From Butyrivibrio proteoclasticus B316 (GTDB lineage: Bacteria; Bacillota; Clostridia; Lachnospirales; Lachnospiraceae): a stretch of 64,000 nucleotides of DNA. Every line of letters starts with the position of its first letter. Within the stretch, counting starts at the first letter, position 1. Below, piece by piece: positions 1 through 64,000 of the stretch. A program made the translations under genes and the position numbers. Under the pieces are notes generated by a model that worked only from the letters and a program-made list of their open reading frames with translations, did not search any database and was not told where the DNA came from. The stretch spans positions 2,470,001-2,534,000 of the forward strand of contig NC_014387.1 in assembly GCF_000145035.1 (NCBI RefSeq), given 5' to 3'.

Positions 1-90
1 AACAAATGCAGGTATCTGAGATTCTACATAGCTTAAGATAAGTGCAAGGGCTATCAAAACTCCATATATCGATACTTTCTTAGTGCTCAA
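1..90 (-). CDS. Gx transporter family protein, 5' part only (runs off window)
   Basis: Thirty codons are visible, starting at a TTG (90..88) seven bases after a strong AGGAGG ribosome binding site (about 99-104). The residues are a short polar start followed by a hydrophobic membrane segment (GVLIALALILSYVE). This start and the position directly after a NusG-II gene and an Rnf operon match the Gx transporter family (often named heptaprenyl diphosphate synthase component I) that accompanies rnf genes in Clostridia. The family link rests on context plus about 30 residues. The function is not established; a membrane transport role is the usual prediction. Confidence 0.6.
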   Translation of the reverse strand, partial: MSTKKVSIYGVLIALALILSYVESQIPAFV

Positions 91-119
91 CTCTCTCTCC
101 TCCTGCATTTATAAGCTTG

Positions 120-503
120 TCATGATACTGTGTCATACTCAGGCTCTATGGTTTTCTCATCCCTTATCTCTATTATGACTCTGTTGGGAAGACATATTAT
201 CGACTGACCAACATTGCTGATCCGCCCCATTCCCATGCAAAGATGGTCGGGACACGAAGCCTCTGACATGTAGGCTACACCATCCGCTATCACCAAAATG
301 TTGCGGCCACCATCGTATCCTTGGATTTCATACGTTCCATCATCCTCAATTGAATAGATGTCAGTCACAACTCCGTCAACGCTTACAACCACCTGTTTAC
401 CTTCATGCTTGGTAAAAAAAATGATCACTCCCACAACAGAGGTCATTATCAGCAAGAATATTATAAGTATAAGATCATTTTTTCCAAATATTTTTTTATT
501 CAA
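120..503 (-). CDS. NusG domain II-containing protein
   Basis: Small membrane-anchored protein with one transmembrane segment near the N end, then a soluble domain with the motif SCPDHLCMGMG and the ending IICLPNRVIIEI typical of the NusG-II family found beside Rnf operons. The two close cysteines could bind a metal or form a disulphide; the role is unknown. I chose the TTG at 503 because GAGGA lies seven bases upstream. An upstream in-frame ATG at 563 gives 20 more residues but has no ribosome binding site. It is followed after 29 bases by the Gx transporter gene, so the two are probably cotranscribed, possibly with rnf. Confidence 0.75.
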   Translation of the reverse strand: MNKKIFGKNDLILIIFLLIMTSVVGVIIFFTKHEGKQVVVSVDGVVTDIYSIEDDGTYEIQGYDGGRNILVIADGVAYMSEASCPDHLCMGMGRISNVGQSIICLPNRVIIEIRDEKTIEPEYDTVS

Positions 504-651
504 CAATTTTTCCTCGTCTGCGAGCAAGTAATGAAAAAAGAGATAGCGCGTGCCAGTTAGCATACGCTATCTCTCATAATACCACAAAAGCCAGTAAACT
601 AGCATCCTATAATTGTATCATCCAGTAAAAAACTGTAATGAACGTTACTAT

Positions 652-689
652 TCATCCTTATCAACAACAGCAATTCCATTAACCACATG
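652..689. repeat. 38-bp exact direct repeat of an internal rnfB segment
   Basis: Bases 652-689 are identical to 982-1019 inside rnfB (residues about 161-173, HVVNGIAVVDKDE), exactly 330 bp apart. The copy lies 10 bp beyond the rnfB stop. The flanking bases differ on both sides. The copy keeps the reading phase of the peptide but hits a TAG directly after it. Confidence 0.95.
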
Positions 690-698
690 AGTTCATTG

Positions 699-1499
699 TC
701 ATACTGCCTGTATTGCTTTCTTAGGACACTTTGATACGCAGGTTCCACAATGTGTGCACTTTTCCTGATCTATTGATGCCACATTATTCTCAACTGTTAT
801 CGCACCGGCAGGGCAATTCTTTTCACAGATATGGCAGGCAATGCAGCCAACCTTACAATATCCGTTAACAAGTTTACCCATATCCTGAGATTTACAGGCA
901 ACTGACTCCTGTGCGTCGTAAGGAATAAGGTCTATAAGGTGACGAGGACAGATGTCTATACACTTTCCGCATGCCTTACACTCATCCTTATCAACAACAG
1001 CAATTCCATTAACCACATGTATTGCATCAAACTGACAAACAGAAACGCAGCTTCCGCCGCCAAGGCATCCATATGAACAGGTCTTAGAACCGGCTCCGGG
1101 AGCCTGCATCTGAAGTCTACAGTCAGCTACACCATTGTACTCGTATTGCTGCTGCGCATTTTCACAGTCGCCGCCACAGTGAACAAAGGCAACCATTCTC
1201 TTGGAATCAGAGGCTTCTACGCCCATTATTTCTGAAATAGTTGCAGCAACAGGAGCTCCACCTACAGGGCACTGGTTAACTGCCGCTTCACCCTTTGCTA
1301 TTGCCGCTGCACAACCTGAACATCCGGGATATCCGCAGCCACCGCAGTTATTTCCGGGAAGAGCTTCCAGGATCGCTGCTTCTTTTTCATCTACATCAAC
1401 ATGCAACTTCATGTCTGCTATGCCAAGGATTATTCCAATTACAATTACAATTCCGACACCAGCAACGACACAGGTTGCTATAAGTATTCCACTAATCAT
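699..1499 (-). CDS. rnfB: Rnf electron transport complex subunit B
   Basis: Ferredoxin-accepting subunit of the Na+/H+-pumping ferredoxin:NAD+ oxidoreductase. Visible in order: an N-terminal membrane helix (about 3-28), the Fe-S motif NCGGCGYPGC (51-60) with a further Cys near 77, and then a run of ferredoxin-type CxxCxxCxxxCP motifs from about 140 to the end, including CKACGKCIDICP and CTHCGTCVSKCP. The length of 266 residues suits clostridial RnfB with extra clusters. It is the last rnf gene of the operon, 66 bp after rnfA. A 38-bp stretch of this gene is repeated just after the stop. Confidence 0.96.
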   Translation of the reverse strand: MISGILIATCVVAGVGIVIVIGIILGIADMKLHVDVDEKEAAILEALPGNNCGGCGYPGCSGCAAAIAKGEAAVNQCPVGGAPVAATISEIMGVEASDSKRMVAFVHCGGDCENAQQQYEYNGVADCRLQMQAPGAGSKTCSYGCLGGGSCVSVCQFDAIHVVNGIAVVDKDECKACGKCIDICPRHLIDLIPYDAQESVACKSQDMGKLVNGYCKVGCIACHICEKNCPAGAITVENNVASIDQEKCTHCGTCVSKCPKKAIQAV

Positions 1500-1565
1500 T
1501 ATCCTATCTCCTTGTAATTTGTTACACGATATATGGATAACACTTTTTATCCCTATACCTATAAC

Positions 1566-2156
1566 TTATTTGAGTGCCGAAAATCCTGTAAATGCTATAG
1601 CCATGAGCCCTGAGGTAAGAAGTACGAGCGGCATTCCCTTAAATGGAGCAGGGATATCGTTATACTGCATCTTCTCTCTGAGTCCTGCCAGAATAACTAT
1701 AGCAATTGTAAATCCAACAGCTGTAGCGAAGCCGCAAACCACGCTCTGAAGAATAGTATATCCATCTGTAACGTTGTTGAGCGCAACACCAAGAACTGCG
1801 CAGTTTGTTGTGATAAGAGGAAGATATACACCAAGCGCCTGATAAAGGGATACGATGTATTTCTTGAGGATCATCTCAACAAACTGAACCAGCATAGCTA
1901 TTACAAGGATGAAAACAATAGTCTTAAGATATGAAAGATCCAGTGGGTTTAAAATAAACTTATAAATTATGCTACATACAAGTGAAGCCAGCGTAATAAC
2001 AAATATACAGGCGCCGCCCATACCAAGGGCTGTATCAGTCTTCTTGGAAACACCAAGGAAAGGACATAAGCCCAGGAACTGGCTCAGTACAACGTTGTTA
2101 ACAAGTGAAGCTGATATCATAAGCCCTACTAAACTTAAAATTGTTTCCATGATCAT
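1566..2156 (-). CDS. rnfA: Rnf complex subunit A
   Basis: Integral membrane subunit of the Rnf complex, homologous to RnfE and to Nqr D/E. It has six predicted hydrophobic segments and the conserved start NNVVLSQFLGLCPFLGVS, in which the cysteine belongs to the pair that holds a membrane Fe-S centre with RnfE. Its ATG overlaps the rnfE stop as ATGA (2153-2156). A second ATG two codons in (2150) sits at better spacing from GGAGG, so the true start could be either. The 196-residue length is normal for the family. Confidence 0.96.
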   Translation of the reverse strand: MIMETILSLVGLMISASLVNNVVLSQFLGLCPFLGVSKKTDTALGMGGACIFVITLASLVCSIIYKFILNPLDLSYLKTIVFILVIAMLVQFVEMILKKYIVSLYQALGVYLPLITTNCAVLGVALNNVTDGYTILQSVVCGFATAVGFTIAIVILAGLREKMQYNDIPAPFKGMPLVLLTSGLMAIAFTGFSALK

Positions 2157-2932
2157 TCAGCCTCCTTTCCCGCTTTTTCTGCCATTATTTTATCTGCTGC
2201 AGCTTCTTCTGCAGATGAACAGCATCCTTCTCCAAACTTGGAAGTATCTTTACCTTTCTTTTCCATATTGGACTTAATCTTGTTCATGATTGCAATAAGA
2301 AAAGCAAGAACAAAGAACGCACCGGCCTGCTGAATAAATATGCTGATTGGCTGATACCCTGAAAGGAAGTCACCTACAGGTCCGGGTACAACAGTTCCTT
2401 CACCAAGGATCTGCACATCAAATGCTGTTCCTGCACCTATAAATTCACGGATAAGACCGATAACTGTAATAGCGCAGGTAAAACCAATTCCCATTCCTAT
2501 TCCGTCAAAGAATGAAGGGATAATGCCGTGCTTACTTGCATAGGCTTCAGCTCTTCCAAAGATGATACAGTTAACAACAATAAGAGGAATGTAAACGCCA
2601 AGCGCTTTATTAAGTGTTGGCACATACGCCTTCATAAGAAGTTCAACGAGTGTAACGAAAGATGCGATTACAACGATGAATGACGGAATTCTGACAGTCG
2701 AAGGAATCGTCTTACGAAGAGCTGAAATAACCGCATTACTGAGTGCCAGAACAAATGTGGTTGCAAGTCCCATTCCAAGTCCGTTTATGGCAGATGATGT
2801 AACCGCAAGAGTCGGGCACATACCGATCATAAGTACAAGGGTTGGGTTTTCTACAACAAGTCCGTTAAAAAAACGTTCTGCAGGAGTATCCTGTTTGAAG
2901 CCCAAAGCGCCTTTTTTTGCCTGTGTGCTCAT
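2153..2932 (-). CDS. rnfE: Rnf complex subunit E
   Basis: Membrane subunit paralogous to RnfA. The conserved region NPTLVLMIGMCPTLAVTSSAINGLGMG (about 29-55) contains the conserved Cys that pairs with the one in RnfA. Several hydrophobic helices follow. The C terminus has a charged cytoplasmic tail of about 40 residues with a CC pair and Lys/Glu/Ala-rich sequence that short RnfE proteins lack. The start ATG is one base after the rnfG stop region, with a good ribosome binding site (AGGAGG), so translation is probably coupled. Confidence 0.95.
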   Translation of the reverse strand: MSTQAKKGALGFKQDTPAERFFNGLVVENPTLVLMIGMCPTLAVTSSAINGLGMGLATTFVLALSNAVISALRKTIPSTVRIPSFIVVIASFVTLVELLMKAYVPTLNKALGVYIPLIVVNCIIFGRAEAYASKHGIIPSFFDGIGMGIGFTCAITVIGLIREFIGAGTAFDVQILGEGTVVPGPVGDFLSGYQPISIFIQQAGAFFVLAFLIAIMNKIKSNMEKKGKDTSKFGEGCCSSAEEAAADKIMAEKAGKEAE

Positions 2933-2933
2933 A

Positions 2934-3542
2934 TCAGTTTCCTCCTTTCAATGCTTTTTCAAAATATGAAACTGCGCCATTAACGCCTTCTGTAACTGCT
3001 CTGGAGGTAATGGTCGCGCCGGAAATAGCTTCAATCTGAGTAGCCTCATCAGATAGCTGTCCGTTTTTTACAACTGCAAAGGTTGTCGCTGCCTTGTCAG
3101 CAAACTGCGGAGTGATTACCTTGTCAGCATTCATTCCAAGTCCCGGAGTCTCAGCAATTGAAATAATTGAAATACCATTTATATTACCTTCATTAGTAAT
3201 ACCAACAGTATATTCAATGAAATCACCATATCCCTTGGACTTCACCTGAATAACGTAGCCAGCTGCAGCTCCGCTTTCATCAACAGCTTTTTTTACACTC
3301 TCAATTGTTACTCCACCTCGCTCAGAACTAACCATCTCAGCGGCTGACGCATCAAGCTCTACGTCCTCGAAGGTCTTAGCGGTTGCAAATACAGACTGGT
3401 TAGCCTTGTCCTGCGCAAGCTTGTCCTGATAAGCTATTGGATCCTTGGTAACCTGATAAACCAGGCCCAGAAGAACACCTGCCACAAGCGTTATTGCAAA
3501 AAGAATTAGGGCGTTTTTAATCATGCTCTTTGTATCGTTCAT
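2934..3542 (-). CDS. rnfG: Rnf complex subunit G (FMN-binding)
   Basis: Periplasm-facing flavoprotein subunit. One N-terminal transmembrane helix (about 9-30) is followed by an FMN-binding domain. The motif SGATITS near residues 174-180 is the site at which FMN is attached to a threonine through phosphate in RnfG/NqrC proteins. GLGMNADKV, a typical motif of the fold, comes earlier. The ATG overlaps the rnfD stop by four bases, so it is coupled to rnfD. Confidence 0.95.
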   Translation of the reverse strand: MNDTKSMIKNALILFAITLVAGVLLGLVYQVTKDPIAYQDKLAQDKANQSVFATAKTFEDVELDASAAEMVSSERGGVTIESVKKAVDESGAAAGYVIQVKSKGYGDFIEYTVGITNEGNINGISIISIAETPGLGMNADKVITPQFADKAATTFAVVKNGQLSDEATQIEAISGATITSRAVTEGVNGAVSYFEKALKGGN

Positions 3543-4489
3543 GCTTTTTTCGCCTCCTTCTTAGCAGATTTCTTAATTCCAAAGGCTCTTGGAATAGTAA
3601 ACTTCTCGATAAGAGGAACCAGAAGGTTCGTGATCACAATTGCATATGAAACTCCCTCTGCATTTGCTCCGAAGATTCTGAAAATTCCTGTCAGGATACC
3701 AAGAAACAGGCCGTAAATTACTCTTCCTTTAGGAGTGATAGGACATGTAACGTAGTCTGTTGCCATAAAGAAAGCACCAAGCATAAGTCCGCCGCCTGCA
3801 AGCTGAGCTGAAATATATGACCAGTTAAATCCGTATCCGCCAAAGAAAGCTACGAATAATGCAAAAGAAATAATGTATGTGAACGGTATCACATAATCAA
3901 TAATTCCAAGTGCGAACAGAATGATCGCTCCTATTGCAATACAGAGCATTGATGTCTCACCGATAGTACCAGCTGTTCTACCAATGAGCATATCCATGAC
4001 ATTGACCTCAACACCATTTTTGAGATTGGCAAGAGGTGTTGCTCCTGTATAAGTATCTGTCACAAAGTTTGTCATAATAGCCGGAAACGAGATCATAAGG
4101 AAGCATCTTCCGCCAAGGGCAGGGTTCATAAAGTTCTGTCCCAGTCCGCCAAAGAGCTGCTTAACCATTATGATTGCAAAGATGCCGCCTAGTACAGGAA
4201 TCCACCACGGCACTGTGGATGGCAGGTTCATTCCCAGTAAAAGACCTGTCACAACTGCGGAGAAATCTCCGACAGTTACAGGCTTACCAAGCGCTTTCTC
4301 ATAAATAAATTCAGAAAGCACGCAGGAAGCCACTGATAATAAAAGAATAATCAGTGCATCTAATCCAAAGTTGTAGATACCAAAACCAGCAGCAGGAAGT
4401 AAAGCGATTACTACCCACATCATGATATTAGATGTTGTGGTCCTGGATCTGACATGTGGATTGGATGACACTCTTCTAAGATCGCTCAT
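3539..4489 (-). CDS. rnfD: Rnf complex subunit D
   Basis: Large membrane subunit related to NqrB, with about nine or ten hydrophobic segments. The motif TGATPLANL (148-156) gives the threonine (about 151) that carries covalent FMN in this family, and NFMNPALGGRCF (119-130) is a typical conserved loop. The length of 316 residues is normal. It lies 18 bp after rnfC and overlaps rnfG by four bases. Confidence 0.95.
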   Translation of the reverse strand: MSDLRRVSSNPHVRSRTTTSNIMMWVVIALLPAAGFGIYNFGLDALIILLLSVASCVLSEFIYEKALGKPVTVGDFSAVVTGLLLGMNLPSTVPWWIPVLGGIFAIIMVKQLFGGLGQNFMNPALGGRCFLMISFPAIMTNFVTDTYTGATPLANLKNGVEVNVMDMLIGRTAGTIGETSMLCIAIGAIILFALGIIDYVIPFTYIISFALFVAFFGGYGFNWSYISAQLAGGGLMLGAFFMATDYVTCPITPKGRVIYGLFLGILTGIFRIFGANAEGVSYAIVITNLLVPLIEKFTIPRAFGIKKSAKKEAKKA

Positions 4490-4507
4490 CTTATCTTAAT
4501 CCTCCCC

Positions 4508-5824
4508 TCACTTTTTCCGCTTGCCGAGCTGAATCTTTCTCATGCCCTTGATCAACTGAGTCAGCTGACGTCTGGCAGGACAGATATAGCTACAGCATCC
4601 GCACTCACAACATTCCATTCCATACATATCAAGGAAAGTCTTCTCATCATTGTGTTCTACAGCATCTGCAAGATTCTTGGGCACAAGACGTTCAGGGCAA
4701 ACCTCTATACATCTTGCGCAGTTAATGCAGGCGCTAGGCTCCATCTCGGAAACAGCGTCCTTGGAAAATGCTGTAATAGCAGAAGCAGTCTTTGTAGTAG
4801 GAACATCAAGATCAAAGATGGCAAAGCCCATCATAGGACCGCCGGAAATGACCTTGGCAGGCTCAGTAACAAAGCCCCCTGCTTCCTCTATGAGTTCTTT
4901 ATAGTTAGTACCGATCCTTACCTTGTAGTTTCTCGGATCAGCTATGCAATCACCGGTAATAGTGACAATTCTCTCCATGAGAGGACGGCCTTCTTTAACA
5001 GCTCTGCAAACAGCGCAAAGAGTATCAACGTTGTCAACGATACATCCGGCATCAGCAGGAAGCATTGATGAATTAATTTCTCTGCCTGTGCAGGCATAGA
5101 TCAGCATTCTCTCAGCCCCCTCAGGATACTTGGTCTTGACAGCCTTGACACTAATCTTATCCTCGTTACGTGTAAGCTCTCTGAACTTGGCAATGCAATC
5201 AGGCTTATTGTCCTCGATTGCAAGAATTCCGCGCGCATTTGGGAAAATGCTCACAGCAATTTTAAGACCCTCAAGCAAAAGCTCAGGTTCTTCAATCATT
5301 CGTCTATAGTCAGAAGTAAGATAGGGCTCACATTCTGAACAGTTGGCGATGACATAATCAATCTTGTCAGGCTCTTTAGGCGCAAACTTAACAGCGGTTG
5401 GGAATCCGGCACCACCCATACCTACTACTCCAGCCTCTCGCACAGCAGCGATCTTGTCTTCCGGAGTCATTTCTTCGTAAGGCTTGGCAGGTTTAAACTC
5501 AACCTCTTCATATTGACCATCATTTTCAACAATGATGCTGTCACACATTGCTCCTGTAGTAAGACGACGTTTTTCAATTGCTTTAACTGTTCCGGATACT
5601 GTAGCAAAGATATTTGCAGAAACAAATCCACCTGCTTCCGCGATCTTTTGACCGGTAAGAACGTGATCACCAACTGCCACTATTGGCTTGGCTGGCGCTC
5701 CGATGTGCTGAGACAGAGGATACACAAGGTCCCCTTTAGGCAGCACAGATTTGATGGGCTTGTCCTTAGACAATTCCTTGCCTTCATATGGATGGATTCC
5801 GCCCGTAAACGTACCTCTAGCCAT
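4508..5824 (-). CDS. rnfC: Rnf complex subunit C
   Basis: NADH-side peripheral subunit and first gene of the operon. An N-terminal RnfC barrel-sandwich domain (about 1-110) is followed by the nucleotide/FMN region with VGMGGAGFPTAVK (134-146), an SLBB-like segment and two 4Fe-4S motifs: CINCARCIEVCP (366-377) and CCECGCCSYICP (about 405-416). The 438-residue length is typical of Clostridia. The start at 5824 follows a GGTAGG-like ribosome binding site. A sigma-A-like promoter lies at 5890-5918. Confidence 0.96.
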   Translation of the reverse strand: MARGTFTGGIHPYEGKELSKDKPIKSVLPKGDLVYPLSQHIGAPAKPIVAVGDHVLTGQKIAEAGGFVSANIFATVSGTVKAIEKRRLTTGAMCDSIIVENDGQYEEVEFKPAKPYEEMTPEDKIAAVREAGVVGMGGAGFPTAVKFAPKEPDKIDYVIANCSECEPYLTSDYRRMIEEPELLLEGLKIAVSIFPNARGILAIEDNKPDCIAKFRELTRNEDKISVKAVKTKYPEGAERMLIYACTGREINSSMLPADAGCIVDNVDTLCAVCRAVKEGRPLMERIVTITGDCIADPRNYKVRIGTNYKELIEEAGGFVTEPAKVISGGPMMGFAIFDLDVPTTKTASAITAFSKDAVSEMEPSACINCARCIEVCPERLVPKNLADAVEHNDEKTFLDMYGMECCECGCCSYICPARRQLTQLIKGMRKIQLGKRKK

Positions 5825-5889
5825 TTCCTACCCTTCTTTCGATTTTTTTTGAGAAATCCCGAAAAAGAATTCTCGGAAAGATTTTCCCC

Positions 5890-5918
5890 AACATAATAAG
5901 TATATCTATTTTTGTCAG
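5890..5918 (-). promoter_or_regulatory. Predicted sigma-A promoter of the rnf operon
   Basis: On the minus strand CTGACA (5918..5913), a 17-base spacer and TATGTT (5895..5890) lie about 65 bp upstream of rnfC. The -35 matches consensus at 5 of 6 positions and the -10 at 4 of 6. Confidence 0.5.
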
Positions 5919-6057
5919 AAAATGCCATATATCTATCATATATTTGTATATTAATATCCATAAAAAAGATAACAATTATCAGTTTATTTATAAAGATTAT
6001 TTTTATCGTCAATGATATAATGGATTTGTTATTATTTTTCCGAAGGTGGACACGAAC

Positions 6058-7242
6058 ATGATAAGAACAAGCGAAGAATTCTCTCTGCCAGAAAATGATA
6101 TAGCAAATTCTTTGGACCGGCTGCTTGGCCACGCTCTTGATAAGATTCTTTTTATCGACATAGAAACAACAGGATTATCTCCTAAAACTTCCGAAGCATA
6201 TCTTATAGGTGTCTCCTATTATCAGGGACATACCTGGCATATTGTTCAGCTGATGGCTGAAACTCCCGAGCATGAAAAAGAGATGCTGACAAACTTTAAG
6301 ACCTTGCTAAGGGACTTTAAATTACTGGTTCATTTTAACGGAAATCGTTTCGATATCCCATATCTTCAGGGTAGGTTTGCTCACTACGAACTGGGCGATC
6401 CTTTTGAAGGAATAGACTCTTTTGACCTGTATAAAAAAATATCTCCTTACAAACTCATCCTGGGACTTCCTGATTGTAAGCAAAAAACAATCGAGCTGTA
6501 CCTTGGAATTGACAGGGAAGATAAATACGATGGCGGCAAGCTTATTCCCGTATACAGGGAATTTGTTGAAAGCAAGTCTCCCGAAGCTCTAAAGCTCCTT
6601 CTTTTACATAATTTTGAAGATGTTAAGGGGATGTTCGGGCTTCTCCCCATGATGAGATACCTCGAATTCTTTAACCTGTTTCAGAATATGCCCAAGGTAT
6701 CCATCAGAACAGATGAGCCCATAGACGACAACGCCTACGACTATGAACTCCCGGTCAGAGCCAGGAAGGTTCAGGCAAACTACTACAAGGATATTGACGG
6801 GACTCAGAAGCAGGAAGTGTTCATGAAGCTTTCGCTTCCTTTTGAGCTTCCATCTTCTCTTAGTGGAAATCTCGATAACTGCTATTTTAAGATCATCGGA
6901 AAAGAGGCAACTCTCAGAGTTCCGCTCTATGATACCGAATTAAAATACTACTACTCAAACTACAAAGATTATTATTATCTTCCAAAAGAAGATATGGCTA
7001 TCCACAAGTCAATCGCAGAATTTGTCGACAAGGCTTTCAGAGAAAAAGCAACTCCGGAAAACTGCTACACAAAAAAGTCAGGTCAGTATCTCCTTGAATG
7101 GGATCTTGTCTTTGCCCCCTTCTTCAAAGAGGACTACAAGGACAAACGCTTCTTCTTTGACCTGAACGACAACATGAAAAAGAGTCGCTTCGCCATGAGC
7201 CTCTACGCATCCCACGTGATCGCACACATCCTCGAAGGATAA
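6058..7242 (+). CDS. Ribonuclease H-like (YprB-type) exonuclease domain protein
   Basis: Predicted DEDD-type 3'-5' exonuclease of the YprB ribonuclease H-like family. The first acidic motif is FIDIETTGLSP (Asp34, Glu36). HFNGNRFDIPYL (about 92-103) is the second, and HNFEDVKGM near 185 gives the later acidic residue. The C-terminal 170 residues have no motif I recognise. I start at the ATG at 6058 because AAGGTGG lies eight bases before it; a GTG at 6046 is in frame but lies inside that ribosome binding site. It is transcribed divergently from rnf. The nucleic-acid substrate is unknown. Confidence 0.8.
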   Translation: MIRTSEEFSLPENDIANSLDRLLGHALDKILFIDIETTGLSPKTSEAYLIGVSYYQGHTWHIVQLMAETPEHEKEMLTNFKTLLRDFKLLVHFNGNRFDIPYLQGRFAHYELGDPFEGIDSFDLYKKISPYKLILGLPDCKQKTIELYLGIDREDKYDGGKLIPVYREFVESKSPEALKLLLLHNFEDVKGMFGLLPMMRYLEFFNLFQNMPKVSIRTDEPIDDNAYDYELPVRARKVQANYYKDIDGTQKQEVFMKLSLPFELPSSLSGNLDNCYFKIIGKEATLRVPLYDTELKYYYSNYKDYYYLPKEDMAIHKSIAEFVDKAFREKATPENCYTKKSGQYLLEWDLVFAPFFKEDYKDKRFFFDLNDNMKKSRFAMSLYASHVIAHILEG

Positions 7243-7290
7243 CCGGCAGCTTTGAGCCGTAGAATTCTTAAGTTCCATCCAGGAGGCGAC

Positions 7291-7331
7291 AAAAAAATTC
7301 CCGTTTCCTCCTTGGCCGGAGGAAACGGGAA
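7291..7331 (-). terminator. Rho-independent terminator after cheR
   Basis: A perfect 14-bp stem (7298-7311 with 7318-7331) with a 6-base loop is followed on the minus strand by seven T. It ends the cheR transcript. The other side has no T-run, so it seems one-directional although the genes converge. Confidence 0.9.
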
Positions 7332-7345
7332 GAAATGATTAACGT

Positions 7346-8131
7346 TTAGCCCTTTGGTTTTTCGTAGTAGAAGGAGTTCTTGCGGACAAAGCCGATATCC
7401 TTGTAGTTTACAATCTGCTCTGTACTTCCGATAAAAAGGATTCCTCCCGGAACAAGGTTTGCATAATACTTTCTGAAGATCTCGTCCTTGGCTTCCTCTG
7501 TAAAGTAGATCAGAACGTTTCTGCATACGATAAGGTGGCAATCCTTGGGATATGGATCTCTCAAAAGATCTGCCTGTTTGAAGGTTACACGGGATGTAAT
7601 CTCGCTTGAAACCTTCATTCTGCCATCTTCTGTCTCTGTGAAGTATTTCTTTTTAAACTCATCAGGAGTATTTGCTATCTCTTTTTTATCGTAAATAGCC
7701 GCCTTAGCCTTGGCAAGAACTACTGCATCAAGGTCTGTAGCGTATACATTGATCTGATTAAGAGGCATATGCTTACTGAGCATCATTACAATGGTATAAG
7801 GCTCATCACCGGTAGAGCAGGCTGCACTCCAGATTTTGAGGTTCTTGCCGAATTTACCCATCAGCTCAGGAACCATCTCTTTATCCATAAGATTCCACTG
7901 ATCCATATTTCTGAAAAACTCAGATACATTGATAGTCAGATATGTTACAAAAGAGTCCAGAGCCTCTCTGTCCTTTTTTATAAGAGCAAGGAATCCGTCA
8001 TAACCCTTAACCTCATATTTTCCGATAAGGGTATCAATTCTTCTCTTCATCTGTTTCTCTTTGTATGCATTCAGGTCTATCTTGGTCAGATCATAGACAC
8101 CTTTTTTAAACCACTCGTAATCATATTCCAT
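7346..8131 (-). CDS. cheR: Protein-glutamate O-methyltransferase CheR
   Basis: S-adenosylmethionine-dependent methyltransferase that methylates glutamates of chemoreceptors. The N-terminal helical CheR domain (about 1-75) contains TYLTINVSEFFRN. The catalytic domain has the SAM motif IWSAACSTGDEPYT (about 100-113) and HLIVCRNVLIYF (about 200-211). The length of 261 residues is normal. Its strong ribosome binding site (AGGAGGG) lies about 12 bases before the ATG. No receptor or CheB gene is next to it; the neighbour is a FapA-like protein on the same strand. Confidence 0.95.
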   Translation of the reverse strand: MEYDYEWFKKGVYDLTKIDLNAYKEKQMKRRIDTLIGKYEVKGYDGFLALIKKDREALDSFVTYLTINVSEFFRNMDQWNLMDKEMVPELMGKFGKNLKIWSAACSTGDEPYTIVMMLSKHMPLNQINVYATDLDAVVLAKAKAAIYDKKEIANTPDEFKKKYFTETEDGRMKVSSEITSRVTFKQADLLRDPYPKDCHLIVCRNVLIYFTEEAKDEIFRKYYANLVPGGILFIGSTEQIVNYKDIGFVRKNSFYYEKPKG

Positions 8132-8272
8132 GTAAGTTCTTCCCTCCTATCATGTAATGAGCTGTGAATAACGCCTAAAAAACGGCGCATATACCACACT
8201 TCTATTGTAATTGAGAGGAAATTATATGTAAAATTAAATAATTATAAATAATATTTCGTTTAGTCTTAATTA

Positions 8273-10765
8273 TCACACAATCATTTCTTCCATTGTGTCA
8301 ACACTTATCGTGAAAGGTTCTTCAAGCTTAATATAGTTTTCGATCTTGTGTGCAACCCCAGACATAATGAAAGTTACTCCGTTAAACAGCTGCTCGGTTA
8401 TGACTGCTGTAGCATTATTACTGTTTTCTATGGTAACATCCATTAGCCTTAGTTTTTTCTTTATATCTTCAATCTGGTGCTCTTTGACACTTGTAGCAGC
8501 ACTTATCTTTATTTTCCACTGCATCTGTTCTCTGCTGCTGACAGCGCCAATTTCCTGAAGTCTTTCTTTTTCTGCCCTGAGGGTATTAAGTTCCTCTTCC
8601 TTACGAAGAAGCTCTTTTTGCAGGTTTCTGTAATCAACCTGAAATTCTGTAGACAGCCCAAGATTTATAGTTGTCTTGACCCCACCTTTGCTTCCGACGT
8701 TAGCAGCCTCAAGTCCAAAGCTGGTCTGCAGTGTACCGCCATATAAAACGCCGTCTTTCCCGACGATCTTAACCTTTTCCTTGGCTGCAATATCACAATT
8801 GACAATTGCATTGGCATAGACATTCTGTGCCTTGACTGATACTCTTTCCAGATATTTGGCAGAAACATTGCCAGCTGCCTCTATTCCGCCTCTGACAGGG
8901 CACGTTGCCCCGCCCTTAATGACCACATTTCCTCCGCTTGTGATAAAAGAGCTGGTTACATGGCCACTGATTATGACATCTCCGGTTGCATGAATCTCTG
9001 AGCCGGAATCCACATCACCAGTAACAAGAAGGCTTCCGTCCACTCTGACAATCTTGTCTGTAAGTTTAACTTCAGACATAACTGTAAGCTTTGTTATGTT
9101 GATCTCACTTTCAGAATATGACAATATCCCCTTGTACTTGGCAACATAGGTCACTCTGTCGTTCATCACCATAAATCCCTCTCCTCTTAGGACTGGGATC
9201 TCGTGACCTCTTTTAGCAGGAATAACATTTCCAAAAATATCACTTCCATCAGATCCTGCGGTTGCCTTGTGATACACGGCAACTACGCTTCCGACGTTTA
9301 CTCTGTTGACTGCATCAAGTCTCGAACAGTCTATACTGCCATCTTCGTTTTCTATAAAGCCAAAAGAATTATCTCTGTCAAAACAGTATTCATAATATCC
9401 ATTAGTTCCATCCACAGCATCAATTCCTGTAGCAATAAGGACTTTCTCACCAGGATGACTTAACAGATTCTCGATTGTTTTCTGATCAATAGTGCTCTTA
9501 ATATTGCACTTTTCAAGGAATTTCATGATTATCTCAGGTGTATACACACTTTTCCTGGCTTTTGGCGGAAGTGTCATGTAACCGAGCATCTGGCCACATT
9601 CTACAGACAAAAAAGATTTCTTGTTAGCCAGCATCTGTCCAAGAAGATTAGCTTTCTTACTACCATCATCCTCTGCGTTTTCCGTAAATTCATTAACAAG
9701 GCTCTTTTCATAGAACTCACCGGAAAGCATCTGCCCTCTGATTCGTCTCATATCTTTGGCAGTATACATAAATGATGAGTACTGGCTTACATCCAGACCA
9801 TCCTCAAGACCAAGACGTATTTCCCTCATCTGATCTGCCCAGTACAAAGGATTGCTATACAGAGATATATTTATCTGATTTTCAAGCCCAAGACGCATTT
9901 CATGCATCTGTTGCCAGTTAAAACAGGAATCAGCATATTCCTCTACCGGAAGTCCCTTTTCCAGCCCAAGGCGAACTTCCTTAATTGCATCTGAGCGCAT
10001 ATCAGGAGATATATATTTATCAAGATCGAGTACTTCCTTGATTCCAATGCAGATTTCTTCAAGTTGTTCCGCATCATAACCGCTTTGTATATATTTATTT
10101 ATGTTTATGTTATCTTTAAAAGCTTTGTGGAGCTGATCCAGAATTCCATAATGGTATTTATGTATTTTTTCCTTATCAAAGAAAAGCCCATCCTCAGCGC
10201 TTTCTCTGATGACCCTCATTTTCATGTAAGGCACATCTACGTATGCATAATCAGATACATCAAGCTGGGCTTCAAGACCTTTTCTGATCTCTCGCATCTG
10301 CATATAGTCAAATGCTGGATCCATGTAGAAAATAATAGGAAAATCGGGTGATATCGCAAGGCCCTTTCTGATTTCTCGCATTTGCTCTGCCAGATAGTCT
10401 TTGCGTGCGTAAACAGATACATCAATTTTGTTAACTAATCCCTTTCTGATCTGAAATACCTGTTGTGTATCAAAACCCTGTTCCCTATATGAAGACATGT
10501 CAAATCCCTGACGCATTTCAAGGCGCATCTCTTCCATTTCAAGCCAGGATAATTTAGGATTAAGATATTTGTTGACATCAACCTTATCCGCTATTCCTTT
10601 ACGTATTTCAGCAAGTTGCAGAGGATTGTATTCATTTTTGAATTTACGAACATCAACTCCCAATTCCAAGAGGAGCTGGGCCTCACGTTCATAGGAACCC
10701 TTATCAAAAGAATTTATGCCTGAATAAATGCTGAATTCTTTCTTTTTACTATTCTTAACTGACAT
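8273..10765 (-). CDS. FapA/DUF342 family protein with N-terminal EIRxGL repeats
   Basis: The C-terminal half is a FapA (DUF342) domain: a beta-helix core with repeated short strands such as GDVVISGHVTSSFITSGGNVVIKGG (split in the protein by glycine turns), then a coiled coil (KELLRKEEELNTLRAEKERL). FapA proteins are linked to flagellar assembly or spore/surface polymers; the exact role is unknown. The N-terminal ~370 residues consist of about eleven degenerate units of 26-28 residues around a core like QMREIRKGLEAQLDVSDY. I start at the ATG at 10765 (830 residues): a promoter at 10815-10843 overlaps the alternative TTG start at 10843, so the longer form would not be transcribed. Confidence 0.8.
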   Translation of the reverse strand: MSVKNSKKKEFSIYSGINSFDKGSYEREAQLLLELGVDVRKFKNEYNPLQLAEIRKGIADKVDVNKYLNPKLSWLEMEEMRLEMRQGFDMSSYREQGFDTQQVFQIRKGLVNKIDVSVYARKDYLAEQMREIRKGLAISPDFPIIFYMDPAFDYMQMREIRKGLEAQLDVSDYAYVDVPYMKMRVIRESAEDGLFFDKEKIHKYHYGILDQLHKAFKDNININKYIQSGYDAEQLEEICIGIKEVLDLDKYISPDMRSDAIKEVRLGLEKGLPVEEYADSCFNWQQMHEMRLGLENQINISLYSNPLYWADQMREIRLGLEDGLDVSQYSSFMYTAKDMRRIRGQMLSGEFYEKSLVNEFTENAEDDGSKKANLLGQMLANKKSFLSVECGQMLGYMTLPPKARKSVYTPEIIMKFLEKCNIKSTIDQKTIENLLSHPGEKVLIATGIDAVDGTNGYYEYCFDRDNSFGFIENEDGSIDCSRLDAVNRVNVGSVVAVYHKATAGSDGSDIFGNVIPAKRGHEIPVLRGEGFMVMNDRVTYVAKYKGILSYSESEINITKLTVMSEVKLTDKIVRVDGSLLVTGDVDSGSEIHATGDVIISGHVTSSFITSGGNVVIKGGATCPVRGGIEAAGNVSAKYLERVSVKAQNVYANAIVNCDIAAKEKVKIVGKDGVLYGGTLQTSFGLEAANVGSKGGVKTTINLGLSTEFQVDYRNLQKELLRKEEELNTLRAEKERLQEIGAVSSREQMQWKIKISAATSVKEHQIEDIKKKLRLMDVTIENSNNATAVITEQLFNGVTFIMSGVAHKIENYIKLEEPFTISVDTMEEMIV

Positions 10766-10814
10766 ATATTCGCTTACCACCCTGTTCAAGATAAATCCGC
10801 ATAACTTCATTGTG

Positions 10815-10843
10815 ATTGTATAAAAATAGGTATCAGGGTTCAA
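10815..10843 (-). promoter_or_regulatory. Predicted sigma-A promoter of the FapA-like gene
   Basis: TTGAAC (10843..10838), a 17-base spacer and TACAAT (10820..10815) on the minus strand. This puts the transcript start near 10808 and leaves an untranslated leader of about 40 bases before the ATG at 10765. Confidence 0.6.
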
Positions 10844-10914
10844 TTAAGCCATAATTAAAATACTGAAAAAAAAGAATTTTCAATATGCTTGTTATTTAAT
10901 ACTAATTTAAGGGA

Positions 10915-10948
10915 ACAGAAAAGAGCTGATGACTTGCGTCATCAGCTC
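10915..10948 (-). terminator. Terminator after the S1 gene
   Basis: An 11-bp perfect stem (10923-10933 with 10938-10948) with a 4-base loop is followed on the minus strand by TTTTCTGTT. It lies 24 bp after the S1 stop and ends the tetR-to-S1 operon. Confidence 0.85.
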
Positions 10949-10971
10949 AATAAATCTTAATAATACTTTAA

Positions 10972-12111
10972 TTAGTTCTCTTCGTTCTGCTCAGCGATAA
11001 CCTTGTCGATATCAACAGATACTACATCGCCGTCCTCTGCAGGAGCTTCTTCCTTCTCAGGAGCAAACATAGCCTTGATTGAAAGAGAAATCTTCTTCTC
11101 ATCCTCGTTGAAATCAACGATCTTAGCTTCTACTTCCTGACCAACCTTGAGTACATCAGCAGGCTTCTCAACATGCTCCTTGGCAATCTGTGAAACATGA
11201 AGAAGTGCATCAATACCAGGCTCAAGCTCTACGAAAGCACCGAAGTCTGTCATTCTGGCAACCTTACCCTTAACAACGTTGCCTACAGCATACTTCTCTG
11301 TAGCATCCTTCCAAGGGTTCTCATCATCGAACTTTCTGGAAAGAGCAATCTTGCTGCCATCAATTGACTTAACAAGAACCTTAACTGTATCTCCAATCTT
11401 GAAGACCTTCTTAGGGCTCTCAACTCTTCCCCAGCTCATCTCTGAGATGTGAAGGAGTCCGTCAGCACCACCAAGATCAATGAATGCACCGAAATCTGTA
11501 ACATTCTTAACTACGCCGTCTACTACGTCGCCAGCCTTGATCGTATCAAAGAGCTTCTTGGCAGCTTCAGCCTTCTCAGCTGAAACAAGCATCTTGCGGT
11601 TACCGATATATCTGCGTCTCTTAGGATTGTACTCAGTTACAACGAACTGAATCTCCTGATCCTGATACTTGGAAAGATCCTTCTCATAGCTATCAGAAAC
11701 AAGGCTTGCAGGGATGAAGATCCTAACTTCATCAACTACAACTGTAAGGCCACCCTCAAGTACCTGTACAACCTTAGCTGTAAGTACTTCCTTGTTGTTG
11801 AAGGCCTCTTCAATTCTCTTGTTGCCTCTGTCAATGGCAAGTCTCTTGTATGAAAGAATAACCTGTCCGTCAGCGTCGTTGGTCTTAAGAACCTTAACAT
11901 CCATTGTATCGCCAACTTTAACGGCGGTTGTAAGATCAATACTGTTGTCGTTGCTGTATTCGTTCTTGGTAAGAACACCATCGGACTTGTATCCGATGTT
12001 GAGGATTATCTCATCAGGCTTAACGTCAATAACAGTTCCCTCAACAACCTCCCCTGTGTGAATTGTTTTGAACGATTCGTTAAGCATCTGTTCAAAAGTT
12101 TGTTCTGACAT
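10972..12111 (-). CDS. rpsA: Ribosomal protein S1-like protein (four S1 domains)
   Basis: RNA-binding protein with four S1 (OB-fold) domains at about 15-85, 100-165, 190-260 and 275-345. The last two carry the best-conserved pattern, VTDFGAFIDLGGADGLLHISE and MTDFGAFVELEPGIDALLHVSQ. The acidic C-terminal tail (about 350-379) is not an S1 domain. The length of 379 residues fits the short S1 proteins of Firmicutes, which may not be a true ribosomal S1. Its start overlaps the 3' end of ispH by 20 bp, an arrangement common in Clostridia, so the two are translated from one mRNA. Confidence 0.92.
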   Translation of the reverse strand: MSEQTFEQMLNESFKTIHTGEVVEGTVIDVKPDEIILNIGYKSDGVLTKNEYSNDNSIDLTTAVKVGDTMDVKVLKTNDADGQVILSYKRLAIDRGNKRIEEAFNNKEVLTAKVVQVLEGGLTVVVDEVRIFIPASLVSDSYEKDLSKYQDQEIQFVVTEYNPKRRRYIGNRKMLVSAEKAEAAKKLFDTIKAGDVVDGVVKNVTDFGAFIDLGGADGLLHISEMSWGRVESPKKVFKIGDTVKVLVKSIDGSKIALSRKFDDENPWKDATEKYAVGNVVKGKVARMTDFGAFVELEPGIDALLHVSQIAKEHVEKPADVLKVGQEVEAKIVDFNEDEKKISLSIKAMFAPEKEEAPAEDGDVVSVDIDKVIAEQNEEN

Positions 12112-12952
12112 AATTCTGAACCTCCTCGATAATGTTCTTAGGGGTCGATGCCCCGGCAGTAATCCCTACGAGCTTAACATTTTCTGTCAAATTTAAATGC
12201 AAGTCCTCTAGGGTTTGAATAAAATATGTGTCAGCACACTTCTCCTTGCAGATTTCATATAGTTTTCTGGAATTAGAACTGTGCGCACCACCAATTACTA
12301 TCATGGCATCAGCTTTAGAGGCTATCTCTTCAGCTTCTGTCTGACGTTCATCAGTTGCATTGCATATAGTATTCACAATATTAATATTGTAACCGTTATT
12401 TTTGAAGATTTCAACGGTTTCTTGAAATTTCTTCTTGTTGAATGTAGTCTGGGCCACAAGTGTGTAATCCAGTTCCCTGTTTTCGTCGAATTTCTCAGCG
12501 CTTTCAGGGCCGTCGATCACGTAAACCTTTCCCTGAACATAGCTTACGATACCTTCGACCTCGGGATGATTGGCGCTGCCTACAACTATTATGCTCTTGC
12601 CCTTCTGACTCTCCTCTGCGACTACCTTGTGGATTCTCTTAACAAAAGGACAGGTTGCATCAACTATATTAAGTCCGGTCTCTTCAAGAGCAGCCTGAGC
12701 TTTTCTGGTAACACCATGAGATCTGATAACAATTGTTCCCTTTTGACCCTTGAGGCCTTCGATATCAGCTTCACTTTCGATCACTCTGACACCTTTTTTC
12801 TCCAGATCTGAAACTACTGTTTCATTGTGGATAATAGGCCCGTAGGTATAGATGTTGCCTGCGTCAGTTCTGTCAATCTGCTCATAAACAGTATCAACCG
12901 CCTTGGTCACGCCAAAGCAAAAGCCTGCGTGCTGTGCTACTATAACTTCCAT
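12092..12952 (-). CDS. ispH: 4-hydroxy-3-methylbut-2-enyl diphosphate reductase
   Basis: Last enzyme of the MEP isoprenoid pathway; reduces HMBPP to IPP and DMAPP with a 4Fe-4S centre. The three cluster cysteines are visible in HAGFCFGV (Cys12), DATCPFVKRIH (about 96) and NTICNATDERQ (about 193). The conserved histidines and the IGGAHSSNSRKL and AGASTP motifs are also present. The length of 286 residues is normal. It overlaps the S1 gene and follows cmk by 115 bp. Confidence 0.96.
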   Translation of the reverse strand: MEVIVAQHAGFCFGVTKAVDTVYEQIDRTDAGNIYTYGPIIHNETVVSDLEKKGVRVIESEADIEGLKGQKGTIVIRSHGVTRKAQAALEETGLNIVDATCPFVKRIHKVVAEESQKGKSIIVVGSANHPEVEGIVSYVQGKVYVIDGPESAEKFDENRELDYTLVAQTTFNKKKFQETVEIFKNNGYNINIVNTICNATDERQTEAEEIASKADAMIVIGGAHSSNSRKLYEICKEKCADTYFIQTLEDLHLNLTENVKLVGITAGASTPKNIIEEVQNYVRTNF

Positions 12953-13067
12953 TTCTGTGTTTGCTCCAACATTATGATATACGAATTACTGCGCTCCTTA
13001 TAAGCTCTCGCAATTCTACATCATAATTATTATACCAAATTAAACTGTAACAAATTGATTTTATTTA

Positions 13068-13730
13068 TCAAATTTTTTCTTTATAAAGATCTACAATCCT
13101 GCGGGCAACTTCATCAATAGTCATATCTGAAGAGTCTACAAGTACTGCGTCCTCTGCCTGCATAAGAGGTGAATTCTCTCTGTGCATGTCCCTGTAATCT
13201 CTATCGATAATATCCTTCTCGATGACGTCTATATTACACTCAACGCCCTTAGCTGTAAGTTCCTTGAATCTGCGCTCTGCTCTTACTCTTGAACTTGCTG
13301 TTAGATAAACCTTTAATGTGGCATCCGGAAGAACTACAGTACCTATATCTCTTCCATCCATTACTACATCAGTTGATTTAGCAAGCTTCTGCTGCAGCTC
13401 AACAAGTTTTTTCCTGACATCTCCGTTTGCACTGCTGGAAGAAGCCATCTTGCCAACTTCCTCATTTCTGATCTTGCCGTTGACGTTTTCATCATTAAGA
13501 AAAACTACCTGCTCACCATTCTCATATTTGATAGTGATATCAGCATCCTGACATGTTGCGCTGATCTTGTCTGAATCATCAGGAGCCACATTGTTATTTA
13601 TCATGAAAAGAGCCATCGCTCTGTACATTGCTCCTGTATCAACATATACAAAACCAAGTTCCTTAGCCACAAGCTTGGCAATTGTACTCTTTCCTGCTCC
13701 GGCAGGTCCGTCTATTGCAATATTACCCAT
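13068..13730 (-). CDS. cmk: Cytidylate kinase
   Basis: Phosphorylates CMP and dCMP. It has the P-loop GPAGAGKSTIAK (8-19), the CMP-binding region YVDTGAMYRAMA (29-40) and the motif VMDGRDIGTVVLP (about 128-140). The length of 220 residues is normal. It lies 30 bp after the FAD oxidoreductase gene and upstream of ispH, a gene order that is common in Clostridia. Confidence 0.96.
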   Translation of the reverse strand: MGNIAIDGPAGAGKSTIAKLVAKELGFVYVDTGAMYRAMALFMINNNVAPDDSDKISATCQDADITIKYENGEQVVFLNDENVNGKIRNEEVGKMASSSSANGDVRKKLVELQQKLAKSTDVVMDGRDIGTVVLPDATLKVYLTASSRVRAERRFKELTAKGVECNIDVIEKDIIDRDYRDMHRENSPLMQAEDAVLVDSSDMTIDEVARRIVDLYKEKI

Positions 13731-13760
13731 TATATTTACTCCTTGAATATCTTTTTCTTT

Positions 13761-15011
13761 TTACTCAGCAGCACTAAGCCCTGCCAAATGTCCTGTAGAC
13801 CAGGCAACCTGAAGGTTAAAGCCTCCTGTCTCTGTATCTACATCTATAACTTCTCCGGCAAAATACAGTCCCTTGACCAGTTTGGATTCCATCGTTGAGG
13901 GATTGATCTCTTTAACATTTACTCCGCCCCTTGTAATGATCGCTTCATTAAAGCTTCTGGTTCCAGTTACAGTCATAGGCAGATTCTTGATCAGAGTAAC
14001 AAAAGCGCTTCTCTCTTCTTTGGTGATCTCATTAACTTTTTTATCAGGGTCGATTCCGGAAAGTCTGATCATAACAGGAATCAGTTTACTTGGGAATAGT
14101 CCGCCCAAAATATTCTTAAAAGCTTTATTGAGCCCTTCCTCAAAGTCCCTTAAAACCCTCTTGTCAAGCTGTTCCTCTGTAAGTGCCGGCTTAAGATCAA
14201 GTAGAAGTCTTGCTTCCCTGGAAGGATCATAGTGACAACTGGCTGTGAGAACCAGTGGACCGCTCACACCAAAGTGGGTAAAAAGCATCTCGCCAAAGCC
14301 GTCATATACAGGCTTTTCTTTCTTTTTGCCGCCCTTAGTTCCATCCGCTGCTGCAGATGACTTTCCCTTTGGTTTCAGGAACATCTTGAGTCCGACATTT
14401 CTAAGTGAGAGTCCCTGCAGATCCCTGCACCAGTCCTCTGCGATTTCAAAGGGAACAAGTGAAGGAAGCGGAGTAACTACAGAATGTCCAAGTTCCTCTG
14501 CAAATTTATAGCCATCTCCTGTCGAGCCTGTGGAGGGATATGAGACTCCTCCCGTGCAGATGATCACACTGTCAAACTCTTCTCTTGTTATTGGGTCATC
14601 ACCACTACAATAAGTAACAGCACTTACTGCTCCATTCATGGCCTCAACTGACAGAACCGTAGTCCCAAACTGGACATTTACTCCTGCCCTGACTACTGCT
14701 TTGTACAAAGTATTTATTATATCTGATGAGTGATCAGAAACAGGAAAAACTCTGTCTCCACGCTCAACCTTAAGTTTACAGCCATTACTTTCAAAAAAGT
14801 CCATGACTGCCCTGTTATCATAATCATAAATCGCACTGTACAAAAATCTCGGGTTTCTTTTGACAAATCCGAAATAATCCTCCACTGCGCAGGCATTTGT
14901 CACATTACATCTGCCCTTTCCGGTTATGTAAATCTTTTTACCGGGCTTTTCATTCTTTTCAAAAATAGTGACGCTCCCGCTGCTCTGCGCAGCAGCAAGC
15001 GCCGCCATCAT
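13761..15011 (-). CDS. NAD(P)/FAD-dependent oxidoreductase (HI0933/BaiN family), 5' end frameshifted
   Basis: The flavoprotein of the HI0933-like family is recognisable from PGKKIYITGKGRCNVTNAC, the SYPSTGSTGDGYKFAEELGHS segment and the C-terminal TGGFNLQVAWSTGHLAG. The readable frame starts at an ATG at 15011 and lacks the Rossmann GxGxxG. That motif (FAVIGCGAAG) is encoded directly upstream in the same frame but behind an in-frame TGA. The natural ATG at 15051, which overlaps the RpiR stop as ATGA, is one base out of frame. Removing one A of the AAAA run at 15042-15045 joins both parts into a normal 430-residue protein. So this is a one-base insertion: a real mutation, a sequence error, or slippage. 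Confidence 0.75.
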   Translation of the reverse strand: MMAALAAAQSSGSVTIFEKNEKPGKKIYITGKGRCNVTNACAVEDYFGFVKRNPRFLYSAIYDYDNRAVMDFFESNGCKLKVERGDRVFPVSDHSSDIINTLYKAVVRAGVNVQFGTTVLSVEAMNGAVSAVTYCSGDDPITREEFDSVIICTGGVSYPSTGSTGDGYKFAEELGHSVVTPLPSLVPFEIAEDWCRDLQGLSLRNVGLKMFLKPKGKSSAAADGTKGGKKKEKPVYDGFGEMLFTHFGVSGPLVLTASCHYDPSREARLLLDLKPALTEEQLDKRVLRDFEEGLNKAFKNILGGLFPSKLIPVMIRLSGIDPDKKVNEITKEERSAFVTLIKNLPMTVTGTRSFNEAIITRGGVNVKEINPSTMESKLVKGLYFAGEVIDVDTETGGFNLQVAWSTGHLAGLSAAE

Positions 15012-15047
15012 TCCGGCCGCTCCGCAGCCGATAACTGCAAATTTTCT

Positions 15048-15986
15048 TCATTTATAATTTTCCTTATTTCTGGTAAGCGGATAACCGATCATCGGCGCAT
15101 CTGACGCAAAATCAATCTCGTCATTCATATACACCTGATAGTTATTCCAGGTTTCTTCCAGCATTTTGAGATCTGCCTGAACTTCCTGAGGCTTTCTCAT
15201 GCAAAGTGCCACAACCAAAGCATTTATCACACTAAGCGGTGCTGTAAGCGAATCAACTATAGATGCCATCTCGCTTTTGGCAAGAAGATTACACGAGGAA
15301 TAAAGATTCATTGGAGAATGTACCGAATCAGTTATCGTTATAACCTTGGCATTCCTGTCGTTGGCAAACTCCATACATTTGAGTGTACGCATGGAATATC
15401 TAGGGAAACTGATACCTATGATACAGTCCCTGTCCCCAATCCTGATCATCTGCTCAAACATCTCACTGATGCTGGTAGTCTTGATCAAAACATTATTGCC
15501 TCTGATAATATTCAGATAAAAATGTAAAAAATCTGCTAAAGGCTCACAGGACCTAAGGCCTACAATATACACCGTTCTGGCTTTGAGAATAATATCAACA
15601 GCTGTCCTAAAGGCAGCAACATCAATATTATTGATAGTATGCTCGATATTGGAAATATCTGAATGAAGGATTGCCGATAATATCTCTCCTTCACTGCTCT
15701 TACCAAATCGTCGTCCGACCTTCTCTACAGATCCAAATTTATCGCTGACCCAGGCAGCGAGTGCTTTCTGAAAAGCGGGATAGCCATCATAGCCAAGACT
15801 CATGGCAAAGCGAACCACAGTGGATTCGCTCATCCCAACTATTTTACCAAGTTCTGCAGCAGTCATAAAAACTGCCTGTTCATAATGATCACAAATATAT
15901 GTGGCAATTGATTTCTTGCCCTTACTCATCTTGGAGTAGCATTCGTTAATTCTGGTGATTACATCTACACCTTCTTCAAACCGCAT
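15048..15986 (-). CDS. MurR/RpiR family transcriptional regulator
   Basis: The N-terminal helix-turn-helix (about 1-80) contains TAAELGKIVGMSESTVVRFAMSLGYDGYPAFQ, typical of the RpiR family (shown here only as the family hallmark). The C-terminal SIS sugar-phosphate binding domain (about 125-255) contains VYIVGLRSCEPLADFL and VITITDSVHSPM. Such proteins sense phosphosugars. It stands 12 bp after tetR, and its stop overlaps the start of the FAD oxidoreductase. The effector and target genes cannot be told from the sequence. Confidence 0.88.
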   Translation of the reverse strand: MRFEEGVDVITRINECYSKMSKGKKSIATYICDHYEQAVFMTAAELGKIVGMSESTVVRFAMSLGYDGYPAFQKALAAWVSDKFGSVEKVGRRFGKSSEGEILSAILHSDISNIEHTINNIDVAAFRTAVDIILKARTVYIVGLRSCEPLADFLHFYLNIIRGNNVLIKTTSISEMFEQMIRIGDRDCIIGISFPRYSMRTLKCMEFANDRNAKVITITDSVHSPMNLYSSCNLLAKSEMASIVDSLTAPLSVINALVVALCMRKPQEVQADLKMLEETWNNYQVYMNDEIDFASDAPMIGYPLTRNKENYK

Positions 15987-15998
15987 ATTACTCCCTCA

Positions 15999-16553
15999 TC
16001 AGCCAAGGCAAAAAGCCTTATAGGCAGATTCAAGCATTGCGACAGATGAAGCTTCATCAAGATCATAATCTCCTGTGACTGCCATGCATCCGGCACCATG
16101 AATAAATATCCACATCTGCATAAAGAGCTGCTGAGCATTTCCCGCTCCGCTTGCTGTGGCCTTATTGATCTCTTTAACAACGTTCTCTGTAGAACCGTTA
16201 ACAAGATCATACATGCTACGGCCTCCTGTTCCCTGACCGGAGATAAAAAGAAGTCTGAAAAGATGCGGGTATTTCTGAGCAAAACCTATATAGGCAAGTC
16301 CCAGATCTACAAAAGGTACCTCGTGAGTCTTATTAAAATCATTGTAATAATCCTCATAATAAGCTGCTGCCTTGTCGTAAACATCCTTCTTGAGACCGTC
16401 CATATTCTCATAAATACGGAAAATAGGCTGTGTTGAACATCCTGCTGCAGCTGCAAGTTTTCTGGATGTGATCTGCTCGAAGCCCTCTTTCTTGGTTATC
16501 TTAAACGCCGCATTAACAATTTCTTTTTGAGTAATGGTAGCTTTTCTAGACAT
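15999..16553 (-). CDS. TetR/AcrR family transcriptional regulator
   Basis: The N-terminal DNA-binding domain (about 1-50) has the sequence EIVNAAFKITKKEGFEQITSRKLAAAAGCS split over three helices, as in TetR proteins. The C-terminal ligand domain has FAQKYPHLFRLLFI, often seen in WHG/TetR_C variants. I start at the ATG at 16553, seven bases after GGGGAGG; a longer frame to 16598 has no ribosome binding site. It is the first gene of an operon with a good promoter at 16607-16635. Confidence 0.88.
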   Translation of the reverse strand: MSRKATITQKEIVNAAFKITKKEGFEQITSRKLAAAAGCSTQPIFRIYENMDGLKKDVYDKAAAYYEDYYNDFNKTHEVPFVDLGLAYIGFAQKYPHLFRLLFISGQGTGGRSMYDLVNGSTENVVKEINKATASGAGNAQQLFMQMWIFIHGAGCMAVTGDYDLDEASSVAMLESAYKAFCLG

Positions 16554-16606
16554 ATTTCCTCCCCGAAGTTGATAGATATACAGATATTTAAAAAGCATGC
16601 GTTATT

Positions 16607-16635
16607 ATTTTACAAAAGAAGAACTCTGATGTCAA
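16607..16635 (-). promoter_or_regulatory. Sigma-A promoter of the tetR-to-S1 operon
   Basis: On the minus strand a perfect TTGACA (16635..16630), a 17-base spacer and TAAAAT (16612..16607) lie 54 bp upstream of the tetR ATG. The -35 sits only a few bases after the T-run of the galactanase terminator. Confidence 0.75.
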
Positions 16636-16640
16636 CACGA

Positions 16641-16681
16641 CAAAAAGGCTCTGAACCAGTCAAATTCCAGTCCAGAGCCTT
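16641..16681 (-). terminator. Terminator after the GH53 galactanase gene
   Basis: A 9-bp stem (16645-16653 with 16673-16681) is followed on the minus strand by TTTTTG. It lies 17 bp after the galactanase stop and directly before the tetR promoter. Confidence 0.75.
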
Positions 16682-16697
16682 ATCTTTTGTAGAAAAA

Positions 16698-20139
<3,442 letters not shown>

Positions 20140-20235
20140 CAACGTTAATTTTTGTTAATGTCTGACAAATAACTTTATTTCGTAAAGATTTAAGTACAAT
20201 AAAATGATAAAATGAAATATATTGGATTATCATAT

Positions 20236-20260
20236 GGTGTCAAAATTTACTTTTGACACC
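20236..20260 (+). promoter_or_regulatory. Perfect inverted repeat upstream of the glycerophosphodiesterase gene
   Basis: A 10-bp perfect inverted repeat (GGTGTCAAAA at 20236-20245, TTTTGACACC at 20251-20260) with a 5-base gap lies 26 bp before the start codon. A run of six T follows after eight bases, so it could be a weak attenuator or terminator, but an operator is equally possible. Confidence 0.45.
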
Positions 20261-20286
20261 TACATCATTTTTTAAGAGGTATAGAG

Positions 20287-21018
20287 ATGAATTCACCACT
20301 TGTATGGGCTCACAGAGGAGCCAGCGGATACGCACCGGAGAACACATTGCCTGCATTTAAGCTTGCAGCTGAAATGGGAGCTGACGGAGTAGAACTTGAT
20401 GTTCAGCTGACCAAAGACGGAGTAATTGTTGTCTGTCACGACGAAAGAATTGACAGAACCAGTAACGGAGCAGGTTTTATCAGGGATTATACCCTCAAGG
20501 AACTCAAAGAATTCGATTTCTGCAATGGAAATATTGCTTACGAAGGAACCAAGATTCCCACAATGGAAGAAGTATTCGACCTTCTTGAGCCCACCGGTCT
20601 CACGATCAATATAGAGCTTAAGACAGGGGTATATTTCTATCCCGGAATAGAAGAACAAATCTTGGAACTGACAAAGCGCAAAGGATGGCTTGACAGAGTT
20701 ATCTTTTCATCTTTTAACCACTACTCCATCATGAAGATCAAAGAACTTGAGCCTGCTGCGCTGACGGGATTCTTATATGCTGACGGAACTCTGGGTATGC
20801 CCGGATATGCTGCAGAAAATGAAGTTAATGCCCTTCATCCTGCTCTCTACAATCTTCAGTATCCAGATTATATGGACGACTGCAACATGTTTGACATAGA
20901 CGTCAACGTATGGACCGTCAATTCCGAAGCAGATCTTATAAAGTGCAGAGATTACGGCGTAAATGCTGTTATCACTAATTACCCCGAAAAGGCTGTCAAA
21001 CTCTATTCACGCAACTAA
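20287..21018 (+). CDS. Glycerophosphodiester phosphodiesterase
   Basis: GDPD-family enzyme that hydrolyses glycerophosphodiesters to glycerol-3-phosphate and an alcohol. The catalytic His pair and metal ligands are visible: WAHRGASGYAPENT (His9, Arg10), GVELDVQLTKDG (Glu42, Asp44) and VVCHDERIDRT (His57), plus INIELKTG later. It is 243 residues long with no signal peptide, so it is cytoplasmic. It is followed after 14 bp by an alpha/beta hydrolase, which suggests a lipid-turnover pair. The start has an AGAGG ribosome binding site. Confidence 0.93.
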   Translation: MNSPLVWAHRGASGYAPENTLPAFKLAAEMGADGVELDVQLTKDGVIVVCHDERIDRTSNGAGFIRDYTLKELKEFDFCNGNIAYEGTKIPTMEEVFDLLEPTGLTINIELKTGVYFYPGIEEQILELTKRKGWLDRVIFSSFNHYSIMKIKELEPAALTGFLYADGTLGMPGYAAENEVNALHPALYNLQYPDYMDDCNMFDIDVNVWTVNSEADLIKCRDYGVNAVITNYPEKAVKLYSRN

Positions 21019-21032
21019 CACAGGGAGAAAAC

Positions 21033-22004
21033 ATGGACAATTCAATCAAGTTTCTCGGAGAAGATGATTTCCTCTCCGCAATGGAAAACGAAAACAAAAA
21101 ATGGCGCAAAGAGCACGTCACAAGAGGAACGCTCACAAGCTTTGACGGAACCAGACTTAACTACTACATTGCTACTCCCAAAGAGCCCAGGGGAAGTATT
21201 ACGATAGTCCACGGAATGGGCGAATTCTGGGGAAAATATCACGAATATGCCTGGTATTTATATCAGGCAGGCTACAAGGTATTTTTCATGGAACTAAGAG
21301 GCCATGGATACTCAGAGGGTAAAGTTTCAGACCCGCAGCTCATCTATATCGATGACTACAATACCTACGCTGAGGATCTTCTTAGTTTTGTTGAAACAGT
21401 GGTAGTTCCTGAAAGTGACGGCCTTGATATGAAGCTGATATGTCATTCAATGGGAGGCGCAATATCTGTGCTCTTTTTGGAAAAGCATCCCCAATACTTC
21501 AAATCAGCAATCCTGAATTCACCGATGCTCAAGATGAAAGCAGAAAAAAATCTATCGCCATTTGTCATTTTCTTTCTAAAACTATATGGAAAGATCTTCA
21601 GGAAGGAAAAGAGTATTGCTCCAAACCAGAAGCGTTTTGACCAGAACACGACTTTAGAAAACAGCAGTGCCAAATCAAGGTCCCGTTTTGAATATCAGCT
21701 CGCTCTTCGCAAGAAAGATGAACATTATCAGACCACAGGAGCCACTCTTGGCTGGGCACTTGCAAGCGTCAAAGTCACGAAGGACATTTTCAAACATATC
21801 AATAATATAAAAATACCGATAGATATCTTTACAGCAGGCCAGGATCATTTGATTAACCCTGCAGGCTATGATATGTTTAAAGAGATGCTTCCCCAAACCA
21901 GAATTCACGCCTATAATGAGTCAAGGCATGAAATATTCAATGCGGACGAAGCCACTCGCAAACGCTATTACACTGAAGTTCTTGAGGTTCTAAATGGCAA
22001 ATAA
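21033..22004 (+). CDS. Alpha/beta hydrolase (lysophospholipase/monoacylglycerol lipase-like)
   Basis: Serine hydrolase of the Hydrolase_4 group. The oxyanion region is IVHGMGEFWGKY (58-69), the nucleophile elbow is ICHSMGGA (Ser139), the acid is in TAGQDHLI (about 277) and the histidine in ESRHEIFN (about 298). No signal peptide. By family and by the adjacent glycerophosphodiesterase the substrate is probably a lysolipid or monoglyceride. Its 3' end overlaps the start of the SNF2 gene by 11 bp. Confidence 0.85.
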   Translation: MDNSIKFLGEDDFLSAMENENKKWRKEHVTRGTLTSFDGTRLNYYIATPKEPRGSITIVHGMGEFWGKYHEYAWYLYQAGYKVFFMELRGHGYSEGKVSDPQLIYIDDYNTYAEDLLSFVETVVVPESDGLDMKLICHSMGGAISVLFLEKHPQYFKSAILNSPMLKMKAEKNLSPFVIFFLKLYGKIFRKEKSIAPNQKRFDQNTTLENSSAKSRSRFEYQLALRKKDEHYQTTGATLGWALASVKVTKDIFKHINNIKIPIDIFTAGQDHLINPAGYDMFKEMLPQTRIHAYNESRHEIFNADEATRKRYYTEVLEVLNGK

Positions 22005-25000
22005 TTCCATGGACAATTCCAGAAAAGAATTTGTAACCGCCTCCGGTAGGCGGTTCATTTCTGATGTTCAAAAAGATTTTCACTATACTTCTTTTGAGAC
22101 CAAGAAGATTCTCAAAGAATACTCTCCTGAAAGCAGCAGCCCTGCTCTATACAAAAAGACATCCGTTGTCAATCTCGAACCGCACGTTACTCTAAATCAT
22201 GATAAATTATCTATAAATTTTAACATATACTCTGGTACCACAGGACACAGTTATGTCCTCAAAGACGTGGCTGCTCTTCTTTCTGCCATAGACGAAAGGG
22301 AGATTGTAAGCTACGGTAAGCATCTTGAATTTACCCATGATCTGTCTGCTTTTTCAGAAGAATCACAGAAAATCATTTCTTTTTTGAAAGACTTCTTTAG
22401 AGGAAAGCAACTTGGCGATGCCTTTTCTGCGTACTCATCTTCTGCATATTCATATGGCAAGGGCCATAACAAAGAGCTTGAGCTTACCGGTCACGAGATC
22501 GATGAGTTCTTTTCGGCTGTCAGTTCAATTTACTTTATAAATACAGATTTCAGATCCCGCTACACTGAGGAAAGGCCTGTAGATATCGTCTATTCTTTTC
22601 CTCCAATAGATCTCCATATAGAAAAGACAGCAAATGGCATAAATTTTGAGGCCAGCTCTTTTACCATGTTTGAAGGCTATTCAAACATCTATTTTGAGCG
22701 CAGACGTAAAATTCATGTTATTCCCAGAAAAGAATGTGAAGACATCTTCCCATTCCTCAAGTTTCTGTCTGCACGAAGGACAGAAAACGAACTGTTTATT
22801 TCCAATAAAGATCTGCCTCTTTTCTCATCAGGTCTTTACCCAATCCTTGAAGAATACTTCAATGTCAGCAACGACGGATTTTATCCATCCAAGTATTCAC
22901 CTGACATTCCTAAGTTTAAAATATACATTGATATGCCTGATCTCGTTACAATAACTTGTGATATACAGGCAATTTACCATGAAGGCAAACCCTCTGAAAC
23001 TACCGTGCGTTTGTTTGAAAACAGTGATGGTTCGTCAGGTAATAACGGCCAAGAAAACGAATCAGAAGTTATTATAAAAAGAAATTATTATCAGGAGAGT
23101 TCCATTATAAAGCTTGTAAGTCAACATTTCGATGAGCTCGATGACAAGAAGGGGCTCCTGATCCTTAGTGGTTCTTCAGACAACGAAGATAAGCTGTTTG
23201 CATTTATAGCAGATGATATTCCTAAGCTTGCAAGGCTTTGCGATGTCTATCTCTCAGATGCGATCAAATCCGTTAATATAAGTTCTGCTCCGACAGTCAA
23301 CATGGGCATTTCTGTTGTCTCTGATCTTTTGGAATTATCAATAGTTCCTCAGGAAATAACTGCTGCAGAGCTAAATAACATTCTTGGAAGATACAGACTA
23401 AAGAAAAAGTACTATAGACTCTCATCCGGGGATATTATTGACCTTCAGACCAGGGAGATGGATCTGTTATACAGCCTTAACGAAGGGCTGGGCCTTAGTC
23501 CAAAGGATATTCTGGCAGGCCATATTTCTATTCCGAAGTACAGGGCTCTTTTCCTAAACGAGCTTACAGATGACAACGCCATTATAAGCGGTACAACTAT
23601 TGATAAATCCAAGGATTTTAAAGATCTTGTCAAGTCTTATGCTACGACCGGTGACAAGCTGTTTACTGTTCCCAAGTCTCTGGACAAGGTCATGCGCGAT
23701 TATCAGAAGGATGGCTTTATATGGCTCAGAACTCTACGGCACAATGGCTTTGGCGGAATACTTGCTGATGATATGGGTCTTGGCAAGACTCTGCAGGTAC
23801 TCTCTCTCCTTCTTAGTATCAAAGAGGAGACTGACCGAAACAAAAAGCCAAACCGGTGTAGTTTAGTTGTTTGCCCTGCATCACTTGTATACAACTGGCA
23901 GCATGAAATAAAGAGATTTACACCACATCTTAAATGCGAACTTGCCGTAGGAATAAAAGCAGACAGAGTAAGAGTTACTTCTGAAATTGAAGAAGAAAAA
24001 ACTGATGTCATAATCACGTCTTATGATCTTCTAAGACGTGACATTGATCTGTACAAATATCTGGAATTTGACTGCCAGATCATAGATGAGGCTCAGTTTA
24101 TCAAGAATCCTACCACTCAGGTAGCCAAGGCTGTTAAGAGCATTCATGCTTCCTTTAAGGTAGCACTTACCGGTACTCCTATAGAGAACAGATTAAGCGA
24201 GCTCTGGAGTATCTTTGATTATTGTATGCCCGGATATTTGTTTAATTACAGACACTTCAAGGAAGCAATTGAGTCTCCGGCAATTCTCGATGGTGACGAA
24301 GAAGCCATGAGGCGCCTAAAGAGAATGATCTCACCTTTCATATTAAGAAGGCTCAAAAAAGATGTATTAAAGGATCTTCCGGACAAGCTTGAAGAAAACA
24401 TTTATGCTCCAATGGCCAAGGAGCAGGAAGAACTGTACAAGGCTCATTTGCAGCGCATCAAGCTCATGGTAGATTCCAAGAACGAAGAGGACTTCAGACG
24501 CGATCGTATCATGATCCTGTCAGAGCTCACAAGGCTTCGCCAGCTCTGCTGTGATCCGGGACTTATTTATGATAATTACACCGGCGGAAGTGCCAAGGCA
24601 GATCTGTGCCTTGAAATGATCAGAAGTGCCGCAGAAAGTGGACACAAGGTCCTGCTCTTCTCGCAGTTTACTTCAATGCTCGAGAGACTAACCGCAATTT
24701 TGAAAAAAGAAGGAATCAAGCACTACCTTCTTACAGGATCCACCCAAAAGGAAGATAGAATCCGCATGGTTGATGCATTTCAGGAGGATGACACTCCTGT
24801 ATTCTGCATATCCTTAAAAGCCGGTGGCACAGGTCTGAACCTTACCGCTGCAGACATAGTAATCCACTACGATCACTGGTGGAACATTGCAGTCGAAAAC
24901 CAGGCCACAGACAGAGCCCACAGAATCGGTCAAAAGAACGTCGTAACCGTCTACCGCCTGATAATGCAAAACACGATTGAGGAACGCATCATCCTCCTCC

Positions 25001-25098
25001 AGAACAAAAAGAAAGAGCTGGCTGACCAGCTCCTAAATACAGACTCGCTCCGCAACCCGACTCTCTCCAAAGAGGAGCTCCTCGAACTCCTCCGCTAG
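21994..25098 (+). CDS. SNF2-family DEAD/DEAH-box helicase
   Basis: Two-lobed SNF2 ATPase of 1034 residues. The N-terminal ~540 residues are the SNF2-associated region of bacterial proteins; no SWIM zinc motif is seen. The ATPase core has motif I DDMGLGKTLQ (590-599), motif II as IIDEAQFIKN (DEAQ, near 696), motif III LTGTPIENR, and helicase C with GLNLTAADIVIHYD and motif VI QATDRAHRIGQ (near 970). It should translocate on double-stranded DNA; the biological role is unknown. Its start lies inside the end of the hydrolase gene, so translation is coupled. The gene ends directly at the boundary of a repeat element. Confidence 0.92.
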   Translation: MANNSMDNSRKEFVTASGRRFISDVQKDFHYTSFETKKILKEYSPESSSPALYKKTSVVNLEPHVTLNHDKLSINFNIYSGTTGHSYVLKDVAALLSAIDEREIVSYGKHLEFTHDLSAFSEESQKIISFLKDFFRGKQLGDAFSAYSSSAYSYGKGHNKELELTGHEIDEFFSAVSSIYFINTDFRSRYTEERPVDIVYSFPPIDLHIEKTANGINFEASSFTMFEGYSNIYFERRRKIHVIPRKECEDIFPFLKFLSARRTENELFISNKDLPLFSSGLYPILEEYFNVSNDGFYPSKYSPDIPKFKIYIDMPDLVTITCDIQAIYHEGKPSETTVRLFENSDGSSGNNGQENESEVIIKRNYYQESSIIKLVSQHFDELDDKKGLLILSGSSDNEDKLFAFIADDIPKLARLCDVYLSDAIKSVNISSAPTVNMGISVVSDLLELSIVPQEITAAELNNILGRYRLKKKYYRLSSGDIIDLQTREMDLLYSLNEGLGLSPKDILAGHISIPKYRALFLNELTDDNAIISGTTIDKSKDFKDLVKSYATTGDKLFTVPKSLDKVMRDYQKDGFIWLRTLRHNGFGGILADDMGLGKTLQVLSLLLSIKEETDRNKKPNRCSLVVCPASLVYNWQHEIKRFTPHLKCELAVGIKADRVRVTSEIEEEKTDVIITSYDLLRRDIDLYKYLEFDCQIIDEAQFIKNPTTQVAKAVKSIHASFKVALTGTPIENRLSELWSIFDYCMPGYLFNYRHFKEAIESPAILDGDEEAMRRLKRMISPFILRRLKKDVLKDLPDKLEENIYAPMAKEQEELYKAHLQRIKLMVDSKNEEDFRRDRIMILSELTRLRQLCCDPGLIYDNYTGGSAKADLCLEMIRSAAESGHKVLLFSQFTSMLERLTAILKKEGIKHYLLTGSTQKEDRIRMVDAFQEDDTPVFCISLKAGGTGLNLTAADIVIHYDHWWNIAVENQATDRAHRIGQKNVVTVYRLIMQNTIEERIILLQNKKKELADQLLNTDSLRNPTLSKEELLELLR

Positions 25099-25099
25099 A

Positions 25100-25284
25100 G
25101 CACCCGAAAAGCTTTTTCCTCACAGCATTTCCCCCTGCTCGTCACTGACAAATGCAGATTTTCCCAGATATTTCCGCATTTTTTCTTTTATTGATGCATG
25201 CTCAACTAAACTTGCAGGAAGGATTGTAGTTTATAATTGAAAATGACATAGCCCGCTTGTCGGGCGTAAAAAGAGAAGTTATCA
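25100..25284. repeat. Palindromic repeat element, left half (copy 1, interrupted)
   Basis: Left arm of a long imperfect palindrome whose right half is at 29841-30055. From outside in: base stem GCACCCG (25100-25106, pairing with 30049-30055), an arm that matches 46843-46930 of the copy at 46681 (about 30 identical bases from 25134, then few mismatches), stem GAAAATGACATA (25239-25250, pairing with 29901-29912), a small hairpin (25251-25265) and the central-stem arm (25268-25284, pairing 16 of 17 with 29867-29883). The element stops abruptly at 25284 where AT-rich DNA begins. Confidence 0.85.
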
Positions 25285-25299
25285 TTATTTGCCATATAC

Positions 25300-25327
25300 T
25301 AAAGAGGCAACCCTTTCGGATTGCCTC
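25300..25327 (-). terminator. Probable terminator of the PRTase-PNP gene
   Basis: GAGGCAA (25304-25310) pairs with TTGCCTC (25321-25327), giving a 7-bp stem with a 10-base loop; on the minus strand TTTAG follows. The T-run is short. It lies 15 bp inside the left junction of the AT-rich insert. Confidence 0.6.
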
Positions 25328-25434
25328 TCCATTCATCTTCTCAATTCCTTGGATATAGGGCATTTCAATACGTGATTCCGTGTTCACAGAATCATTCTTA
25401 TAACTGGTACCACTTTTGAATAAATAAATGCTTG

Positions 25435-28400
25435 TTATTCATTTCCTATGATACTTATTAATTCGCGTAACACAATAGCTGCATTTTCTGCCGCAGGTTG
25501 TCTATACTTTTTTACTTCTTCTTTACTTTTATTTTCGTCAGCCATATCTGAAATACCTCTAATAATACAAATTCCCTTTTTCGGCTGCTCATCATTTAAT
25601 TTACTTTCATAAAATGCAGATGTAAATCCCCCAGCCTCCATTTCACAAGCAAGAATCTTGTCATTATAATTATTTATCCAACTTCTGATCTTAGATTTTG
25701 TTGACTTTATCACTGCACTTCCACTAGCTATGTCACCAATTACAACATTTATTGTTTTTCCAATACTATTTTCAGCTGGCTCAATCTCTTTCTTTGATAT
25801 AGACCTTGAAACAGCCTGATAAAGTGGACTAGTCTCAACATTTACAGTAAACTCCTTACCTCTACGAACAATACCTTCGTCCGTATCTTTGCTCAAATCA
25901 TATCCCACTACGCCTTCTGCCAAAACAACAGACGTATAATTAACGTCATCGTTTATTCCACCTGCAATTCCCACTAAACATATCATATCCGGATTATATT
26001 GCTTCATAAGATACGAAAATGTACTTATTATTGACTGTTCACCCTGCTGTAAACATTGCGTCAATATTACATCATAATTTCCAACTTTTCCAGCAAATTC
26101 AAGTCTCTTTCCTTGTACAAATGGCTTTTCACTAAGCTGAAGAACTTTTTCTACTGCCCGTGTTTCTTCTTCAATAATTGTAATTATTCCAATAATCTTA
26201 TCTTCCATACCATTATTCTCCCGCTCTGTCGAATGTTGCGGTGCTTCTAAGTTCCTTCTATACATGAACCTAGACTCATAGTTAATAATTTGCGTAGGTT
26301 TCTCATCAATTATTTTCTCTGTACTTTCGCACCTTTTGTATTTAAATTGTTCTTTTCTCTGTGTTCTAGGGTCCTCCAAGTATTGAATATATCTATTATT
26401 CTTTTCCAGAGATTTTTCTAATACAATGCTGATTTGGTTCTTCTTCCAATCTGTAAAAAAGATTGCTGATGGCAACGTCATAGCATAATCATAAAATGAA
26501 TTACATATAAACTCACCGTTTGAATTATTCCCTTCTTTTATTGCATAAGAATTCTCAATATCTCCTAGATATGTAAACTTCAACGGCACTACATCTTTAA
26601 GGCAGAAAGAAAGATTCAATGTAAGTATTGCTAACGCCTCAGCACCAGCATTACCTATCGCAATAAACCAAACAGCTCTCTCTGATTCATCAAGGATTAT
26701 GTCTGGGTTATATTTTTCCGGCAATTCAACTAAATGAGCATCATTACGCTTACCATTTGCATATGACGTGCATATATTTATATTATTCCATACTGCTCTT
26801 TCTTGTTGAAGATTGGAAACCTTGTATGTCAAATATAATACATGATTATATCTAACTAATTTATGTATTTTACCACTCTGCCCCAGAACACAGCATATAT
26901 CATCTAGCAAATCTTTTGTTATTCTTAACAAAAAGCTTATTGTACTATAGATTTCTTCAATTAAATGAGAACCAATATAATTTTCTACAATAACCTTCGT
27001 TCCTTCAATTGAATAACATTTTTCTATTTGTTTTTTTGTATTTTCATATAGCTTCTTGATTTCACTAAATTCATCAAAATACCTGTTCTTGTCATCACAA
27101 AATTCTATACATTCATCTTCTATTTTTTGTAGCTTGAAAAACTCTCCATAGGCTTTGTTATTTGTTTTTTTCTTTAGATTTAAAAAATGTACTTTTTTAC
27201 GTAGAACGAATAAGCACAACAAATAAACGGCCACATATTTAGACCTATAATAAAGCGAGGACAAATCTTCTTTTAATGTTTCATCAGCTATAGTGTTTTT
27301 TTCTTCAAACACTTCACTGAACATATTCTTCCAGGTGATGTTATCACTTTTTGATGCAAAATTTACATCTTTTATAAGCTTTGCTGCCTCTCCTGTTTCA
27401 AATGCCTTCAGCTTCATTAAAGCACTATTTAATGCTTCATATGCTTTTTCATTGGCATTTTTACTCCCCGGTTCCGATGTAAATGAAAAATTATGTTTAC
27501 AAATATTCAATTCTGCCGCTACAGCTTTAATACAATTTTCTCTTGTTAAACAGGTTGCTATCTTAGTTAGCTCTTGATCCCCATATACAACACCAGTATC
27601 TTCATTTTTATTACAAACTCTACCTAGCAAAATAGCTGGCAGCTGTACATCAGTCAATTCTTTCAATCCTATTGCTGATGTATCTGGTTCGTTTACTCTG
27701 TATCCACTTCTATCACCATCTGAAATAAGTCCCTTTTTGCTAAAAACTTGAGTAAGCCAAGTTGATTTATCCTCAGATGTAATATACGGAATATATTTTG
27801 TTGGAGCATGTTCCACTTTAGTTGCAACTATAGCAACAGGTCCTTTTAAATATGTTTTCACTCTCAAAATTCTACTATTATCATCATTTGGATTTATAGA
27901 AAAATTCGATAAATATGTAGAAAGTATTTCTTTCTTTATTCCAAGCTCAGTAAATAATACAATCAGCTTTTCCGCAGCAATATGCGTAATAGTTCGTTTT
28001 TCACTATCTTTGTTACTTTCTTCCTGAAACTCATATAAGAAATAAGAGTATAAAGTCTCTTCTTTCTCACCAAATAGCACATCCTCACCATGTCGAAAGG
28101 CTCTAAATACAAATCCATCCTTTGTTTGCGTTATAGGAACAATTATCCCCATATCAACAGACCTATCAATAAATAATGAGACCTTCGTCACACAATCATA
28201 GTAATCCCTAACATAATATATTGTTGACAGAAGATCCCCAACTGATATTCCCTTATTCAGCCTTTGCAAAATCTCCTGGTACCGTTCATCTTTAAAAGCA
28301 TCTTTTCCTTTATCTAAGACTAACTGTCTACATGGTATTTCTTTGTTATAGTATAAATCCAAAAATGGCTCAATTAATCTAGCTTCTGTAGAAATATAAT

Positions 28401-29574
28401 CTACTCCATCAATTACGCTTTTATACTCGCCTGAGAGAGACTCTGATCTGCCAAAGTGAATTTGTGGAAGTATTCTATTCATTGAATTCCTACATAAATC
28501 TTTAACCTCACTATCTATTTCAGGTGGAAATATAAATCTTAAATTCTTTTGTTCTATTTGTATTACACTTAAATCAACTCCTATATCTTCTGGCAAAAAA
28601 GTATTCCAAAATAGTGCTAATTTATATGAATAATAGTATTGAACTAAGCGCAATTTAGATGTAATATCAAAAAAATCTTCAGCATGTATTTCATTATCCT
28701 TTGTGATATTTGAAAACACTTCCTCGATTGTTTCAATATTCACTTTATCGAAAACAACCATAGGTAATACACTTATTGAATAGAAATCTTTATTCTTTTC
28801 TTTATGTGTAATATATGTTCTAATTTTAATAAGTGCGCAGTTACTTATACTACAATTCTCTATTAATTCAAATTCTTTTATTGCATTTTTAGTTGGGATA
28901 AATGTAACTGAATAAATCTCATTATTACGTTGTTCAGGCGTCGAAACATCATAAGAGTTCCAACCAACTAGATTTATAAACCTTGAAAAGTTAGTACTCT
29001 TTACATCAAATCTATTAAAAAGCGGAAAGTCAATATCATATGGTCTAGGTTGAAGCAGTATTGACTTTACCACTCTATAACACAAACTAATACAATCCTC
29101 ATTAGTAGCAACATTACAATTTGGATACAAATAACTTTTTCCTGTGTTATCAGTAAGCATATCTGGTTGAAACCATTTTTTATTTACTGACAAGACATAG
29201 ACATTAATAGATTTTACTTTCGCTTCAACCAATCTATTAATAGTTCTATTGATTGATGTCCCAGATACGATGGCATCATCAATTATAATTACTTCTTTAT
29301 CACATAACCATGATGTATCCATATCCAGTATACGCTCACTAGTAACATACCCATTAAAAGAAATAAGACCTAATTCTTCCAAACAGTAAAAAAAACATGA
29401 TGCTTTTCTTGCCATCAAAAAATAGACATCCGCCTGAGTTTCTGAAATTTTTCTACAAAAATCCAATAACTCAGTCTGTGTATCGCTATCGAAACAATTT
29501 AGTAGCCTATCTATCCTTACATTTGAATCCGAGCTTTCCTTGTGTCCGTTTTTTGACAATACTTCATTCCCCAT
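25435..29574 (-). CDS. Phosphoribosyltransferase - nucleoside phosphorylase (MTAN-like) fusion protein
   Basis: A 1379-residue protein with two nucleotide-enzyme domains at its ends. Residues about 20-190 form a type I PRTase-like domain: VIIIDDAIVSGTSI (95-108) is the PRPP loop (DDxxxSGTS), preceded by FLMARKASCFFYCLEELG. Residues 1123-1379 are a nucleoside phosphorylase/MTA-SAH nucleosidase-like domain with GIITIIEEE, VGIAGGI, ACEMEAGGF (Glu near 1311 and 1313) and RGISDMAD (Asp near 1343), so all three catalytic positions of MTAN are kept. About 900 residues between match nothing I recognise. I start at the ATG at 29574 (GGGAG eight bases upstream). Composition is far more AT-rich than the neighbours (two sampled 60-base lines have 25% G+C). 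No partner gene is on the insert. A conflict or defence role is inference. Confidence 0.8.
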   Translation of the reverse strand: MGNEVLSKNGHKESSDSNVRIDRLLNCFDSDTQTELLDFCRKISETQADVYFLMARKASCFFYCLEELGLISFNGYVTSERILDMDTSWLCDKEVIIIDDAIVSGTSINRTINRLVEAKVKSINVYVLSVNKKWFQPDMLTDNTGKSYLYPNCNVATNEDCISLCYRVVKSILLQPRPYDIDFPLFNRFDVKSTNFSRFINLVGWNSYDVSTPEQRNNEIYSVTFIPTKNAIKEFELIENCSISNCALIKIRTYITHKEKNKDFYSISVLPMVVFDKVNIETIEEVFSNITKDNEIHAEDFFDITSKLRLVQYYYSYKLALFWNTFLPEDIGVDLSVIQIEQKNLRFIFPPEIDSEVKDLCRNSMNRILPQIHFGRSESLSGEYKSVIDGVDYISTEARLIEPFLDLYYNKEIPCRQLVLDKGKDAFKDERYQEILQRLNKGISVGDLLSTIYYVRDYYDCVTKVSLFIDRSVDMGIIVPITQTKDGFVFRAFRHGEDVLFGEKEETLYSYFLYEFQEESNKDSEKRTITHIAAEKLIVLFTELGIKKEILSTYLSNFSINPNDDNSRILRVKTYLKGPVAIVATKVEHAPTKYIPYITSEDKSTWLTQVFSKKGLISDGDRSGYRVNEPDTSAIGLKELTDVQLPAILLGRVCNKNEDTGVVYGDQELTKIATCLTRENCIKAVAAELNICKHNFSFTSEPGSKNANEKAYEALNSALMKLKAFETGEAAKLIKDVNFASKSDNITWKNMFSEVFEEKNTIADETLKEDLSSLYYRSKYVAVYLLCLFVLRKKVHFLNLKKKTNNKAYGEFFKLQKIEDECIEFCDDKNRYFDEFSEIKKLYENTKKQIEKCYSIEGTKVIVENYIGSHLIEEIYSTISFLLRITKDLLDDICCVLGQSGKIHKLVRYNHVLYLTYKVSNLQQERAVWNNINICTSYANGKRNDAHLVELPEKYNPDIILDESERAVWFIAIGNAGAEALAILTLNLSFCLKDVVPLKFTYLGDIENSYAIKEGNNSNGEFICNSFYDYAMTLPSAIFFTDWKKNQISIVLEKSLEKNNRYIQYLEDPRTQRKEQFKYKRCESTEKIIDEKPTQIINYESRFMYRRNLEAPQHSTERENNGMEDKIIGIITIIEEETRAVEKVLQLSEKPFVQGKRLEFAGKVGNYDVILTQCLQQGEQSIISTFSYLMKQYNPDMICLVGIAGGINDDVNYTSVVLAEGVVGYDLSKDTDEGIVRRGKEFTVNVETSPLYQAVSRSISKKEIEPAENSIGKTINVVIGDIASGSAVIKSTKSKIRSWINNYNDKILACEMEAGGFTSAFYESKLNDEQPKKGICIIRGISDMADENKSKEEVKKYRQPAAENAAIVLRELISIIGNE

Positions 29575-29809
29575 ATTTGCGTCTCCCATAATTATGCATA
29601 AATACATTAACTACTATTGAAAGCCTATAAGGAAAATATTACATACATTTTATAAAATTTCAACAAATATTATAAACAATTTATAAATTGCAAGTCCTAG
29701 TGTAGCACAATATTATCACTTTTTCATATTCGTGATTTAATTGACAAGTATCAAAATAGTTTATTTGTAGCTTTATAATTTGTATATATATGCAAATTAT
29801 ATAGAAAAT

Positions 29810-29834
29810 GCCGTTTAGCATATTGCTAAACGGC
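29810..29834. other. Perfect hairpin at the right end of the AT-rich insert
   Basis: An 11-bp perfect inverted repeat (29810-29820 with 29824-29834) with a TAT loop. It lies about 8 bp inside the right junction of the insert and upstream of the PRTase-PNP gene. No T-run follows on either strand, so it does not look like a normal terminator. The stretch 29575-29809 before it is AT-rich leader with several -10-like motifs and no single clear promoter. Confidence 0.7.
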
Positions 29835-29840
29835 CTACGT

Positions 29841-30055
29841 TGTCTTCCAAGCTAGCTTGAAGAAGTTGATACCTTCTCTTTTTATAGATGCTACGCATCA
29901 TATGTCATTTTCTTTTGTCAGTATAATCTAACCGTCCTGCTTCAGACAAAGCTTCGCATGCATCGTGAAAAATGCTATGGAAACATTAGAAAATCGCATT
30001 TGCCATCTCAGACTCGCATGGGAAAGCTACTGCATCGGAAGCGCTTTGCGGGTGC
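29841..30055. repeat. Palindromic repeat element, right half (copy 1, interrupted)
   Basis: Continues the element begun at 25100. It holds the central loop (29844-29862, whose reverse complement is in the copy at 46681), the central-stem arm (29867-29883), a GATGC/GCATC hairpin (29887-29899), the stem TATGTCATTTTC (29901-29912) and the other long arm. Bases 29968-30020 are identical to 47124-47176. The base stem ends at 30055. Together with 25100-25284 it would form an element of about 400 bp. Confidence 0.85.
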
Positions 30056-30117
30056 GAGTTTTGAAACGTAGAATTCTTATGCCGCTTATATTGGGAAGAT
30101 ATCCTAATCCATAGTCA

Positions 30118-30236
30118 GAAATCCGCACTAGCTGCGGATTTCGTGAGAATATGATACGATTTGCAAATAAGCCCTTCGACGAAGTCGACTTTAAATGGCC
30201 TATTTACAGCATTCTTGAATCTTCTGATTCAAGAAT
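30118..30236. other. Two strong hairpins downstream of mgtC
   Basis: Perfect stems at 30118-30142 (GAAATCCGC, 7-base loop) and 30211-30236 (11-bp ATTCTTGAATC, loop TTCT). They lie in the 250-bp stretch between the repeat element and the end of mgtC, which has no gene. Neither is followed by a clear T-run. They may be further members of the intergenic hairpin families of this genome. Confidence 0.6.
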
Positions 30237-30312
30237 ACCTGAAATCCCGGATTTGAGTGGCGAAAAAACCTTTTTGAACGAGCTGACATGTGCGCCTTGC
30301 GGCGAGGGATAT

Positions 30313-31011
30313 TTAGATTTCCTCGACGTAGCTTATAAAGTCGAGCTCATTGAGCTCGTTGATGAGCATTCTGTGGGAATGCTTTTTGTCGAAGTCTATG
30401 TCGATTATGATGGCTGTGTCGGAGGACTGGATTGTCTTTTCCTTGCTCTTGGTCAGGCTGCTGACCTTGTAGCCCTTGTCACCAATCCACTTTGTAAGTT
30501 TCTTGACTCCGCCACCTTTGTTGACTTCTACGTAGAGGCTGACGTATTTGCTGTAATCCTCTACTACTTTACTGAGATTGACAAGAACTACGTTGGCAAT
30601 CATAACAAGTACAAAGCAGATAATACCTACAACGAGGTATCCTCCGCCTATGGCCATTCCCATGCAGGATGCTACCCAAAGAGACGCAGCCGTTGTAAGT
30701 CCCTTGATCTGCTGGCGCCCTGTTACAAGGATAGTACCGGCGCCAAGGAAACCTATACCACTAACTACACCTGCAGGAATACGGCTGACATCCGCGTTAA
30801 GCCCCGGCAGATTTGCAAGATATATATTCAGAGAAGTAGCTACTGCAGAGCCAAGACTTACCAGCGCAAAAGTCTTGATTCCTGCGCTATGTCTTTTGAC
30901 AACTCTCTCCCAACCGATAAGGCTGCCAAACAGTGTGGCAAGGATAAGTCTGATTGCAACAGCTAAATCAGCAGGCCCTTCCAAAAATTCTATTAGTGTC
31001 TGTGTTCCCAT
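30313..31011 (-). CDS. MgtC/SapB family membrane protein
   Basis: The N-terminal MgtC domain (about 1-145) has four hydrophobic segments with the hallmark LATLFGSLIGWERV and IPAGVVSGIGFLGAGTIL. A C-terminal ACT-like soluble domain (about 150-232) follows, as in longer MgtC proteins. Proteins of this family affect Mg2+ homeostasis and ATP synthase or cellulose regulation in pathogens; in gut Firmicutes the role is unclear. I start at the ATG at 31011, five bases after AGGAGG; a GTG two codons earlier overlaps that site. Confidence 0.9.
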   Translation of the reverse strand: MGTQTLIEFLEGPADLAVAIRLILATLFGSLIGWERVVKRHSAGIKTFALVSLGSAVATSLNIYLANLPGLNADVSRIPAGVVSGIGFLGAGTILVTGRQQIKGLTTAASLWVASCMGMAIGGGYLVVGIICFVLVMIANVVLVNLSKVVEDYSKYVSLYVEVNKGGGVKKLTKWIGDKGYKVSSLTKSKEKTIQSSDTAIIIDIDFDKKHSHRMLINELNELDFISYVEEI

Positions 31012-31103
31012 AGGCACCTCCTAATGATCTTATTATAGTGCATAATTTTATACAGATAGTTCCTTCACAAGAATGTTGCACAACATTCATATACAACAAG
31101 CAA

Positions 31104-31607
31104 TCAACATGACAGTGCAGCCAAAAGATCTGCAACAACTTCTTCCATAGTCTTATCGCCTTCATCAATCACGATGTCAGCATACTTCTCATATAGAGGC
31201 ACCCTCTCGTTATATAGAGAAACAAGAGACTGTCCCTCCCTCATAACGACACCTCTCTGCTTAGCATTTTTAAGTCTCTTGGTAAGGACATCCATGCTGA
31301 CCTTGAGATATACCACTTTACCTATATTCTTGTAGTGATCCATGGCTTCCTTGCCATAAACTGCGCTTCCACCGGTGGAAATAACTGTTTTTTCTACTTC
31401 AATTTCTGAATTTATCTTATTCTCAATCTCGACGAAGCCGTCTATACCGTCTTCTTCAATGATCCGAGATAATTTTCTATGTTCTTTTTCCTGAATTACA
31501 ATATCCGCATCTACAAAATTGTATCCAAGTATCTTGGCAAGTATAACGCCAACAGTACTCTTTCCGGATGCAGGCATTCCAATCAAAATGATATTATTTT
31601 TTTTCAT
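31104..31607 (-). CDS. aroK: Shikimate kinase
   Basis: Phosphorylates shikimate in aromatic amino acid synthesis. It has the P-loop GMPASGKST (10-18), the substrate motif YNFVDADIVIQ (29-39, DxD pattern) and VISTGGSAV (about 74-82), with the lid region NAKQRGVVMREGQS. The length of 167 residues is typical. It stands alone between mgtC and a run of hairpins before tpiA; no other aro gene is close. Confidence 0.93.
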   Translation of the reverse strand: MKKNNIILIGMPASGKSTVGVILAKILGYNFVDADIVIQEKEHRKLSRIIEEDGIDGFVEIENKINSEIEVEKTVISTGGSAVYGKEAMDHYKNIGKVVYLKVSMDVLTKRLKNAKQRGVVMREGQSLVSLYNERVPLYEKYADIVIDEGDKTMEEVVADLLAALSC

Positions 31608-31659
31608 AACTTCTCTCTTTCAATCTTTTCAATCAACCCAAAACTACATTCATAGTAGT

Positions 31660-31862
31660 GCAGTTCTTGAGCAGAGTACTTGGCGAGGTATTATCGAGCC
31701 TAGTACGAGCCACGGGTATGCACTTAGCGAGGTTTTTTCGAGCTTAGTGTATATCCCACGGACGAGGAGATAATTTACAAAATGAAAAATCGAAGACTAG
31801 CTGACTGTTATGAACAACGCTTAAAGGAAGCTAGCCTTCGATTTTGAGTTTTTAGTAAATTA
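31660..31862. repeat. Cluster of intergenic hairpins between aroK and tpiA
   Basis: This 300-bp stretch has no gene but several stem-loops: 31676-31706 (GTACT..GGC with GCC..AGTAC), 31714-31756 (GGGTAT..CACTTAGC with GCTTAGTG..ATATCCC) and 31771-31862 (TAATTTAC with GTAAATTA outside, AAAATCGAAG with CTTCGATTTT inside). The first two share the core GCGAGGT and CGAGC. The last may also act as the terminator of tpiA on the minus strand, since a run of T follows the inner stem. Confidence 0.7.
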
Positions 31863-31914
31863 CGACGCAGACGAAAACAAGCATTTTGTCACGCAATTTC
31901 GCCTAAGCCGATAC

Positions 31915-32661
31915 TTACGCGTTAACGATCTGGCCGAAATCTGGCTTAAGGCTTGCGCCGCCGATAAGACCACCGTCAATGTTAGCCTTGGAAAGAAGCT
32001 CTGCTGCGTTTCCTGCGTTCATTGATCCGCCATACTGAATACGAACTGCTTCAGCTGTTGCCTGATCATAAAGCTTGCAGATAAGCTCACGGATAAGTGC
32101 GCATACTTCCTCAGCCTGATCAGCTGTAGCTGTCTCACCTGTTCCGATAGCCCAGATAGGCTCGTAAGCAATAACAAGCTCCTTAACCTGATCTGCTGTT
32201 ACGCCATCGAGATCCCATGTGATCTGTCTCTCAATCCACTCCTTGTATGTGCCGGCCTTACGAAGTGCAAGTGACTCGCCACAGCAAAGGATTGGCTTAA
32301 GGCCTGAAGCAAAAGCCTTCTTAACCTTCTGGTTGATGAGAATATCGTTCTCGCCGAAGATATCTCTTCTCTCGGAATGTCCGATGATGATGTACTCAAC
32401 ACCAGCATCCTTGAGCATAGGAGCTGAAATTTCTCCTGTGAATGCTCCCTTGTCCTCAATGTAGAAGTTCTCAGCACCTACATGTACATTTGTGCCCTTT
32501 ACAGCCTCTACTACAGGAACAATATCAATTGCTGGTACGCAGTAAACTACGTCTACAGCATCATTCTTAACTAAATCTTTGAGCTCTGCGCAAAGAGCTA
32601 CAGCCTCGCTGGGAGTCTTGTTCATCTTCCAGTTACCGGCGATAATACGTCTTCTTGCCAT
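31915..32661 (-). CDS. tpiA: Triosephosphate isomerase
   Basis: Interconverts DHAP and glyceraldehyde-3-phosphate. Conserved residues are visible: AGNWKMN (Lys12), IIGHSERR (catalytic His near 96), [11 protein letters not shown] (catalytic Glu near 168) and the phosphate loop YGGSMN. The ATG at 32661 follows AAGGAGG; the 32 codons further upstream lie in a hairpin region and are not coding. It has 248 residues. It is the third gene in the order gap-pgk-tpiA. Confidence 0.97.
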
Positions 32662-32690
32662 TGTTGGCCTCCTTATAATCCGCATCTCGT

Positions 32691-32810
32691 CAGGTATGGT
32701 CTTTACGATGGACGCTTTCGCTCCGTCAAAAACACAAGAGTACATAAGTCTGCACAATACGCAGACTAAGTACTCGTGTTTTAGAATGCCATCTAGAAGA
32801 CCATATCCTG
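32691..32810. repeat. 120-bp long hairpin between pgk and tpiA
   Basis: Outer stem 32691-32703 with 32797-32810, then GATGG with CCATC, a side hairpin around 32711-32726 (GGA.GC TTTC GC.CC) and an inner long stem (AAAACAC..GAGTAC..AAGTCTGC with GCAGACT.AGTACT.GTGTTTT) around a 7-base loop. The whole pgk-tpiA gap is taken up by this structure. It resembles an inserted palindromic element more than a simple terminator. Confidence 0.75.
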
Positions 32811-32889
32811 TCCTCGATACTCATTTAATACAACAAGCATTCAATTCTCACACATATCACGCAAGAATTCTTTTACGCCGTCTCGTTCT

Positions 32890-34125
32890 TTATTTGTCGT
32901 CTGCTGCGTAAACACCAGGAAGCTTCTTGCCCTCAAGGAACTCAAGAGAAGCACCACCACCTGTTGAGATGTGGCTCATCTTATCAGCATATCCGAGCTG
33001 GTTAACAGCTGCTGCACTATCACCACCACCGATGATTGTTGTAGCATCAGTTAAAGAAAGAGCCTTAGCTACTTCCTTAGTACCATTTGCAAGAACAGGG
33101 TTCTCGAATACACCCATAGGTCCGTTCCAAACTACTGTCTTAGCAGACTTAACTGCCTCTGAATAAAGAGCGATTGTCTTAGGTCCGATATCTGCACCCT
33201 CTTTATCAGCAGGAAGCTTATCAGCATCAACGATAGTTGTTGTGATGTTAGGGTTGTCGATAGGATCTGGGAAAGAATCGATGCAAACTGTATCGATAGG
33301 AAGAAGAAGCTGCTTACCAGCCTTCTCAGCCTTCTCCATCATTTCCTTACAATAATCAATCTTAGTCTCATCAAGAAGTGACTTACCAACTTCGTATCCC
33401 TTAGCCTTAAGGAATGTGTAAGCCATACCACCACCGATGATAAGTGTATCGCACTTGTCAAGAAGTGAGTTGATAACGTTGAGCTTATCAGCAACCTTAG
33501 CGCCACCAAGAATAGCTACGAAAGGTCTTACAGGATTCTCAACAGCATTTCCAAGGAAGTCGATCTCCTTCTGCATAAGGTATCCAACTACGTTGTTGCC
33601 GCCTTTTTCCTTGATGTACTTAGTTACAACTGCTACAGAAGCATGTGCTCTGTGAGCTGAACCGAAAGCGTCGCATACATAATCATCAGCAAGATCAGCG
33701 AGCTCTTTTGCAAAAGCCTCACCAGCCTCTTCAGGCTTAGTCTCCTCTTTGCCTCTGAAACGAGTATTCTGAAGAAGGATTACATCGCCTTCCTTCATAG
33801 CCTCTACTGCACCTGTTGCAGCAGCGCCTGTTACATTGTAATCATCGATGAACTTAACGTCCTTGCCAAGCTTCTCAGAAAGTCTCTTAGCAACAGGGCC
33901 AAGTGATTCTCCCTCGTTAGGACCATTCTTAACCTTACCAAGGTGTGAGCAAAGGATAACCTTGCCGCCATCCTTAACAAGTTTCTTGATTGTAGGAAGA
34001 GCTGCAACGATTCTTGTCTCGTCAGTGATCTCGCCGTTCTTAAGAGGTACGTTGAAATCGCAACGAACAAGTACGCGTCTGCCCTTTACATTGATGTCAT
34101 CTACGGACTTCTTATTAAGTGCCAT
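32890..34125 (-). CDS. pgk: Phosphoglycerate kinase
   Basis: Glycolytic enzyme that makes ATP from 1,3-bisphosphoglycerate. Signature segments: [11 protein letters not shown] (N-terminal domain), [18 protein letters not shown], the nucleotide region [10 protein letters not shown] and C-terminal [13 protein letters not shown]. The ATG at 34125 follows CAGGAGG, giving 411 residues. Separated from gap by a strong terminator and from tpiA by a 120-bp hairpin. Confidence 0.97.
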
Positions 34126-34163
34126 ATTATTTTCCTCCTGGAATTTTTTACTGTGATATAAAA

Positions 34164-34195
34164 ATGAGGTCCGGTCCACATGGACCGGACCTCAT
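34164..34195 (-). terminator. Strong terminator between gap and pgk
   Basis: A nearly perfect 32-base palindrome (14-bp stem, 4-base loop) followed on the minus strand by TTTTTATATC. It should end most gap transcripts, so pgk either depends on read-through or on its own promoter. Confidence 0.9.
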
Positions 34196-34218
34196 CAAAA
34201 GATCTCTTTAAGTTTTAA

Positions 34219-35244
34219 TTACTTAACGAACTTCTCGAAGTACTTGATAGTTCTAACCATCTGAGATGTGTATGAGTTCTCGTTGTCATACCATGAAACA
34301 ACCTGAACTTCATAGAGGCCATCACCGATAGCTGTTACCATTGTCTGTGTAGCATCAAAGAGTGAACCATATGTCATTCCAACGATATCAGATGAAACGA
34401 TCTCATCCTCGTTGTAACCGAATGTCTCAGGATCTGAAGCCTTCTTCATAGCCTCGTTGATTGCTTCCTTTGTAAGTTCCTTGTCAGACTTAACAACTGC
34501 GAAAAGAAGAGTTGTTGAACCTGTTGGAACAGGTACTCTCTGAGCAGCGCCGATGAGCTTGCCGTTAAGTTCAGGAATAACAAGACCGATAGCCTTTGCA
34601 GCACCTGTTGAGTTAGGAACGATGTTTACAGCGCCTGCACGTGCTCTTCTAAGGTCACCCTTTCTCTGAGGTCCGTCAAGGATCATCTGATCACCTGTGT
34701 AAGCATGGATTGTTGCCATGATACCAGACTGGATAGGTGCGAAATCGTTAAGTGCCTTAGCCATAGGTGCAAGACAGTTTGTTGTGCAAGATGCAGCTGA
34801 AATGATGTTGTCATCTGCTGTAAGTGTCTCGTGGTTAACGTTATATACGATTGTAGGAAGATCATTTCCTGCAGGAGCAGAAATAACAACCTTCTTAGCA
34901 CCAGCATTGATATGAGCCTGAGCCTTGTCCTTAGATGTGTAGAAACCTGTACACTCAAGAACAACGTCTACTCCAAGCTGTCCCCAAGGAAGGTTATTAG
35001 CATCAGCTTCCTTGTAAATCTTGATCTCCTTACCATTTACTGTAATGGAATCCTCGCCGTAAGATACCTTGTCAGCGTATTTGTACTTGCCCTGTGATGA
35101 ATCATACTTAAGAAGGTGAGCAAGCATCTTAGGAGCTGTAAGATCGTTGATTGCTACGATCTCTGTTCCCTCGTGCTCGAACATCTGTCTGAATGCAAGA
35201 CGACCGATACGGCCAAAACCATTGATTGCTACTTTAACTGCCAT
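34219..35244 (-). CDS. gap: Glyceraldehyde-3-phosphate dehydrogenase
   Basis: NAD-dependent glycolytic dehydrogenase. The N-terminal Rossmann motif is [14 protein letters not shown], the catalytic Cys is in [13 protein letters not shown] (near 154), and the C-terminal domain has [13 protein letters not shown]. The length of 341 residues is normal. The codon choice is restricted, as expected for a highly expressed gene. The ribosome binding site AGGAGG precedes the ATG. A sigma-A promoter lies at 35326-35354. Confidence 0.97.
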
Positions 35245-35325
35245 TTTAAGTTCCTCCTAAAATGAATTTATATTGATTTGCTGTTACATATTATCTAATT
35301 TGACAATTTTTTATCAGCAATTTTA

Positions 35326-35354
35326 ATTCTAATAGACTTTACTTGATAAATCAA
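35326..35354 (-). promoter_or_regulatory. Predicted sigma-A promoter of gap
   Basis: TTGATT (35354..35349), a 17-base spacer and TAGAAT (35331..35326) on the minus strand, giving an untranslated leader of about 75 bases. The -35 lies in a palindrome (CTTGATAAATCAAG) shared with the upstream region of the divergent PHP-phosphatase gene. Confidence 0.55.
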
Positions 35355-35404
35355 GTAAGAATATATAAAAAACATGATATTATTAATTTTGCGAGGTGAA
35401 TTTT

Positions 35405-36229
35405 ATGAACAAAAACTTACCATCAGATTATCATATGCATACACATAATTCAGGTGATTCCGACGCTCCCATGAAGGATATGATAGAAAGTGCCATAAAA
35501 TGCGGGCTTTCAGAAATATGTTTTACCGAACATATGGATCTTGATTTTCCAATAACAAAAAGTGTTCCTGAAGGGACTTTCACATTAGATATTCCTTCTT
35601 ATAGGAAAGAGCTCTTTTCATACAGGCAAAAATATCAGGATACTATAAGTATCAAATATGGTATCGAGCTGGGCCTTCAGAGCCAGATCATCGCTCAGAA
35701 CTCCCGGGTTATTAGCGATAATGATTTTGATTTTGTTATAGGTTCTATCCACCTTCTTGATCATGCCGATCCTTATTATCCGGAGTTTTGGGAAGGCAGA
35801 GATGAAGAATCTGTTATCCGCCGCTATTTTGTTTCAACTCTTGAGAACATAAAGTCCTTCTCTGATTTTGACGTTCTGGGACATCTTGACTATATCGTCC
35901 GCTACACGCCAACTCATGGTGCAGGATATTCATACCGTAAATATAAAGAGGAAATAGATGCTATTCTCTCCTACCTGGCAGAGCATGATAAGGGACTTGA
36001 TCTAAACACCAAGTCTCTGACAAGAGGTGGATCAGATCCTAATCCCAATGCCGATATCCTGTCAAGGTTCCGTGAACTTGGCGGACGCATCATAACTTTC
36101 GGATCAGATGCCCATACTCCGGATGAAGTCGCAGGCTGCTTTGAAAGAGCCAGAAAAATCGCGGTTTCATGTGGTTTTGACTCCTACTATACCTTTGATA
36201 AAAGAGTTCCTACTGCTCATCCATTCTAA
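35405..36229 (+). CDS. PHP-domain histidinol-phosphatase family protein
   Basis: Metal-dependent phosphoesterase of the HisK/PHP type. The metal-binding motifs are DYHMHTHNSGDS (about 6-17), ICFTEHMDLDF, VIGSIHLLD, VLGHLDYIVRY and the C-terminal FGSDAHTPDEV. Histidinol phosphate is the usual substrate, but no his gene is near, so another phosphate ester is possible. I start at the ATG at 35405, six bases after GAGGTG; a GTG at 35396 is in frame but overlaps that site. Confidence 0.85.
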   Translation: MNKNLPSDYHMHTHNSGDSDAPMKDMIESAIKCGLSEICFTEHMDLDFPITKSVPEGTFTLDIPSYRKELFSYRQKYQDTISIKYGIELGLQSQIIAQNSRVISDNDFDFVIGSIHLLDHADPYYPEFWEGRDEESVIRRYFVSTLENIKSFSDFDVLGHLDYIVRYTPTHGAGYSYRKYKEEIDAILSYLAEHDKGLDLNTKSLTRGGSDPNPNADILSRFRELGGRIITFGSDAHTPDEVAGCFERARKIAVSCGFDSYYTFDKRVPTAHPF

Positions 36230-36237
36230 AGATGTTG

Positions 36238-36275
36238 ATTCCGAGTGGAGCTTTCATGCCCGCTTCGGATTTTGG
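36238..36275 (+). terminator. Possible terminator after the PHP-phosphatase gene
   Basis: ATTCCGAGTGG pairs imperfectly (with G-T pairs) with CCCGCTTCGGAT and is followed by TTTT. It lies 9 bp after the stop. Confidence 0.4.
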
Positions 36276-36349
36276 CATTAATTAACTAAATATAGTATAA
36301 TAGTCATATATATATTCATTAATTCCAACACTACCGCGGAGGTTTCGTA

Positions 36350-37090
36350 ATGAATACCGGTTACCATGATAGAAGCAAAAAGGCCAGAATATATGGGTCT
36401 ATTATCATATATAAAATAATCAGTCTTGTCATTCTTATCGCACTGACAATAATAATGACATTTACATTCTTTATAGAAAAAAATAAGGTTACAGATGCCA
36501 ATAACAGACCTGTTTCCGTCATTTTCTACATCATGGGTTTTTGCATTTTTCTTTTTGCCCTCTCAATCATTCTTGATTTCTATATTATAAAAAGAACTGT
36601 TTCTATCGGAAGGCACCTGAACAAGCTTGCCTATATCGATAAGCTTACTGGAATTCCCAACAGATACAGCTGTGACCTTCTGTTTGAAAATTTCAACAGC
36701 CCTGAGCTCCTTCCGGAAACAGGCTTTCTTTTACTCAAGATCAATAATCTTATAGCTATTAATAAAGATAAAAGCCACAGCAATGGCAATTTCCTCATTT
36801 CTGAGTTTAGTTCAATACTCGAGGATGTAAGTCAGGAATATGGCTATGTTGGACGAAACGGCGGAAACGAATTCATAGTACTTATGGAAAAATGTGACAG
36901 CACCAAGCTGGAAATGTTTCTCATGAATCTCACAAAAAGAATTCGCGGCTACAACGAAATGAATGTTGGTGATCCGCTGGAAATAGCTTACTCCAAAGTT
37001 CTAAACCTTGACGAACATAAAGAAAAAATATCCGAAATGATTTCCCTTGGTTACAAAAGACTTCGCGAAATACCTCAGATACTGTCATGA
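36350..37090 (+). CDS. Membrane protein with degenerate GGDEF domain
   Basis: Two transmembrane helices (about 20-45 and 57-78) frame a short outside loop. A GGDEF-fold domain follows from DKLTGIPNRYSCDLLF (about 97) to the end. The signature is GGNEF (in VGRNGGNEFIVLM) rather than GGDEF/GGEEF, and no RxxD I-site is seen. Known active cyclases need the acidic residue that is Asn here, so it is probably not an active diguanylate cyclase; it may bind nucleotide as a sensor. The ATG has GGAGG upstream. It lies 44 bp before a lipoprotein gene and may be cotranscribed. Confidence 0.8.
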   Translation: MNTGYHDRSKKARIYGSIIIYKIISLVILIALTIIMTFTFFIEKNKVTDANNRPVSVIFYIMGFCIFLFALSIILDFYIIKRTVSIGRHLNKLAYIDKLTGIPNRYSCDLLFENFNSPELLPETGFLLLKINNLIAINKDKSHSNGNFLISEFSSILEDVSQEYGYVGRNGGNEFIVLMEKCDSTKLEMFLMNLTKRIRGYNEMNVGDPLEIAYSKVLNLDEHKEKISEMISLGYKRLREIPQILS

Positions 37091-37133
37091 CTTGTAACAG
37101 TCGCAATTTAGTGTTTGAAAACAGGATATGCAC

Positions 37134-38156
37134 ATGTCTAAAAAATACAGTTTTATGAATATAGGCAAAAAAATATCTATTCTGGCTACCCTTACCACAG
37201 CTGTCCTTTCTATTAGTTCCTGTGGTTCAAAAAGTCAGGCTGAATCTTTTTCAGCTGCCGGAAAAACGCCCTCTGCTCCCACTCAGAAACAGGAAGTGGA
37301 AGAAGTGGCCCAAGCAGCCCCAAGAGAAAAAGGAAGCCGCGACAATACACCTGTCTGTCTTGTGCCTGAAGCCTCAGGCGTTACCGTATACGAAAATGAA
37401 TATGCAAGTCTTGATGCCTCTAACACTTCCGAAGGTTATCTGATCATTAAATACACCGGCTCTTCCGGTAAGGTAAAGCTTCAGATCACAGGCCCCAACA
37501 GTATTACCTACACTTACAACTTAACTGTTGGAACTCCGACAAACGAAGTTTTCCCTCTTCAATGGGGCGATGGCGAATATCTTGTAAATGTCTTTGAGCA
37601 GCTCGAAGGGACCCAGTACACCACAGTCTTTTCCCAGCTACTCGACGTTACTATAACCAACGAATTCGGCGCTTTTCTGTATCCGAATCAGTATTGTCAA
37701 TTCTCAGCCGACTCGCTTGCAGTTAAAAAAGCCACTGATCTTGCCTATGTTTGCGACAATGATCTGGACGTTGTGTCCGAAGTTTATAACTACATGATCG
37801 AGAATATCAAATACGACTATGAAGAAGCAGAAACCGTTCAAAGCGGGTATTTGCCAAATGTAGATGAGGTCCTTACAACCAAGACAGGAATATGCCTTGA
37901 CTACTCAGCTCTTATGTGCAGCATGCTAAGGAGCCAGCGAATTCCTACCCGAATGGAAATAGGCTACGCAGGAACTGCTTATCACGCATGGATCAGTACC
38001 TATATCAAAGACATCGGATGGGTCAACGGCATGATTCAGTTTGATGGAAAAGACTGGTCTTTAATGGATCCTACTTTTGCTTCAAACACTGAAGAAAAAT
38101 CCCTGCGAGACTTTATCGGAGACGGTGAAAACTATTCAGTTAAGTATATATATTAA
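37134..38156 (+). CDS. Transglutaminase-like domain lipoprotein
   Basis: Lipoprotein signal with lipobox LSISSC (Cys near 27), then a disordered Ala/Pro/Lys stretch, a beta-sandwich segment (about 75-190) and a transglutaminase-like core. The catalytic triad is visible as TGICLDYSALM (Cys near 260), AYHAWISTYI (His) and SLMDPTFAS (Asp). Such proteins are proteases or cross-linkers at the cell surface. The ATG at 37134 has AGGA seven bases upstream; the ATG two codons before is too close. It stands just ahead of the pilus-like operon, so a role in processing surface fibres is possible. Confidence 0.8.
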   Translation: MSKKYSFMNIGKKISILATLTTAVLSISSCGSKSQAESFSAAGKTPSAPTQKQEVEEVAQAAPREKGSRDNTPVCLVPEASGVTVYENEYASLDASNTSEGYLIIKYTGSSGKVKLQITGPNSITYTYNLTVGTPTNEVFPLQWGDGEYLVNVFEQLEGTQYTTVFSQLLDVTITNEFGAFLYPNQYCQFSADSLAVKKATDLAYVCDNDLDVVSEVYNYMIENIKYDYEEAETVQSGYLPNVDEVLTTKTGICLDYSALMCSMLRSQRIPTRMEIGYAGTAYHAWISTYIKDIGWVNGMIQFDGKDWSLMDPTFASNTEEKSLRDFIGDGENYSVKYIY

Positions 38157-38180
38157 AAACATGGAAAGGAGCTATCTGAC

Positions 38181-38252
38181 ATGGTCAAATGTCAGATGAT
38201 TTCAGGACACTATGGCAAAAAAGAGCTCATCAATAAATCTATCAAACTATGA
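38181..38252 (+). CDS. Possible 23-residue leader peptide overlapping gspF
   Basis: ATG at 38181, nine bases after a strong AAAGGAG, opens a 23-codon frame that ends 41 bp inside the next gene in a different frame. That next gene has only a weak ribosome binding site (CAGGA). The frame begins in a small hairpin (CTGACAT with ATGTCAG, 38176-38195). It could couple translation to the pilus gene. Expression is not proven. Confidence 0.35.
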   Translation: MVKCQMISGHYGKKELINKSIKL

Positions 38253-39267
38253 AATATCAAGCTTTTGCAGACAGATGGCACTTCTCATAAAGGCAGGCAT
38301 TTCTCCGGCAGAAGGAATAGAAATCCTGTTGCAGGATACTCATGATGCTTCTGCTCAAAAGCTCTTATCCTCCATCAGTCAGGTACTGCACAGCGGAGAA
38401 AAATTCCATATAGCACTTGAAATGAGTGGTGCTTTTCCCGAATACATGATACACATGGTTACTATCGGTGAAGAATCTGGAAGCCTTGATACCGTAATGA
38501 ATTCCCTTTCCGAATACTATGAGCGCGAAGAAAACATCAGCTCCAGCATTAAAAGTGCAGTCAGCTACCCTCTCATCATGGTCTTTATGATGCTCGTAGT
38601 TGTAATAGTTCTGATAACCAAGGTACTTCCGATATTTGAGCAGGTATTTGCCCAGCTTGGAACAAATATGAGTGGTTTTTCCCAGTCTCTTCTCAATCTT
38701 GGTAATATTCTGAACAGGTATTCAATCATTCTGGTGATTTTATTAGTAATTATCGCCTTTCTATTTATCTTTTTCTCCAGCACCAGAAAAGGAAAAGACC
38801 TGTTCAAGGCATGCCTTGGCAAATTAAATATCACCAAAAAACTCATGCAGGATCTTGAAAGTGCCCGCTTCGCAAGCGGAATGGTCCTGACTTTATCAAG
38901 TGGAATGGACACCTACGAGGGTCTTTCACTTGTTCACAAGCTTGTTGAGAGTGCAGAAATGAAAAGCAAGGTTGAAAGCTGCAGAGACATGCTGATGGAA
39001 GGTGACAGTTTTCCTGAAGCACTTGAAAAGGCAAACATCTTTTCATCCTTCTATTCTCAAATGGTTTCAGTAGGCTTTAAATCAGGCTCAATGGACAGTG
39101 CAATGCAGCAGATTGCTGATCGTTTTGAAAAAGAAACTGAGCGTAAGATATACTCTCTCATTGCAATTTTGGAACCAACACTTGTAATAATCCTATCCAT
39201 CATAGTAGGAATGATCCTGTTGTCAGTAATCCTGCCTCTCATGGGAATAATGACAACTATCGGCTAA
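38212..39267 (+). CDS. Type II secretion/type IV pilus inner-membrane protein (GspF/PilC family)
   Basis: Platform protein of pilus or secretion machines. It has two T2SSF domains (about 10-130 and 210-335), each with the pattern FCRQMALLIKAGISPAEGIEILL / FASGMVLTLSSGMDTYEGL, and three hydrophobic segments near 110-140, 160-190 and 320-345. It is 351 residues long. It heads a run of small prepilin-like genes. The ATPase (PilB) that usually goes with it is not in the window. Confidence 0.9.
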   Translation: MAKKSSSINLSNYEISSFCRQMALLIKAGISPAEGIEILLQDTHDASAQKLLSSISQVLHSGEKFHIALEMSGAFPEYMIHMVTIGEESGSLDTVMNSLSEYYEREENISSSIKSAVSYPLIMVFMMLVVVIVLITKVLPIFEQVFAQLGTNMSGFSQSLLNLGNILNRYSIILVILLVIIAFLFIFFSSTRKGKDLFKACLGKLNITKKLMQDLESARFASGMVLTLSSGMDTYEGLSLVHKLVESAEMKSKVESCRDMLMEGDSFPEALEKANIFSSFYSQMVSVGFKSGSMDSAMQQIADRFEKETERKIYSLIAILEPTLVIILSIIVGMILLSVILPLMGIMTTIG

Positions 39268-39291
39268 ATTAAGCAGAACAGGATAACCGGA

Positions 39292-39639
39292 ATGAGTAAC
39301 AGATTTGAGCGAAAAGACAATCAGATGCCGCAGATTCCAGACAGAGTATACAGGCTTATTTCTATCCTTATCTTTGTCAGTATTGCTGTGCTGTTTTTCT
39401 TTGCTGTTGATGCTACAGGAAAGAACTCCATCAGCAAGCAGCAGGAATCTTTGGAAAATGCGCTTTCAAGAGACATAGTCCAGTGCTATGCAATAGAGGG
39501 AAGATACCCTCCAAACCTTGAGTATCTTGAAGATCACTATGGTCTTACTTATGACAAGACTACTTTTTATGTAGATTATATGCCAATAGCATCAAATCTA
39601 TACCCCGACGTGACCGTAATTCTGATAAGGAATAATTAG
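39292..39639 (+). CDS. Small membrane-anchored protein of the pilus-like operon
   Basis: 115 residues with one transmembrane helix (about 23-42) and a soluble C-terminal domain containing DIVQCYAIEGRYPPNLEYLEDHYGL, a pattern found in pilin-like proteins of Lachnospiraceae operons (spread over helix and strand). No clear prepilin cleavage Gly-x-x-x-x-Glu site is seen. It lies 24 bp after gspF and ends one base before the next gene. I assign no function beyond membership of the apparatus. Confidence 0.7.
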   Translation: MSNRFERKDNQMPQIPDRVYRLISILIFVSIAVLFFFAVDATGKNSISKQQESLENALSRDIVQCYAIEGRYPPNLEYLEDHYGLTYDKTTFYVDYMPIASNLYPDVTVILIRNN

Positions 39640-39640
39640 T

Positions 39641-40126
39641 ATGAATCCTTCTTCTAACAAACGACATGTGATCGATACTGTTTTTGTAATATGTCTGATG
39701 CTGCTATTCCTCATATCTGCGCTGACAGTAATTTCCATCGGTGCAAATATTTATAAAAAGAATGTGGCAACGACCAGCGAAAACTATGCCCAGAGAGTAT
39801 CAATCGCATATATAACTGAAAAAGTACGCCAGTCCGATGTTGACGGGAACGTTTATGTTCAAAGACTTTTTGATCAGAATGTTCTCGTATTTGAGCAGAC
39901 TGTAAACGGCAATGTATATAATACCTACATTTACAGCTACGACGGATATCTGAGAGAACTCTTTGCCAGGGCAGATTTAGACAACTTCTACCCTCAGACC
40001 GGCCAGAAAATATTAAAGCTCAATTCTTTTGACATAGAAAAGACAAATGATAACCTCTTAAAAGCAACCGTAACCGAAGAAGATGGTTCAAAAGAAACTG
40101 TTTTTATCGCAGTTCACAGTAAATAA
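39641..40126 (+). CDS. DUF4860-like protein of the pilus-like operon
   Basis: 161 residues with an N-terminal membrane helix (about 10-36, IDTVFVICLMLLFLISALTVI) and a beta-rich outside domain with YAQRVSIAYITEKVRQSD. This matches the DUF4860 type of proteins seen in type IV pilus-like operons of Lachnospiraceae. It starts two bases after the preceding stop, so translation is coupled. Confidence 0.7.
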   Translation: MNPSSNKRHVIDTVFVICLMLLFLISALTVISIGANIYKKNVATTSENYAQRVSIAYITEKVRQSDVDGNVYVQRLFDQNVLVFEQTVNGNVYNTYIYSYDGYLRELFARADLDNFYPQTGQKILKLNSFDIEKTNDNLLKATVTEEDGSKETVFIAVHSK

Positions 40127-40140
40127 GGAAGAATGATCAC

Positions 40141-40680
40141 ATGAACACAGGCACTCACTCTAAAACAAGTTTATTTCTGATGGAAATAATCATAGCCATT
40201 TTTTTCTTTTCCCTCTCAAGTGCTATCTGTCTGAGATTATTTGTTTCTGCCCATACGCTTTCGCAACATGACAGTGATCTGAATAATGCGCTCTTATGGT
40301 CTCAGAGTCTGTCTGAGAGTTTCTATGGCTGCAACGGAAATCTCCTGATGATCAAGAACCTGTACCCGGATTCCTTCTTATCAGATGGAGAAAAAGAGGG
40401 TGACGGAACAATAATAGTGTTTTTTGATAAGGACTGGAATGTTGTCGACAACTCTCTTGGAGATGCCTCCTACGAGGCAATGATCAACATAAAAAAGGAT
40501 TCAGCCAAGGCTGTGTATTCAGATGTAAAAGAATATGATGTGGCTTACGAAGGCGAGGCTATAGTAGGAAACATCGCAGTTATAAACATTCAAAGCCGAA
40601 GTAAAGAATATCTTACAATTCCCGAAAATGCGGACGATATTATTTTCAGCAATACAGTTGATATCTATATTGGGAATTAA
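40141..40680 (+). CDS. Prepilin-like protein of the pilus-like operon
   Basis: 179 residues. The N terminus KTSLFLMEIIIAIFFFSLSS resembles a type IV prepilin: a short basic lead, then a hydrophobic helix with Glu near +5. The usual Gly before the cleavage site is not present, so processing is uncertain. The soluble part has no motif I recognise. It lies 14 bp after the preceding gene. Confidence 0.7.
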   Translation: MNTGTHSKTSLFLMEIIIAIFFFSLSSAICLRLFVSAHTLSQHDSDLNNALLWSQSLSESFYGCNGNLLMIKNLYPDSFLSDGEKEGDGTIIVFFDKDWNVVDNSLGDASYEAMINIKKDSAKAVYSDVKEYDVAYEGEAIVGNIAVINIQSRSKEYLTIPENADDIIFSNTVDIYIGN

Positions 40681-40727
40681 GACTAAAGCACTATAGTATA
40701 AATTATTGAATATTGAAAGGTAACTAT

Positions 40728-41132
40728 ATGGAAATCAAAAGACAAAGAGGAATAAATGTTGGCAGTGCCTCAATACTACTGATATTCACTGTTCTTAGTC
40801 TTGTCTCTTTTGCCACACTTACGCTTGTAAATTCCAAAGCTGACTATAACCTGAGTCAGAATCTGGCAGAGAGGCAAAGCGCGTATTACAATGCCTGCCA
40901 CAGCGCAAATGCTTATATTGCCGCTATTAATTCCGGCTATGAAGACTCTGCAGAGAATGGTATAATAAAGAAAAGTATACCAATTACCGACAATCAATCT
41001 CTTGATATAGCGTTAATGTCAAATATTGAAAATAATTCAGTCAATTCAACAAATAAATACACAATTACCCAGTGGCAAATAGTCAATCATGCCGATAGTG
41101 ACTATGATTACACACTTCCTGTGTTCAAGTAA
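40728..41132 (+). CDS. Membrane-anchored hypothetical protein, last gene of the pilus-like operon
   Basis: 134 residues with one N-terminal membrane helix (about 12-32, SASILLIFTVLSLVSFATLTLV) followed by NLAERQSAYYNACHSANAYIA, as in small pilus-assembly proteins that resemble PilX-type minor pilins. The ATG at 40728 has AAAGG seven bases upstream; a TTG at 40713 is in frame but poorer. No other function can be read. Confidence 0.7.
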   Translation: MEIKRQRGINVGSASILLIFTVLSLVSFATLTLVNSKADYNLSQNLAERQSAYYNACHSANAYIAAINSGYEDSAENGIIKKSIPITDNQSLDIALMSNIENNSVNSTNKYTITQWQIVNHADSDYDYTLPVFK

Positions 41133-41323
41133 CTGAGAAGGAATTTTAAAACAATTTCCCTAAGACTTTATCAAATTTTAATTTTTAGCATAACGATTTA
41201 ACGCTCATTTTAATATATCCGTGTTACAATAGATTATGTACTGAACAACAAATATTTAAAAATAAGAAAAAGGAAATTGCATTTATTTTCTTAGCAACTA
41301 AAACTACTTATTGGAGGTTCAAT

Positions 41324-41686
41324 ATGGGAAAAAGAGTACTCATTACTGATGACGCCGCTTTCATGCGCATGATGCTTAAGGATATCCTCTCCAAGAATGG
41401 ATATGAGATTGCTGGCGAAGCTGAGAACGGTAAAGTCGCAATCGAGAAGTATAATGAGTTGAAGCCCGACCTTGTTACTCTTGATATCACAATGCCAGAA
41501 CTTGATGGTATCGGAGCCTTGAAGGGAATCAAGGCTGCAGATCCTAATGCAGTATGCATTATGTGCTCTGCTATGGGTCAGCAGGCAATGGTAATTGAAT
41601 CTATTCAGGCTGGAGCTAAAGACTTTATCGTTAAGCCATTCCAGGCAGATCGTGTTCTTGAAGCGGTTAAAAAAGCCATTGGATAA
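41324..41686 (+). CDS. cheY: Chemotaxis response regulator CheY
   Basis: Single receiver domain of 120 residues. The phospho-acceptor is in LVTLDITMPELDG (Asp near 54), the acidic pocket is DDAAFMR (Asp 9-10), the Thr/Ser switch is MCSAMGQQ (Ser near 83) and the conserved Lys is in FIVKPFQ (near 105). The sequence is typical of the CheY of Gram-positive bacteria, which acts on FliM/FliY at the flagellar switch. It stands alone with its own terminator. The ribosome binding site is TTGGAGG. Confidence 0.94.
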   Translation: MGKRVLITDDAAFMRMMLKDILSKNGYEIAGEAENGKVAIEKYNELKPDLVTLDITMPELDGIGALKGIKAADPNAVCIMCSAMGQQAMVIESIQAGAKDFIVKPFQADRVLEAVKKAIG

Positions 41687-41705
41687 TTATTACTGATGCA
41701 CACAT

Positions 41706-41742
41706 AAAATGCGCAGCACTCTATTGAGGCTGCGCATTTTTT
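41706..41742 (+). terminator. Terminator after cheY
   Basis: AATGCGCAGC pairs with GCTGCGCATT around an 11-base loop, followed by TTTTTTC. It begins 20 bp after the cheY stop. Confidence 0.9.
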
Positions 41743-41778
41743 CTGCCCTTCATCATAGTTTCTCTTCACACTCATACC

Positions 41779-42427
41779 CCCGCCCCGAGCCGCCCTCATG
41801 TTCTTCCGCTCACGCAAGAGGTATTTCTTCACCACTCCTGCCGGGATTTCAAGGCCTTACAAATTCAGCCTCCTATTCTATGGCTCAAAACTCACATCCT
41901 CGGCCCGGTTTCAAGCAGATGTTGTTGCATGCGAGTCTGAGATGGCAAATGCGATTTTCTAATGTTTCCATAGCATTTTTTCACAATGCATGCGAAGCTC
42001 TGTCTGAAGCAGGACGGTTATGTGTATTCAAGATGAAAATGCCTTATAGCGCGTAGCGCTTACAAAAAGAGAGAACTCAATCTTTCAAGTTAACTTGAAG
42101 AAGTTGAGTTCTCTCTTTTTGATCACGCTCGCTTTGCGAGCTAAGGCATTTTCATTAAGTTAATTCATGTTCCGTCCTGCAAGTTTAGCTGAGCATGCAT
42201 CAATAAAAGAAAAAATGCGGAAACATCTGAGAAAATCTGCATTTGTCAGTGACGAGCAGGCAATAACACTGCGCGAATAAAGGGCCGTCGGATGCTCAGA
42301 CATGTTGAGCCATGAGCAAGAATATCCGGCTGAATTTGTGAGGCTCATGAAATACCCCGGCACTCACAAAGGCTCAGAAATACCTCTTTGCGAATCGCTT
42401 GCGTCCATGAGTACGGCTCGGGGCGGG
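41779..42427. repeat. Palindromic repeat element, copy 2 (about 649 bp)
   Basis: Long imperfect palindrome. Base stem: 41779-41800 with 42406-42427 (22 bp, two mismatches). Then two ~230-bp arms of different sequence type (41800-42020 and 42168-42405). Middle stem ATGAAAATGCCTTA (42033-42046) with 42142-42155, perfect. Side hairpins AGCGC-GTA-GCGCT (42048-42060) and GCTCGC-TTT-GCGAGC (42127-42141). Central stem 42064-42080 with 42104-42120 (17 bp, perfect) around a 16-base palindrome. The copy at 46681 is in the opposite orientation. Open frames in it (41709-42056, 42160-42363) are also open in that copy only by homology and are not taken as genes. Confidence 0.9.
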
Positions 42428-42449
42428 CTGCTATGCGAATAGTAACAGG

Positions 42450-43043
42450 TTAGGCACTCTTCTTTGAAAGCTCTGGGAAGAGGTTAGCCTTATTGAGGGC
42501 TGGACGAAGTGCATTGTAGATTACTACTGCAAGGACTGAGTTTATAACTGCGTTAATAACTGTTGTATAGGTTGTTACTGCAAGAAGTGCGCTTATAGCT
42601 GAAGCTGCCTTTTCTGCATTTGGTGTAAGGATTGTAAACCAGAAATATTTGAGGGCCGGTTCAAAAACACAGTTAAATGCAAGTCCTGCTACTGCTGCTA
42701 TCGCAGACCACTTTAATATATATGTCTTTTTGTGATCTTCTGAGATTCTGGCAACCTTATGAGCAACAAGTCCTACTATAAGGCCAATCACAAGCTTGGT
42801 AATAAATGTTCTGGGTGCAGATGCTGTATAGCCCAGGGTTATATCAGCTATTGAAAGTCCAATTGCGCCTGCAAGACCGCCGTAGCCACCTCCTAAAAGA
42901 AGTGCCGCAAGAACTACAAATGCATTTCCCAAATGAATTTTGGTTCCTGATGCGTTAATAGCCGGAAAAACTGCATATCCAACATAGCAAAGAGCTGCCA
43001 TAAGTCCTGCGTAAGTAAGTTTTCTGATGCTGTCGTTTTTCAT
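42450..43043 (-). CDS. ECF transporter S component (substrate unknown)
   Basis: 197 residues with about six hydrophobic segments and the S-component pattern KIHLGNAFVVLAALLLGGGYGG and LAGAIGLSIADITLGY, which gives the substrate-binding and T-binding surfaces of small ECF proteins. It captures a vitamin-like solute and works with an EcfA-EcfT module encoded elsewhere. The substrate cannot be read from sequence. The nearby coaBC and coaX genes hint at a CoA precursor, but a second S component is closer to coaX. It lies directly beside a palindromic repeat. Confidence 0.85.
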   Translation of the reverse strand: MKNDSIRKLTYAGLMAALCYVGYAVFPAINASGTKIHLGNAFVVLAALLLGGGYGGLAGAIGLSIADITLGYTASAPRTFITKLVIGLIVGLVAHKVARISEDHKKTYILKWSAIAAVAGLAFNCVFEPALKYFWFTILTPNAEKAASAISALLAVTTYTTVINAVINSVLAVVIYNALRPALNKANLFPELSKKSA

Positions 43044-43170
43044 GATCTCCTCCTGTTGTCTATAATAGATTTAGATTTCATTTAATAAACTTAGCATAAT
43101 ATAGCACCAAACTGATAATATCAAAAATACCAAATCGACATTCTTTTATATGGTCAGTTAGATATTTCAC

Positions 43171-43199
43171 AAAAAAAGAATGTCGCGAGCGACATTCTT
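43171..43199 (-). terminator. Terminator after the 119-residue gene
   Basis: An up to 11-bp stem (43176-43186 with 43189-43199) is followed on the minus strand by seven T. Its 27 bases recur exactly at 51950-51976, so it is also a dispersed repeat. Confidence 0.75.
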
Positions 43200-43244
43200 G
43201 GATTTATGATCATTCATTTATTTCTGTAGTCTCATATAAGGATT

Positions 43245-43604
43245 TCAGACAGAACTTCCTATCTCATTAATAGCACTGTTCATTGCTGAACTTACTTTCT
43301 GATTCATTTCATCTGACAGCTGAATGTGGAGCATATCTATAACGCGGTTATCAATTGAATAGCCAAGCCTTGTTGCATGATCCTTAAGTGAATCCTGGTG
43401 AGTAAATTCATAACTGCTGCGCATATTCTCATTGAGAGCTCTTGTAGCCATCATGGAATCATAGGCTTCCTCAAACTCTTTTCCGAATTTCTTTTTGGTT
43501 TCATCATCAAGTGACTGGACTTGAGAAAGAGCTTTTTCTGATGATAACTGATTGAGATATTTATTTGTGATACTATTTGCCGATGCAAGGAATCCAAAAT
43601 CCAT
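43245..43604 (-). CDS. Hypothetical protein, 119 residues
   Basis: Largely helical, soluble protein without signal peptide or membrane helix; Ser/Asn/Glu-rich with MDFGFLASANSITNKYLNQL at the start. I do not recognise a family. It has a strong ribosome binding site (GGAGG, eight bases before the ATG) and its own terminator, which supports that it is a real gene. It lies between an ECF S component and coaBC on the same strand. Confidence 0.65.
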   Translation of the reverse strand: MDFGFLASANSITNKYLNQLSSEKALSQVQSLDDETKKKFGKEFEEAYDSMMATRALNENMRSSYEFTHQDSLKDHATRLGYSIDNRVIDMLHIQLSDEMNQKVSSAMNSAINEIGSSV

Positions 43605-43748
43605 TTACAGATCCTCCGATAAAATACTTTTTCTTTCAACCATTTGTTATATCGGAGGTCAGGATTAAAAAAATTATATCCATTCTCTTAAATTTTGAAT
43701 TATTTCCTCTTCATATAAATAGTCTTAAGCTCACACCGGTATTATCTC

Positions 43749-44954
43749 CTACTTATTATTCTTAATATCAAGAAGACCTGTCAGTATCTGCTGGGCTGCC
43801 TGGAATTTGCTCATAAGTTCAAGCTGCCTCTCGCCCTCTTTGGTAATAAGGGTTATAACATTTGTGTCTACACCAAAGCCCGCACCTTCTACTTTTACAT
43901 TGTTTGCACAGACCATATCAAGGTTCTTTTTAGAAAGCTTCTTTCTGGAGTTTTCCAGCATATCTCTTGTTTCCATAGAAAATCCACACAGTACCTGACC
44001 ATCTTTTTTATGCTCACCCAGAAAAGCAAGGATATCCGTAGTTCTCTTAAGTTTAATAGACAAATCACTGTCATTATCTGATTTTTTGATCTTATCATCG
44101 GCAACAGTTTCAGGTGTGTAGTCAGCAACTGCGGCAGCTTTGATGATAATGTCCTGCTCATCAGAGGAGTCTTTAACAGCCTCAAACATTTCCTTGGCTG
44201 AGTTAACCCTGACTGTATTAATATACTGTGGAACCTCAATATCTATAGGGCCTGCTACCAGCGTAACCATAGCTCCTCTTAGGGCTGCAGCACGAGCCAG
44301 AGCTACTCCCATCTTGCCGGTCGAATGATTAGTGATGTACCTGACAGGGTCAATTGCTTCTCTTGTAGGACCTGCAGTTACCATAACTTTTAGCCCCTTC
44401 ATATCTTTGGGACAGGCAATTTCATGGATTATAGCTTCTACTATATTTGCAGGCTCTTCCATTCTGCCCTTTCCTACTGCTCCGCAGGCAAGATAGCCAT
44501 CTCCCGGAGTAACAATAGTATAACCAAGTTCCCTTAGCATATTCAGATTACGCTGGGTCACAGGGTTTTCATACATCTTGGTATTCATTGCAGGCGCTAT
44601 GATCTTGGGGCAGGTACAGGCAAGTGCTGTAGTTGTCAGCATATCATCTGCGATTCCAAAGGCCAGTTTGGCAATGCAGTTAGCTGTAGCAGGCGCTATC
44701 ACCAGAGCATCCGCCTTATCAGCAAGGGCTATATGTTCCACTTCCCAGGGGTGGTTTCTGTCAAAAGTATCTGTGACACACCTGTTGTGGGTAAGGGCTT
44801 CAAAGGTAAGTGGTGTTATGAACTTAGTTGCATTCTCAGTCATGATAACATCCACATTGGCATGTTGCTTAATTAGTTTGGATGCAAGGTCTGCTGATTT
44901 ATAAGCAGCAATTCCTCCTGTTACCCCAAGTAATATATTCTTACCTTCCAGCAT
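43749..44954 (-). CDS. coaBC: Bifunctional phosphopantothenoylcysteine decarboxylase/synthetase
   Basis: Couples cysteine to 4'-phosphopantothenate and decarboxylates the product in CoA synthesis. The N-terminal CoaC flavoprotein domain (about 1-180) has GGIAAYKSADLASKL, VIAPATANCIAKLA and APAMNTKMYENP. The C-terminal CoaB domain (about 185-400) has VTAGPTREAIDPVRYITNHSTG. The length of 401 residues is normal. It lies 48 bp downstream of coaX, which makes the substrate precursor. Confidence 0.96.
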   Translation of the reverse strand: MLEGKNILLGVTGGIAAYKSADLASKLIKQHANVDVIMTENATKFITPLTFEALTHNRCVTDTFDRNHPWEVEHIALADKADALVIAPATANCIAKLAFGIADDMLTTTALACTCPKIIAPAMNTKMYENPVTQRNLNMLRELGYTIVTPGDGYLACGAVGKGRMEEPANIVEAIIHEIACPKDMKGLKVMVTAGPTREAIDPVRYITNHSTGKMGVALARAAALRGAMVTLVAGPIDIEVPQYINTVRVNSAKEMFEAVKDSSDEQDIIIKAAAVADYTPETVADDKIKKSDNDSDLSIKLKRTTDILAFLGEHKKDGQVLCGFSMETRDMLENSRKKLSKKNLDMVCANNVKVEGAGFGVDTNVITLITKEGERQLELMSKFQAAQQILTGLLDIKNNK

Positions 44955-45002
44955 TTTGTGTTACTCCTTTTACTCTGATATTTATCACCAGCTATTTCTA
45001 TC

Positions 45003-45881
45003 TTAACTTCGATCAGTATTCATCTTATATATCTCGCAGAGTCCTCTTAATAGAAGGTTCTGTTCATAATAGGCGTTTGCTTTACACTTGATCCAGGGAA
45101 TCACGAATCTGGCATTGCCACCTGTTATTACAACCTTGAGCTCGGACATATCTTCTGATGGCCCGGAAGCCTGACAGCTTTGGCATAGTTCTTTTCCCAT
45201 AGAAAAATCATGGTATCCATCCATAAGTCTGTCTGCAAGTTCTGATATCATGAGACCGCTCCCGGCAACCGCTCCTGACATCATATTAGAAGCTGTATCT
45301 TTTCCCAAAAGAGATATGGCTTCTCCTGCCTGTAACTCAGGAAGCTGGGATGCACGCTCAGCCTGGGCATCAAGGGATAGCTGTATTCCGGCACATATCA
45401 TACCGCCTATGATCTTACCGTTTTCTTTTAGCTTATCATTACTGCTACTTTTCACGGCGACAGTAATTGTTGTGCAGGTTCCAAGGTCACAAACCATAAC
45501 AGGTGCGCCGTACAAAGCCACAGCAGCGGACACATCTACTATCCTGTCCATTCCTATAGCGCCTTCTGCATATTCCGACAGATCTATCCCGGTACAAAGA
45601 AAAGGCCCCATTAAAAGAGGCCTCTTTCCTATTATATTCTCAAGAACATTCATGGTCACATCAGTAATTTCGGGAACTACAGAAGATAGAATCGCCCCCT
45701 CGTAAGCTTTTCCTTTATCACAGACATCTTCATTTATAAGTTCAGCTAAGTCTTCTCTTAGCTCTTTTTCTGTATAATCTCTTCTGGTCTGAAGTCTTCC
45801 GGTAAATTCAAGTGACGGACCATTCCAAATGCCTACAACGATATTCGAATTTCCAATATCTACTGCTATTATCTTACCCAT
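45003..45881 (-). CDS. coaX: Type III pantothenate kinase
   Basis: First step of CoA synthesis. ASKHA-fold motifs: DIGNSNIVVGIW (8-19), a GMDRIVD segment, DLGTCTTITV (the second phosphate motif) and GGMICAGIQLSLDA. The length of 292 residues is slightly long for the family (about 255), owing to insertions in the C-terminal third. It sits between an ECF S component of the pantothenate type and coaBC, which makes a compact uptake-and-use cluster. Confidence 0.94.
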   Translation of the reverse strand: MGKIIAVDIGNSNIVVGIWNGPSLEFTGRLQTRRDYTEKELREDLAELINEDVCDKGKAYEGAILSSVVPEITDVTMNVLENIIGKRPLLMGPFLCTGIDLSEYAEGAIGMDRIVDVSAAVALYGAPVMVCDLGTCTTITVAVKSSSNDKLKENGKIIGGMICAGIQLSLDAQAERASQLPELQAGEAISLLGKDTASNMMSGAVAGSGLMISELADRLMDGYHDFSMGKELCQSCQASGPSEDMSELKVVITGGNARFVIPWIKCKANAYYEQNLLLRGLCEIYKMNTDRS

Positions 45882-45895
45882 CTTAATTATACTTA

Positions 45896-46546
45896 TCAGC
45901 CTCTTTTAAGGACTTTAGAAAGAACTACTCCAAGTGTTCCGGCAAGAAGGCATCCGATAACAGCCTCGACTGTGGCCTGAACGCCGACCATTGCGATCAC
46001 AAATGCAAATGGATTTGTTGCATTGTACTTACTTACAAGGCCCTGAACATAGTCAGTGTTATAGAAGAACAGGCAAAGGCTGCTCATGAAAAATACCGTG
46101 TTAAAAAGTGGCATAAGAGCACCGCAGATATAATAAGAAGCCTGTTTGAGCTTACCTCTGTGAAGGACTCTGAATAAAAAGCTAACTAAAGCAGCATCAA
46201 GAAATCTTGCTACTACTGCTGTAAAAAATACTCCTGTGGGACTAATAGTGAAAAGTGTTGAAAGCATTCCGCTTGCACCGGTAAGTGCACCTACAAAGCT
46301 GTTAAAGCCAAATACGATGCCGCAGATAACTCCGGCTGTTGGTCCGATCAGCATTGCTGCAAGAGCAACCGGAACGGTTACAATAGAAACCTTAAGAAAT
46401 GGTGTAGGGATAGTACCAAGTACTGTATTGCCCATGATCAGTACGATTGCGATCATGAGGGCAGTCTCCACCATGTAACGTGTTTTGCTGCTAAGTCCGG
46501 CTGACTCCTCTTTAGTCTTGCGGCCCAGCATTGTCATGTTGTCCAT
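45896..46546 (-). CDS. ECF transporter S component, probably for pantothenate
   Basis: 216 residues with about six hydrophobic segments. The segment NTVLGTIPTPFLKVSIVTVPVA followed by LIGPTAGVICGIVFGFNSF resembles pantothenate-type (PanT) S components. The position 14 bp upstream of coaX in the same operon supports pantothenate as substrate; this is inference. The ATG at 46546 lies eight bases after AAGGAG; a TTG two codons earlier is too close to that site. It needs an EcfA-EcfT module from elsewhere. Confidence 0.8.
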   Translation of the reverse strand: MDNMTMLGRKTKEESAGLSSKTRYMVETALMIAIVLIMGNTVLGTIPTPFLKVSIVTVPVALAAMLIGPTAGVICGIVFGFNSFVGALTGASGMLSTLFTISPTGVFFTAVVARFLDAALVSFLFRVLHRGKLKQASYYICGALMPLFNTVFFMSSLCLFFYNTDYVQGLVSKYNATNPFAFVIAMVGVQATVEAVIGCLLAGTLGVVLSKVLKRG

Positions 46547-46680
46547 ATTCAATTCTCCTTTTGAATAAAAAAGCTACCGTTTCGAACTATTTCGAATACA
46601 GTGCACCCTAAATATAGCAATGCGTCAATTATATGTCAATATATCTATTACGGTTACTACTCACAGCGCAGTCACCCCCC

Positions 46681-47324
46681 CGCAATCCGCCCGCAGGGAC
46701 GTTAGCGATTCGCAAAGAGGCATTTTTGCGCCTTTGTGAGTGCCGGGTTATTTCATGAGCCTCACAAATTCAGCCGGATATTCTTGCCTATGGCTCAACT
46801 GTCTGAGCATCCGACGGCCCTTTTACCCGCGCAGTGTTATTGCCTGCTCGTCACTGACAAATGCAGATTTTCTTAGATGTTTCCGCATTTTTTCTTTTAT
46901 TGATGCATGCTCAGCTAAACTAGCAGGACGGACTACAGAGCTGCTAATTGAAAATGACATATGATGCGTAGCATCTAAAAAAGAGAAGAAATTGTCTTCT
47001 TCAAGCTAGCTTGGAAGAACAATTTCTTCTCTTTTTAATACGCTCGCAAAGCGAGCTATGTCATTTTCAGAATATAAACATAATTTCCGTCCTGCTTCAA
47101 ACAGAGCTTCGCATGCATCGTGAAAAAATGCTATGGAAACATTAGAAAATCGCATTTGCCATCTCAGACTCGCATGCAACAACATCTGCTTAAAACCGGG
47201 CCGAGGATGTGAGTACTTTGAGCCATAGAATAGACGGCTGAATTTTTAAGGCCATGAAATCCCGGCAGGAGTGGCAAAAAAATGCCTCTTGCGTGAGCGA
47301 AAGAACCTGCGGGCGGATCGTGGC
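46681..47324. repeat. Palindromic repeat element, copy 3 (about 640 bp)
   Basis: Same family as 41779-42427 but in opposite orientation. Base stem 46685-46697 with 47306-47318 (13 bp, perfect). Middle stem GAAAATGACATA (46950-46961) with 47057-47068. Side hairpins GATGC-GTA-GCATC (46963-46975) and GCTCGC-AAA-GCGAGC (about 47042-47056). Central stem AAAAAAGAGAAGAAATTGT with its complement around 46977-47036. All these stems differ in sequence from those of copy 2, yet stay paired. It fills the gap between the panT-like gene and the dehydrogenase. The open frame at 46740-46964 is part of the repeat and not accepted as a gene. Confidence 0.9.
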
Positions 47325-47385
47325 GCGGAGATTATCCGCGGATAGTAGTGTTAGTAGTCTTTATTGATGATAAAGGAAATGTCTT

Positions 47386-48531
47386 TCACATAAGCATTCT
47401 GAACATTTCGATAACCTGTTCTTTGGTTGCTTCTCTTGGATTTCCGGGATAGCATGCATCTGCAAGAGCATCTGTTGCAAGCTGATCAAGGTCTTCCTCT
47501 TTGATCTTCTCGTTCTTCTCAGGAATTCCTACATCCTTGGAAAGCTGCTTAACAGCATTTATTGCTGCATCGCGGTACTCTTCCTGAGACATCTCATCAA
47601 CGCCCTTAACTCCAAGAACTCTTGCAATCTCTCTGTACTTCTCTCCTGTAAAATCACGATTGAATTCCATGGAGATTGGAAGGAACATAGCACATGCTAC
47701 GCCATGAGGTGTGTCATAGTAAGCAGAAAGTGTGTGAGCCATAGCGTGGTCAATTCCAAGACCTACGTTTGAGAAGCCCATGCCGGCAATGTACTGAGCC
47801 ATAGCCATGCCTTTTCTGCCCTCAGGCTTGTTCTCAACAGCATCACGGAGATTAGCTCCGATAAGCTTGATTGCCTCTAAGTGGAACATATCTGTAAGTT
47901 CCCATGCTCCTCTTGTTGTATATCCTTCGATAGCATGTGTAAGGGCGTCCATACCTGTAGAAGCTGTAAGTCCCTTAGGCATTGAGCTCATCATATCAGG
48001 ATCTACGATAGCAACTTCAGGAATATCATTAGTATCTACGCAAACAAATTTACGCTTTTTCTCAACGTCAGTAATAACGTAGTTGATCGTAACCTCAGCA
48101 GCTGTACCGGCAGTTGTAGGAACTGCGATTGTAGGAACAGCATGATTCTTGGTAGGTGCAACACCTTCGAGAGATCTGACATCCTCAAACTCTGGGTTTG
48201 TGATGATAATACCGATAGCCTTGGCTGTGTCCATTGATGAGCCGCCACCGATTGTAATGATAGAATCAGCGCCACATTCCTTGAATGCCTTAACACCACT
48301 CTGAACATTCTCAATTGTAGGATTTGGCTTGATGTTAGAATAAACTGTGTAAGGAATTCCCGCTTCATCCAAAAGATCTGTAACCTTAGCAGTTACCCCA
48401 AACTTGATAAGGTCAGGATCAGAAGCTACGAAAACATGCTTAAATCCCTTGTTCTGTGCAATACCAACGATTTCTTTGATTGCTCCGGATCCATGGTAAG
48501 ACACGGTGTTTAGTACGATACGATCTGCCAT
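47386..48531 (-). CDS. fucO: Lactaldehyde reductase (iron-containing alcohol dehydrogenase)
   Basis: Group III Fe-dependent dehydrogenase. The nucleotide motif is ITIGGGSSMDTAKAIG, and the family-specific run FEDVRSLEGVAPT, TTAGTAAEVTINYVITD and KFVCVDTNDIPEVA is that of FucO, which reduces lactaldehyde to 1,2-propanediol in fucose and rhamnose use. The metal ligands lie in DALTHAIEGY and GIDHAMAHTLSAYYDTPHG. The ATG at 48531 follows CAGGAGG, giving 381 residues; the 30 codons upstream are not coding. No fucose genes are adjacent. Confidence 0.88.
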   Translation of the reverse strand: MADRIVLNTVSYHGSGAIKEIVGIAQNKGFKHVFVASDPDLIKFGVTAKVTDLLDEAGIPYTVYSNIKPNPTIENVQSGVKAFKECGADSIITIGGGSSMDTAKAIGIIITNPEFEDVRSLEGVAPTKNHAVPTIAVPTTAGTAAEVTINYVITDVEKKRKFVCVDTNDIPEVAIVDPDMMSSMPKGLTASTGMDALTHAIEGYTTRGAWELTDMFHLEAIKLIGANLRDAVENKPEGRKGMAMAQYIAGMGFSNVGLGIDHAMAHTLSAYYDTPHGVACAMFLPISMEFNRDFTGEKYREIARVLGVKGVDEMSQEEYRDAAINAVKQLSKDVGIPEKNEKIKEEDLDQLATDALADACYPGNPREATKEQVIEMFRMLM

Positions 48532-48670
48532 TTGAATTACCCTCCTGTAAACTTTTTTGCATACCCCTGCAATTAATAGTTGTCTGACATTTTCACTGTC
48601 AGCATATCTATTGTACACCATTACAAGATATGTTTCTCGCTTTTCAGACAGTAATTCATAGCCTTTTCAA

Positions 48671-49498
48671 TCATTTAAAGGGATTATAAAACCTGCTTCC
48701 GTTCAAATGAGTAAGTGTTAACGAAGCAACAAACAAAAGAGCACACACGATCATACTCACATAGTCCAAAGCTTTAAACTTCTGCGCCATATACCAGGTT
48801 CTCTTTTTATTCTTGCCAAAGCATCTAAGCTCCATAGCATTAGATATTATCTCAATCCTGTCCATACTGCTGAGAATAAGCGGTACCAGTATGGCAGATG
48901 CAGATTTAAGTCTGTTTACAAGAGATGCTTTTTTAGTAAGTTCGACTCCTCTGGCCTGTGATGCCTGACTGATCTCGTGGTACTGCTTCTGAATATCAGG
49001 AATATATCTAAGAGCCAGTGCTACTGAGTAAGATACAGAATAGCTGACTCCTATCTTATTAAGTGAAGCGGCAAATTCGCTCGGATTGGTAGTACATACA
49101 AAGAGCAGTACAAATGGGATTGTCGCAAAGTATTTAAGTATATAGTTCAGCTGGAAAAAGAGCTGCTCTGCGGTAGGCGCAAAGTGTCCTGAAAGCCCGA
49201 ACAGATAAGTGGTTGTTCCATAGACCTCTGTTCCATGCTGAGGGGAGAACGCATACACCAGCACAGTATTGAGAACCAGGAAAACCAGAGTAAACCACAA
49301 CATAAATGACACATCCCTTACTCCGATTTTGCCAATAGGGAAAAGAGCTATTCCCAAAACTGCAAGAACCAGTAAAAGCCTTGTGTCATAGGTTGTCATG
49401 GCTGCAAGGCTCCACAAAAGAAGGCACACAAGCTTGGTAGCTCCTGTAAGGCCATGTATTGGTGATTGTTTTTCTATATAATTAAAGAGATTATTCAT
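48671..49498 (-). CDS. ECF transporter T component (EcfT-type permease)
   Basis: Transmembrane coupling protein of an ECF importer, 275 residues with about five hydrophobic segments. The coupling-helix motifs for ATPase contact are visible as SQASQARGVELTKK (near 180) and AMELRCFGKNKKRTWY (near 225), each with the Ala-Arg-Gly type core. Its start overlaps the stop of the ATPase gene by four bases. Together with the fused ATPase and UPF0397 protein it forms a complete transporter. Confidence 0.9.
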   Translation of the reverse strand: MNNLFNYIEKQSPIHGLTGATKLVCLLLWSLAAMTTYDTRLLLVLAVLGIALFPIGKIGVRDVSFMLWFTLVFLVLNTVLVYAFSPQHGTEVYGTTTYLFGLSGHFAPTAEQLFFQLNYILKYFATIPFVLLFVCTTNPSEFAASLNKIGVSYSVSYSVALALRYIPDIQKQYHEISQASQARGVELTKKASLVNRLKSASAILVPLILSSMDRIEIISNAMELRCFGKNKKRTWYMAQKFKALDYVSMIVCALLFVASLTLTHLNGSRFYNPFK

Positions 49499-51207
49499 TT
49501 TCTGACGTGTTCCCTCTCGTAATCAATAAAACTCTGGACAAATCCTGTACCATCTTCTATATCACACATTTGGGCAAGGTGGTACAAGCTTGTTTCCTTA
49601 AGGCTGGCCTTGTCTACAATATTTCTGTCTGTCAGGACCTCAGCGCAGCTCTTATCAGCGATAATCCTGCCATCGTTAAACACTATGCTCCTGTCTGCAT
49701 ACTCCAGCATCAAATGCATGTCGTGAGTGATCATCACGATAGTGATCCCGCGATCATTTAAGCTCTTCAAGAACTCCATGATCCTTGTATAATTCCTGTA
49801 ATCCTGCCCGGCTGTCGGCTCATCAAGTATCATAAGCTCCGGCTCAAGGACCAGGATTGAACATATTGTTACTCTCTTTTTCTGACCATAACTAAGTGCA
49901 GATATCGGCCAGTTACGCATTTTGTAAAGGCCACAGATTTCAAGAGCCTTTTCAACTCTACTCCTGACCTCATCCTCAGGAACTCCTCGCAATCTAAGGC
50001 CCATTGCAACCTCATCAAAGATCATAACCTTAGAGATCATCTGATTAGGGTTCTGCATCACATAACCCGCGTGTTCAGCCCTTTCCTTGATAGAAAGAGT
50101 TCTAAAATCTAAGCCATCAAAAACAATTTCTCCGGAGTCCTCTTTTTCCATTCCGCAGACAACCTTGGAAAATGTCGATTTACCGGCGCCATTTGTTCCA
50201 ACTATCGCCAGCATTTCGCCTTTTTTGATTGAGGCTGAGATATCATGTAATGTCTTTTTATTTGTCTTTTCGTAGGTAAAAGACAAATCCCTGACTGTCA
50301 AAAGCTCTTGGCTCTCAGAATTTTCTTTTTCCTTACTGTTTTTGTCAAAAAAGCTTCTTACCTTTGCCACATCTCCTTCTGACAAAGTAAGATCATCAAG
50401 AGAAGAAGGGTTCATTTCTGCCTTAATATCTACTCCGGAATACTTAAGAGCTGTCAGATACAAAGGCTCTCTGACGCCGCAACTTGCAAGATTCTCGGAA
50501 GCAAGAAGTTCATCAGGTGTCGTATCTGAAACTATCCTTCCCTCATTCATGAGGACTATTCGATCAACAGGCCTGTGAAGAACATCTTCAAGTCTGTGCT
50601 CAATTATGACAACGGCTGCCCCTGTCCTCTTCTGAAGCTTGTCTATAAGCTCTATCGCCTGCTTACCGGTCTTGGGATCAAGATTTGCAAGTGGCTCATC
50701 AAACAAAAACAGATCAACATCGCTGGCCATTACTCCGCCAACCGATACTCTCTGCTTCTGTCCGCCGGAAAGTTCAGAAGGAGCATGCCTCAGAACGGAC
50801 TTGAGCTTTAATATCTCTGCAACCTCTTCTACCCTGTCCTTCATTTCTCCTTGAGGAATACAGTCATTTTCAAGCGCAAAAGCGAGATCTTCAGCAACAG
50901 TCATACCAACAAACTGAGCATCACTGTCCTGCAGAACCGTTCCTACGATATGTGAGATATCAAACATGGACATCTCTCTTGACTCTTTTCCCTTAATTAA
51001 AAGAGATCCTGAGATTTCACCTTTATATGAAAACGGTATAAGGCCATTGATCAAACTGGCCATAGTTGATTTGCCACAGCCGGAAGGACCGGCGATAAGT
51101 ATCTTCTCGCCCTTTCTGATTTTCAAATTAATATTATAGAGCGTAGGTTTTGCCTGCGCTCTATACTGAAATCCAAGATCATTAAATTCAATAATTACTT
51201 CGTTCAT
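49495..51207 (-). CDS. ECF/cobalt-type transporter ATPase, two ATP-binding domains fused
   Basis: 570 residues with two ABC ATPase domains. Domain 1 (about 5-240): Walker A GPSGCGKSTMAS, signature LSGGQKQRVSVGG, Walker B LFLFDEPLANLD. Domain 2 (about 300-530): GTNGAGKSTFSK, signature LSYGQKKRVTIC, MILDEPTAGQD. Fused pairs of this kind (YkoD type) go with a UPF0397 S component and serve hydroxymethylpyrimidine/thiamine-type uptake in related bacteria; the substrate here is inferred. It is followed by the T component and preceded 97 bp upstream by the S component. Confidence 0.93.
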   Translation of the reverse strand: MNEVIIEFNDLGFQYRAQAKPTLYNINLKIRKGEKILIAGPSGCGKSTMASLINGLIPFSYKGEISGSLLIKGKESREMSMFDISHIVGTVLQDSDAQFVGMTVAEDLAFALENDCIPQGEMKDRVEEVAEILKLKSVLRHAPSELSGGQKQRVSVGGVMASDVDLFLFDEPLANLDPKTGKQAIELIDKLQKRTGAAVVIIEHRLEDVLHRPVDRIVLMNEGRIVSDTTPDELLASENLASCGVREPLYLTALKYSGVDIKAEMNPSSLDDLTLSEGDVAKVRSFFDKNSKEKENSESQELLTVRDLSFTYEKTNKKTLHDISASIKKGEMLAIVGTNGAGKSTFSKVVCGMEKEDSGEIVFDGLDFRTLSIKERAEHAGYVMQNPNQMISKVMIFDEVAMGLRLRGVPEDEVRSRVEKALEICGLYKMRNWPISALSYGQKKRVTICSILVLEPELMILDEPTAGQDYRNYTRIMEFLKSLNDRGITIVMITHDMHLMLEYADRSIVFNDGRIIADKSCAEVLTDRNIVDKASLKETSLYHLAQMCDIEDGTGFVQSFIDYEREHVRK

Positions 51208-51304
51208 ATTATTCCTGAAATTCTAATCTTACTACCTACCGTTACTTCCAGTGTAGTTGATTGTATATTTCTCAACTATATTGCCTAGGTAGAATTTGCA
51301 ATCC

Positions 51305-51856
51305 TTAGTTCTCTTCTTTAAGGCTTCCCTTCTTGGGAATAGCTTTGGAGTATGCAAGGCATACTAAAGTTCCAACGATAGCTGTTGTAATAATGTTGAT
51401 GATCGCACCGGTAACGCCCTGAAGAAATACCTTATTAGCAGGCTCCTGGAACATAAGGATATCAAGAACAGGTGCAACGACAACCCATGCTACCACATGT
51501 GCGATTGCTTGTCCAATATTAAATGTAATAATTCCCTTTACACCGAATTCGCCCTCATCAATCTTGAGCTTGAGAGTTACTATACCCATAAGGCAGCCAA
51601 ATACTGCAGAAGCGATAACCCAGCTCCACCATACGCCCCAGCCATAGCTAAAGTCGATAAAGAAGTGTCCGATAAGTCCTGCAAGTGCTCCGGCTATAGG
51701 ACCAAATACTGCAGCGATAAATGCGAGAAGTCCATACTGGATTGAGATATTTGTGTTAGGTACAGGACTTGGAATAGCCACAAATCTGCCAAGTACAAAG
51801 AAAAGAGCTGCACCGATACCGATAGCAACAATTGTTTTTACTGAAAGTTTTTTCAT
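51305..51856 (-). CDS. ECF transporter S component, UPF0397 family
   Basis: 183 residues with about five to six hydrophobic segments. The start KKLSVKTIVAIGIGAALFFVLG and the segment AIPSPVPNTNISIQYGLLAF match the UPF0397 family, which is encoded with fused ATPase and T genes as here. HMP/thiamine is the family prediction. The ATG at 51856 has AGGAGG nine bases upstream; the longer frame to 51880 would include that site. No TPP riboswitch is seen upstream. Confidence 0.88.
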   Translation of the reverse strand: MKKLSVKTIVAIGIGAALFFVLGRFVAIPSPVPNTNISIQYGLLAFIAAVFGPIAGALAGLIGHFFIDFSYGWGVWWSWVIASAVFGCLMGIVTLKLKIDEGEFGVKGIITFNIGQAIAHVVAWVVVAPVLDILMFQEPANKVFLQGVTGAIINIITTAIVGTLVCLAYSKAIPKKGSLKEEN

Positions 51857-51949
51857 ACTACGTTTCCTCCTATGAAACATTTAAATGTTCTTTATATCAA
51901 CATGATACACAATCATATTGAAGTCTGCAAACCACTTATAGATGATCAT

Positions 51950-52086
51950 AAAAAAGAATGTCGCGAGCGACATTCTCGCGCCGAGCGCGGTTGCATTTAT
52001 GCAACATATTCATATCGCGCGAGTGCGCATCCACAGCGGAGCGTTTTTTTGTGATATAGGAGTTTCGGAGAAATTTCCTATATCAC
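51950..52086. repeat. Intergenic hairpin cluster upstream of the ECF operon
   Basis: Stems at 51955-51976 (identical to the terminator at 43171), an outer CTCGCGC/GCGCGAG pair (about 51974 and 52015) enclosing GTTGCAT-TT-ATGCAAC, and 52051-52086 (GTGATATAGGA with TCCTATATCAC). The gap of 276 bp between two operons holds only these structures and a terminator; no riboswitch core was recognised. Confidence 0.65.
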
Positions 52087-52087
52087 G

Positions 52088-52126
52088 AAAAACGGATCTC
52101 ATGAGAACAAAATCTCATGAGATCCG
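52088..52126 (-). terminator. Terminator of the MarR-ABC exporter operon
   Basis: A perfect 14-bp stem (52093-52106 with 52113-52126) with a 6-base loop is followed on the minus strand by TTTTTCG. It lies seven bp after the stop of the second ABC gene. Confidence 0.88.
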
Positions 52127-52132
52127 CTATAT

Positions 52133-54064
52133 TTACGCAGTAACGCTCTCTTCCTTCATGCCGGTGTAGAGATGATAGTATCTCTGTTTCTTGGCGATAA
52201 GTTCATCATGAGTTCCCTGCTCAACAATTCTTCCCTGTTCAAGAACTATTATGCAATCGCTATTGCGGACAGTTGAAAGTCTGTGGGCGATCACGAAAGT
52301 AGTTCTGCCCTTCATCAGCTTGTCCATACCATCCTGGACAATCTTCTCTGTTCTGGTATCAATTGAAGATGTAGCTTCATCAAGGATAAGTACAGGCGGA
52401 TCCGCGATAGCTGCTCTTGCAATGGCAAGGAGCTGTCTCTGTCCCTGTGAAAGGTTGGCTCCGTCTCCTGTCAGCATAGTGTTGTAGCCTTCAGGAAGTC
52501 TTTTTATAAAGCTGTGAGCATTTGCGAGCTTGGCTGCTGCAATTACTTCATCATCTGTGGCATCAAGCTTACCATATCTGATGTTCTCCATAACAGTTCC
52601 TGTGAAAAGATGTGTATCCTGCAGAACTATACCAAGAGAACGTCTAAGGTCTGCCTTCTTGATCTTATTGATATTGATATTGTCATATCTGATCTTACCA
52701 TCCTGAATGTCATAGAATCTGTTGATCAGGTTAGTAATAGTGGTCTTACCTGCACCTGTACTGCCGACAAAAGCAATCTTCTGACCAGGCAGAGCATGAA
52801 GTACAATGTCATGCAGGACCATTTTTTCATCTGTATATCCAAAATCTACGCCATTAAAGGTAACGTCACCTTCCATAGGCTGATAAGTTGTAGTGTTGTC
52901 AGCCTTATGATAATGCTTCCAGGCCCACTTTCCAGTGTGATGGTCAGCTTCAACAACCTGACCGTTCTCTTCCTTGGCATCAACAAGCATTACGTAGCCT
53001 TCATCAGTCTCAGGCTGCTCATCAATCATCTTGAAAATACGTTCAGCTCCTGCAAGAGCCATAATGATTGAGTTGAACTGCATGCTGACCTGGTTGATAG
53101 GCATTGAAAAGCTCTTGTTAAATGTAAGGAAACTTGCAAGTGCTCCAACAGTAAAGCCAACAGCAATGTTATCAGAAAGTGCTATCGCACCACCTATCAT
53201 GGCACACAGAACATAACTTGTGTTACCGAGCTGTGAGTTGATCGGTCCAAGTGAGCCTGAATAAGCATTGGCCTTGAATGAACTCTGGAACAATTCCTCA
53301 TTGAGTTCGTCAAACTTAACTATGTTATCCTGCTCGTGGTTAAATACTTTGACAACCTTCTGTCCGGTCATCATCTCTTCAATGAATCCGTTAAGAGCAC
53401 CAATATTCTTCTGCTGGGCAACGAAGTTTTTACCGGAAGAAGCTGTTGCCTTGGCTGAACAGAACAGCATGACTCCTACCATAAATATAGTAACAATAGT
53501 AAGCGGAATGCTCAGAACCAGCATTGATACAAATACGCTCACAATAGTTATTGCTGAATTGAGGAGCTGAGGAATACTCTGGCTGATCATCTGTCTCAAA
53601 GTATCAATATCATTGGTGTAAACTGACATGATATCGCCATGGGCATGAGTATCAAAATATTTGATAGGAAGGCTTTCCATGTGCTCAAACAGTTCCTCAC
53701 GGAGTCTTCTAAGTGTACCCTGATTGACGTACACCATTATTACCTGCTGAAGGAAAGAAGCTCCAATACCAAGTCCATAGAATACCGCTACTCTTGCCAT
53801 AGCTCCCAAAAGTGCGCTGTAATCATTGCTGCCACTATCAAGCATTGGCTGAATATATCCGTCAATAAGAGTTCTCGTAAAAAGAGTTCCCTGTACACTT
53901 GAAAAAACTGTTACAAAAATACAAACAACTATTGTTATCATCTGAAGAGGATAGAATCTAAAAACATATCCCATGATCCTCTTAAACAATTTGCCCGGAT
54001 TTTCAACCTTGGGCATTGGCTTTCCACGTCTGTTAAATTTAGCATTTTTCTCTTTTGCTGCCAT
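52133..54064 (-). CDS. ABC exporter half-transporter (catalytic-site partner)
   Basis: 643-residue fusion of a membrane domain (six helices, about 30-350) and an ATPase domain (about 400-640): Walker A GSTGAGKTTITN, signature LSQGQRQLLAIARA, Walker B LILDEATSSID with the catalytic Glu. An insert of about 40 residues (DAKEENGQVVEADHHTGKW) joins the two parts, as in MdlB-like proteins. It pairs with the next-upstream protein, whose own Walker B lacks the Glu. Multidrug or peptide/lipid export is the usual role; the substrate is unknown. It is the last gene of the MarR operon. Confidence 0.92.
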   Translation of the reverse strand: MAAKEKNAKFNRRGKPMPKVENPGKLFKRIMGYVFRFYPLQMITIVVCIFVTVFSSVQGTLFTRTLIDGYIQPMLDSGSNDYSALLGAMARVAVFYGLGIGASFLQQVIMVYVNQGTLRRLREELFEHMESLPIKYFDTHAHGDIMSVYTNDIDTLRQMISQSIPQLLNSAITIVSVFVSMLVLSIPLTIVTIFMVGVMLFCSAKATASSGKNFVAQQKNIGALNGFIEEMMTGQKVVKVFNHEQDNIVKFDELNEELFQSSFKANAYSGSLGPINSQLGNTSYVLCAMIGGAIALSDNIAVGFTVGALASFLTFNKSFSMPINQVSMQFNSIIMALAGAERIFKMIDEQPETDEGYVMLVDAKEENGQVVEADHHTGKWAWKHYHKADNTTTYQPMEGDVTFNGVDFGYTDEKMVLHDIVLHALPGQKIAFVGSTGAGKTTITNLINRFYDIQDGKIRYDNININKIKKADLRRSLGIVLQDTHLFTGTVMENIRYGKLDATDDEVIAAAKLANAHSFIKRLPEGYNTMLTGDGANLSQGQRQLLAIARAAIADPPVLILDEATSSIDTRTEKIVQDGMDKLMKGRTTFVIAHRLSTVRNSDCIIVLEQGRIVEQGTHDELIAKKQRYYHLYTGMKEESVTA

Positions 54065-54074
54065 ATATGCCTCC

Positions 54075-55829
54075 TTACTGTGCTACCGGACTATCAAAAT
54101 CCGCATCACCGCTTGCGCCGGTCTGTGACTCATAAACTTCGCGGTAAATATCGTTACTCTCAAGGAGCTCTTTGTGAGTTCCAAAACCATTGATCTTACC
54201 GTCATCCATAACAATGATACGGTCGCAATCCTGAACTGAACTGATCCTCTGGGCAATGATAAGCTTGGTTGTACCTGGGATTTCTTCAGCAAACGCCTTT
54301 CTGATCCTGGCATCTGTGCTGGTATCTACCGCACTTGTTGAATCATCCAGGATGAGGATCTTGGGTTTCTTGAGAAGGGCTCTTGCAATACACAGTCTCT
54401 GTCTCTGACCACCTGATACATTTGCTCCGCCCTGTTCTATAACGGTGTTATAGCCATCCGGCATCTTCTCTATAAACTCATCTGCACAAGCCATTCTGCA
54501 TACGCGCTTGCAGTCTTCCTCTGTGGCATTCTTATCGCCCCAGCGAAGGTTATCAATAATTGTTCCTGAGAACAGGACATTTTTTTGCAGAACTACTGAT
54601 ACCTGATCACGAAGAGTCTCAAGATCATAATCTCTAACGTCAACTCCTCCAACCCTGACAGTTCCCTTAGAAACGTCATAAAGTCTGCTGATAAGGTTAA
54701 CAAGTGATGACTTGGCCGAGCCTGTTCCTCCGATAATACCGATAGTCTCGCCGGCATTTATCTCAAGATTTATGTCCTTAAGTACAGGTTCTTCGGATTC
54801 TTCATTATATGCAAAGCTTACATGTTCAAAAGAAATGCTGCCATCTCTTACATTCATGACCGGATCAGCCTTGTTGGTGATAGAGCTCTTTTCCTCAATT
54901 ACCTCTGCGATACGCTTGCCGCTTGCTGAAGCCATTGTCATCATGACAAAGATCATAGCAAGGAACATAAGGCTCATGAGAATAGACATGCAATATGTCA
55001 GAAGGCTCATCAGATTACCTGTTGAGATGTCTCCTGCAACTACCATGTGCGCACCTACCCAGCTGACAAGAAGAATACATACATAAACTGTCGCTGTCAT
55101 AAGAGGACTCACATAAACCATATTCATCTCTGCCCTTACAAACAGACGATAGATGTTCTCTGCAGCTTTCTGAAATTTGGTGTTCTCATGCTCTTCGCGG
55201 ACATAAGCCTTAACAACTCTGATAGCAGAAACATTTTCCTGAACGCTCTCATTGAGGCTGTCATATTTCTCAAATACCTGTTTGAAAAATCTTGTTGTTC
55301 TGCCCATAACCAGAACCATAATGATCGAAAGGAAAATTACCGCAATAAGATAAATCCTGGCAATTCTGGGGCTGATCGTAAATGCCGCGATCATGGCAAT
55401 GATAAGAGAAGCAGGCGCTCTCATAGCCATTCTCAGCATCATCATGTAGGCATTCTGGATATTTGAAACATCTGTAGTCAGTCTTGTTACAAGACCTGAT
55501 GTTGAGAATTTATCAATATTGGCAAAGGAAAATGTCTGGATGTTATCAAACATTGCTTTCCTCAGATTTTTGGCAAAGCCTGCAGATGCATTAGCACCAA
55601 AATATGCGCCTCCTATGCCTGAAATCAGGCCCAAAATAGCAATAATGAACATTATTCCACCTGTTCTGAAAATAACGCCCATATCGCCTCCATAAATGCC
55701 TTCATCGACAATCCTGGCCATCATGATAGGAATGATCATTTCACACACAACCTCACCGATCATGCATAAGGGAGTGATCACAGACGGAAGCTTGTATTCT
55801 TTTAATTCTTTAAATAATGTCTTAATCAT
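54075..55829 (-). CDS. ABC exporter half-transporter (degenerate-site partner)
   Basis: 584 residues: six membrane helices (about 15-315), then an ATPase domain (about 335-570). Walker A is GGTGSAKSSLVN, with Ala in place of the last Gly, the signature is VSGGQRQRLCIARA, and Walker B is ILILDDSTSAVD, with Asp where a catalytic Glu is normal. This asymmetry is that of heterodimeric exporters such as TM287/288 and BmrCD, where one site is non-catalytic. It lies 10 bp upstream of its partner and 40 bp after marR. Confidence 0.92.
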   Translation of the reverse strand: MIKTLFKELKEYKLPSVITPLCMIGEVVCEMIIPIMMARIVDEGIYGGDMGVIFRTGGIMFIIAILGLISGIGGAYFGANASAGFAKNLRKAMFDNIQTFSFANIDKFSTSGLVTRLTTDVSNIQNAYMMMLRMAMRAPASLIIAMIAAFTISPRIARIYLIAVIFLSIIMVLVMGRTTRFFKQVFEKYDSLNESVQENVSAIRVVKAYVREEHENTKFQKAAENIYRLFVRAEMNMVYVSPLMTATVYVCILLVSWVGAHMVVAGDISTGNLMSLLTYCMSILMSLMFLAMIFVMMTMASASGKRIAEVIEEKSSITNKADPVMNVRDGSISFEHVSFAYNEESEEPVLKDINLEINAGETIGIIGGTGSAKSSLVNLISRLYDVSKGTVRVGGVDVRDYDLETLRDQVSVVLQKNVLFSGTIIDNLRWGDKNATEEDCKRVCRMACADEFIEKMPDGYNTVIEQGGANVSGGQRQRLCIARALLKKPKILILDDSTSAVDTSTDARIRKAFAEEIPGTTKLIIAQRISSVQDCDRIIVMDDGKINGFGTHKELLESNDIYREVYESQTGASGDADFDSPVAQ

Positions 55830-55869
55830 ATACCTCTGCTCCTAAAATAAATATTTGTGTCTCAAATTA

Positions 55870-56358
55870 TCAGGAATTATCATCTCCTGTATTCATACGG
55901 GCCATGTTATCAATCACATGGTCTAAAAGAGTTCTGAGTTTCTCGACATTCTCTTCGCTCATCCCATCCGTCAGAACAGCGTTCATTTTATGCCTTCGCT
56001 CTTTGTTTTTTTCAATAAAGGCTTCGCCCTTATCAGTAATGGCGATATTACGATATTTCCTGTTATCAGGGTCTACCACAATCTTCACCATCTCTTTTTC
56101 CTCAAGTCTCTTAAGAAGCCCTATTGTAGTCGGATGTTTGATATGAAGAGCCTCAGATATATCCTTCTGTGTAACCCTCTGATCTCTCCTCTCCCACAAT
56201 ATCAGCATGACCATCATCTGAGAAAATGTCATATCATCTTCCCTCAGCTGATTGTTGATCATATTCGCAAAAGCCTCATGGATCAACTTGAATTTGAAGC
56301 TTATGGGTTCATGGCTCTTATCTCTTACAAACTCTCTTTCCTTGTCATAGCAAGTCAT
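55870..56358 (-). CDS. MarR family transcriptional regulator
   Basis: 162 residues with a winged helix-turn-helix (about 45-115): RVTQKDISEALHIKHPTTIGLLKRLEEKEM followed by the wing VDPDNRKYRNIAITDKG, read here in two parts. First gene of an operon with two ABC half-exporters, a common efflux arrangement in which the drug releases MarR. The start at 56358 has GAGGTG upstream; a GTG two codons earlier overlaps that site. Two operator-like inverted repeats flank the -10 of its promoter, so it probably represses its own operon. Confidence 0.93.
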   Translation of the reverse strand: MTCYDKEREFVRDKSHEPISFKFKLIHEAFANMINNQLREDDMTFSQMMVMLILWERRDQRVTQKDISEALHIKHPTTIGLLKRLEEKEMVKIVVDPDNRKYRNIAITDKGEAFIEKNKERRHKMNAVLTDGMSEENVEKLRTLLDHVIDNMARMNTGDDNS

Positions 56359-56394
56359 AATCACCTCTCATATTCTGTAAACAAAAAAGAACAT

Positions 56395-56442
56395 GTAGCT
56401 AGATACATAAAATATATTACGTAGCTAACTACATGTTGTCAA
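56395..56442 (-). promoter_or_regulatory. Promoter and twin operators of the marR operon
   Basis: On the minus strand a perfect TTGACA (56442..56437), 17-base spacer and TAATAT (56419..56414). Two 12-base near-palindromes, GTAGCTAACTAC (56421-56432, within the spacer) and GTAGCTAGATAC (56395-56406, just after the start point), share GTAGCTA and start 26 bp apart. Binding of a MarR dimer to both would block the promoter. Confidence 0.8.
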
Positions 56443-56578
56443 TACAAATATTCAAATTTGTCAGTGCTGCGTTGGTATTATATGCTTTGTCCCTTTTTAC
56501 AAAAGTGTTTCTATATGTTGTACAACTTGAATTTGTCGCTATGGCAAGCTAAAAGTGGTTCTGTAAACTACCTTTCAA

Positions 56579-57010
56579 TTATTCGCAATACATACATATA
56601 GTTCCATTTGATAACTTAAATCCATTCTTTTCGTAAAACTTAGCCGCTGGCGCATACTCGCTTGTATAAAGAACAATTCCCGCAAGTCCTTTTTCCTTAC
56701 TATAATCTTTAACCGCATTTAATAGCTGTTTACCTATTCCATGACCTTGTCGTTCGGGAAGTACTGCCATCTCATTAATGTAAATCTCTTCTTTGCTCCC
56801 GGAAATCTTACAAAGTGCAAATATACATCCTAATACTTCGCTATTTTCTTCATATACATACCCAACAAATCTTTTCTGCTCAAAAAAATCCAGAAGATAT
56901 TCTGTTGCATTTTCTGCTGTCCAATCTATTCCCCAATGTTCCATAGGGAATGCTTTTGAATAAATCATGCCACATTGTGCTAAGTCAGTGTTCTCCATAA
57001 CTCTGATCAT
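56579..57010 (-). CDS. GNAT family N-acetyltransferase
   Basis: 143 residues with the GNAT core. The acetyl-CoA motif is EMAVLPERQGHGIGKQLLNAV (Q/RxxGxG/A type), preceded by the beta strand ILGCIFALCKI and followed by LYTSEYAPAAKFYEKNGFKL. It resembles the ribosomal-protein/small-molecule acetyltransferases of Firmicutes; the substrate is unknown. It has no operon partner: a 365-bp stretch without genes lies upstream. Confidence 0.88.
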   Translation of the reverse strand: MIRVMENTDLAQCGMIYSKAFPMEHWGIDWTAENATEYLLDFFEQKRFVGYVYEENSEVLGCIFALCKISGSKEEIYINEMAVLPERQGHGIGKQLLNAVKDYSKEKGLAGIVLYTSEYAPAAKFYEKNGFKLSNGTICMYCE

Positions 57011-57168
57011 TTTGCCACCCCCATCACCAAATTTTGATTTGAATTATTCTATCATGAGCAACACCAATGTAAAAAGGGAGTATGCTTTTATGTAATACCA
57101 AGCTTGTCATGGTATCTATGTTGGTATTATGCTTAATTATAGAATAATATCAACTTCTTCATAATTCT

Positions 57169-57360
57169 GGCTTTGTTATTACGGTAAATTCATTTTAGAC
57201 TTTAAAATTGCTAAAATAATAATAACAAAGCTGTAGATTATCTCTGGTTGTGTTTATTTTTTTCAATTTCAGGGCTTATTATCACTTACTAAGCATAATA
57301 ACAAAGCTGTGGTTTAGTATATCTTAGTATTATTTGATAATGATCCATAATAACAAAACA
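57169..57360. repeat. Repeated ATAATAACAAAGCTGT motifs in a gene-free stretch
   Basis: Between the GNAT gene and the next gene (57011-57375) no coding region is seen. The motif ATAATAACAAAGCTGT occurs at 57219-57234 and 57295-57310, a shortened CATAATAACAAAAC at 57346-57359, and an inverted GGCTTTGTTATT at 57169-57180. The rest of the stretch is AT-rich. Confidence 0.6.
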
Positions 57361-57375
57361 TTGTTTTTGTCTTAC

Positions 57376-57591
57376 TTAGTATATCTTCTCTATATGCCAG
57401 GTAATACCATACATATTCATAAACTCTGCCAGATCATTATTATCCTTAATGAGCATCACTTCCTCAAATGCTCCCGTGCTGATATCCTGAAAGCCGGCGA
57501 CCTGCTCTCCATTGCATATGCTCGCCTTGATCACAGGACGCTGTTTTTCCTTGTCATATGTTTTCGTTTCACTCTTTTTCTTAAAAAACAT
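57376..57591 (-). CDS. Small conserved protein of Lachnospiraceae (function unknown)
   Basis: 71 residues: MFFKKKSETKTYDKEKQRPV then IKASICNGEQVAGFQDISTG and EVMLIKDNNDLAEFMNMYGI (three short blocks). The pattern CNGEQVAGF with DISTG is recognisable as a small family of gut Firmicutes sometimes annotated as aspartate dehydrogenase, for which the protein is too short. Function unknown. The ATG at 57591 has GGAGGA 13 bases upstream; the ATG at 57627 has no good site. Confidence 0.65.
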   Translation of the reverse strand: MFFKKKSETKTYDKEKQRPVIKASICNGEQVAGFQDISTGAFEEVMLIKDNNDLAEFMNMYGITWHIEKIY

Positions 57592-57673
57592 ATCAGCAAT
57601 ATCTTCCTCCAAAAAAGAACTGCACATGTTCTCTTATCTCTATAAAAATCACTAGCATAGAATAGCTCATTAT

Positions 57674-58261
57674 TCACATAAACAAGCTCAGCTGCTCATA
57701 ATCGCTGCTTCTTAAAAGTTCAGGCATAGGTTCTTTTATCATTTCCATAGCAGCCTGGCTATCTTTAATATAATCTGCAATATTGCTTTTCTCTATCATT
57801 ACCGGCATTCTGTCATGGACAGGCTCCATTGATTTATTAGCCTTAGTAGTCAATATCACAAAAGAATCTCTGTTCTCGCTAAGATCATAGAATCCGGCAA
57901 GATATATAGGTTTAGCATCATCTCGTTTAAATATGAATTTTGTCTTTTCTTTATCCCATTCATAGAAGCCTGTGGCAGGGAGTATACATCTTCTCTTACT
58001 TATGCTGTCTGAAAACATGGCCTTCTCCATTACAGACTCAGCTCTGGCATTTATGATAAGCTTTCTGTCTTTGGACATGATCCCCCAAAACAGCTCAGAT
58101 ATAGATACCCCCTTGCTGGCATTTCTGTTCCAAATGATCCCAGGAGTAACCATACCAGGAGTAATATCTCCGGCGCTGGTTTTTTTAAGGCCATGCCCAA
58201 GACCTAAGTCGTCTTCTACTTCATGTGTAGTTTTATCAGAAAAAAAATATCTTCCGCACAA
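57674..58261 (-). CDS. SOS response-associated peptidase (SRAP/YedK family)
   Basis: SRAP-domain protein of 195 residues that covalently caps abasic sites in single-stranded DNA. The catalytic Cys2 is exposed after Met removal (MCGRYFF). Further active-site residues lie in INARAESV (Asn near 75), LPATGFYEW (Glu near 105) and PVHDRMPVM (His near 160). All key motifs are present and the length is close to the family norm. It stands alone. Confidence 0.95.
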   Translation of the reverse strand: MCGRYFFSDKTTHEVEDDLGLGHGLKKTSAGDITPGMVTPGIIWNRNASKGVSISELFWGIMSKDRKLIINARAESVMEKAMFSDSISKRRCILPATGFYEWDKEKTKFIFKRDDAKPIYLAGFYDLSENRDSFVILTTKANKSMEPVHDRMPVMIEKSNIADYIKDSQAAMEMIKEPMPELLRSSDYEQLSLFM

Positions 58262-58320
58262 ATTATTTACCCTCTTTATATACTATATAGGAACTTCTGA
58301 GAAATATCCTCGAATTGAAT

Positions 58321-58351
58321 AAAAAAGATCATTCCCAAAAAGAGAATGATC
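58321..58351 (-). terminator. Terminator after the 70-residue gene
   Basis: GATCATTC (58327-58334) pairs with GAATGATC (58344-58351) around a 9-base loop; on the minus strand TTTTTT follows. Confidence 0.85.
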
Positions 58352-58377
58352 CGTAGAAATCAATTTGTGTTACCTCA

Positions 58378-58590
58378 TCAATTGCCCATAGAAGCTATAA
58401 GCGCATCAATCTCAGCCTGTGACAGCATCTTGCCCGGATCTGATGCAGCGGGAGCTGCTGCCGGTGCGCCTGAAGCTGCAGGCTGAACCTGTGAAGGAGA
58501 GAAACCACCGCCTCCACCTGCCTGTGAAGATTTACCCATTATACTGGCAAGCAATGCCTGCTGCTCAGCATTAAGTCCGTTTGCATCCAT
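58378..58590 (-). CDS. Small protein with two FliM/FliY-like EIDAL-type motifs
   Basis: 70 residues in three parts: N-terminal LNAEQQALLASIMGK (6-20), a Gly/Ala/Pro-rich linker (about 24-52) and C-terminal LSQAEIDALIASMGN (56-70). The C-terminal motif resembles the N-terminal peptide of FliM/FliY (LSQDEIDALL), which binds phosphorylated CheY, and the N-terminal block repeats the pattern. It is a real gene by its ribosome binding site and its own terminator. A role in binding CheY or a flagellar switch protein is inference. Confidence 0.65.
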   Translation of the reverse strand: MDANGLNAEQQALLASIMGKSSQAGGGGGFSPSQVQPAASGAPAAAPAASDPGKMLSQAEIDALIASMGN

Positions 58591-58856
58591 ACTTTGTACC
58601 TTCCTCTATAATATATATCGTAGTTTCAAGAAATAATCTTAAGTCACCAGGGCAAGATATGGGTTCTAATTAGCTTATGTATATTTTAATAACGTAGACA
58701 ATTTACGTCAAATAATGCCTTGTTTGACTATTCACTCCTTTTAATTCCCCATTTTATGGGCTATAGTATTATGTAGGACACTATTCTGTCACTAATAGTT
58801 TATGCAAATTTAATTATAATTCACAAAAACTAAATACTATATTTTGAGGAGGGAAT

Positions 58857-59294
58857 ATGACCAAGATAGTAAACCCTGAGCAGTATGCTCATTCAACAGA
58901 GGCCAAAGGTGAGTTATGTTACCAGGAGAGGAAAAGACTATTATTTCTCGGCCTTCCATGGACCTTTACCAAATACGAGATAAGAGAAAATATCCTTACG
59001 ATCATCAAAGGTTTCTTTACTGTAACAGAAGACGACTGTTATATGTACAAGATCAGCGACGTCGAGATTACCAGAACTCTTCTTCAGAGAATGGCAGGTC
59101 TTAGCACTATAACACTGTTCACTTCAGATGTAACCGACAAGACTATAGTTCTCAAGAACATCAAGCACGGCAGAGAGATCAAAGATTTCCTCTTCCAGGC
59201 TTCAGAATCTGCAAGACTTCGCCGCAGAACCGTCAACATGCAGAATATCGGCTTTGATGCTGACGATAACACAGATATTGATGATATGACCTGA
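58857..59294 (+). CDS. Bacterial PH-domain protein
   Basis: 145 residues, cytoplasmic. The region from about 20 to 110 reads as a bacterial pleckstrin-homology fold: KYEIRENILTIIKGFFTVTEDDCYMYKISDVEITRT followed by ITLFTSDVTDKTIVLKNIKHGREI (read in strands). The C-terminal tail is acidic. No membrane helix. The ribosome binding site GAGGAGGG is strong. Ligand and partner are unknown. Confidence 0.75.
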   Translation: MTKIVNPEQYAHSTEAKGELCYQERKRLLFLGLPWTFTKYEIRENILTIIKGFFTVTEDDCYMYKISDVEITRTLLQRMAGLSTITLFTSDVTDKTIVLKNIKHGREIKDFLFQASESARLRRRTVNMQNIGFDADDNTDIDDMT

Positions 59295-59323
59295 AATATT
59301 GGTTCAAACCACATAATCATAAA

Positions 59324-59357
59324 AATCCGCCACATAATCTGTAGCGGATTTCTTTTT
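59324..59357 (+). terminator. Terminator after the PH-domain gene
   Basis: AAATCCGC (59324-59331) pairs with GCGGATTT (59345-59352), followed by CTTTTT on the plus strand. The gene on the other strand ends at 59356, so it lies between converging genes. Confidence 0.8.
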
Positions 59358-59655
59358 AACAAGTTTTAATTGTAAGCTTCTGAGGTTTAACCTGTCTGGC
59401 TTCACCCTTTCTGCCTCTGCTGACTATGCTCTCGCCAAGATTGATCATCTGCGCATTGGAAGCCATTGCAGCAAGTATCTGTTTGACCGCATCCTCATAA
59501 TCATTAGGGTCCATTGGAATTACGTAGTCGTGATTGAGATGCTCTGTGGAAAGAATAGCTGCTCGATATCTTGTGTCATATCTGATACCGTAAAATGTAC
59601 TGATCTCAGTATTGAGTGTTCCATTACTATCAGCTGTCTGCATTGCTATATACAT
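59356..59655 (-). CDS. Hypothetical protein, 99 residues
   Basis: Soluble protein with FYGIRYDTRYRAAILSTEHL and a basic C terminus (RGRKGEARQVKPQKLTIKTC). No family recognised, no signal peptide. A GTGAGG ribosome binding site precedes the ATG. Base composition is like that of the neighbours. It stands alone, transcribed toward the PH-domain gene. Confidence 0.6.
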   Translation of the reverse strand: MYIAMQTADSNGTLNTEISTFYGIRYDTRYRAAILSTEHLNHDYVIPMDPNDYEDAVKQILAAMASNAQMINLGESIVSRGRKGEARQVKPQKLTIKTC

Positions 59656-59753
59656 AGAGAATACCTCACTTTCACTTTATCATAATTATCATTTATATAA
59701 TTATATATCGACTATATTTTCTCAATATTATGATAATACATAATGCAAACTAT

Positions 59754-60401
59754 TTAAAGCCCCTGATCCAGTAATTCCTTATATTCCTGATAAGTTATCC
59801 GCTCTCCGCCCATGCTTTCCAGATGATCTGTATGAAACTGGCAGTCTATAAAGACATATCCATTTTCTGCAAGTATCTGCGAAAGTCCTATTAATGCGAG
59901 CTTGGAGCCATTTTCCATATCTGAAAACATGCTCTCACCAAAAAAACATCTTCCAAGGCTCACGCCATATAAACCGCCTGCAAGTTCACCATCGATAAAG
60001 GCATCAACACTCAGAGCCAGATTATTGGCCGCAAGGTCTGCATAGGCATTCTCCATGTCCGTTGTGATCCAGGTGCCTTCCGCAAACTCACGCTTTATCC
60101 TGCATCTGTGCATGGTATCAGAAAAATCCCTGTTAACCTCAACCCGAATATCATGCTTTCTCATGAATTTCTTCATGGAATGTGATATATGAACGTTGCC
60201 TGGTCGTATGATATAGCGCTCCCTGGGACACCACCACATGATGGGCTGACCTTCGTTATACCAGGGAAATATACCGTTGGAGTAAGCCAGAACAAGCCTT
60301 TCTCTGGATAAATCTCCTCCTACAGCCAAAAGTCCGTCATCCTCAGCAAGCTGCGGAAGTGGAAAAGATATTTCGTTTTCATTAAGTGCAAATACTGGCA
60401 T
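59754..60401 (-). CDS. aat: Leucyl/phenylalanyl-tRNA-protein transferase
   Basis: Adds Leu or Phe from tRNA to the N terminus of proteins with basic ends, marking them for ClpS-ClpAP. Signature segments: GLLAVGGDLSRERLVLAYSNGIFPWY and MWWCPRERYII (read in parts), FIDGELAGGLYGVSLGRCFFGESMFS and DCQFHTDHLESMG. 215 residues, normal. It lies 14 bp downstream of clpA, so adaptor, unfoldase and tagging enzyme form one operon. Confidence 0.96.
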   Translation of the reverse strand: MPVFALNENEISFPLPQLAEDDGLLAVGGDLSRERLVLAYSNGIFPWYNEGQPIMWWCPRERYIIRPGNVHISHSMKKFMRKHDIRVEVNRDFSDTMHRCRIKREFAEGTWITTDMENAYADLAANNLALSVDAFIDGELAGGLYGVSLGRCFFGESMFSDMENGSKLALIGLSQILAENGYVFIDCQFHTDHLESMGGERITYQEYKELLDQGL

Positions 60402-60415
60402 ATTTTTATCTCGTA

Positions 60416-62641
60416 TTATTTCTTACTGGTTTCTATGACAAAGTCCTTATTTCTGGTCGTAAGCTTGATCTTTCCACCATTTTTAAGCTTGCCAAATAAA
60501 ATCTCATCAACAAATAATGGCTTAACATCATTTCTAATGACACGATCGATTTCTCTTGCCCCAAACTCCTGGCTGACACCTTTGGTCTTAAGAAGAGTTT
60601 TGGCCTTTTTATCAGCTGAAAGTGTGATCTTCTTGGCCTGTAGCTGTTCAGAAAGCTCTTTTAGCTTCTTTTCAACAACCATAGAGGCCATGTCATCGTC
60701 CATGCTGTTAAATACAACAATCTTGTTAAGTCTGTTCCTGAATTCAGGCTGGAAAGTATTCTTGACAGCTTCTGTGAGTACGCTCTCATCCATGCTCTCG
60801 CTGATAAAGCCTATTCCGCTCTTTCCAAGTCTGTTAGCGCCGGCGTTAGAAGTCATGATAACTACTACGTTTCTGAAATCTGCTTTTCTGCCCTGATTAT
60901 CAGTAAGAGTTGCATAATCCATTACCTGCAAAAGAACGTTATAAATGTCAGCGTGAGCTTTTTCTATCTCATCCAAAAGAAGTACACATGAAGGGTTCTT
61001 TCTGATGGCTTCTGTAAGGATTCCACCTTCTTCGTAGCCGACGTATCCTGCTGGAGATCCAATCAGCTTGGCAACAGCGTGCTTTTCACCATATTCACTC
61101 ATGTCAAATCTAATGAGTTTAACTCCAAGTTCATCTGCCAAAGTTCTTGCTATCTCTGTCTTGCCGACACCAGTAGGTCCTACAAACAATAGACTTGCAA
61201 GAGGCTTACCATCCTCGATAAGTCCCGCCTTGGAGAACTTAACTGCATTTACAACCTGGGATACAGCCTCGTCCTGACCAAATATTCTGGTCTTAATGCG
61301 CTCTTCAAGTGTTTCAAGTCCAGCTGCATCGTCAGTATCAACTGTCTCTATCGGAACTCTGCAAACGCCTGTAAGAATCTCATTTATAACTGTTTTATCT
61401 ACTGTCTGAGTCTTCTGAGAAAGGGGATGGAGTTTCCTATAGGAGCCAGCTTCATCGATAAGGTCAATTGCTTTGTCAGGAAGGTATCTTTCGTTAATAA
61501 ATTTGGCGCTCATATGGGCTGCATATTCCATCAGTCCCTTGGCATATTTAACCCCGTGATACTTCTCGTATTTGGCCTTTAAACCGTTTAAAATCTCAAC
61601 TGTTTCTTCCTCGGTAGGTTCTTTTATCTCTACGTTCTGAAAACGCCTTACAAGGCCTTTATTCTTCTCAAAATACTTCTTGTACTCTTCAAAGGTTGTT
61701 GCACCAATAAATCTGATATGACCGTCTGTAAGGTAAGGTTTAAGCATGTTTGAAGCGTCAAAAGAGCCTTCTCCTACTGCCCCGGCGCCAGCCAGATTAT
61801 GAATCTCATCTATGTATATTATTGGCTTTTCCTCTTTGCCAATCTCTGTTAAGACCTTTTTAAATCTCTTTTCAAAATCACCACGGTACTGAGTTCCAGC
61901 AAGCATTCCACCAAGATCAAGTGAAAAGACTTTGGCGCCCTTTATAGCATCAGGTACATCGCCGCTTTTAAGGCGCTGTACAAGGCCGTAGGTTATAGCC
62001 GTCTTACCAACGCCTGTTTCGCCGATATGAAGCGGATTATTCTTATCTTTTCTACAGAGTATCTGAATAGTTCTCTCCAGCTCTTTTTCCCTGCCAATAA
62101 GGGGATTAGCATCTGTTAATACATCGTTAAGGCACGGAGCATAAAGGCTAAGGCCAGCTTTATCCTCTTTGGTCTTAATACTGCCATCTATGTCCTCAGA
62201 AATAGCTTCTGCCGCATTTTCATCCTCGATTATGGCCATCTGCTGGAGTACATCCGCCTCTGTGATATCCTGCTGTTCCATGTAGTAAACAGCATAACTG
62301 TTCTCGAGATTCCAGATGGCGTGAACAAGGTGGCGGACATGAATCATATCACTTCCACTGCTATATGCACTCTGGCCCGCGAAATTCAGGACAAAATTAG
62401 TACCTGTAGACAATAAAATCTCCTTATTATCTATCTTATCCACGTACTCAGAAACATATTTCTGAAGGTTACTGCTCAGAATAGTAAGATTTCCTCCACA
62501 CTCCTCAAAAGCCTCTGCGAACACGTCATCATCCAGGATCATGAGAAGGATCATCTCAGGAGTCACATACTCATATTTGTATTTATTGGCATAAGCTATG
62601 GCATTCTGAAATACTAAAGATGCCTCTTTTGAAAGATCCAT
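60416..62641 (-). CDS. clpA: ATP-dependent Clp protease ATP-binding subunit ClpA
   Basis: AAA+ unfoldase of 741 residues with an N-domain (about 1-140, ClpS-binding), a first ATPase domain with HIGETGVGKTA (Walker A) and IIYIDEIHNLAGAG, and a second with FVGPTGVGKTEIA and VLLLDEIEKAH. The C-terminal part has the ClpP-docking region. Its start lies one base from the clpS stop. With ClpP (not in this window) it degrades N-degron proteins that ClpS delivers. Presence of clpA-clpS-aat together is notable for a Firmicute. Confidence 0.96.
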   Translation of the reverse strand: MDLSKEASLVFQNAIAYANKYKYEYVTPEMILLMILDDDVFAEAFEECGGNLTILSSNLQKYVSEYVDKIDNKEILLSTGTNFVLNFAGQSAYSSGSDMIHVRHLVHAIWNLENSYAVYYMEQQDITEADVLQQMAIIEDENAAEAISEDIDGSIKTKEDKAGLSLYAPCLNDVLTDANPLIGREKELERTIQILCRKDKNNPLHIGETGVGKTAITYGLVQRLKSGDVPDAIKGAKVFSLDLGGMLAGTQYRGDFEKRFKKVLTEIGKEEKPIIYIDEIHNLAGAGAVGEGSFDASNMLKPYLTDGHIRFIGATTFEEYKKYFEKNKGLVRRFQNVEIKEPTEEETVEILNGLKAKYEKYHGVKYAKGLMEYAAHMSAKFINERYLPDKAIDLIDEAGSYRKLHPLSQKTQTVDKTVINEILTGVCRVPIETVDTDDAAGLETLEERIKTRIFGQDEAVSQVVNAVKFSKAGLIEDGKPLASLLFVGPTGVGKTEIARTLADELGVKLIRFDMSEYGEKHAVAKLIGSPAGYVGYEEGGILTEAIRKNPSCVLLLDEIEKAHADIYNVLLQVMDYATLTDNQGRKADFRNVVVIMTSNAGANRLGKSGIGFISESMDESVLTEAVKNTFQPEFRNRLNKIVVFNSMDDDMASMVVEKKLKELSEQLQAKKITLSADKKAKTLLKTKGVSQEFGAREIDRVIRNDVKPLFVDEILFGKLKNGGKIKLTTRNKDFVIETSKK

Positions 62642-62642
62642 A

Positions 62643-62942
62643 TTAAGCCTCCTCTACTGTCATCCTGAAGGGAAATCCCTCTTTTTTGGCCCTTGCAAGA
62701 GCATTATTGACCCTTGTAACTGCAATGTCATAAGGGTACTTACCCACAACCGCCTGGCCGCTCTTATGAACCCCTAGCATGATTGCCTCTGCACTTACGG
62801 GATCCTTATGAAAAATATCCACAAGAATGCTCACCACAAAGTCCATTGTAGTGAAATCATCATTTAGCATTATCACATTGTATTGTCTGGGCTCTTTGAT
62901 CCTGCTGCCCGTTTTTTCTTTGGTCTGACTTCCTGTTGCCAT
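62643..62942 (-). CDS. clpS: ATP-dependent Clp protease adaptor ClpS
   Basis: 99-residue adaptor that binds N-degrons and passes them to ClpA. The core YNVIMLNDDFTTMDFVVSILVDIF and the loop AIMLGVHKSGQAVVGKYPYDIA (in blocks) are typical, with the Asp-Asp pair and His that hold the N-terminal residue. It is the first gene of clpS-clpA-aat. A TATAAT (62974..62969) 27 bp before the start could be its -10, without a good -35. Confidence 0.95.
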   Translation of the reverse strand: MATGSQTKEKTGSRIKEPRQYNVIMLNDDFTTMDFVVSILVDIFHKDPVSAEAIMLGVHKSGQAVVGKYPYDIAVTRVNNALARAKKEGFPFRMTVEEA

Positions 62943-62983
62943 AATGTATCCTCCATTCCACAGATATAATTATAGCAGAAAAT

Positions 62984-63007
62984 GGGGCAGGCCATGTGGC
63001 CTGCCCC
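62984..63007 (-). terminator. Terminator after the surface-protein gene
   Basis: A 10-bp perfect GC-rich stem (62984-62993 with 62998-63007) with an ATGT loop; on the minus strand ATTTTCTG follows. It sits right before the clpS promoter. Confidence 0.75.
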
Positions 63008-63042
63008 GTGTGGAAATTATTCAGTTTTATTTATATAAATCT

Positions 63043-64000
63043 TTACTGCTCCTCTTCTTTTCTTCTGAAGCTTGCGAGAAGTGCTGCCAATATTGCAGCT
63101 GCTGCGATGATTGCAAATACTCTAGGAATTGTATTTGTTGCATCCTCTGTCTTTGCTCGTCTTGCTCCGAGAACTGCTGCTCCATTCTGTCTTGTTGCTC
63201 CAAGAACTGCTGCGTCAACAACCGGTGCTACAGGTGCTGTTGGTGCCAGCGGTGTTGCTGCATCGACAATAGTTGTAGGAGTAGTTGGTGTAGCAGGTGT
63301 AGGATCTGTAGTAGTAGGAGTTCCGCCACCACCTGGTGTAGGATCGCCACCGCCGCCCGGTGTAGGATCGCCGCCACCACCTGGTGTAGGAGGCGTTACG
63401 TTCTGGTTAACTTTAAGATCACCTTCAACCTTAGTAATGTTGTAGTTCTTATCAAGGTCTGTTCCTGCTCCGGCTACGATTGTAAATGTATTCTTGCTGC
63501 TGCCAACCTCAATCTGCTGACCTGTGATGTTATATCCAACTGTATCGCCTGTTGCCCAGTCTCTGTCAGTTGTGATTATGCTGCTGGTAAGTGCTGTGCC
63601 GTCATAGGTCTTTTCCGCACTGCCTGATGTAACTACTATGTTTCTCTTAGTAATTTCAAGTGTGCCTTCATCAAGCTGAAGAGTGAACTGACCACTTACG
63701 TCGTTTCCAGCTGCATCTTTTACAACCATTGTTCCTACGATATGAAGAGGATATGTTCCAACTTCTCTTCCGCTTCCATCTACGCTAAGTCCTGATACAA
63801 AGTACTGAACTCCGTCGATTGTTACGCTCTTATCTGATGGTGTTCCATCATCAGCAGATGCCTTGATAGGACTTAAGATTCCGGATATGAACTCTACTAT
63901 ACGAGCTACAGTATTCTGGCCCTGGCTGACTTTCTTGCCGCCAGCTACGCCATAGTCAAATCCTGTGTATGTCTCGCCGGTGTATTCTTTTATTACATTG
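63043..64000 (-). CDS. Surface protein with MBG-type domain and C-terminal membrane anchor, 3' part (runs off window)
   Basis: The frame is open from 64000 to the stop. The visible part has a beta-rich region (about 95 residues) and an MBG-like repeat domain with ITKRNIVVTSGSAEKTYDGTAL. A linker with PTPGGGGD repeated three times and a Pro/Thr-rich stretch follow, then VLGATRQ, VLGARRAKTED and a hydrophobic helix ending in FRRKEEEQ. The end looks like a cell-surface anchor (helix plus basic tail) but has no LPxTG; the Arg-Arg-Ala segment before the helix is common in Lachnospiraceae surface proteins. Adhesin or matrix binding is a guess. Confidence 0.75.
   Translation of the reverse strand, partial: NVIKEYTGETYTGFDYGVAGGKKVSQGQNTVARIVEFISGILSPIKASADDGTPSDKSVTIDGVQYFVSGLSVDGSGREVGTYPLHIVGTMVVKDAAGNDVSGQFTLQLDEGTLEITKRNIVVTSGSAEKTYDGTALTSSIITTDRDWATGDTVGYNITGQQIEVGSSKNTFTIVAGAGTDLDKNYNITKVEGDLKVNQNVTPPTPGGGGDPTPGGGGDPTPGGGGTPTTTDPTPATPTTPTTIVDAATPLAPTAPVAPVVDAAVLGATRQNGAAVLGARRAKTEDATNTIPRVFAIIAAAAILAALLASFRRKEEEQ

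Follow-up and report, generated by a model that had tools for sequence, protein, structure and literature searches.

What does a protein of 1379 residues do that begins with a phosphoribosyltransferase (PRTase) domain, ends with a nucleosidase-type domain and is encoded by a single gene on an AT-rich insert of about 5.2 kb in Butyrivibrio proteoclasticus B316? The gene lies between those for an SNF2 helicase and MgtC in the 64,000-nucleotide stretch analysed here (NC_014387.1, positions 2,470,001 to 2,534,000; hereafter the window). A first-pass annotation, made from the letters of the DNA, had recognized the two terminal domains, left some 900 residues between them unassigned and proposed a role in nucleotide-based defence. 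The reading that we favour, with a probability of roughly two in three, is that of a sensor and an effector combined in one protein, which would work by abortive infection against phages or other mobile elements and whose PNP domain would destroy nucleotides once triggered.

Domain architecture and conserved residues

The gene is real by several measures: the frame is open, GGGAG is found 8 nt upstream of the start, and its N-module has 170 nearly full-length matches. The AlphaFold model that the first-pass annotation had proposed as a check (pLDDT 84.6) gives the PRTase an HPRT-like fold, to which the PRPP-binding loop VIIIDDAIVSGTSI belongs, and shows, in the stretch that had been left unassigned, a class III cyclase fold as well as a probable winged helix in which the motif RHGE is invariant (Table 1). 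The middle of the protein is partly explained by this model, and no housekeeping enzyme appeared among its assignable parts. The C-terminal domain matches PNP_UDP_1 in Pfam (3.5e-18) as well as MTAN structures, and in PADLOC the protein is hit by PDC-M60C (4.5e-17) and by 'Effector, PN-superfamily' (1.6e-13).

Table 1. Features of the locus, in window positions
Feature	Residues	Window positions	Strand	Basis or remark
Segment missing in the two closest relatives		25099..30312	.	SNF2-helicase and MgtC genes ~50 bp apart there
Terminator-like hairpin 3' of the gene		25300..25330	-	RNA fold of 25225-25365, z -3.4
Gene for 1379-aa PRTase / winged-helix / cyclase-homology / PNP protein		25435..29574	-	open frame
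PNP/MTAN-superfamily nucleosidase domain with E1137, E1313, D1343	1128-1373	25456..26193	-	
Class III nucleotide-cyclase homology domain (pseudo-cyclase), both metal aspartates lost	905-1103	26266..26862	-	
Most conserved block, with invariant RHGE (494-497)	466-505	28060..28179	-	
Probable winged-helix domain	~389-499	28078..28410	-	
Alpha/beta segment, fold without assignment	~189-291	28702..29010	-	model secondary structure
Type I phosphoribosyltransferase (HPRT-like) domain	~19-180	29035..29520	-	
PRPP-binding loop	95-108	29251..29292	-	alignment of 97 members

Residue conservation was scored in an alignment of 97 members, 76 of which carry a PNP domain. In the PRPP loop, D99, D100 (as D or E) and G105 are each present in 96/97 members (one gap), while D470, G476, V479, P480, R494, H495, G496 and E497 occur in all 97. 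At the other end, the catalytic residues E1313 and D1343 are found in 76/76 PNP rows and E1137 in 68/76 (seven gaps, one Q). Both terminal domains of the first-pass annotation are confirmed with their active sites.

A constant chassis with exchanged C-termini

Immune proteins usually hold the sensor constant and vary the effector. A constant part with a varying end is what we see here. The chassis, residues 1-1110, is present in 182 of the 192 retrieved proteins, and among the 170 nearly full-length members it is followed by a PNP domain in 130, a TIR domain in 23 (21 recognized via a tail profile, two via precomputed PF13676) and a GT4-conflict domain in three, the rarer endings being a TIR-like PF10137 domain (one), a protease-like domain assigned by eye (one), other tails (nine) and none at all (three). 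On a tree of the N-module (FastTree, 97 rows) the ten C-terminal classes need 13 changes, with a minimum of nine; after removal of eight long rows (quick IQ-TREE, 89 rows), nine classes need ten changes, with a minimum of eight. Even within the set closest to the window protein (support 100) there is a member with a TIR-like end (P0003, 56% identical). Moreover, the PNP domain of a NACHT-HEAT protein (P0064) is 76% identical to that of chassis member P0004, and the two pair at 97 in a quick IQ-TREE tree, a sequence relationship which suggests that the PNP domain moves between different sensors. Passages of PMC8195603 name TIR, PNPase and GT4 as predicted immune effectors. The first-pass annotation had treated PRTase and PNP as a functional pair; the evidence speaks instead for a chassis on which the effector can be exchanged, PNP being the most frequent one.

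Since both ends of the protein resemble salvage enzymes, an ordinary bifunctional enzyme of nucleotide salvage might be considered; it would have to accommodate the replacement of the nucleosidase by TIR, GT4 and other domains, the dead cyclase and probable winged helix that separate the two ends, a patchy distribution and the location on an AT-rich insert. We regard it as highly improbable, and given the effector exchange it is disfavoured.

A second explanation concerns the PRTase itself. PRTases have been proposed as toxic effectors for DprA-PRTase/ShosTA and type III retrons. In the window protein the PRTase could likewise be a toxic effector and the PNP domain a second one, with the winged helix and the helical part restraining both and sensing the phage. 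The PRTase site is indeed conserved about as well as the PNP site, and PADLOC yields weak ShosT matches for the window PRTase (0.093) and for five of eight relatives scanned (L027, L030, L031, P0066 and P0125; 4e-5 to 6.5e-3), but none for the other three (P0107, P0136 and P0140). Passages of PMC9122126 and PMC12548924 call PRTases probable effectors and describe the type III retron PRTase together with a winged-helix protein. Against this, the PRTase stays constant while the C-terminal domain is exchanged, and D99 is kept in 96 of the 97 members whatever the C-terminus; a switch therefore fits better than a second toxin, and we consider the two-toxin explanation unlikely.

Cyclase aspartates in members without an added domain

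Whereas the cyclase domain of the window protein has lost both metal-binding aspartates, both are kept in 5/6 members without an added domain as compared with 2/168 others, these numbers being counts of sequences and not of independent events. The five (P0066, P0136, L027, L030 and L031) were first noticed via the aspartate motif itself; a separate criterion, the chassis without a following domain, gave the 5/6 ratio, from which P0173 departs. Taken singly, the first of the two positions is D in 56/131 PNP rows, in 4/9 tail rows and in the row with the protease-like end. It is D in 0/3 GT4 rows, and the residues listed for TIR rows (19 of 23 shown) include no D there. In L030, the chassis gene is overlapped at its start by a gene for a membrane protein, to which coordinates tie a weak PycTM hit of 17.4 bits (E 0.011; the family cut-off is 27.2) from a search at a loose limit of E 10 in which 10/14 control genomes also match. 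It is a possibility that the five members with both aspartates are Pycsar-like.

These observations invite a broader reading, which we put forward tentatively and at odds clearly below even, of an unnamed immune chassis, made up of PRTase, winged helix and class III cyclase and operating in either of two modes. In one, a live cyclase would use a cyclic nucleotide to signal to a separate effector such as the membrane protein encoded in L030; in most lineages, the cyclase would be dead and a PNP, TIR, GT4, protease-like or membrane-active tail fused directly, the cyclase remainder staying on as a switch or dimer part. The PRTase might then read PRPP or a nucleotide and so take the role of the NTPase in NLR-like proteins.

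Distribution, mobility and gene neighbourhood

The foreign-looking, isolated setting described in the first-pass annotation stood up well: the gene is alone on its insert, and the site is empty in the two closest relatives within the genus (G063 and G014). The full-length gene was found in 0/60 relatives examined, and a search among genomes of 84,980 species gave 24 loci in six phyla, as judged from titles. Homologues at a conserved core position, one of the refuting conditions set beforehand, were not seen among those examined. Inverted repeats at the insert edges were considered as ends of a mobile unit and rejected; they are part of a palindromic MITE-like repeat with eight strict pattern matches in the genome and therefore say nothing about the gene's route.

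For relatives, the first-pass annotation had called for a neighbourhood analysis with regard to enrichment in defence islands. Of 20 submitted neighbour proteins, hand-picked and without a control set for enrichment, 12 match PADLOC models at 1e-5, spread over 7/12 loci. The neighbours include Gabija GajA and GajB two genes upstream (L030), a long-B pAgo pair directly downstream (L028), a PD-Lambda-5-type methylase with an HsdM-like gene (L032), an HNH effector-like gene (L029), PDC-S42 (L024) and an AbiU-like gene (L035).

Integrase or resolvase genes occur near L012, L014, L029 and L035, the last of which is a phage contig. Loci on an insert, on a phage contig and near recombinases would also suit a module of mobile elements, selfish or of a toxin-antitoxin-like type, that acts against competing elements or secures its own retention, and in L012, L013 and L014 a homologous small gene, read divergently beside the chassis gene, could encode an antitoxin or regulator. 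The frames of 29575-30320, read by eye, gave no partner of this kind in the window, nor was one seen in most loci, and several relatives lie near defence systems; we judge this explanation to be quite improbable.

Proposed mechanism

A nucleotide-targeting defence protein fits because effectors are exchanged, defence genes lie near several relatives, the distribution is patchy and the insertion site is empty in close relatives. The first-pass claim of defence is only partly supported, because we infer the function and because the claim had taken the PRTase-PNP pairing as a unit. In the sensor-effector that we favour, residues 1 to about 1110, comprising the PRTase with its intact PRPP loop, the winged helix, helical linkers and the dead cyclase, would act as sensor or switch and the C-terminal PNP/MTAN-type domain as effector. 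Candidate triggers are a change in the level of PRPP or nucleotides, or contact with DNA or protein via the winged helix. The triggered chassis would render the PNP domain active, which would then hydrolyse the N-glycosidic bond of adenine nucleotides, most likely of ATP by analogy with the PNP of Detocs, which converts ATP into adenine and ribose-5'-triphosphate (passages of PMC11249213). The resulting loss of nucleotides would stop the cell before the phage multiplies.

Comparison with known systems

Full-text literature searches, judged from listings and passages, gave no description of a PRTase/winged-helix/cyclase/PNP architecture. In the parts of PMC13092281 (DefensePredictor) consulted, 'PRTase' occurs in the legend of the new-systems figure, and the unvalidated predictions include a purine phosphorylase domain; either may or may not belong to the chassis family. 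If the chassis is what we propose, rare but phylogenetically wide and built on PRTase and (pseudo-)cyclase, it would provide a different way from infection to nucleotide destruction and suggest a route from a second-messenger enzyme to a one-protein suicide switch. For experiments it points to a few residues, namely the PRPP loop, RHGE, E1313 and D1343, and to effector exchanges that occur in nature at 56-63% identity.

The window protein resembles the Cap17/PNP ATP-nucleosidase effectors, with PNP domains tabulated for CBASS, Detocs, pAgo, DRT8 and NLR-like systems in the part of PMC10952713 consulted, in that a PNP_UDP_1 domain with its catalytic residues, also matched by PADLOC's PN-superfamily effector model, is fused to a presumed sensor. 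It differs in that this sensor is the PRTase/winged-helix/pseudo-cyclase chassis; its substrate is a predicted one. Pfam (up to E=1) found neither a SLOG, receiver or NTPase domain nor PF18178, the TIR/PNP-associating SLOG domain listed for Cap17 in the same source. The window gene also stands alone and its product has no receiver domain at that threshold, whereas Detocs is a three-gene two-component system with the effector fused to a receiver domain.

With Pycsar, the window protein shares the class III cyclase fold, and the likeness extends to the five effector-less members with both metal aspartates and the overlapping membrane-protein gene of L030; Pycsar, however, consists of a cyclase and a separate effector, whereas here the aspartates are lost and the effector sits in the same chain. 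ShosTA/DprA-PRTase and type III retrons also have a PRTase in a defence setting, and the retrons use a winged-helix partner as well (passages of PMC12548924). In the window protein the PRTase is one domain of 1379 residues with a marginal ShosT profile match, and in the ten window proteins scanned Pfam found neither DprA nor a reverse transcriptase.

Where a fixed sensor is combined with exchangeable effectors, the known immune proteins are mainly built on NTPases or cyclic-nucleotide receptors. The closest parallel in design is with NLR-like (STAND NTPase) proteins, which are likewise large single proteins with a constant part and swapped effectors (TIR, PNP, GT4, protease-like) and among which the NACHT-HEAT protein has a PNP domain closely similar to that of one chassis member; the difference is that Pfam, searched up to E=1, gives the window protein no P-loop NTPase (NACHT, NB-ARC or similar) and that a PRTase stands in the place of the NTPase.

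Genomic context of the window gene

The window gene (25435-29574, minus strand) comprises 1379 codons without a stop, and its frame is complete in the assembled genome. It starts with an ATG that has GGGAG 8 nt upstream; an alternative in-frame ATG at 29607 is less favourably placed. The catalytic and PRPP motifs claimed in the first-pass annotation are all present in the protein. Pfam returns PNP_UDP_1, the PNP/MTAN-type nucleosidase domain (PNP), at 3.5e-18 and Pribosyltran, the phosphoribosyltransferase (PRTase) domain, at 1.9e-4, under the Pfam cut-off. The G+C content of the gene is 0.319, compared with 0.370-0.437 for 102 overlapping windows of equal length in the rest of the 64 kb.

The gene is flanked by an SNF2-family helicase gene on one side and by genes for MgtC and shikimate kinase on the other, beyond which follow triosephosphate isomerase and then phosphoglycerate kinase, assigned by eye. 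In G063 and G014, the nearest genus members as ranked on SNF2 identity (90% and 84%), the helicase and MgtC genes are convergent with only ~50 bp between them, so that the 5.2 kb separating them in the window are extra. The full-length gene was found in none of 60 relatives (60-100% complete), and its MTAN-like end alone was matched in 16 of them. At the insert edges lie copies of a MITE-like repeat that is palindromic and contains hairpins in each of its two arms; since this repeat is found elsewhere in the genome (eight strict pattern matches), it provides little evidence on the mobility of the window gene itself. A second AT-rich stretch of the window, 56001-58000 (G+C 0.349), contains a GNAT acetyltransferase gene (56579-57010, minus strand).

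One chassis with exchangeable C-terminal domains

The whole window protein as query yielded 75 proteins, a five-sequence alignment of the chassis (residues 1 to ~1110) 130, and a divergent ten-sequence alignment 144, the best 120 being examined in each of the latter two cases and each search scoring just the ~8000 candidates with most shared words. A chassis profile built from the 55-row alignment A4 was matched by 182 of the 192 retrieved protein records, nearly over its full length in 170. Genome contigs of 84,980 species contained at least 24 loci, a lower bound because the scan was limited by its search pattern; by title, these fall into Bacillota, Bacteroidota, Pseudomonadota, Actinomycetota, Verrucomicrobiota and a Syntrophus. 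One locus, the same in two scans, came from viral contigs. At L015 (9986-14053), a family copy is broken, with chassis pieces and PNP in separate open frames.

Profiles made from members served to assign the C-terminal classes of the 170 near-full-length proteins. The end is PNP in 130, TIR in 21 by profile plus P0104 and P0120 with precomputed PF13676, and GT4-conflict in three (P0122 at 2.5e-111), with single cases of TIR-like PF10137 (P0003) and a protease-like domain assigned by eye (P0140). Nine members carry other tails, the last segment being strongly hydrophobic in four of them, and three (P0066, P0136, P0173) have no further domain. A tree of the chassis only requires 13 class changes (10 classes, 97 rows); without eight long rows the figure is 10 (9 classes, 89 rows). 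In the chassis tree the window protein clusters with P0001 and P0002 (PNP) and P0003 (TIR-like) with full support; P0015 (other tail) and P0008 (PNP) form a pair with 63% identity.

P0064 is a NACHT-HEAT protein (NACHT at 3e-5, slightly short of the Pfam cut-off) whose C-terminal PNP is 51% identical to that of the window protein and 76% identical to that of the family member P0004, with which it pairs within the family's PNP branch (support 97). One effector thus serves two different sensors, and P0064 and P0004 represent a candidate case of recent effector transfer between two sensor kinds.

Cyclase motifs and a possible separate effector

A cyclase domain was suspected ahead of the structure model because five relatives without added effector (P0066, P0136 and those at L027, L030 and L031) carry the motifs YD(I/V)(I/V)(D/N) and S-x-(D/N)-D-x-K; in an alignment of 24 sequences, the region holding these motifs could be aligned with the remaining members. 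These five possess both presumed metal aspartates, as do two of 168 members with effector or tail (P0055, P0114), a pattern that is a description and not a blind test because the five-member set was first spotted through the motif. The two aspartates are not both present in the window protein or in P0173, the sixth member without added domain; the first alone is retained more widely (56 of 131 PNP rows).

At L030, a membrane-protein gene (8191-8793) overlaps the start of the cyclase-intact family gene at 8793. Its product matches PycTM below threshold (17.4 bits, cut-off 27.2; E 0.011), suggesting a Pycsar-like pair of cyclase and separate effector; at the loose limit used such matches also occur in 10 of 14 control genomes. 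At L027 and L031, no PycTM-like membrane-protein gene was seen next to the family gene, and a candidate partner is therefore present at one of three loci.

Neighbours of the relatives

Twenty neighbour proteins, chosen by eye from 182, were scanned against PADLOC; 12 of these hand-picked proteins matched at 1e-5, at seven of 12 loci (L024, L028 to L032 and L035; matches in the table) and without a random control, and none of those picked in L011, L012, L018, L022 and L027 did. Integrase or resolvase genes lie close to the family gene in L012, L014, L029 and L035. Directly upstream of the family gene, some loci have a small divergent gene (~110-120 aa) that could encode a regulator or antitoxin; none was seen in the window.

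Features of the window, the window protein and the loci of relatives
Feature	Source	Position	Remark
PRPP loop	window protein	residues 95-108	
EEE motif	window protein	at 1135	
EMEAG motif	window protein	at 1311	
SDMAD motif	window protein	at 1342	
MITE-like repeat, half copy	window	25239-25284	bounds insert
MITE-like repeat, full copy	window	29804-29912	bounds insert
MITE-like repeat, intact copy	window	42035-42153	
MITE-like repeat, intact copy	window	46950-47068	
Small divergent gene	L012	9609-9941	clear homologue of those in L013, L014
Small divergent gene	L013	1009-1377	clear homologue of those in L012, L014
Small divergent gene	L014	2322-2660 (minus)	clear homologue of those in L012, L013
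Possible small divergent gene	L015	9578-9946	no match to these homologues in search
Possible small divergent gene	L035	9143-9469	no match to these homologues in search
GajA (2e-272), GajB (5e-252)	L030		two genes upstream of family gene
REase-type partner, long-B pAgo	L028		directly downstream of family gene
HsdM-like and PD-Lambda-5_B methylases	L032		
HNH effector-like protein, mad8/HerA match	L029		
Neighbour joining trypsin-like, DNA/RNA non-specific endonuclease and subtilase domains	L031	5499-9335 (minus)	
PDC-S42	L024		
AbiU-like and ATPase genes	L035 (phage contig)		

Proposed mechanism and relation to known systems

In the literature, PNP domains are given for CBASS, Detocs, pAgo, DRT8 and NLR-like systems, and the PNP effector of the best-described Detocs specifically splits ATP into adenine and ribose-5'-triphosphate (PMC11249213; PMC10952713). 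Other sources list TIR, PNPase and GT4 as predicted effectors of counter-invader systems (PMC8195603) and PRTases as probable effectors in retrons and a DprA-PRTase system (PMC9122126). From these reports and the anatomy of the protein, we infer that the window protein would be a sensor-effector that, once activated, destroys nucleotides through its PNP end. The PRTase might alternatively act as a second warhead; we prefer to regard it as part of the switch, because it is constant and the effectors vary.

Weak PRTase matches aside, the chassis had no credible match in Pfam, NCBIfam, PADLOC or PHROGs at the limits used. Its architecture was not found described in the full-text literature searched, with DefensePredictor as a possible exception: 'PRTase' appears in its new-systems figure legend and a purine phosphorylase domain among its unvalidated predictions (PMC13092281). 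The chassis is undescribed as far as searched, and the exchange of effectors places the family in a known kind of system.
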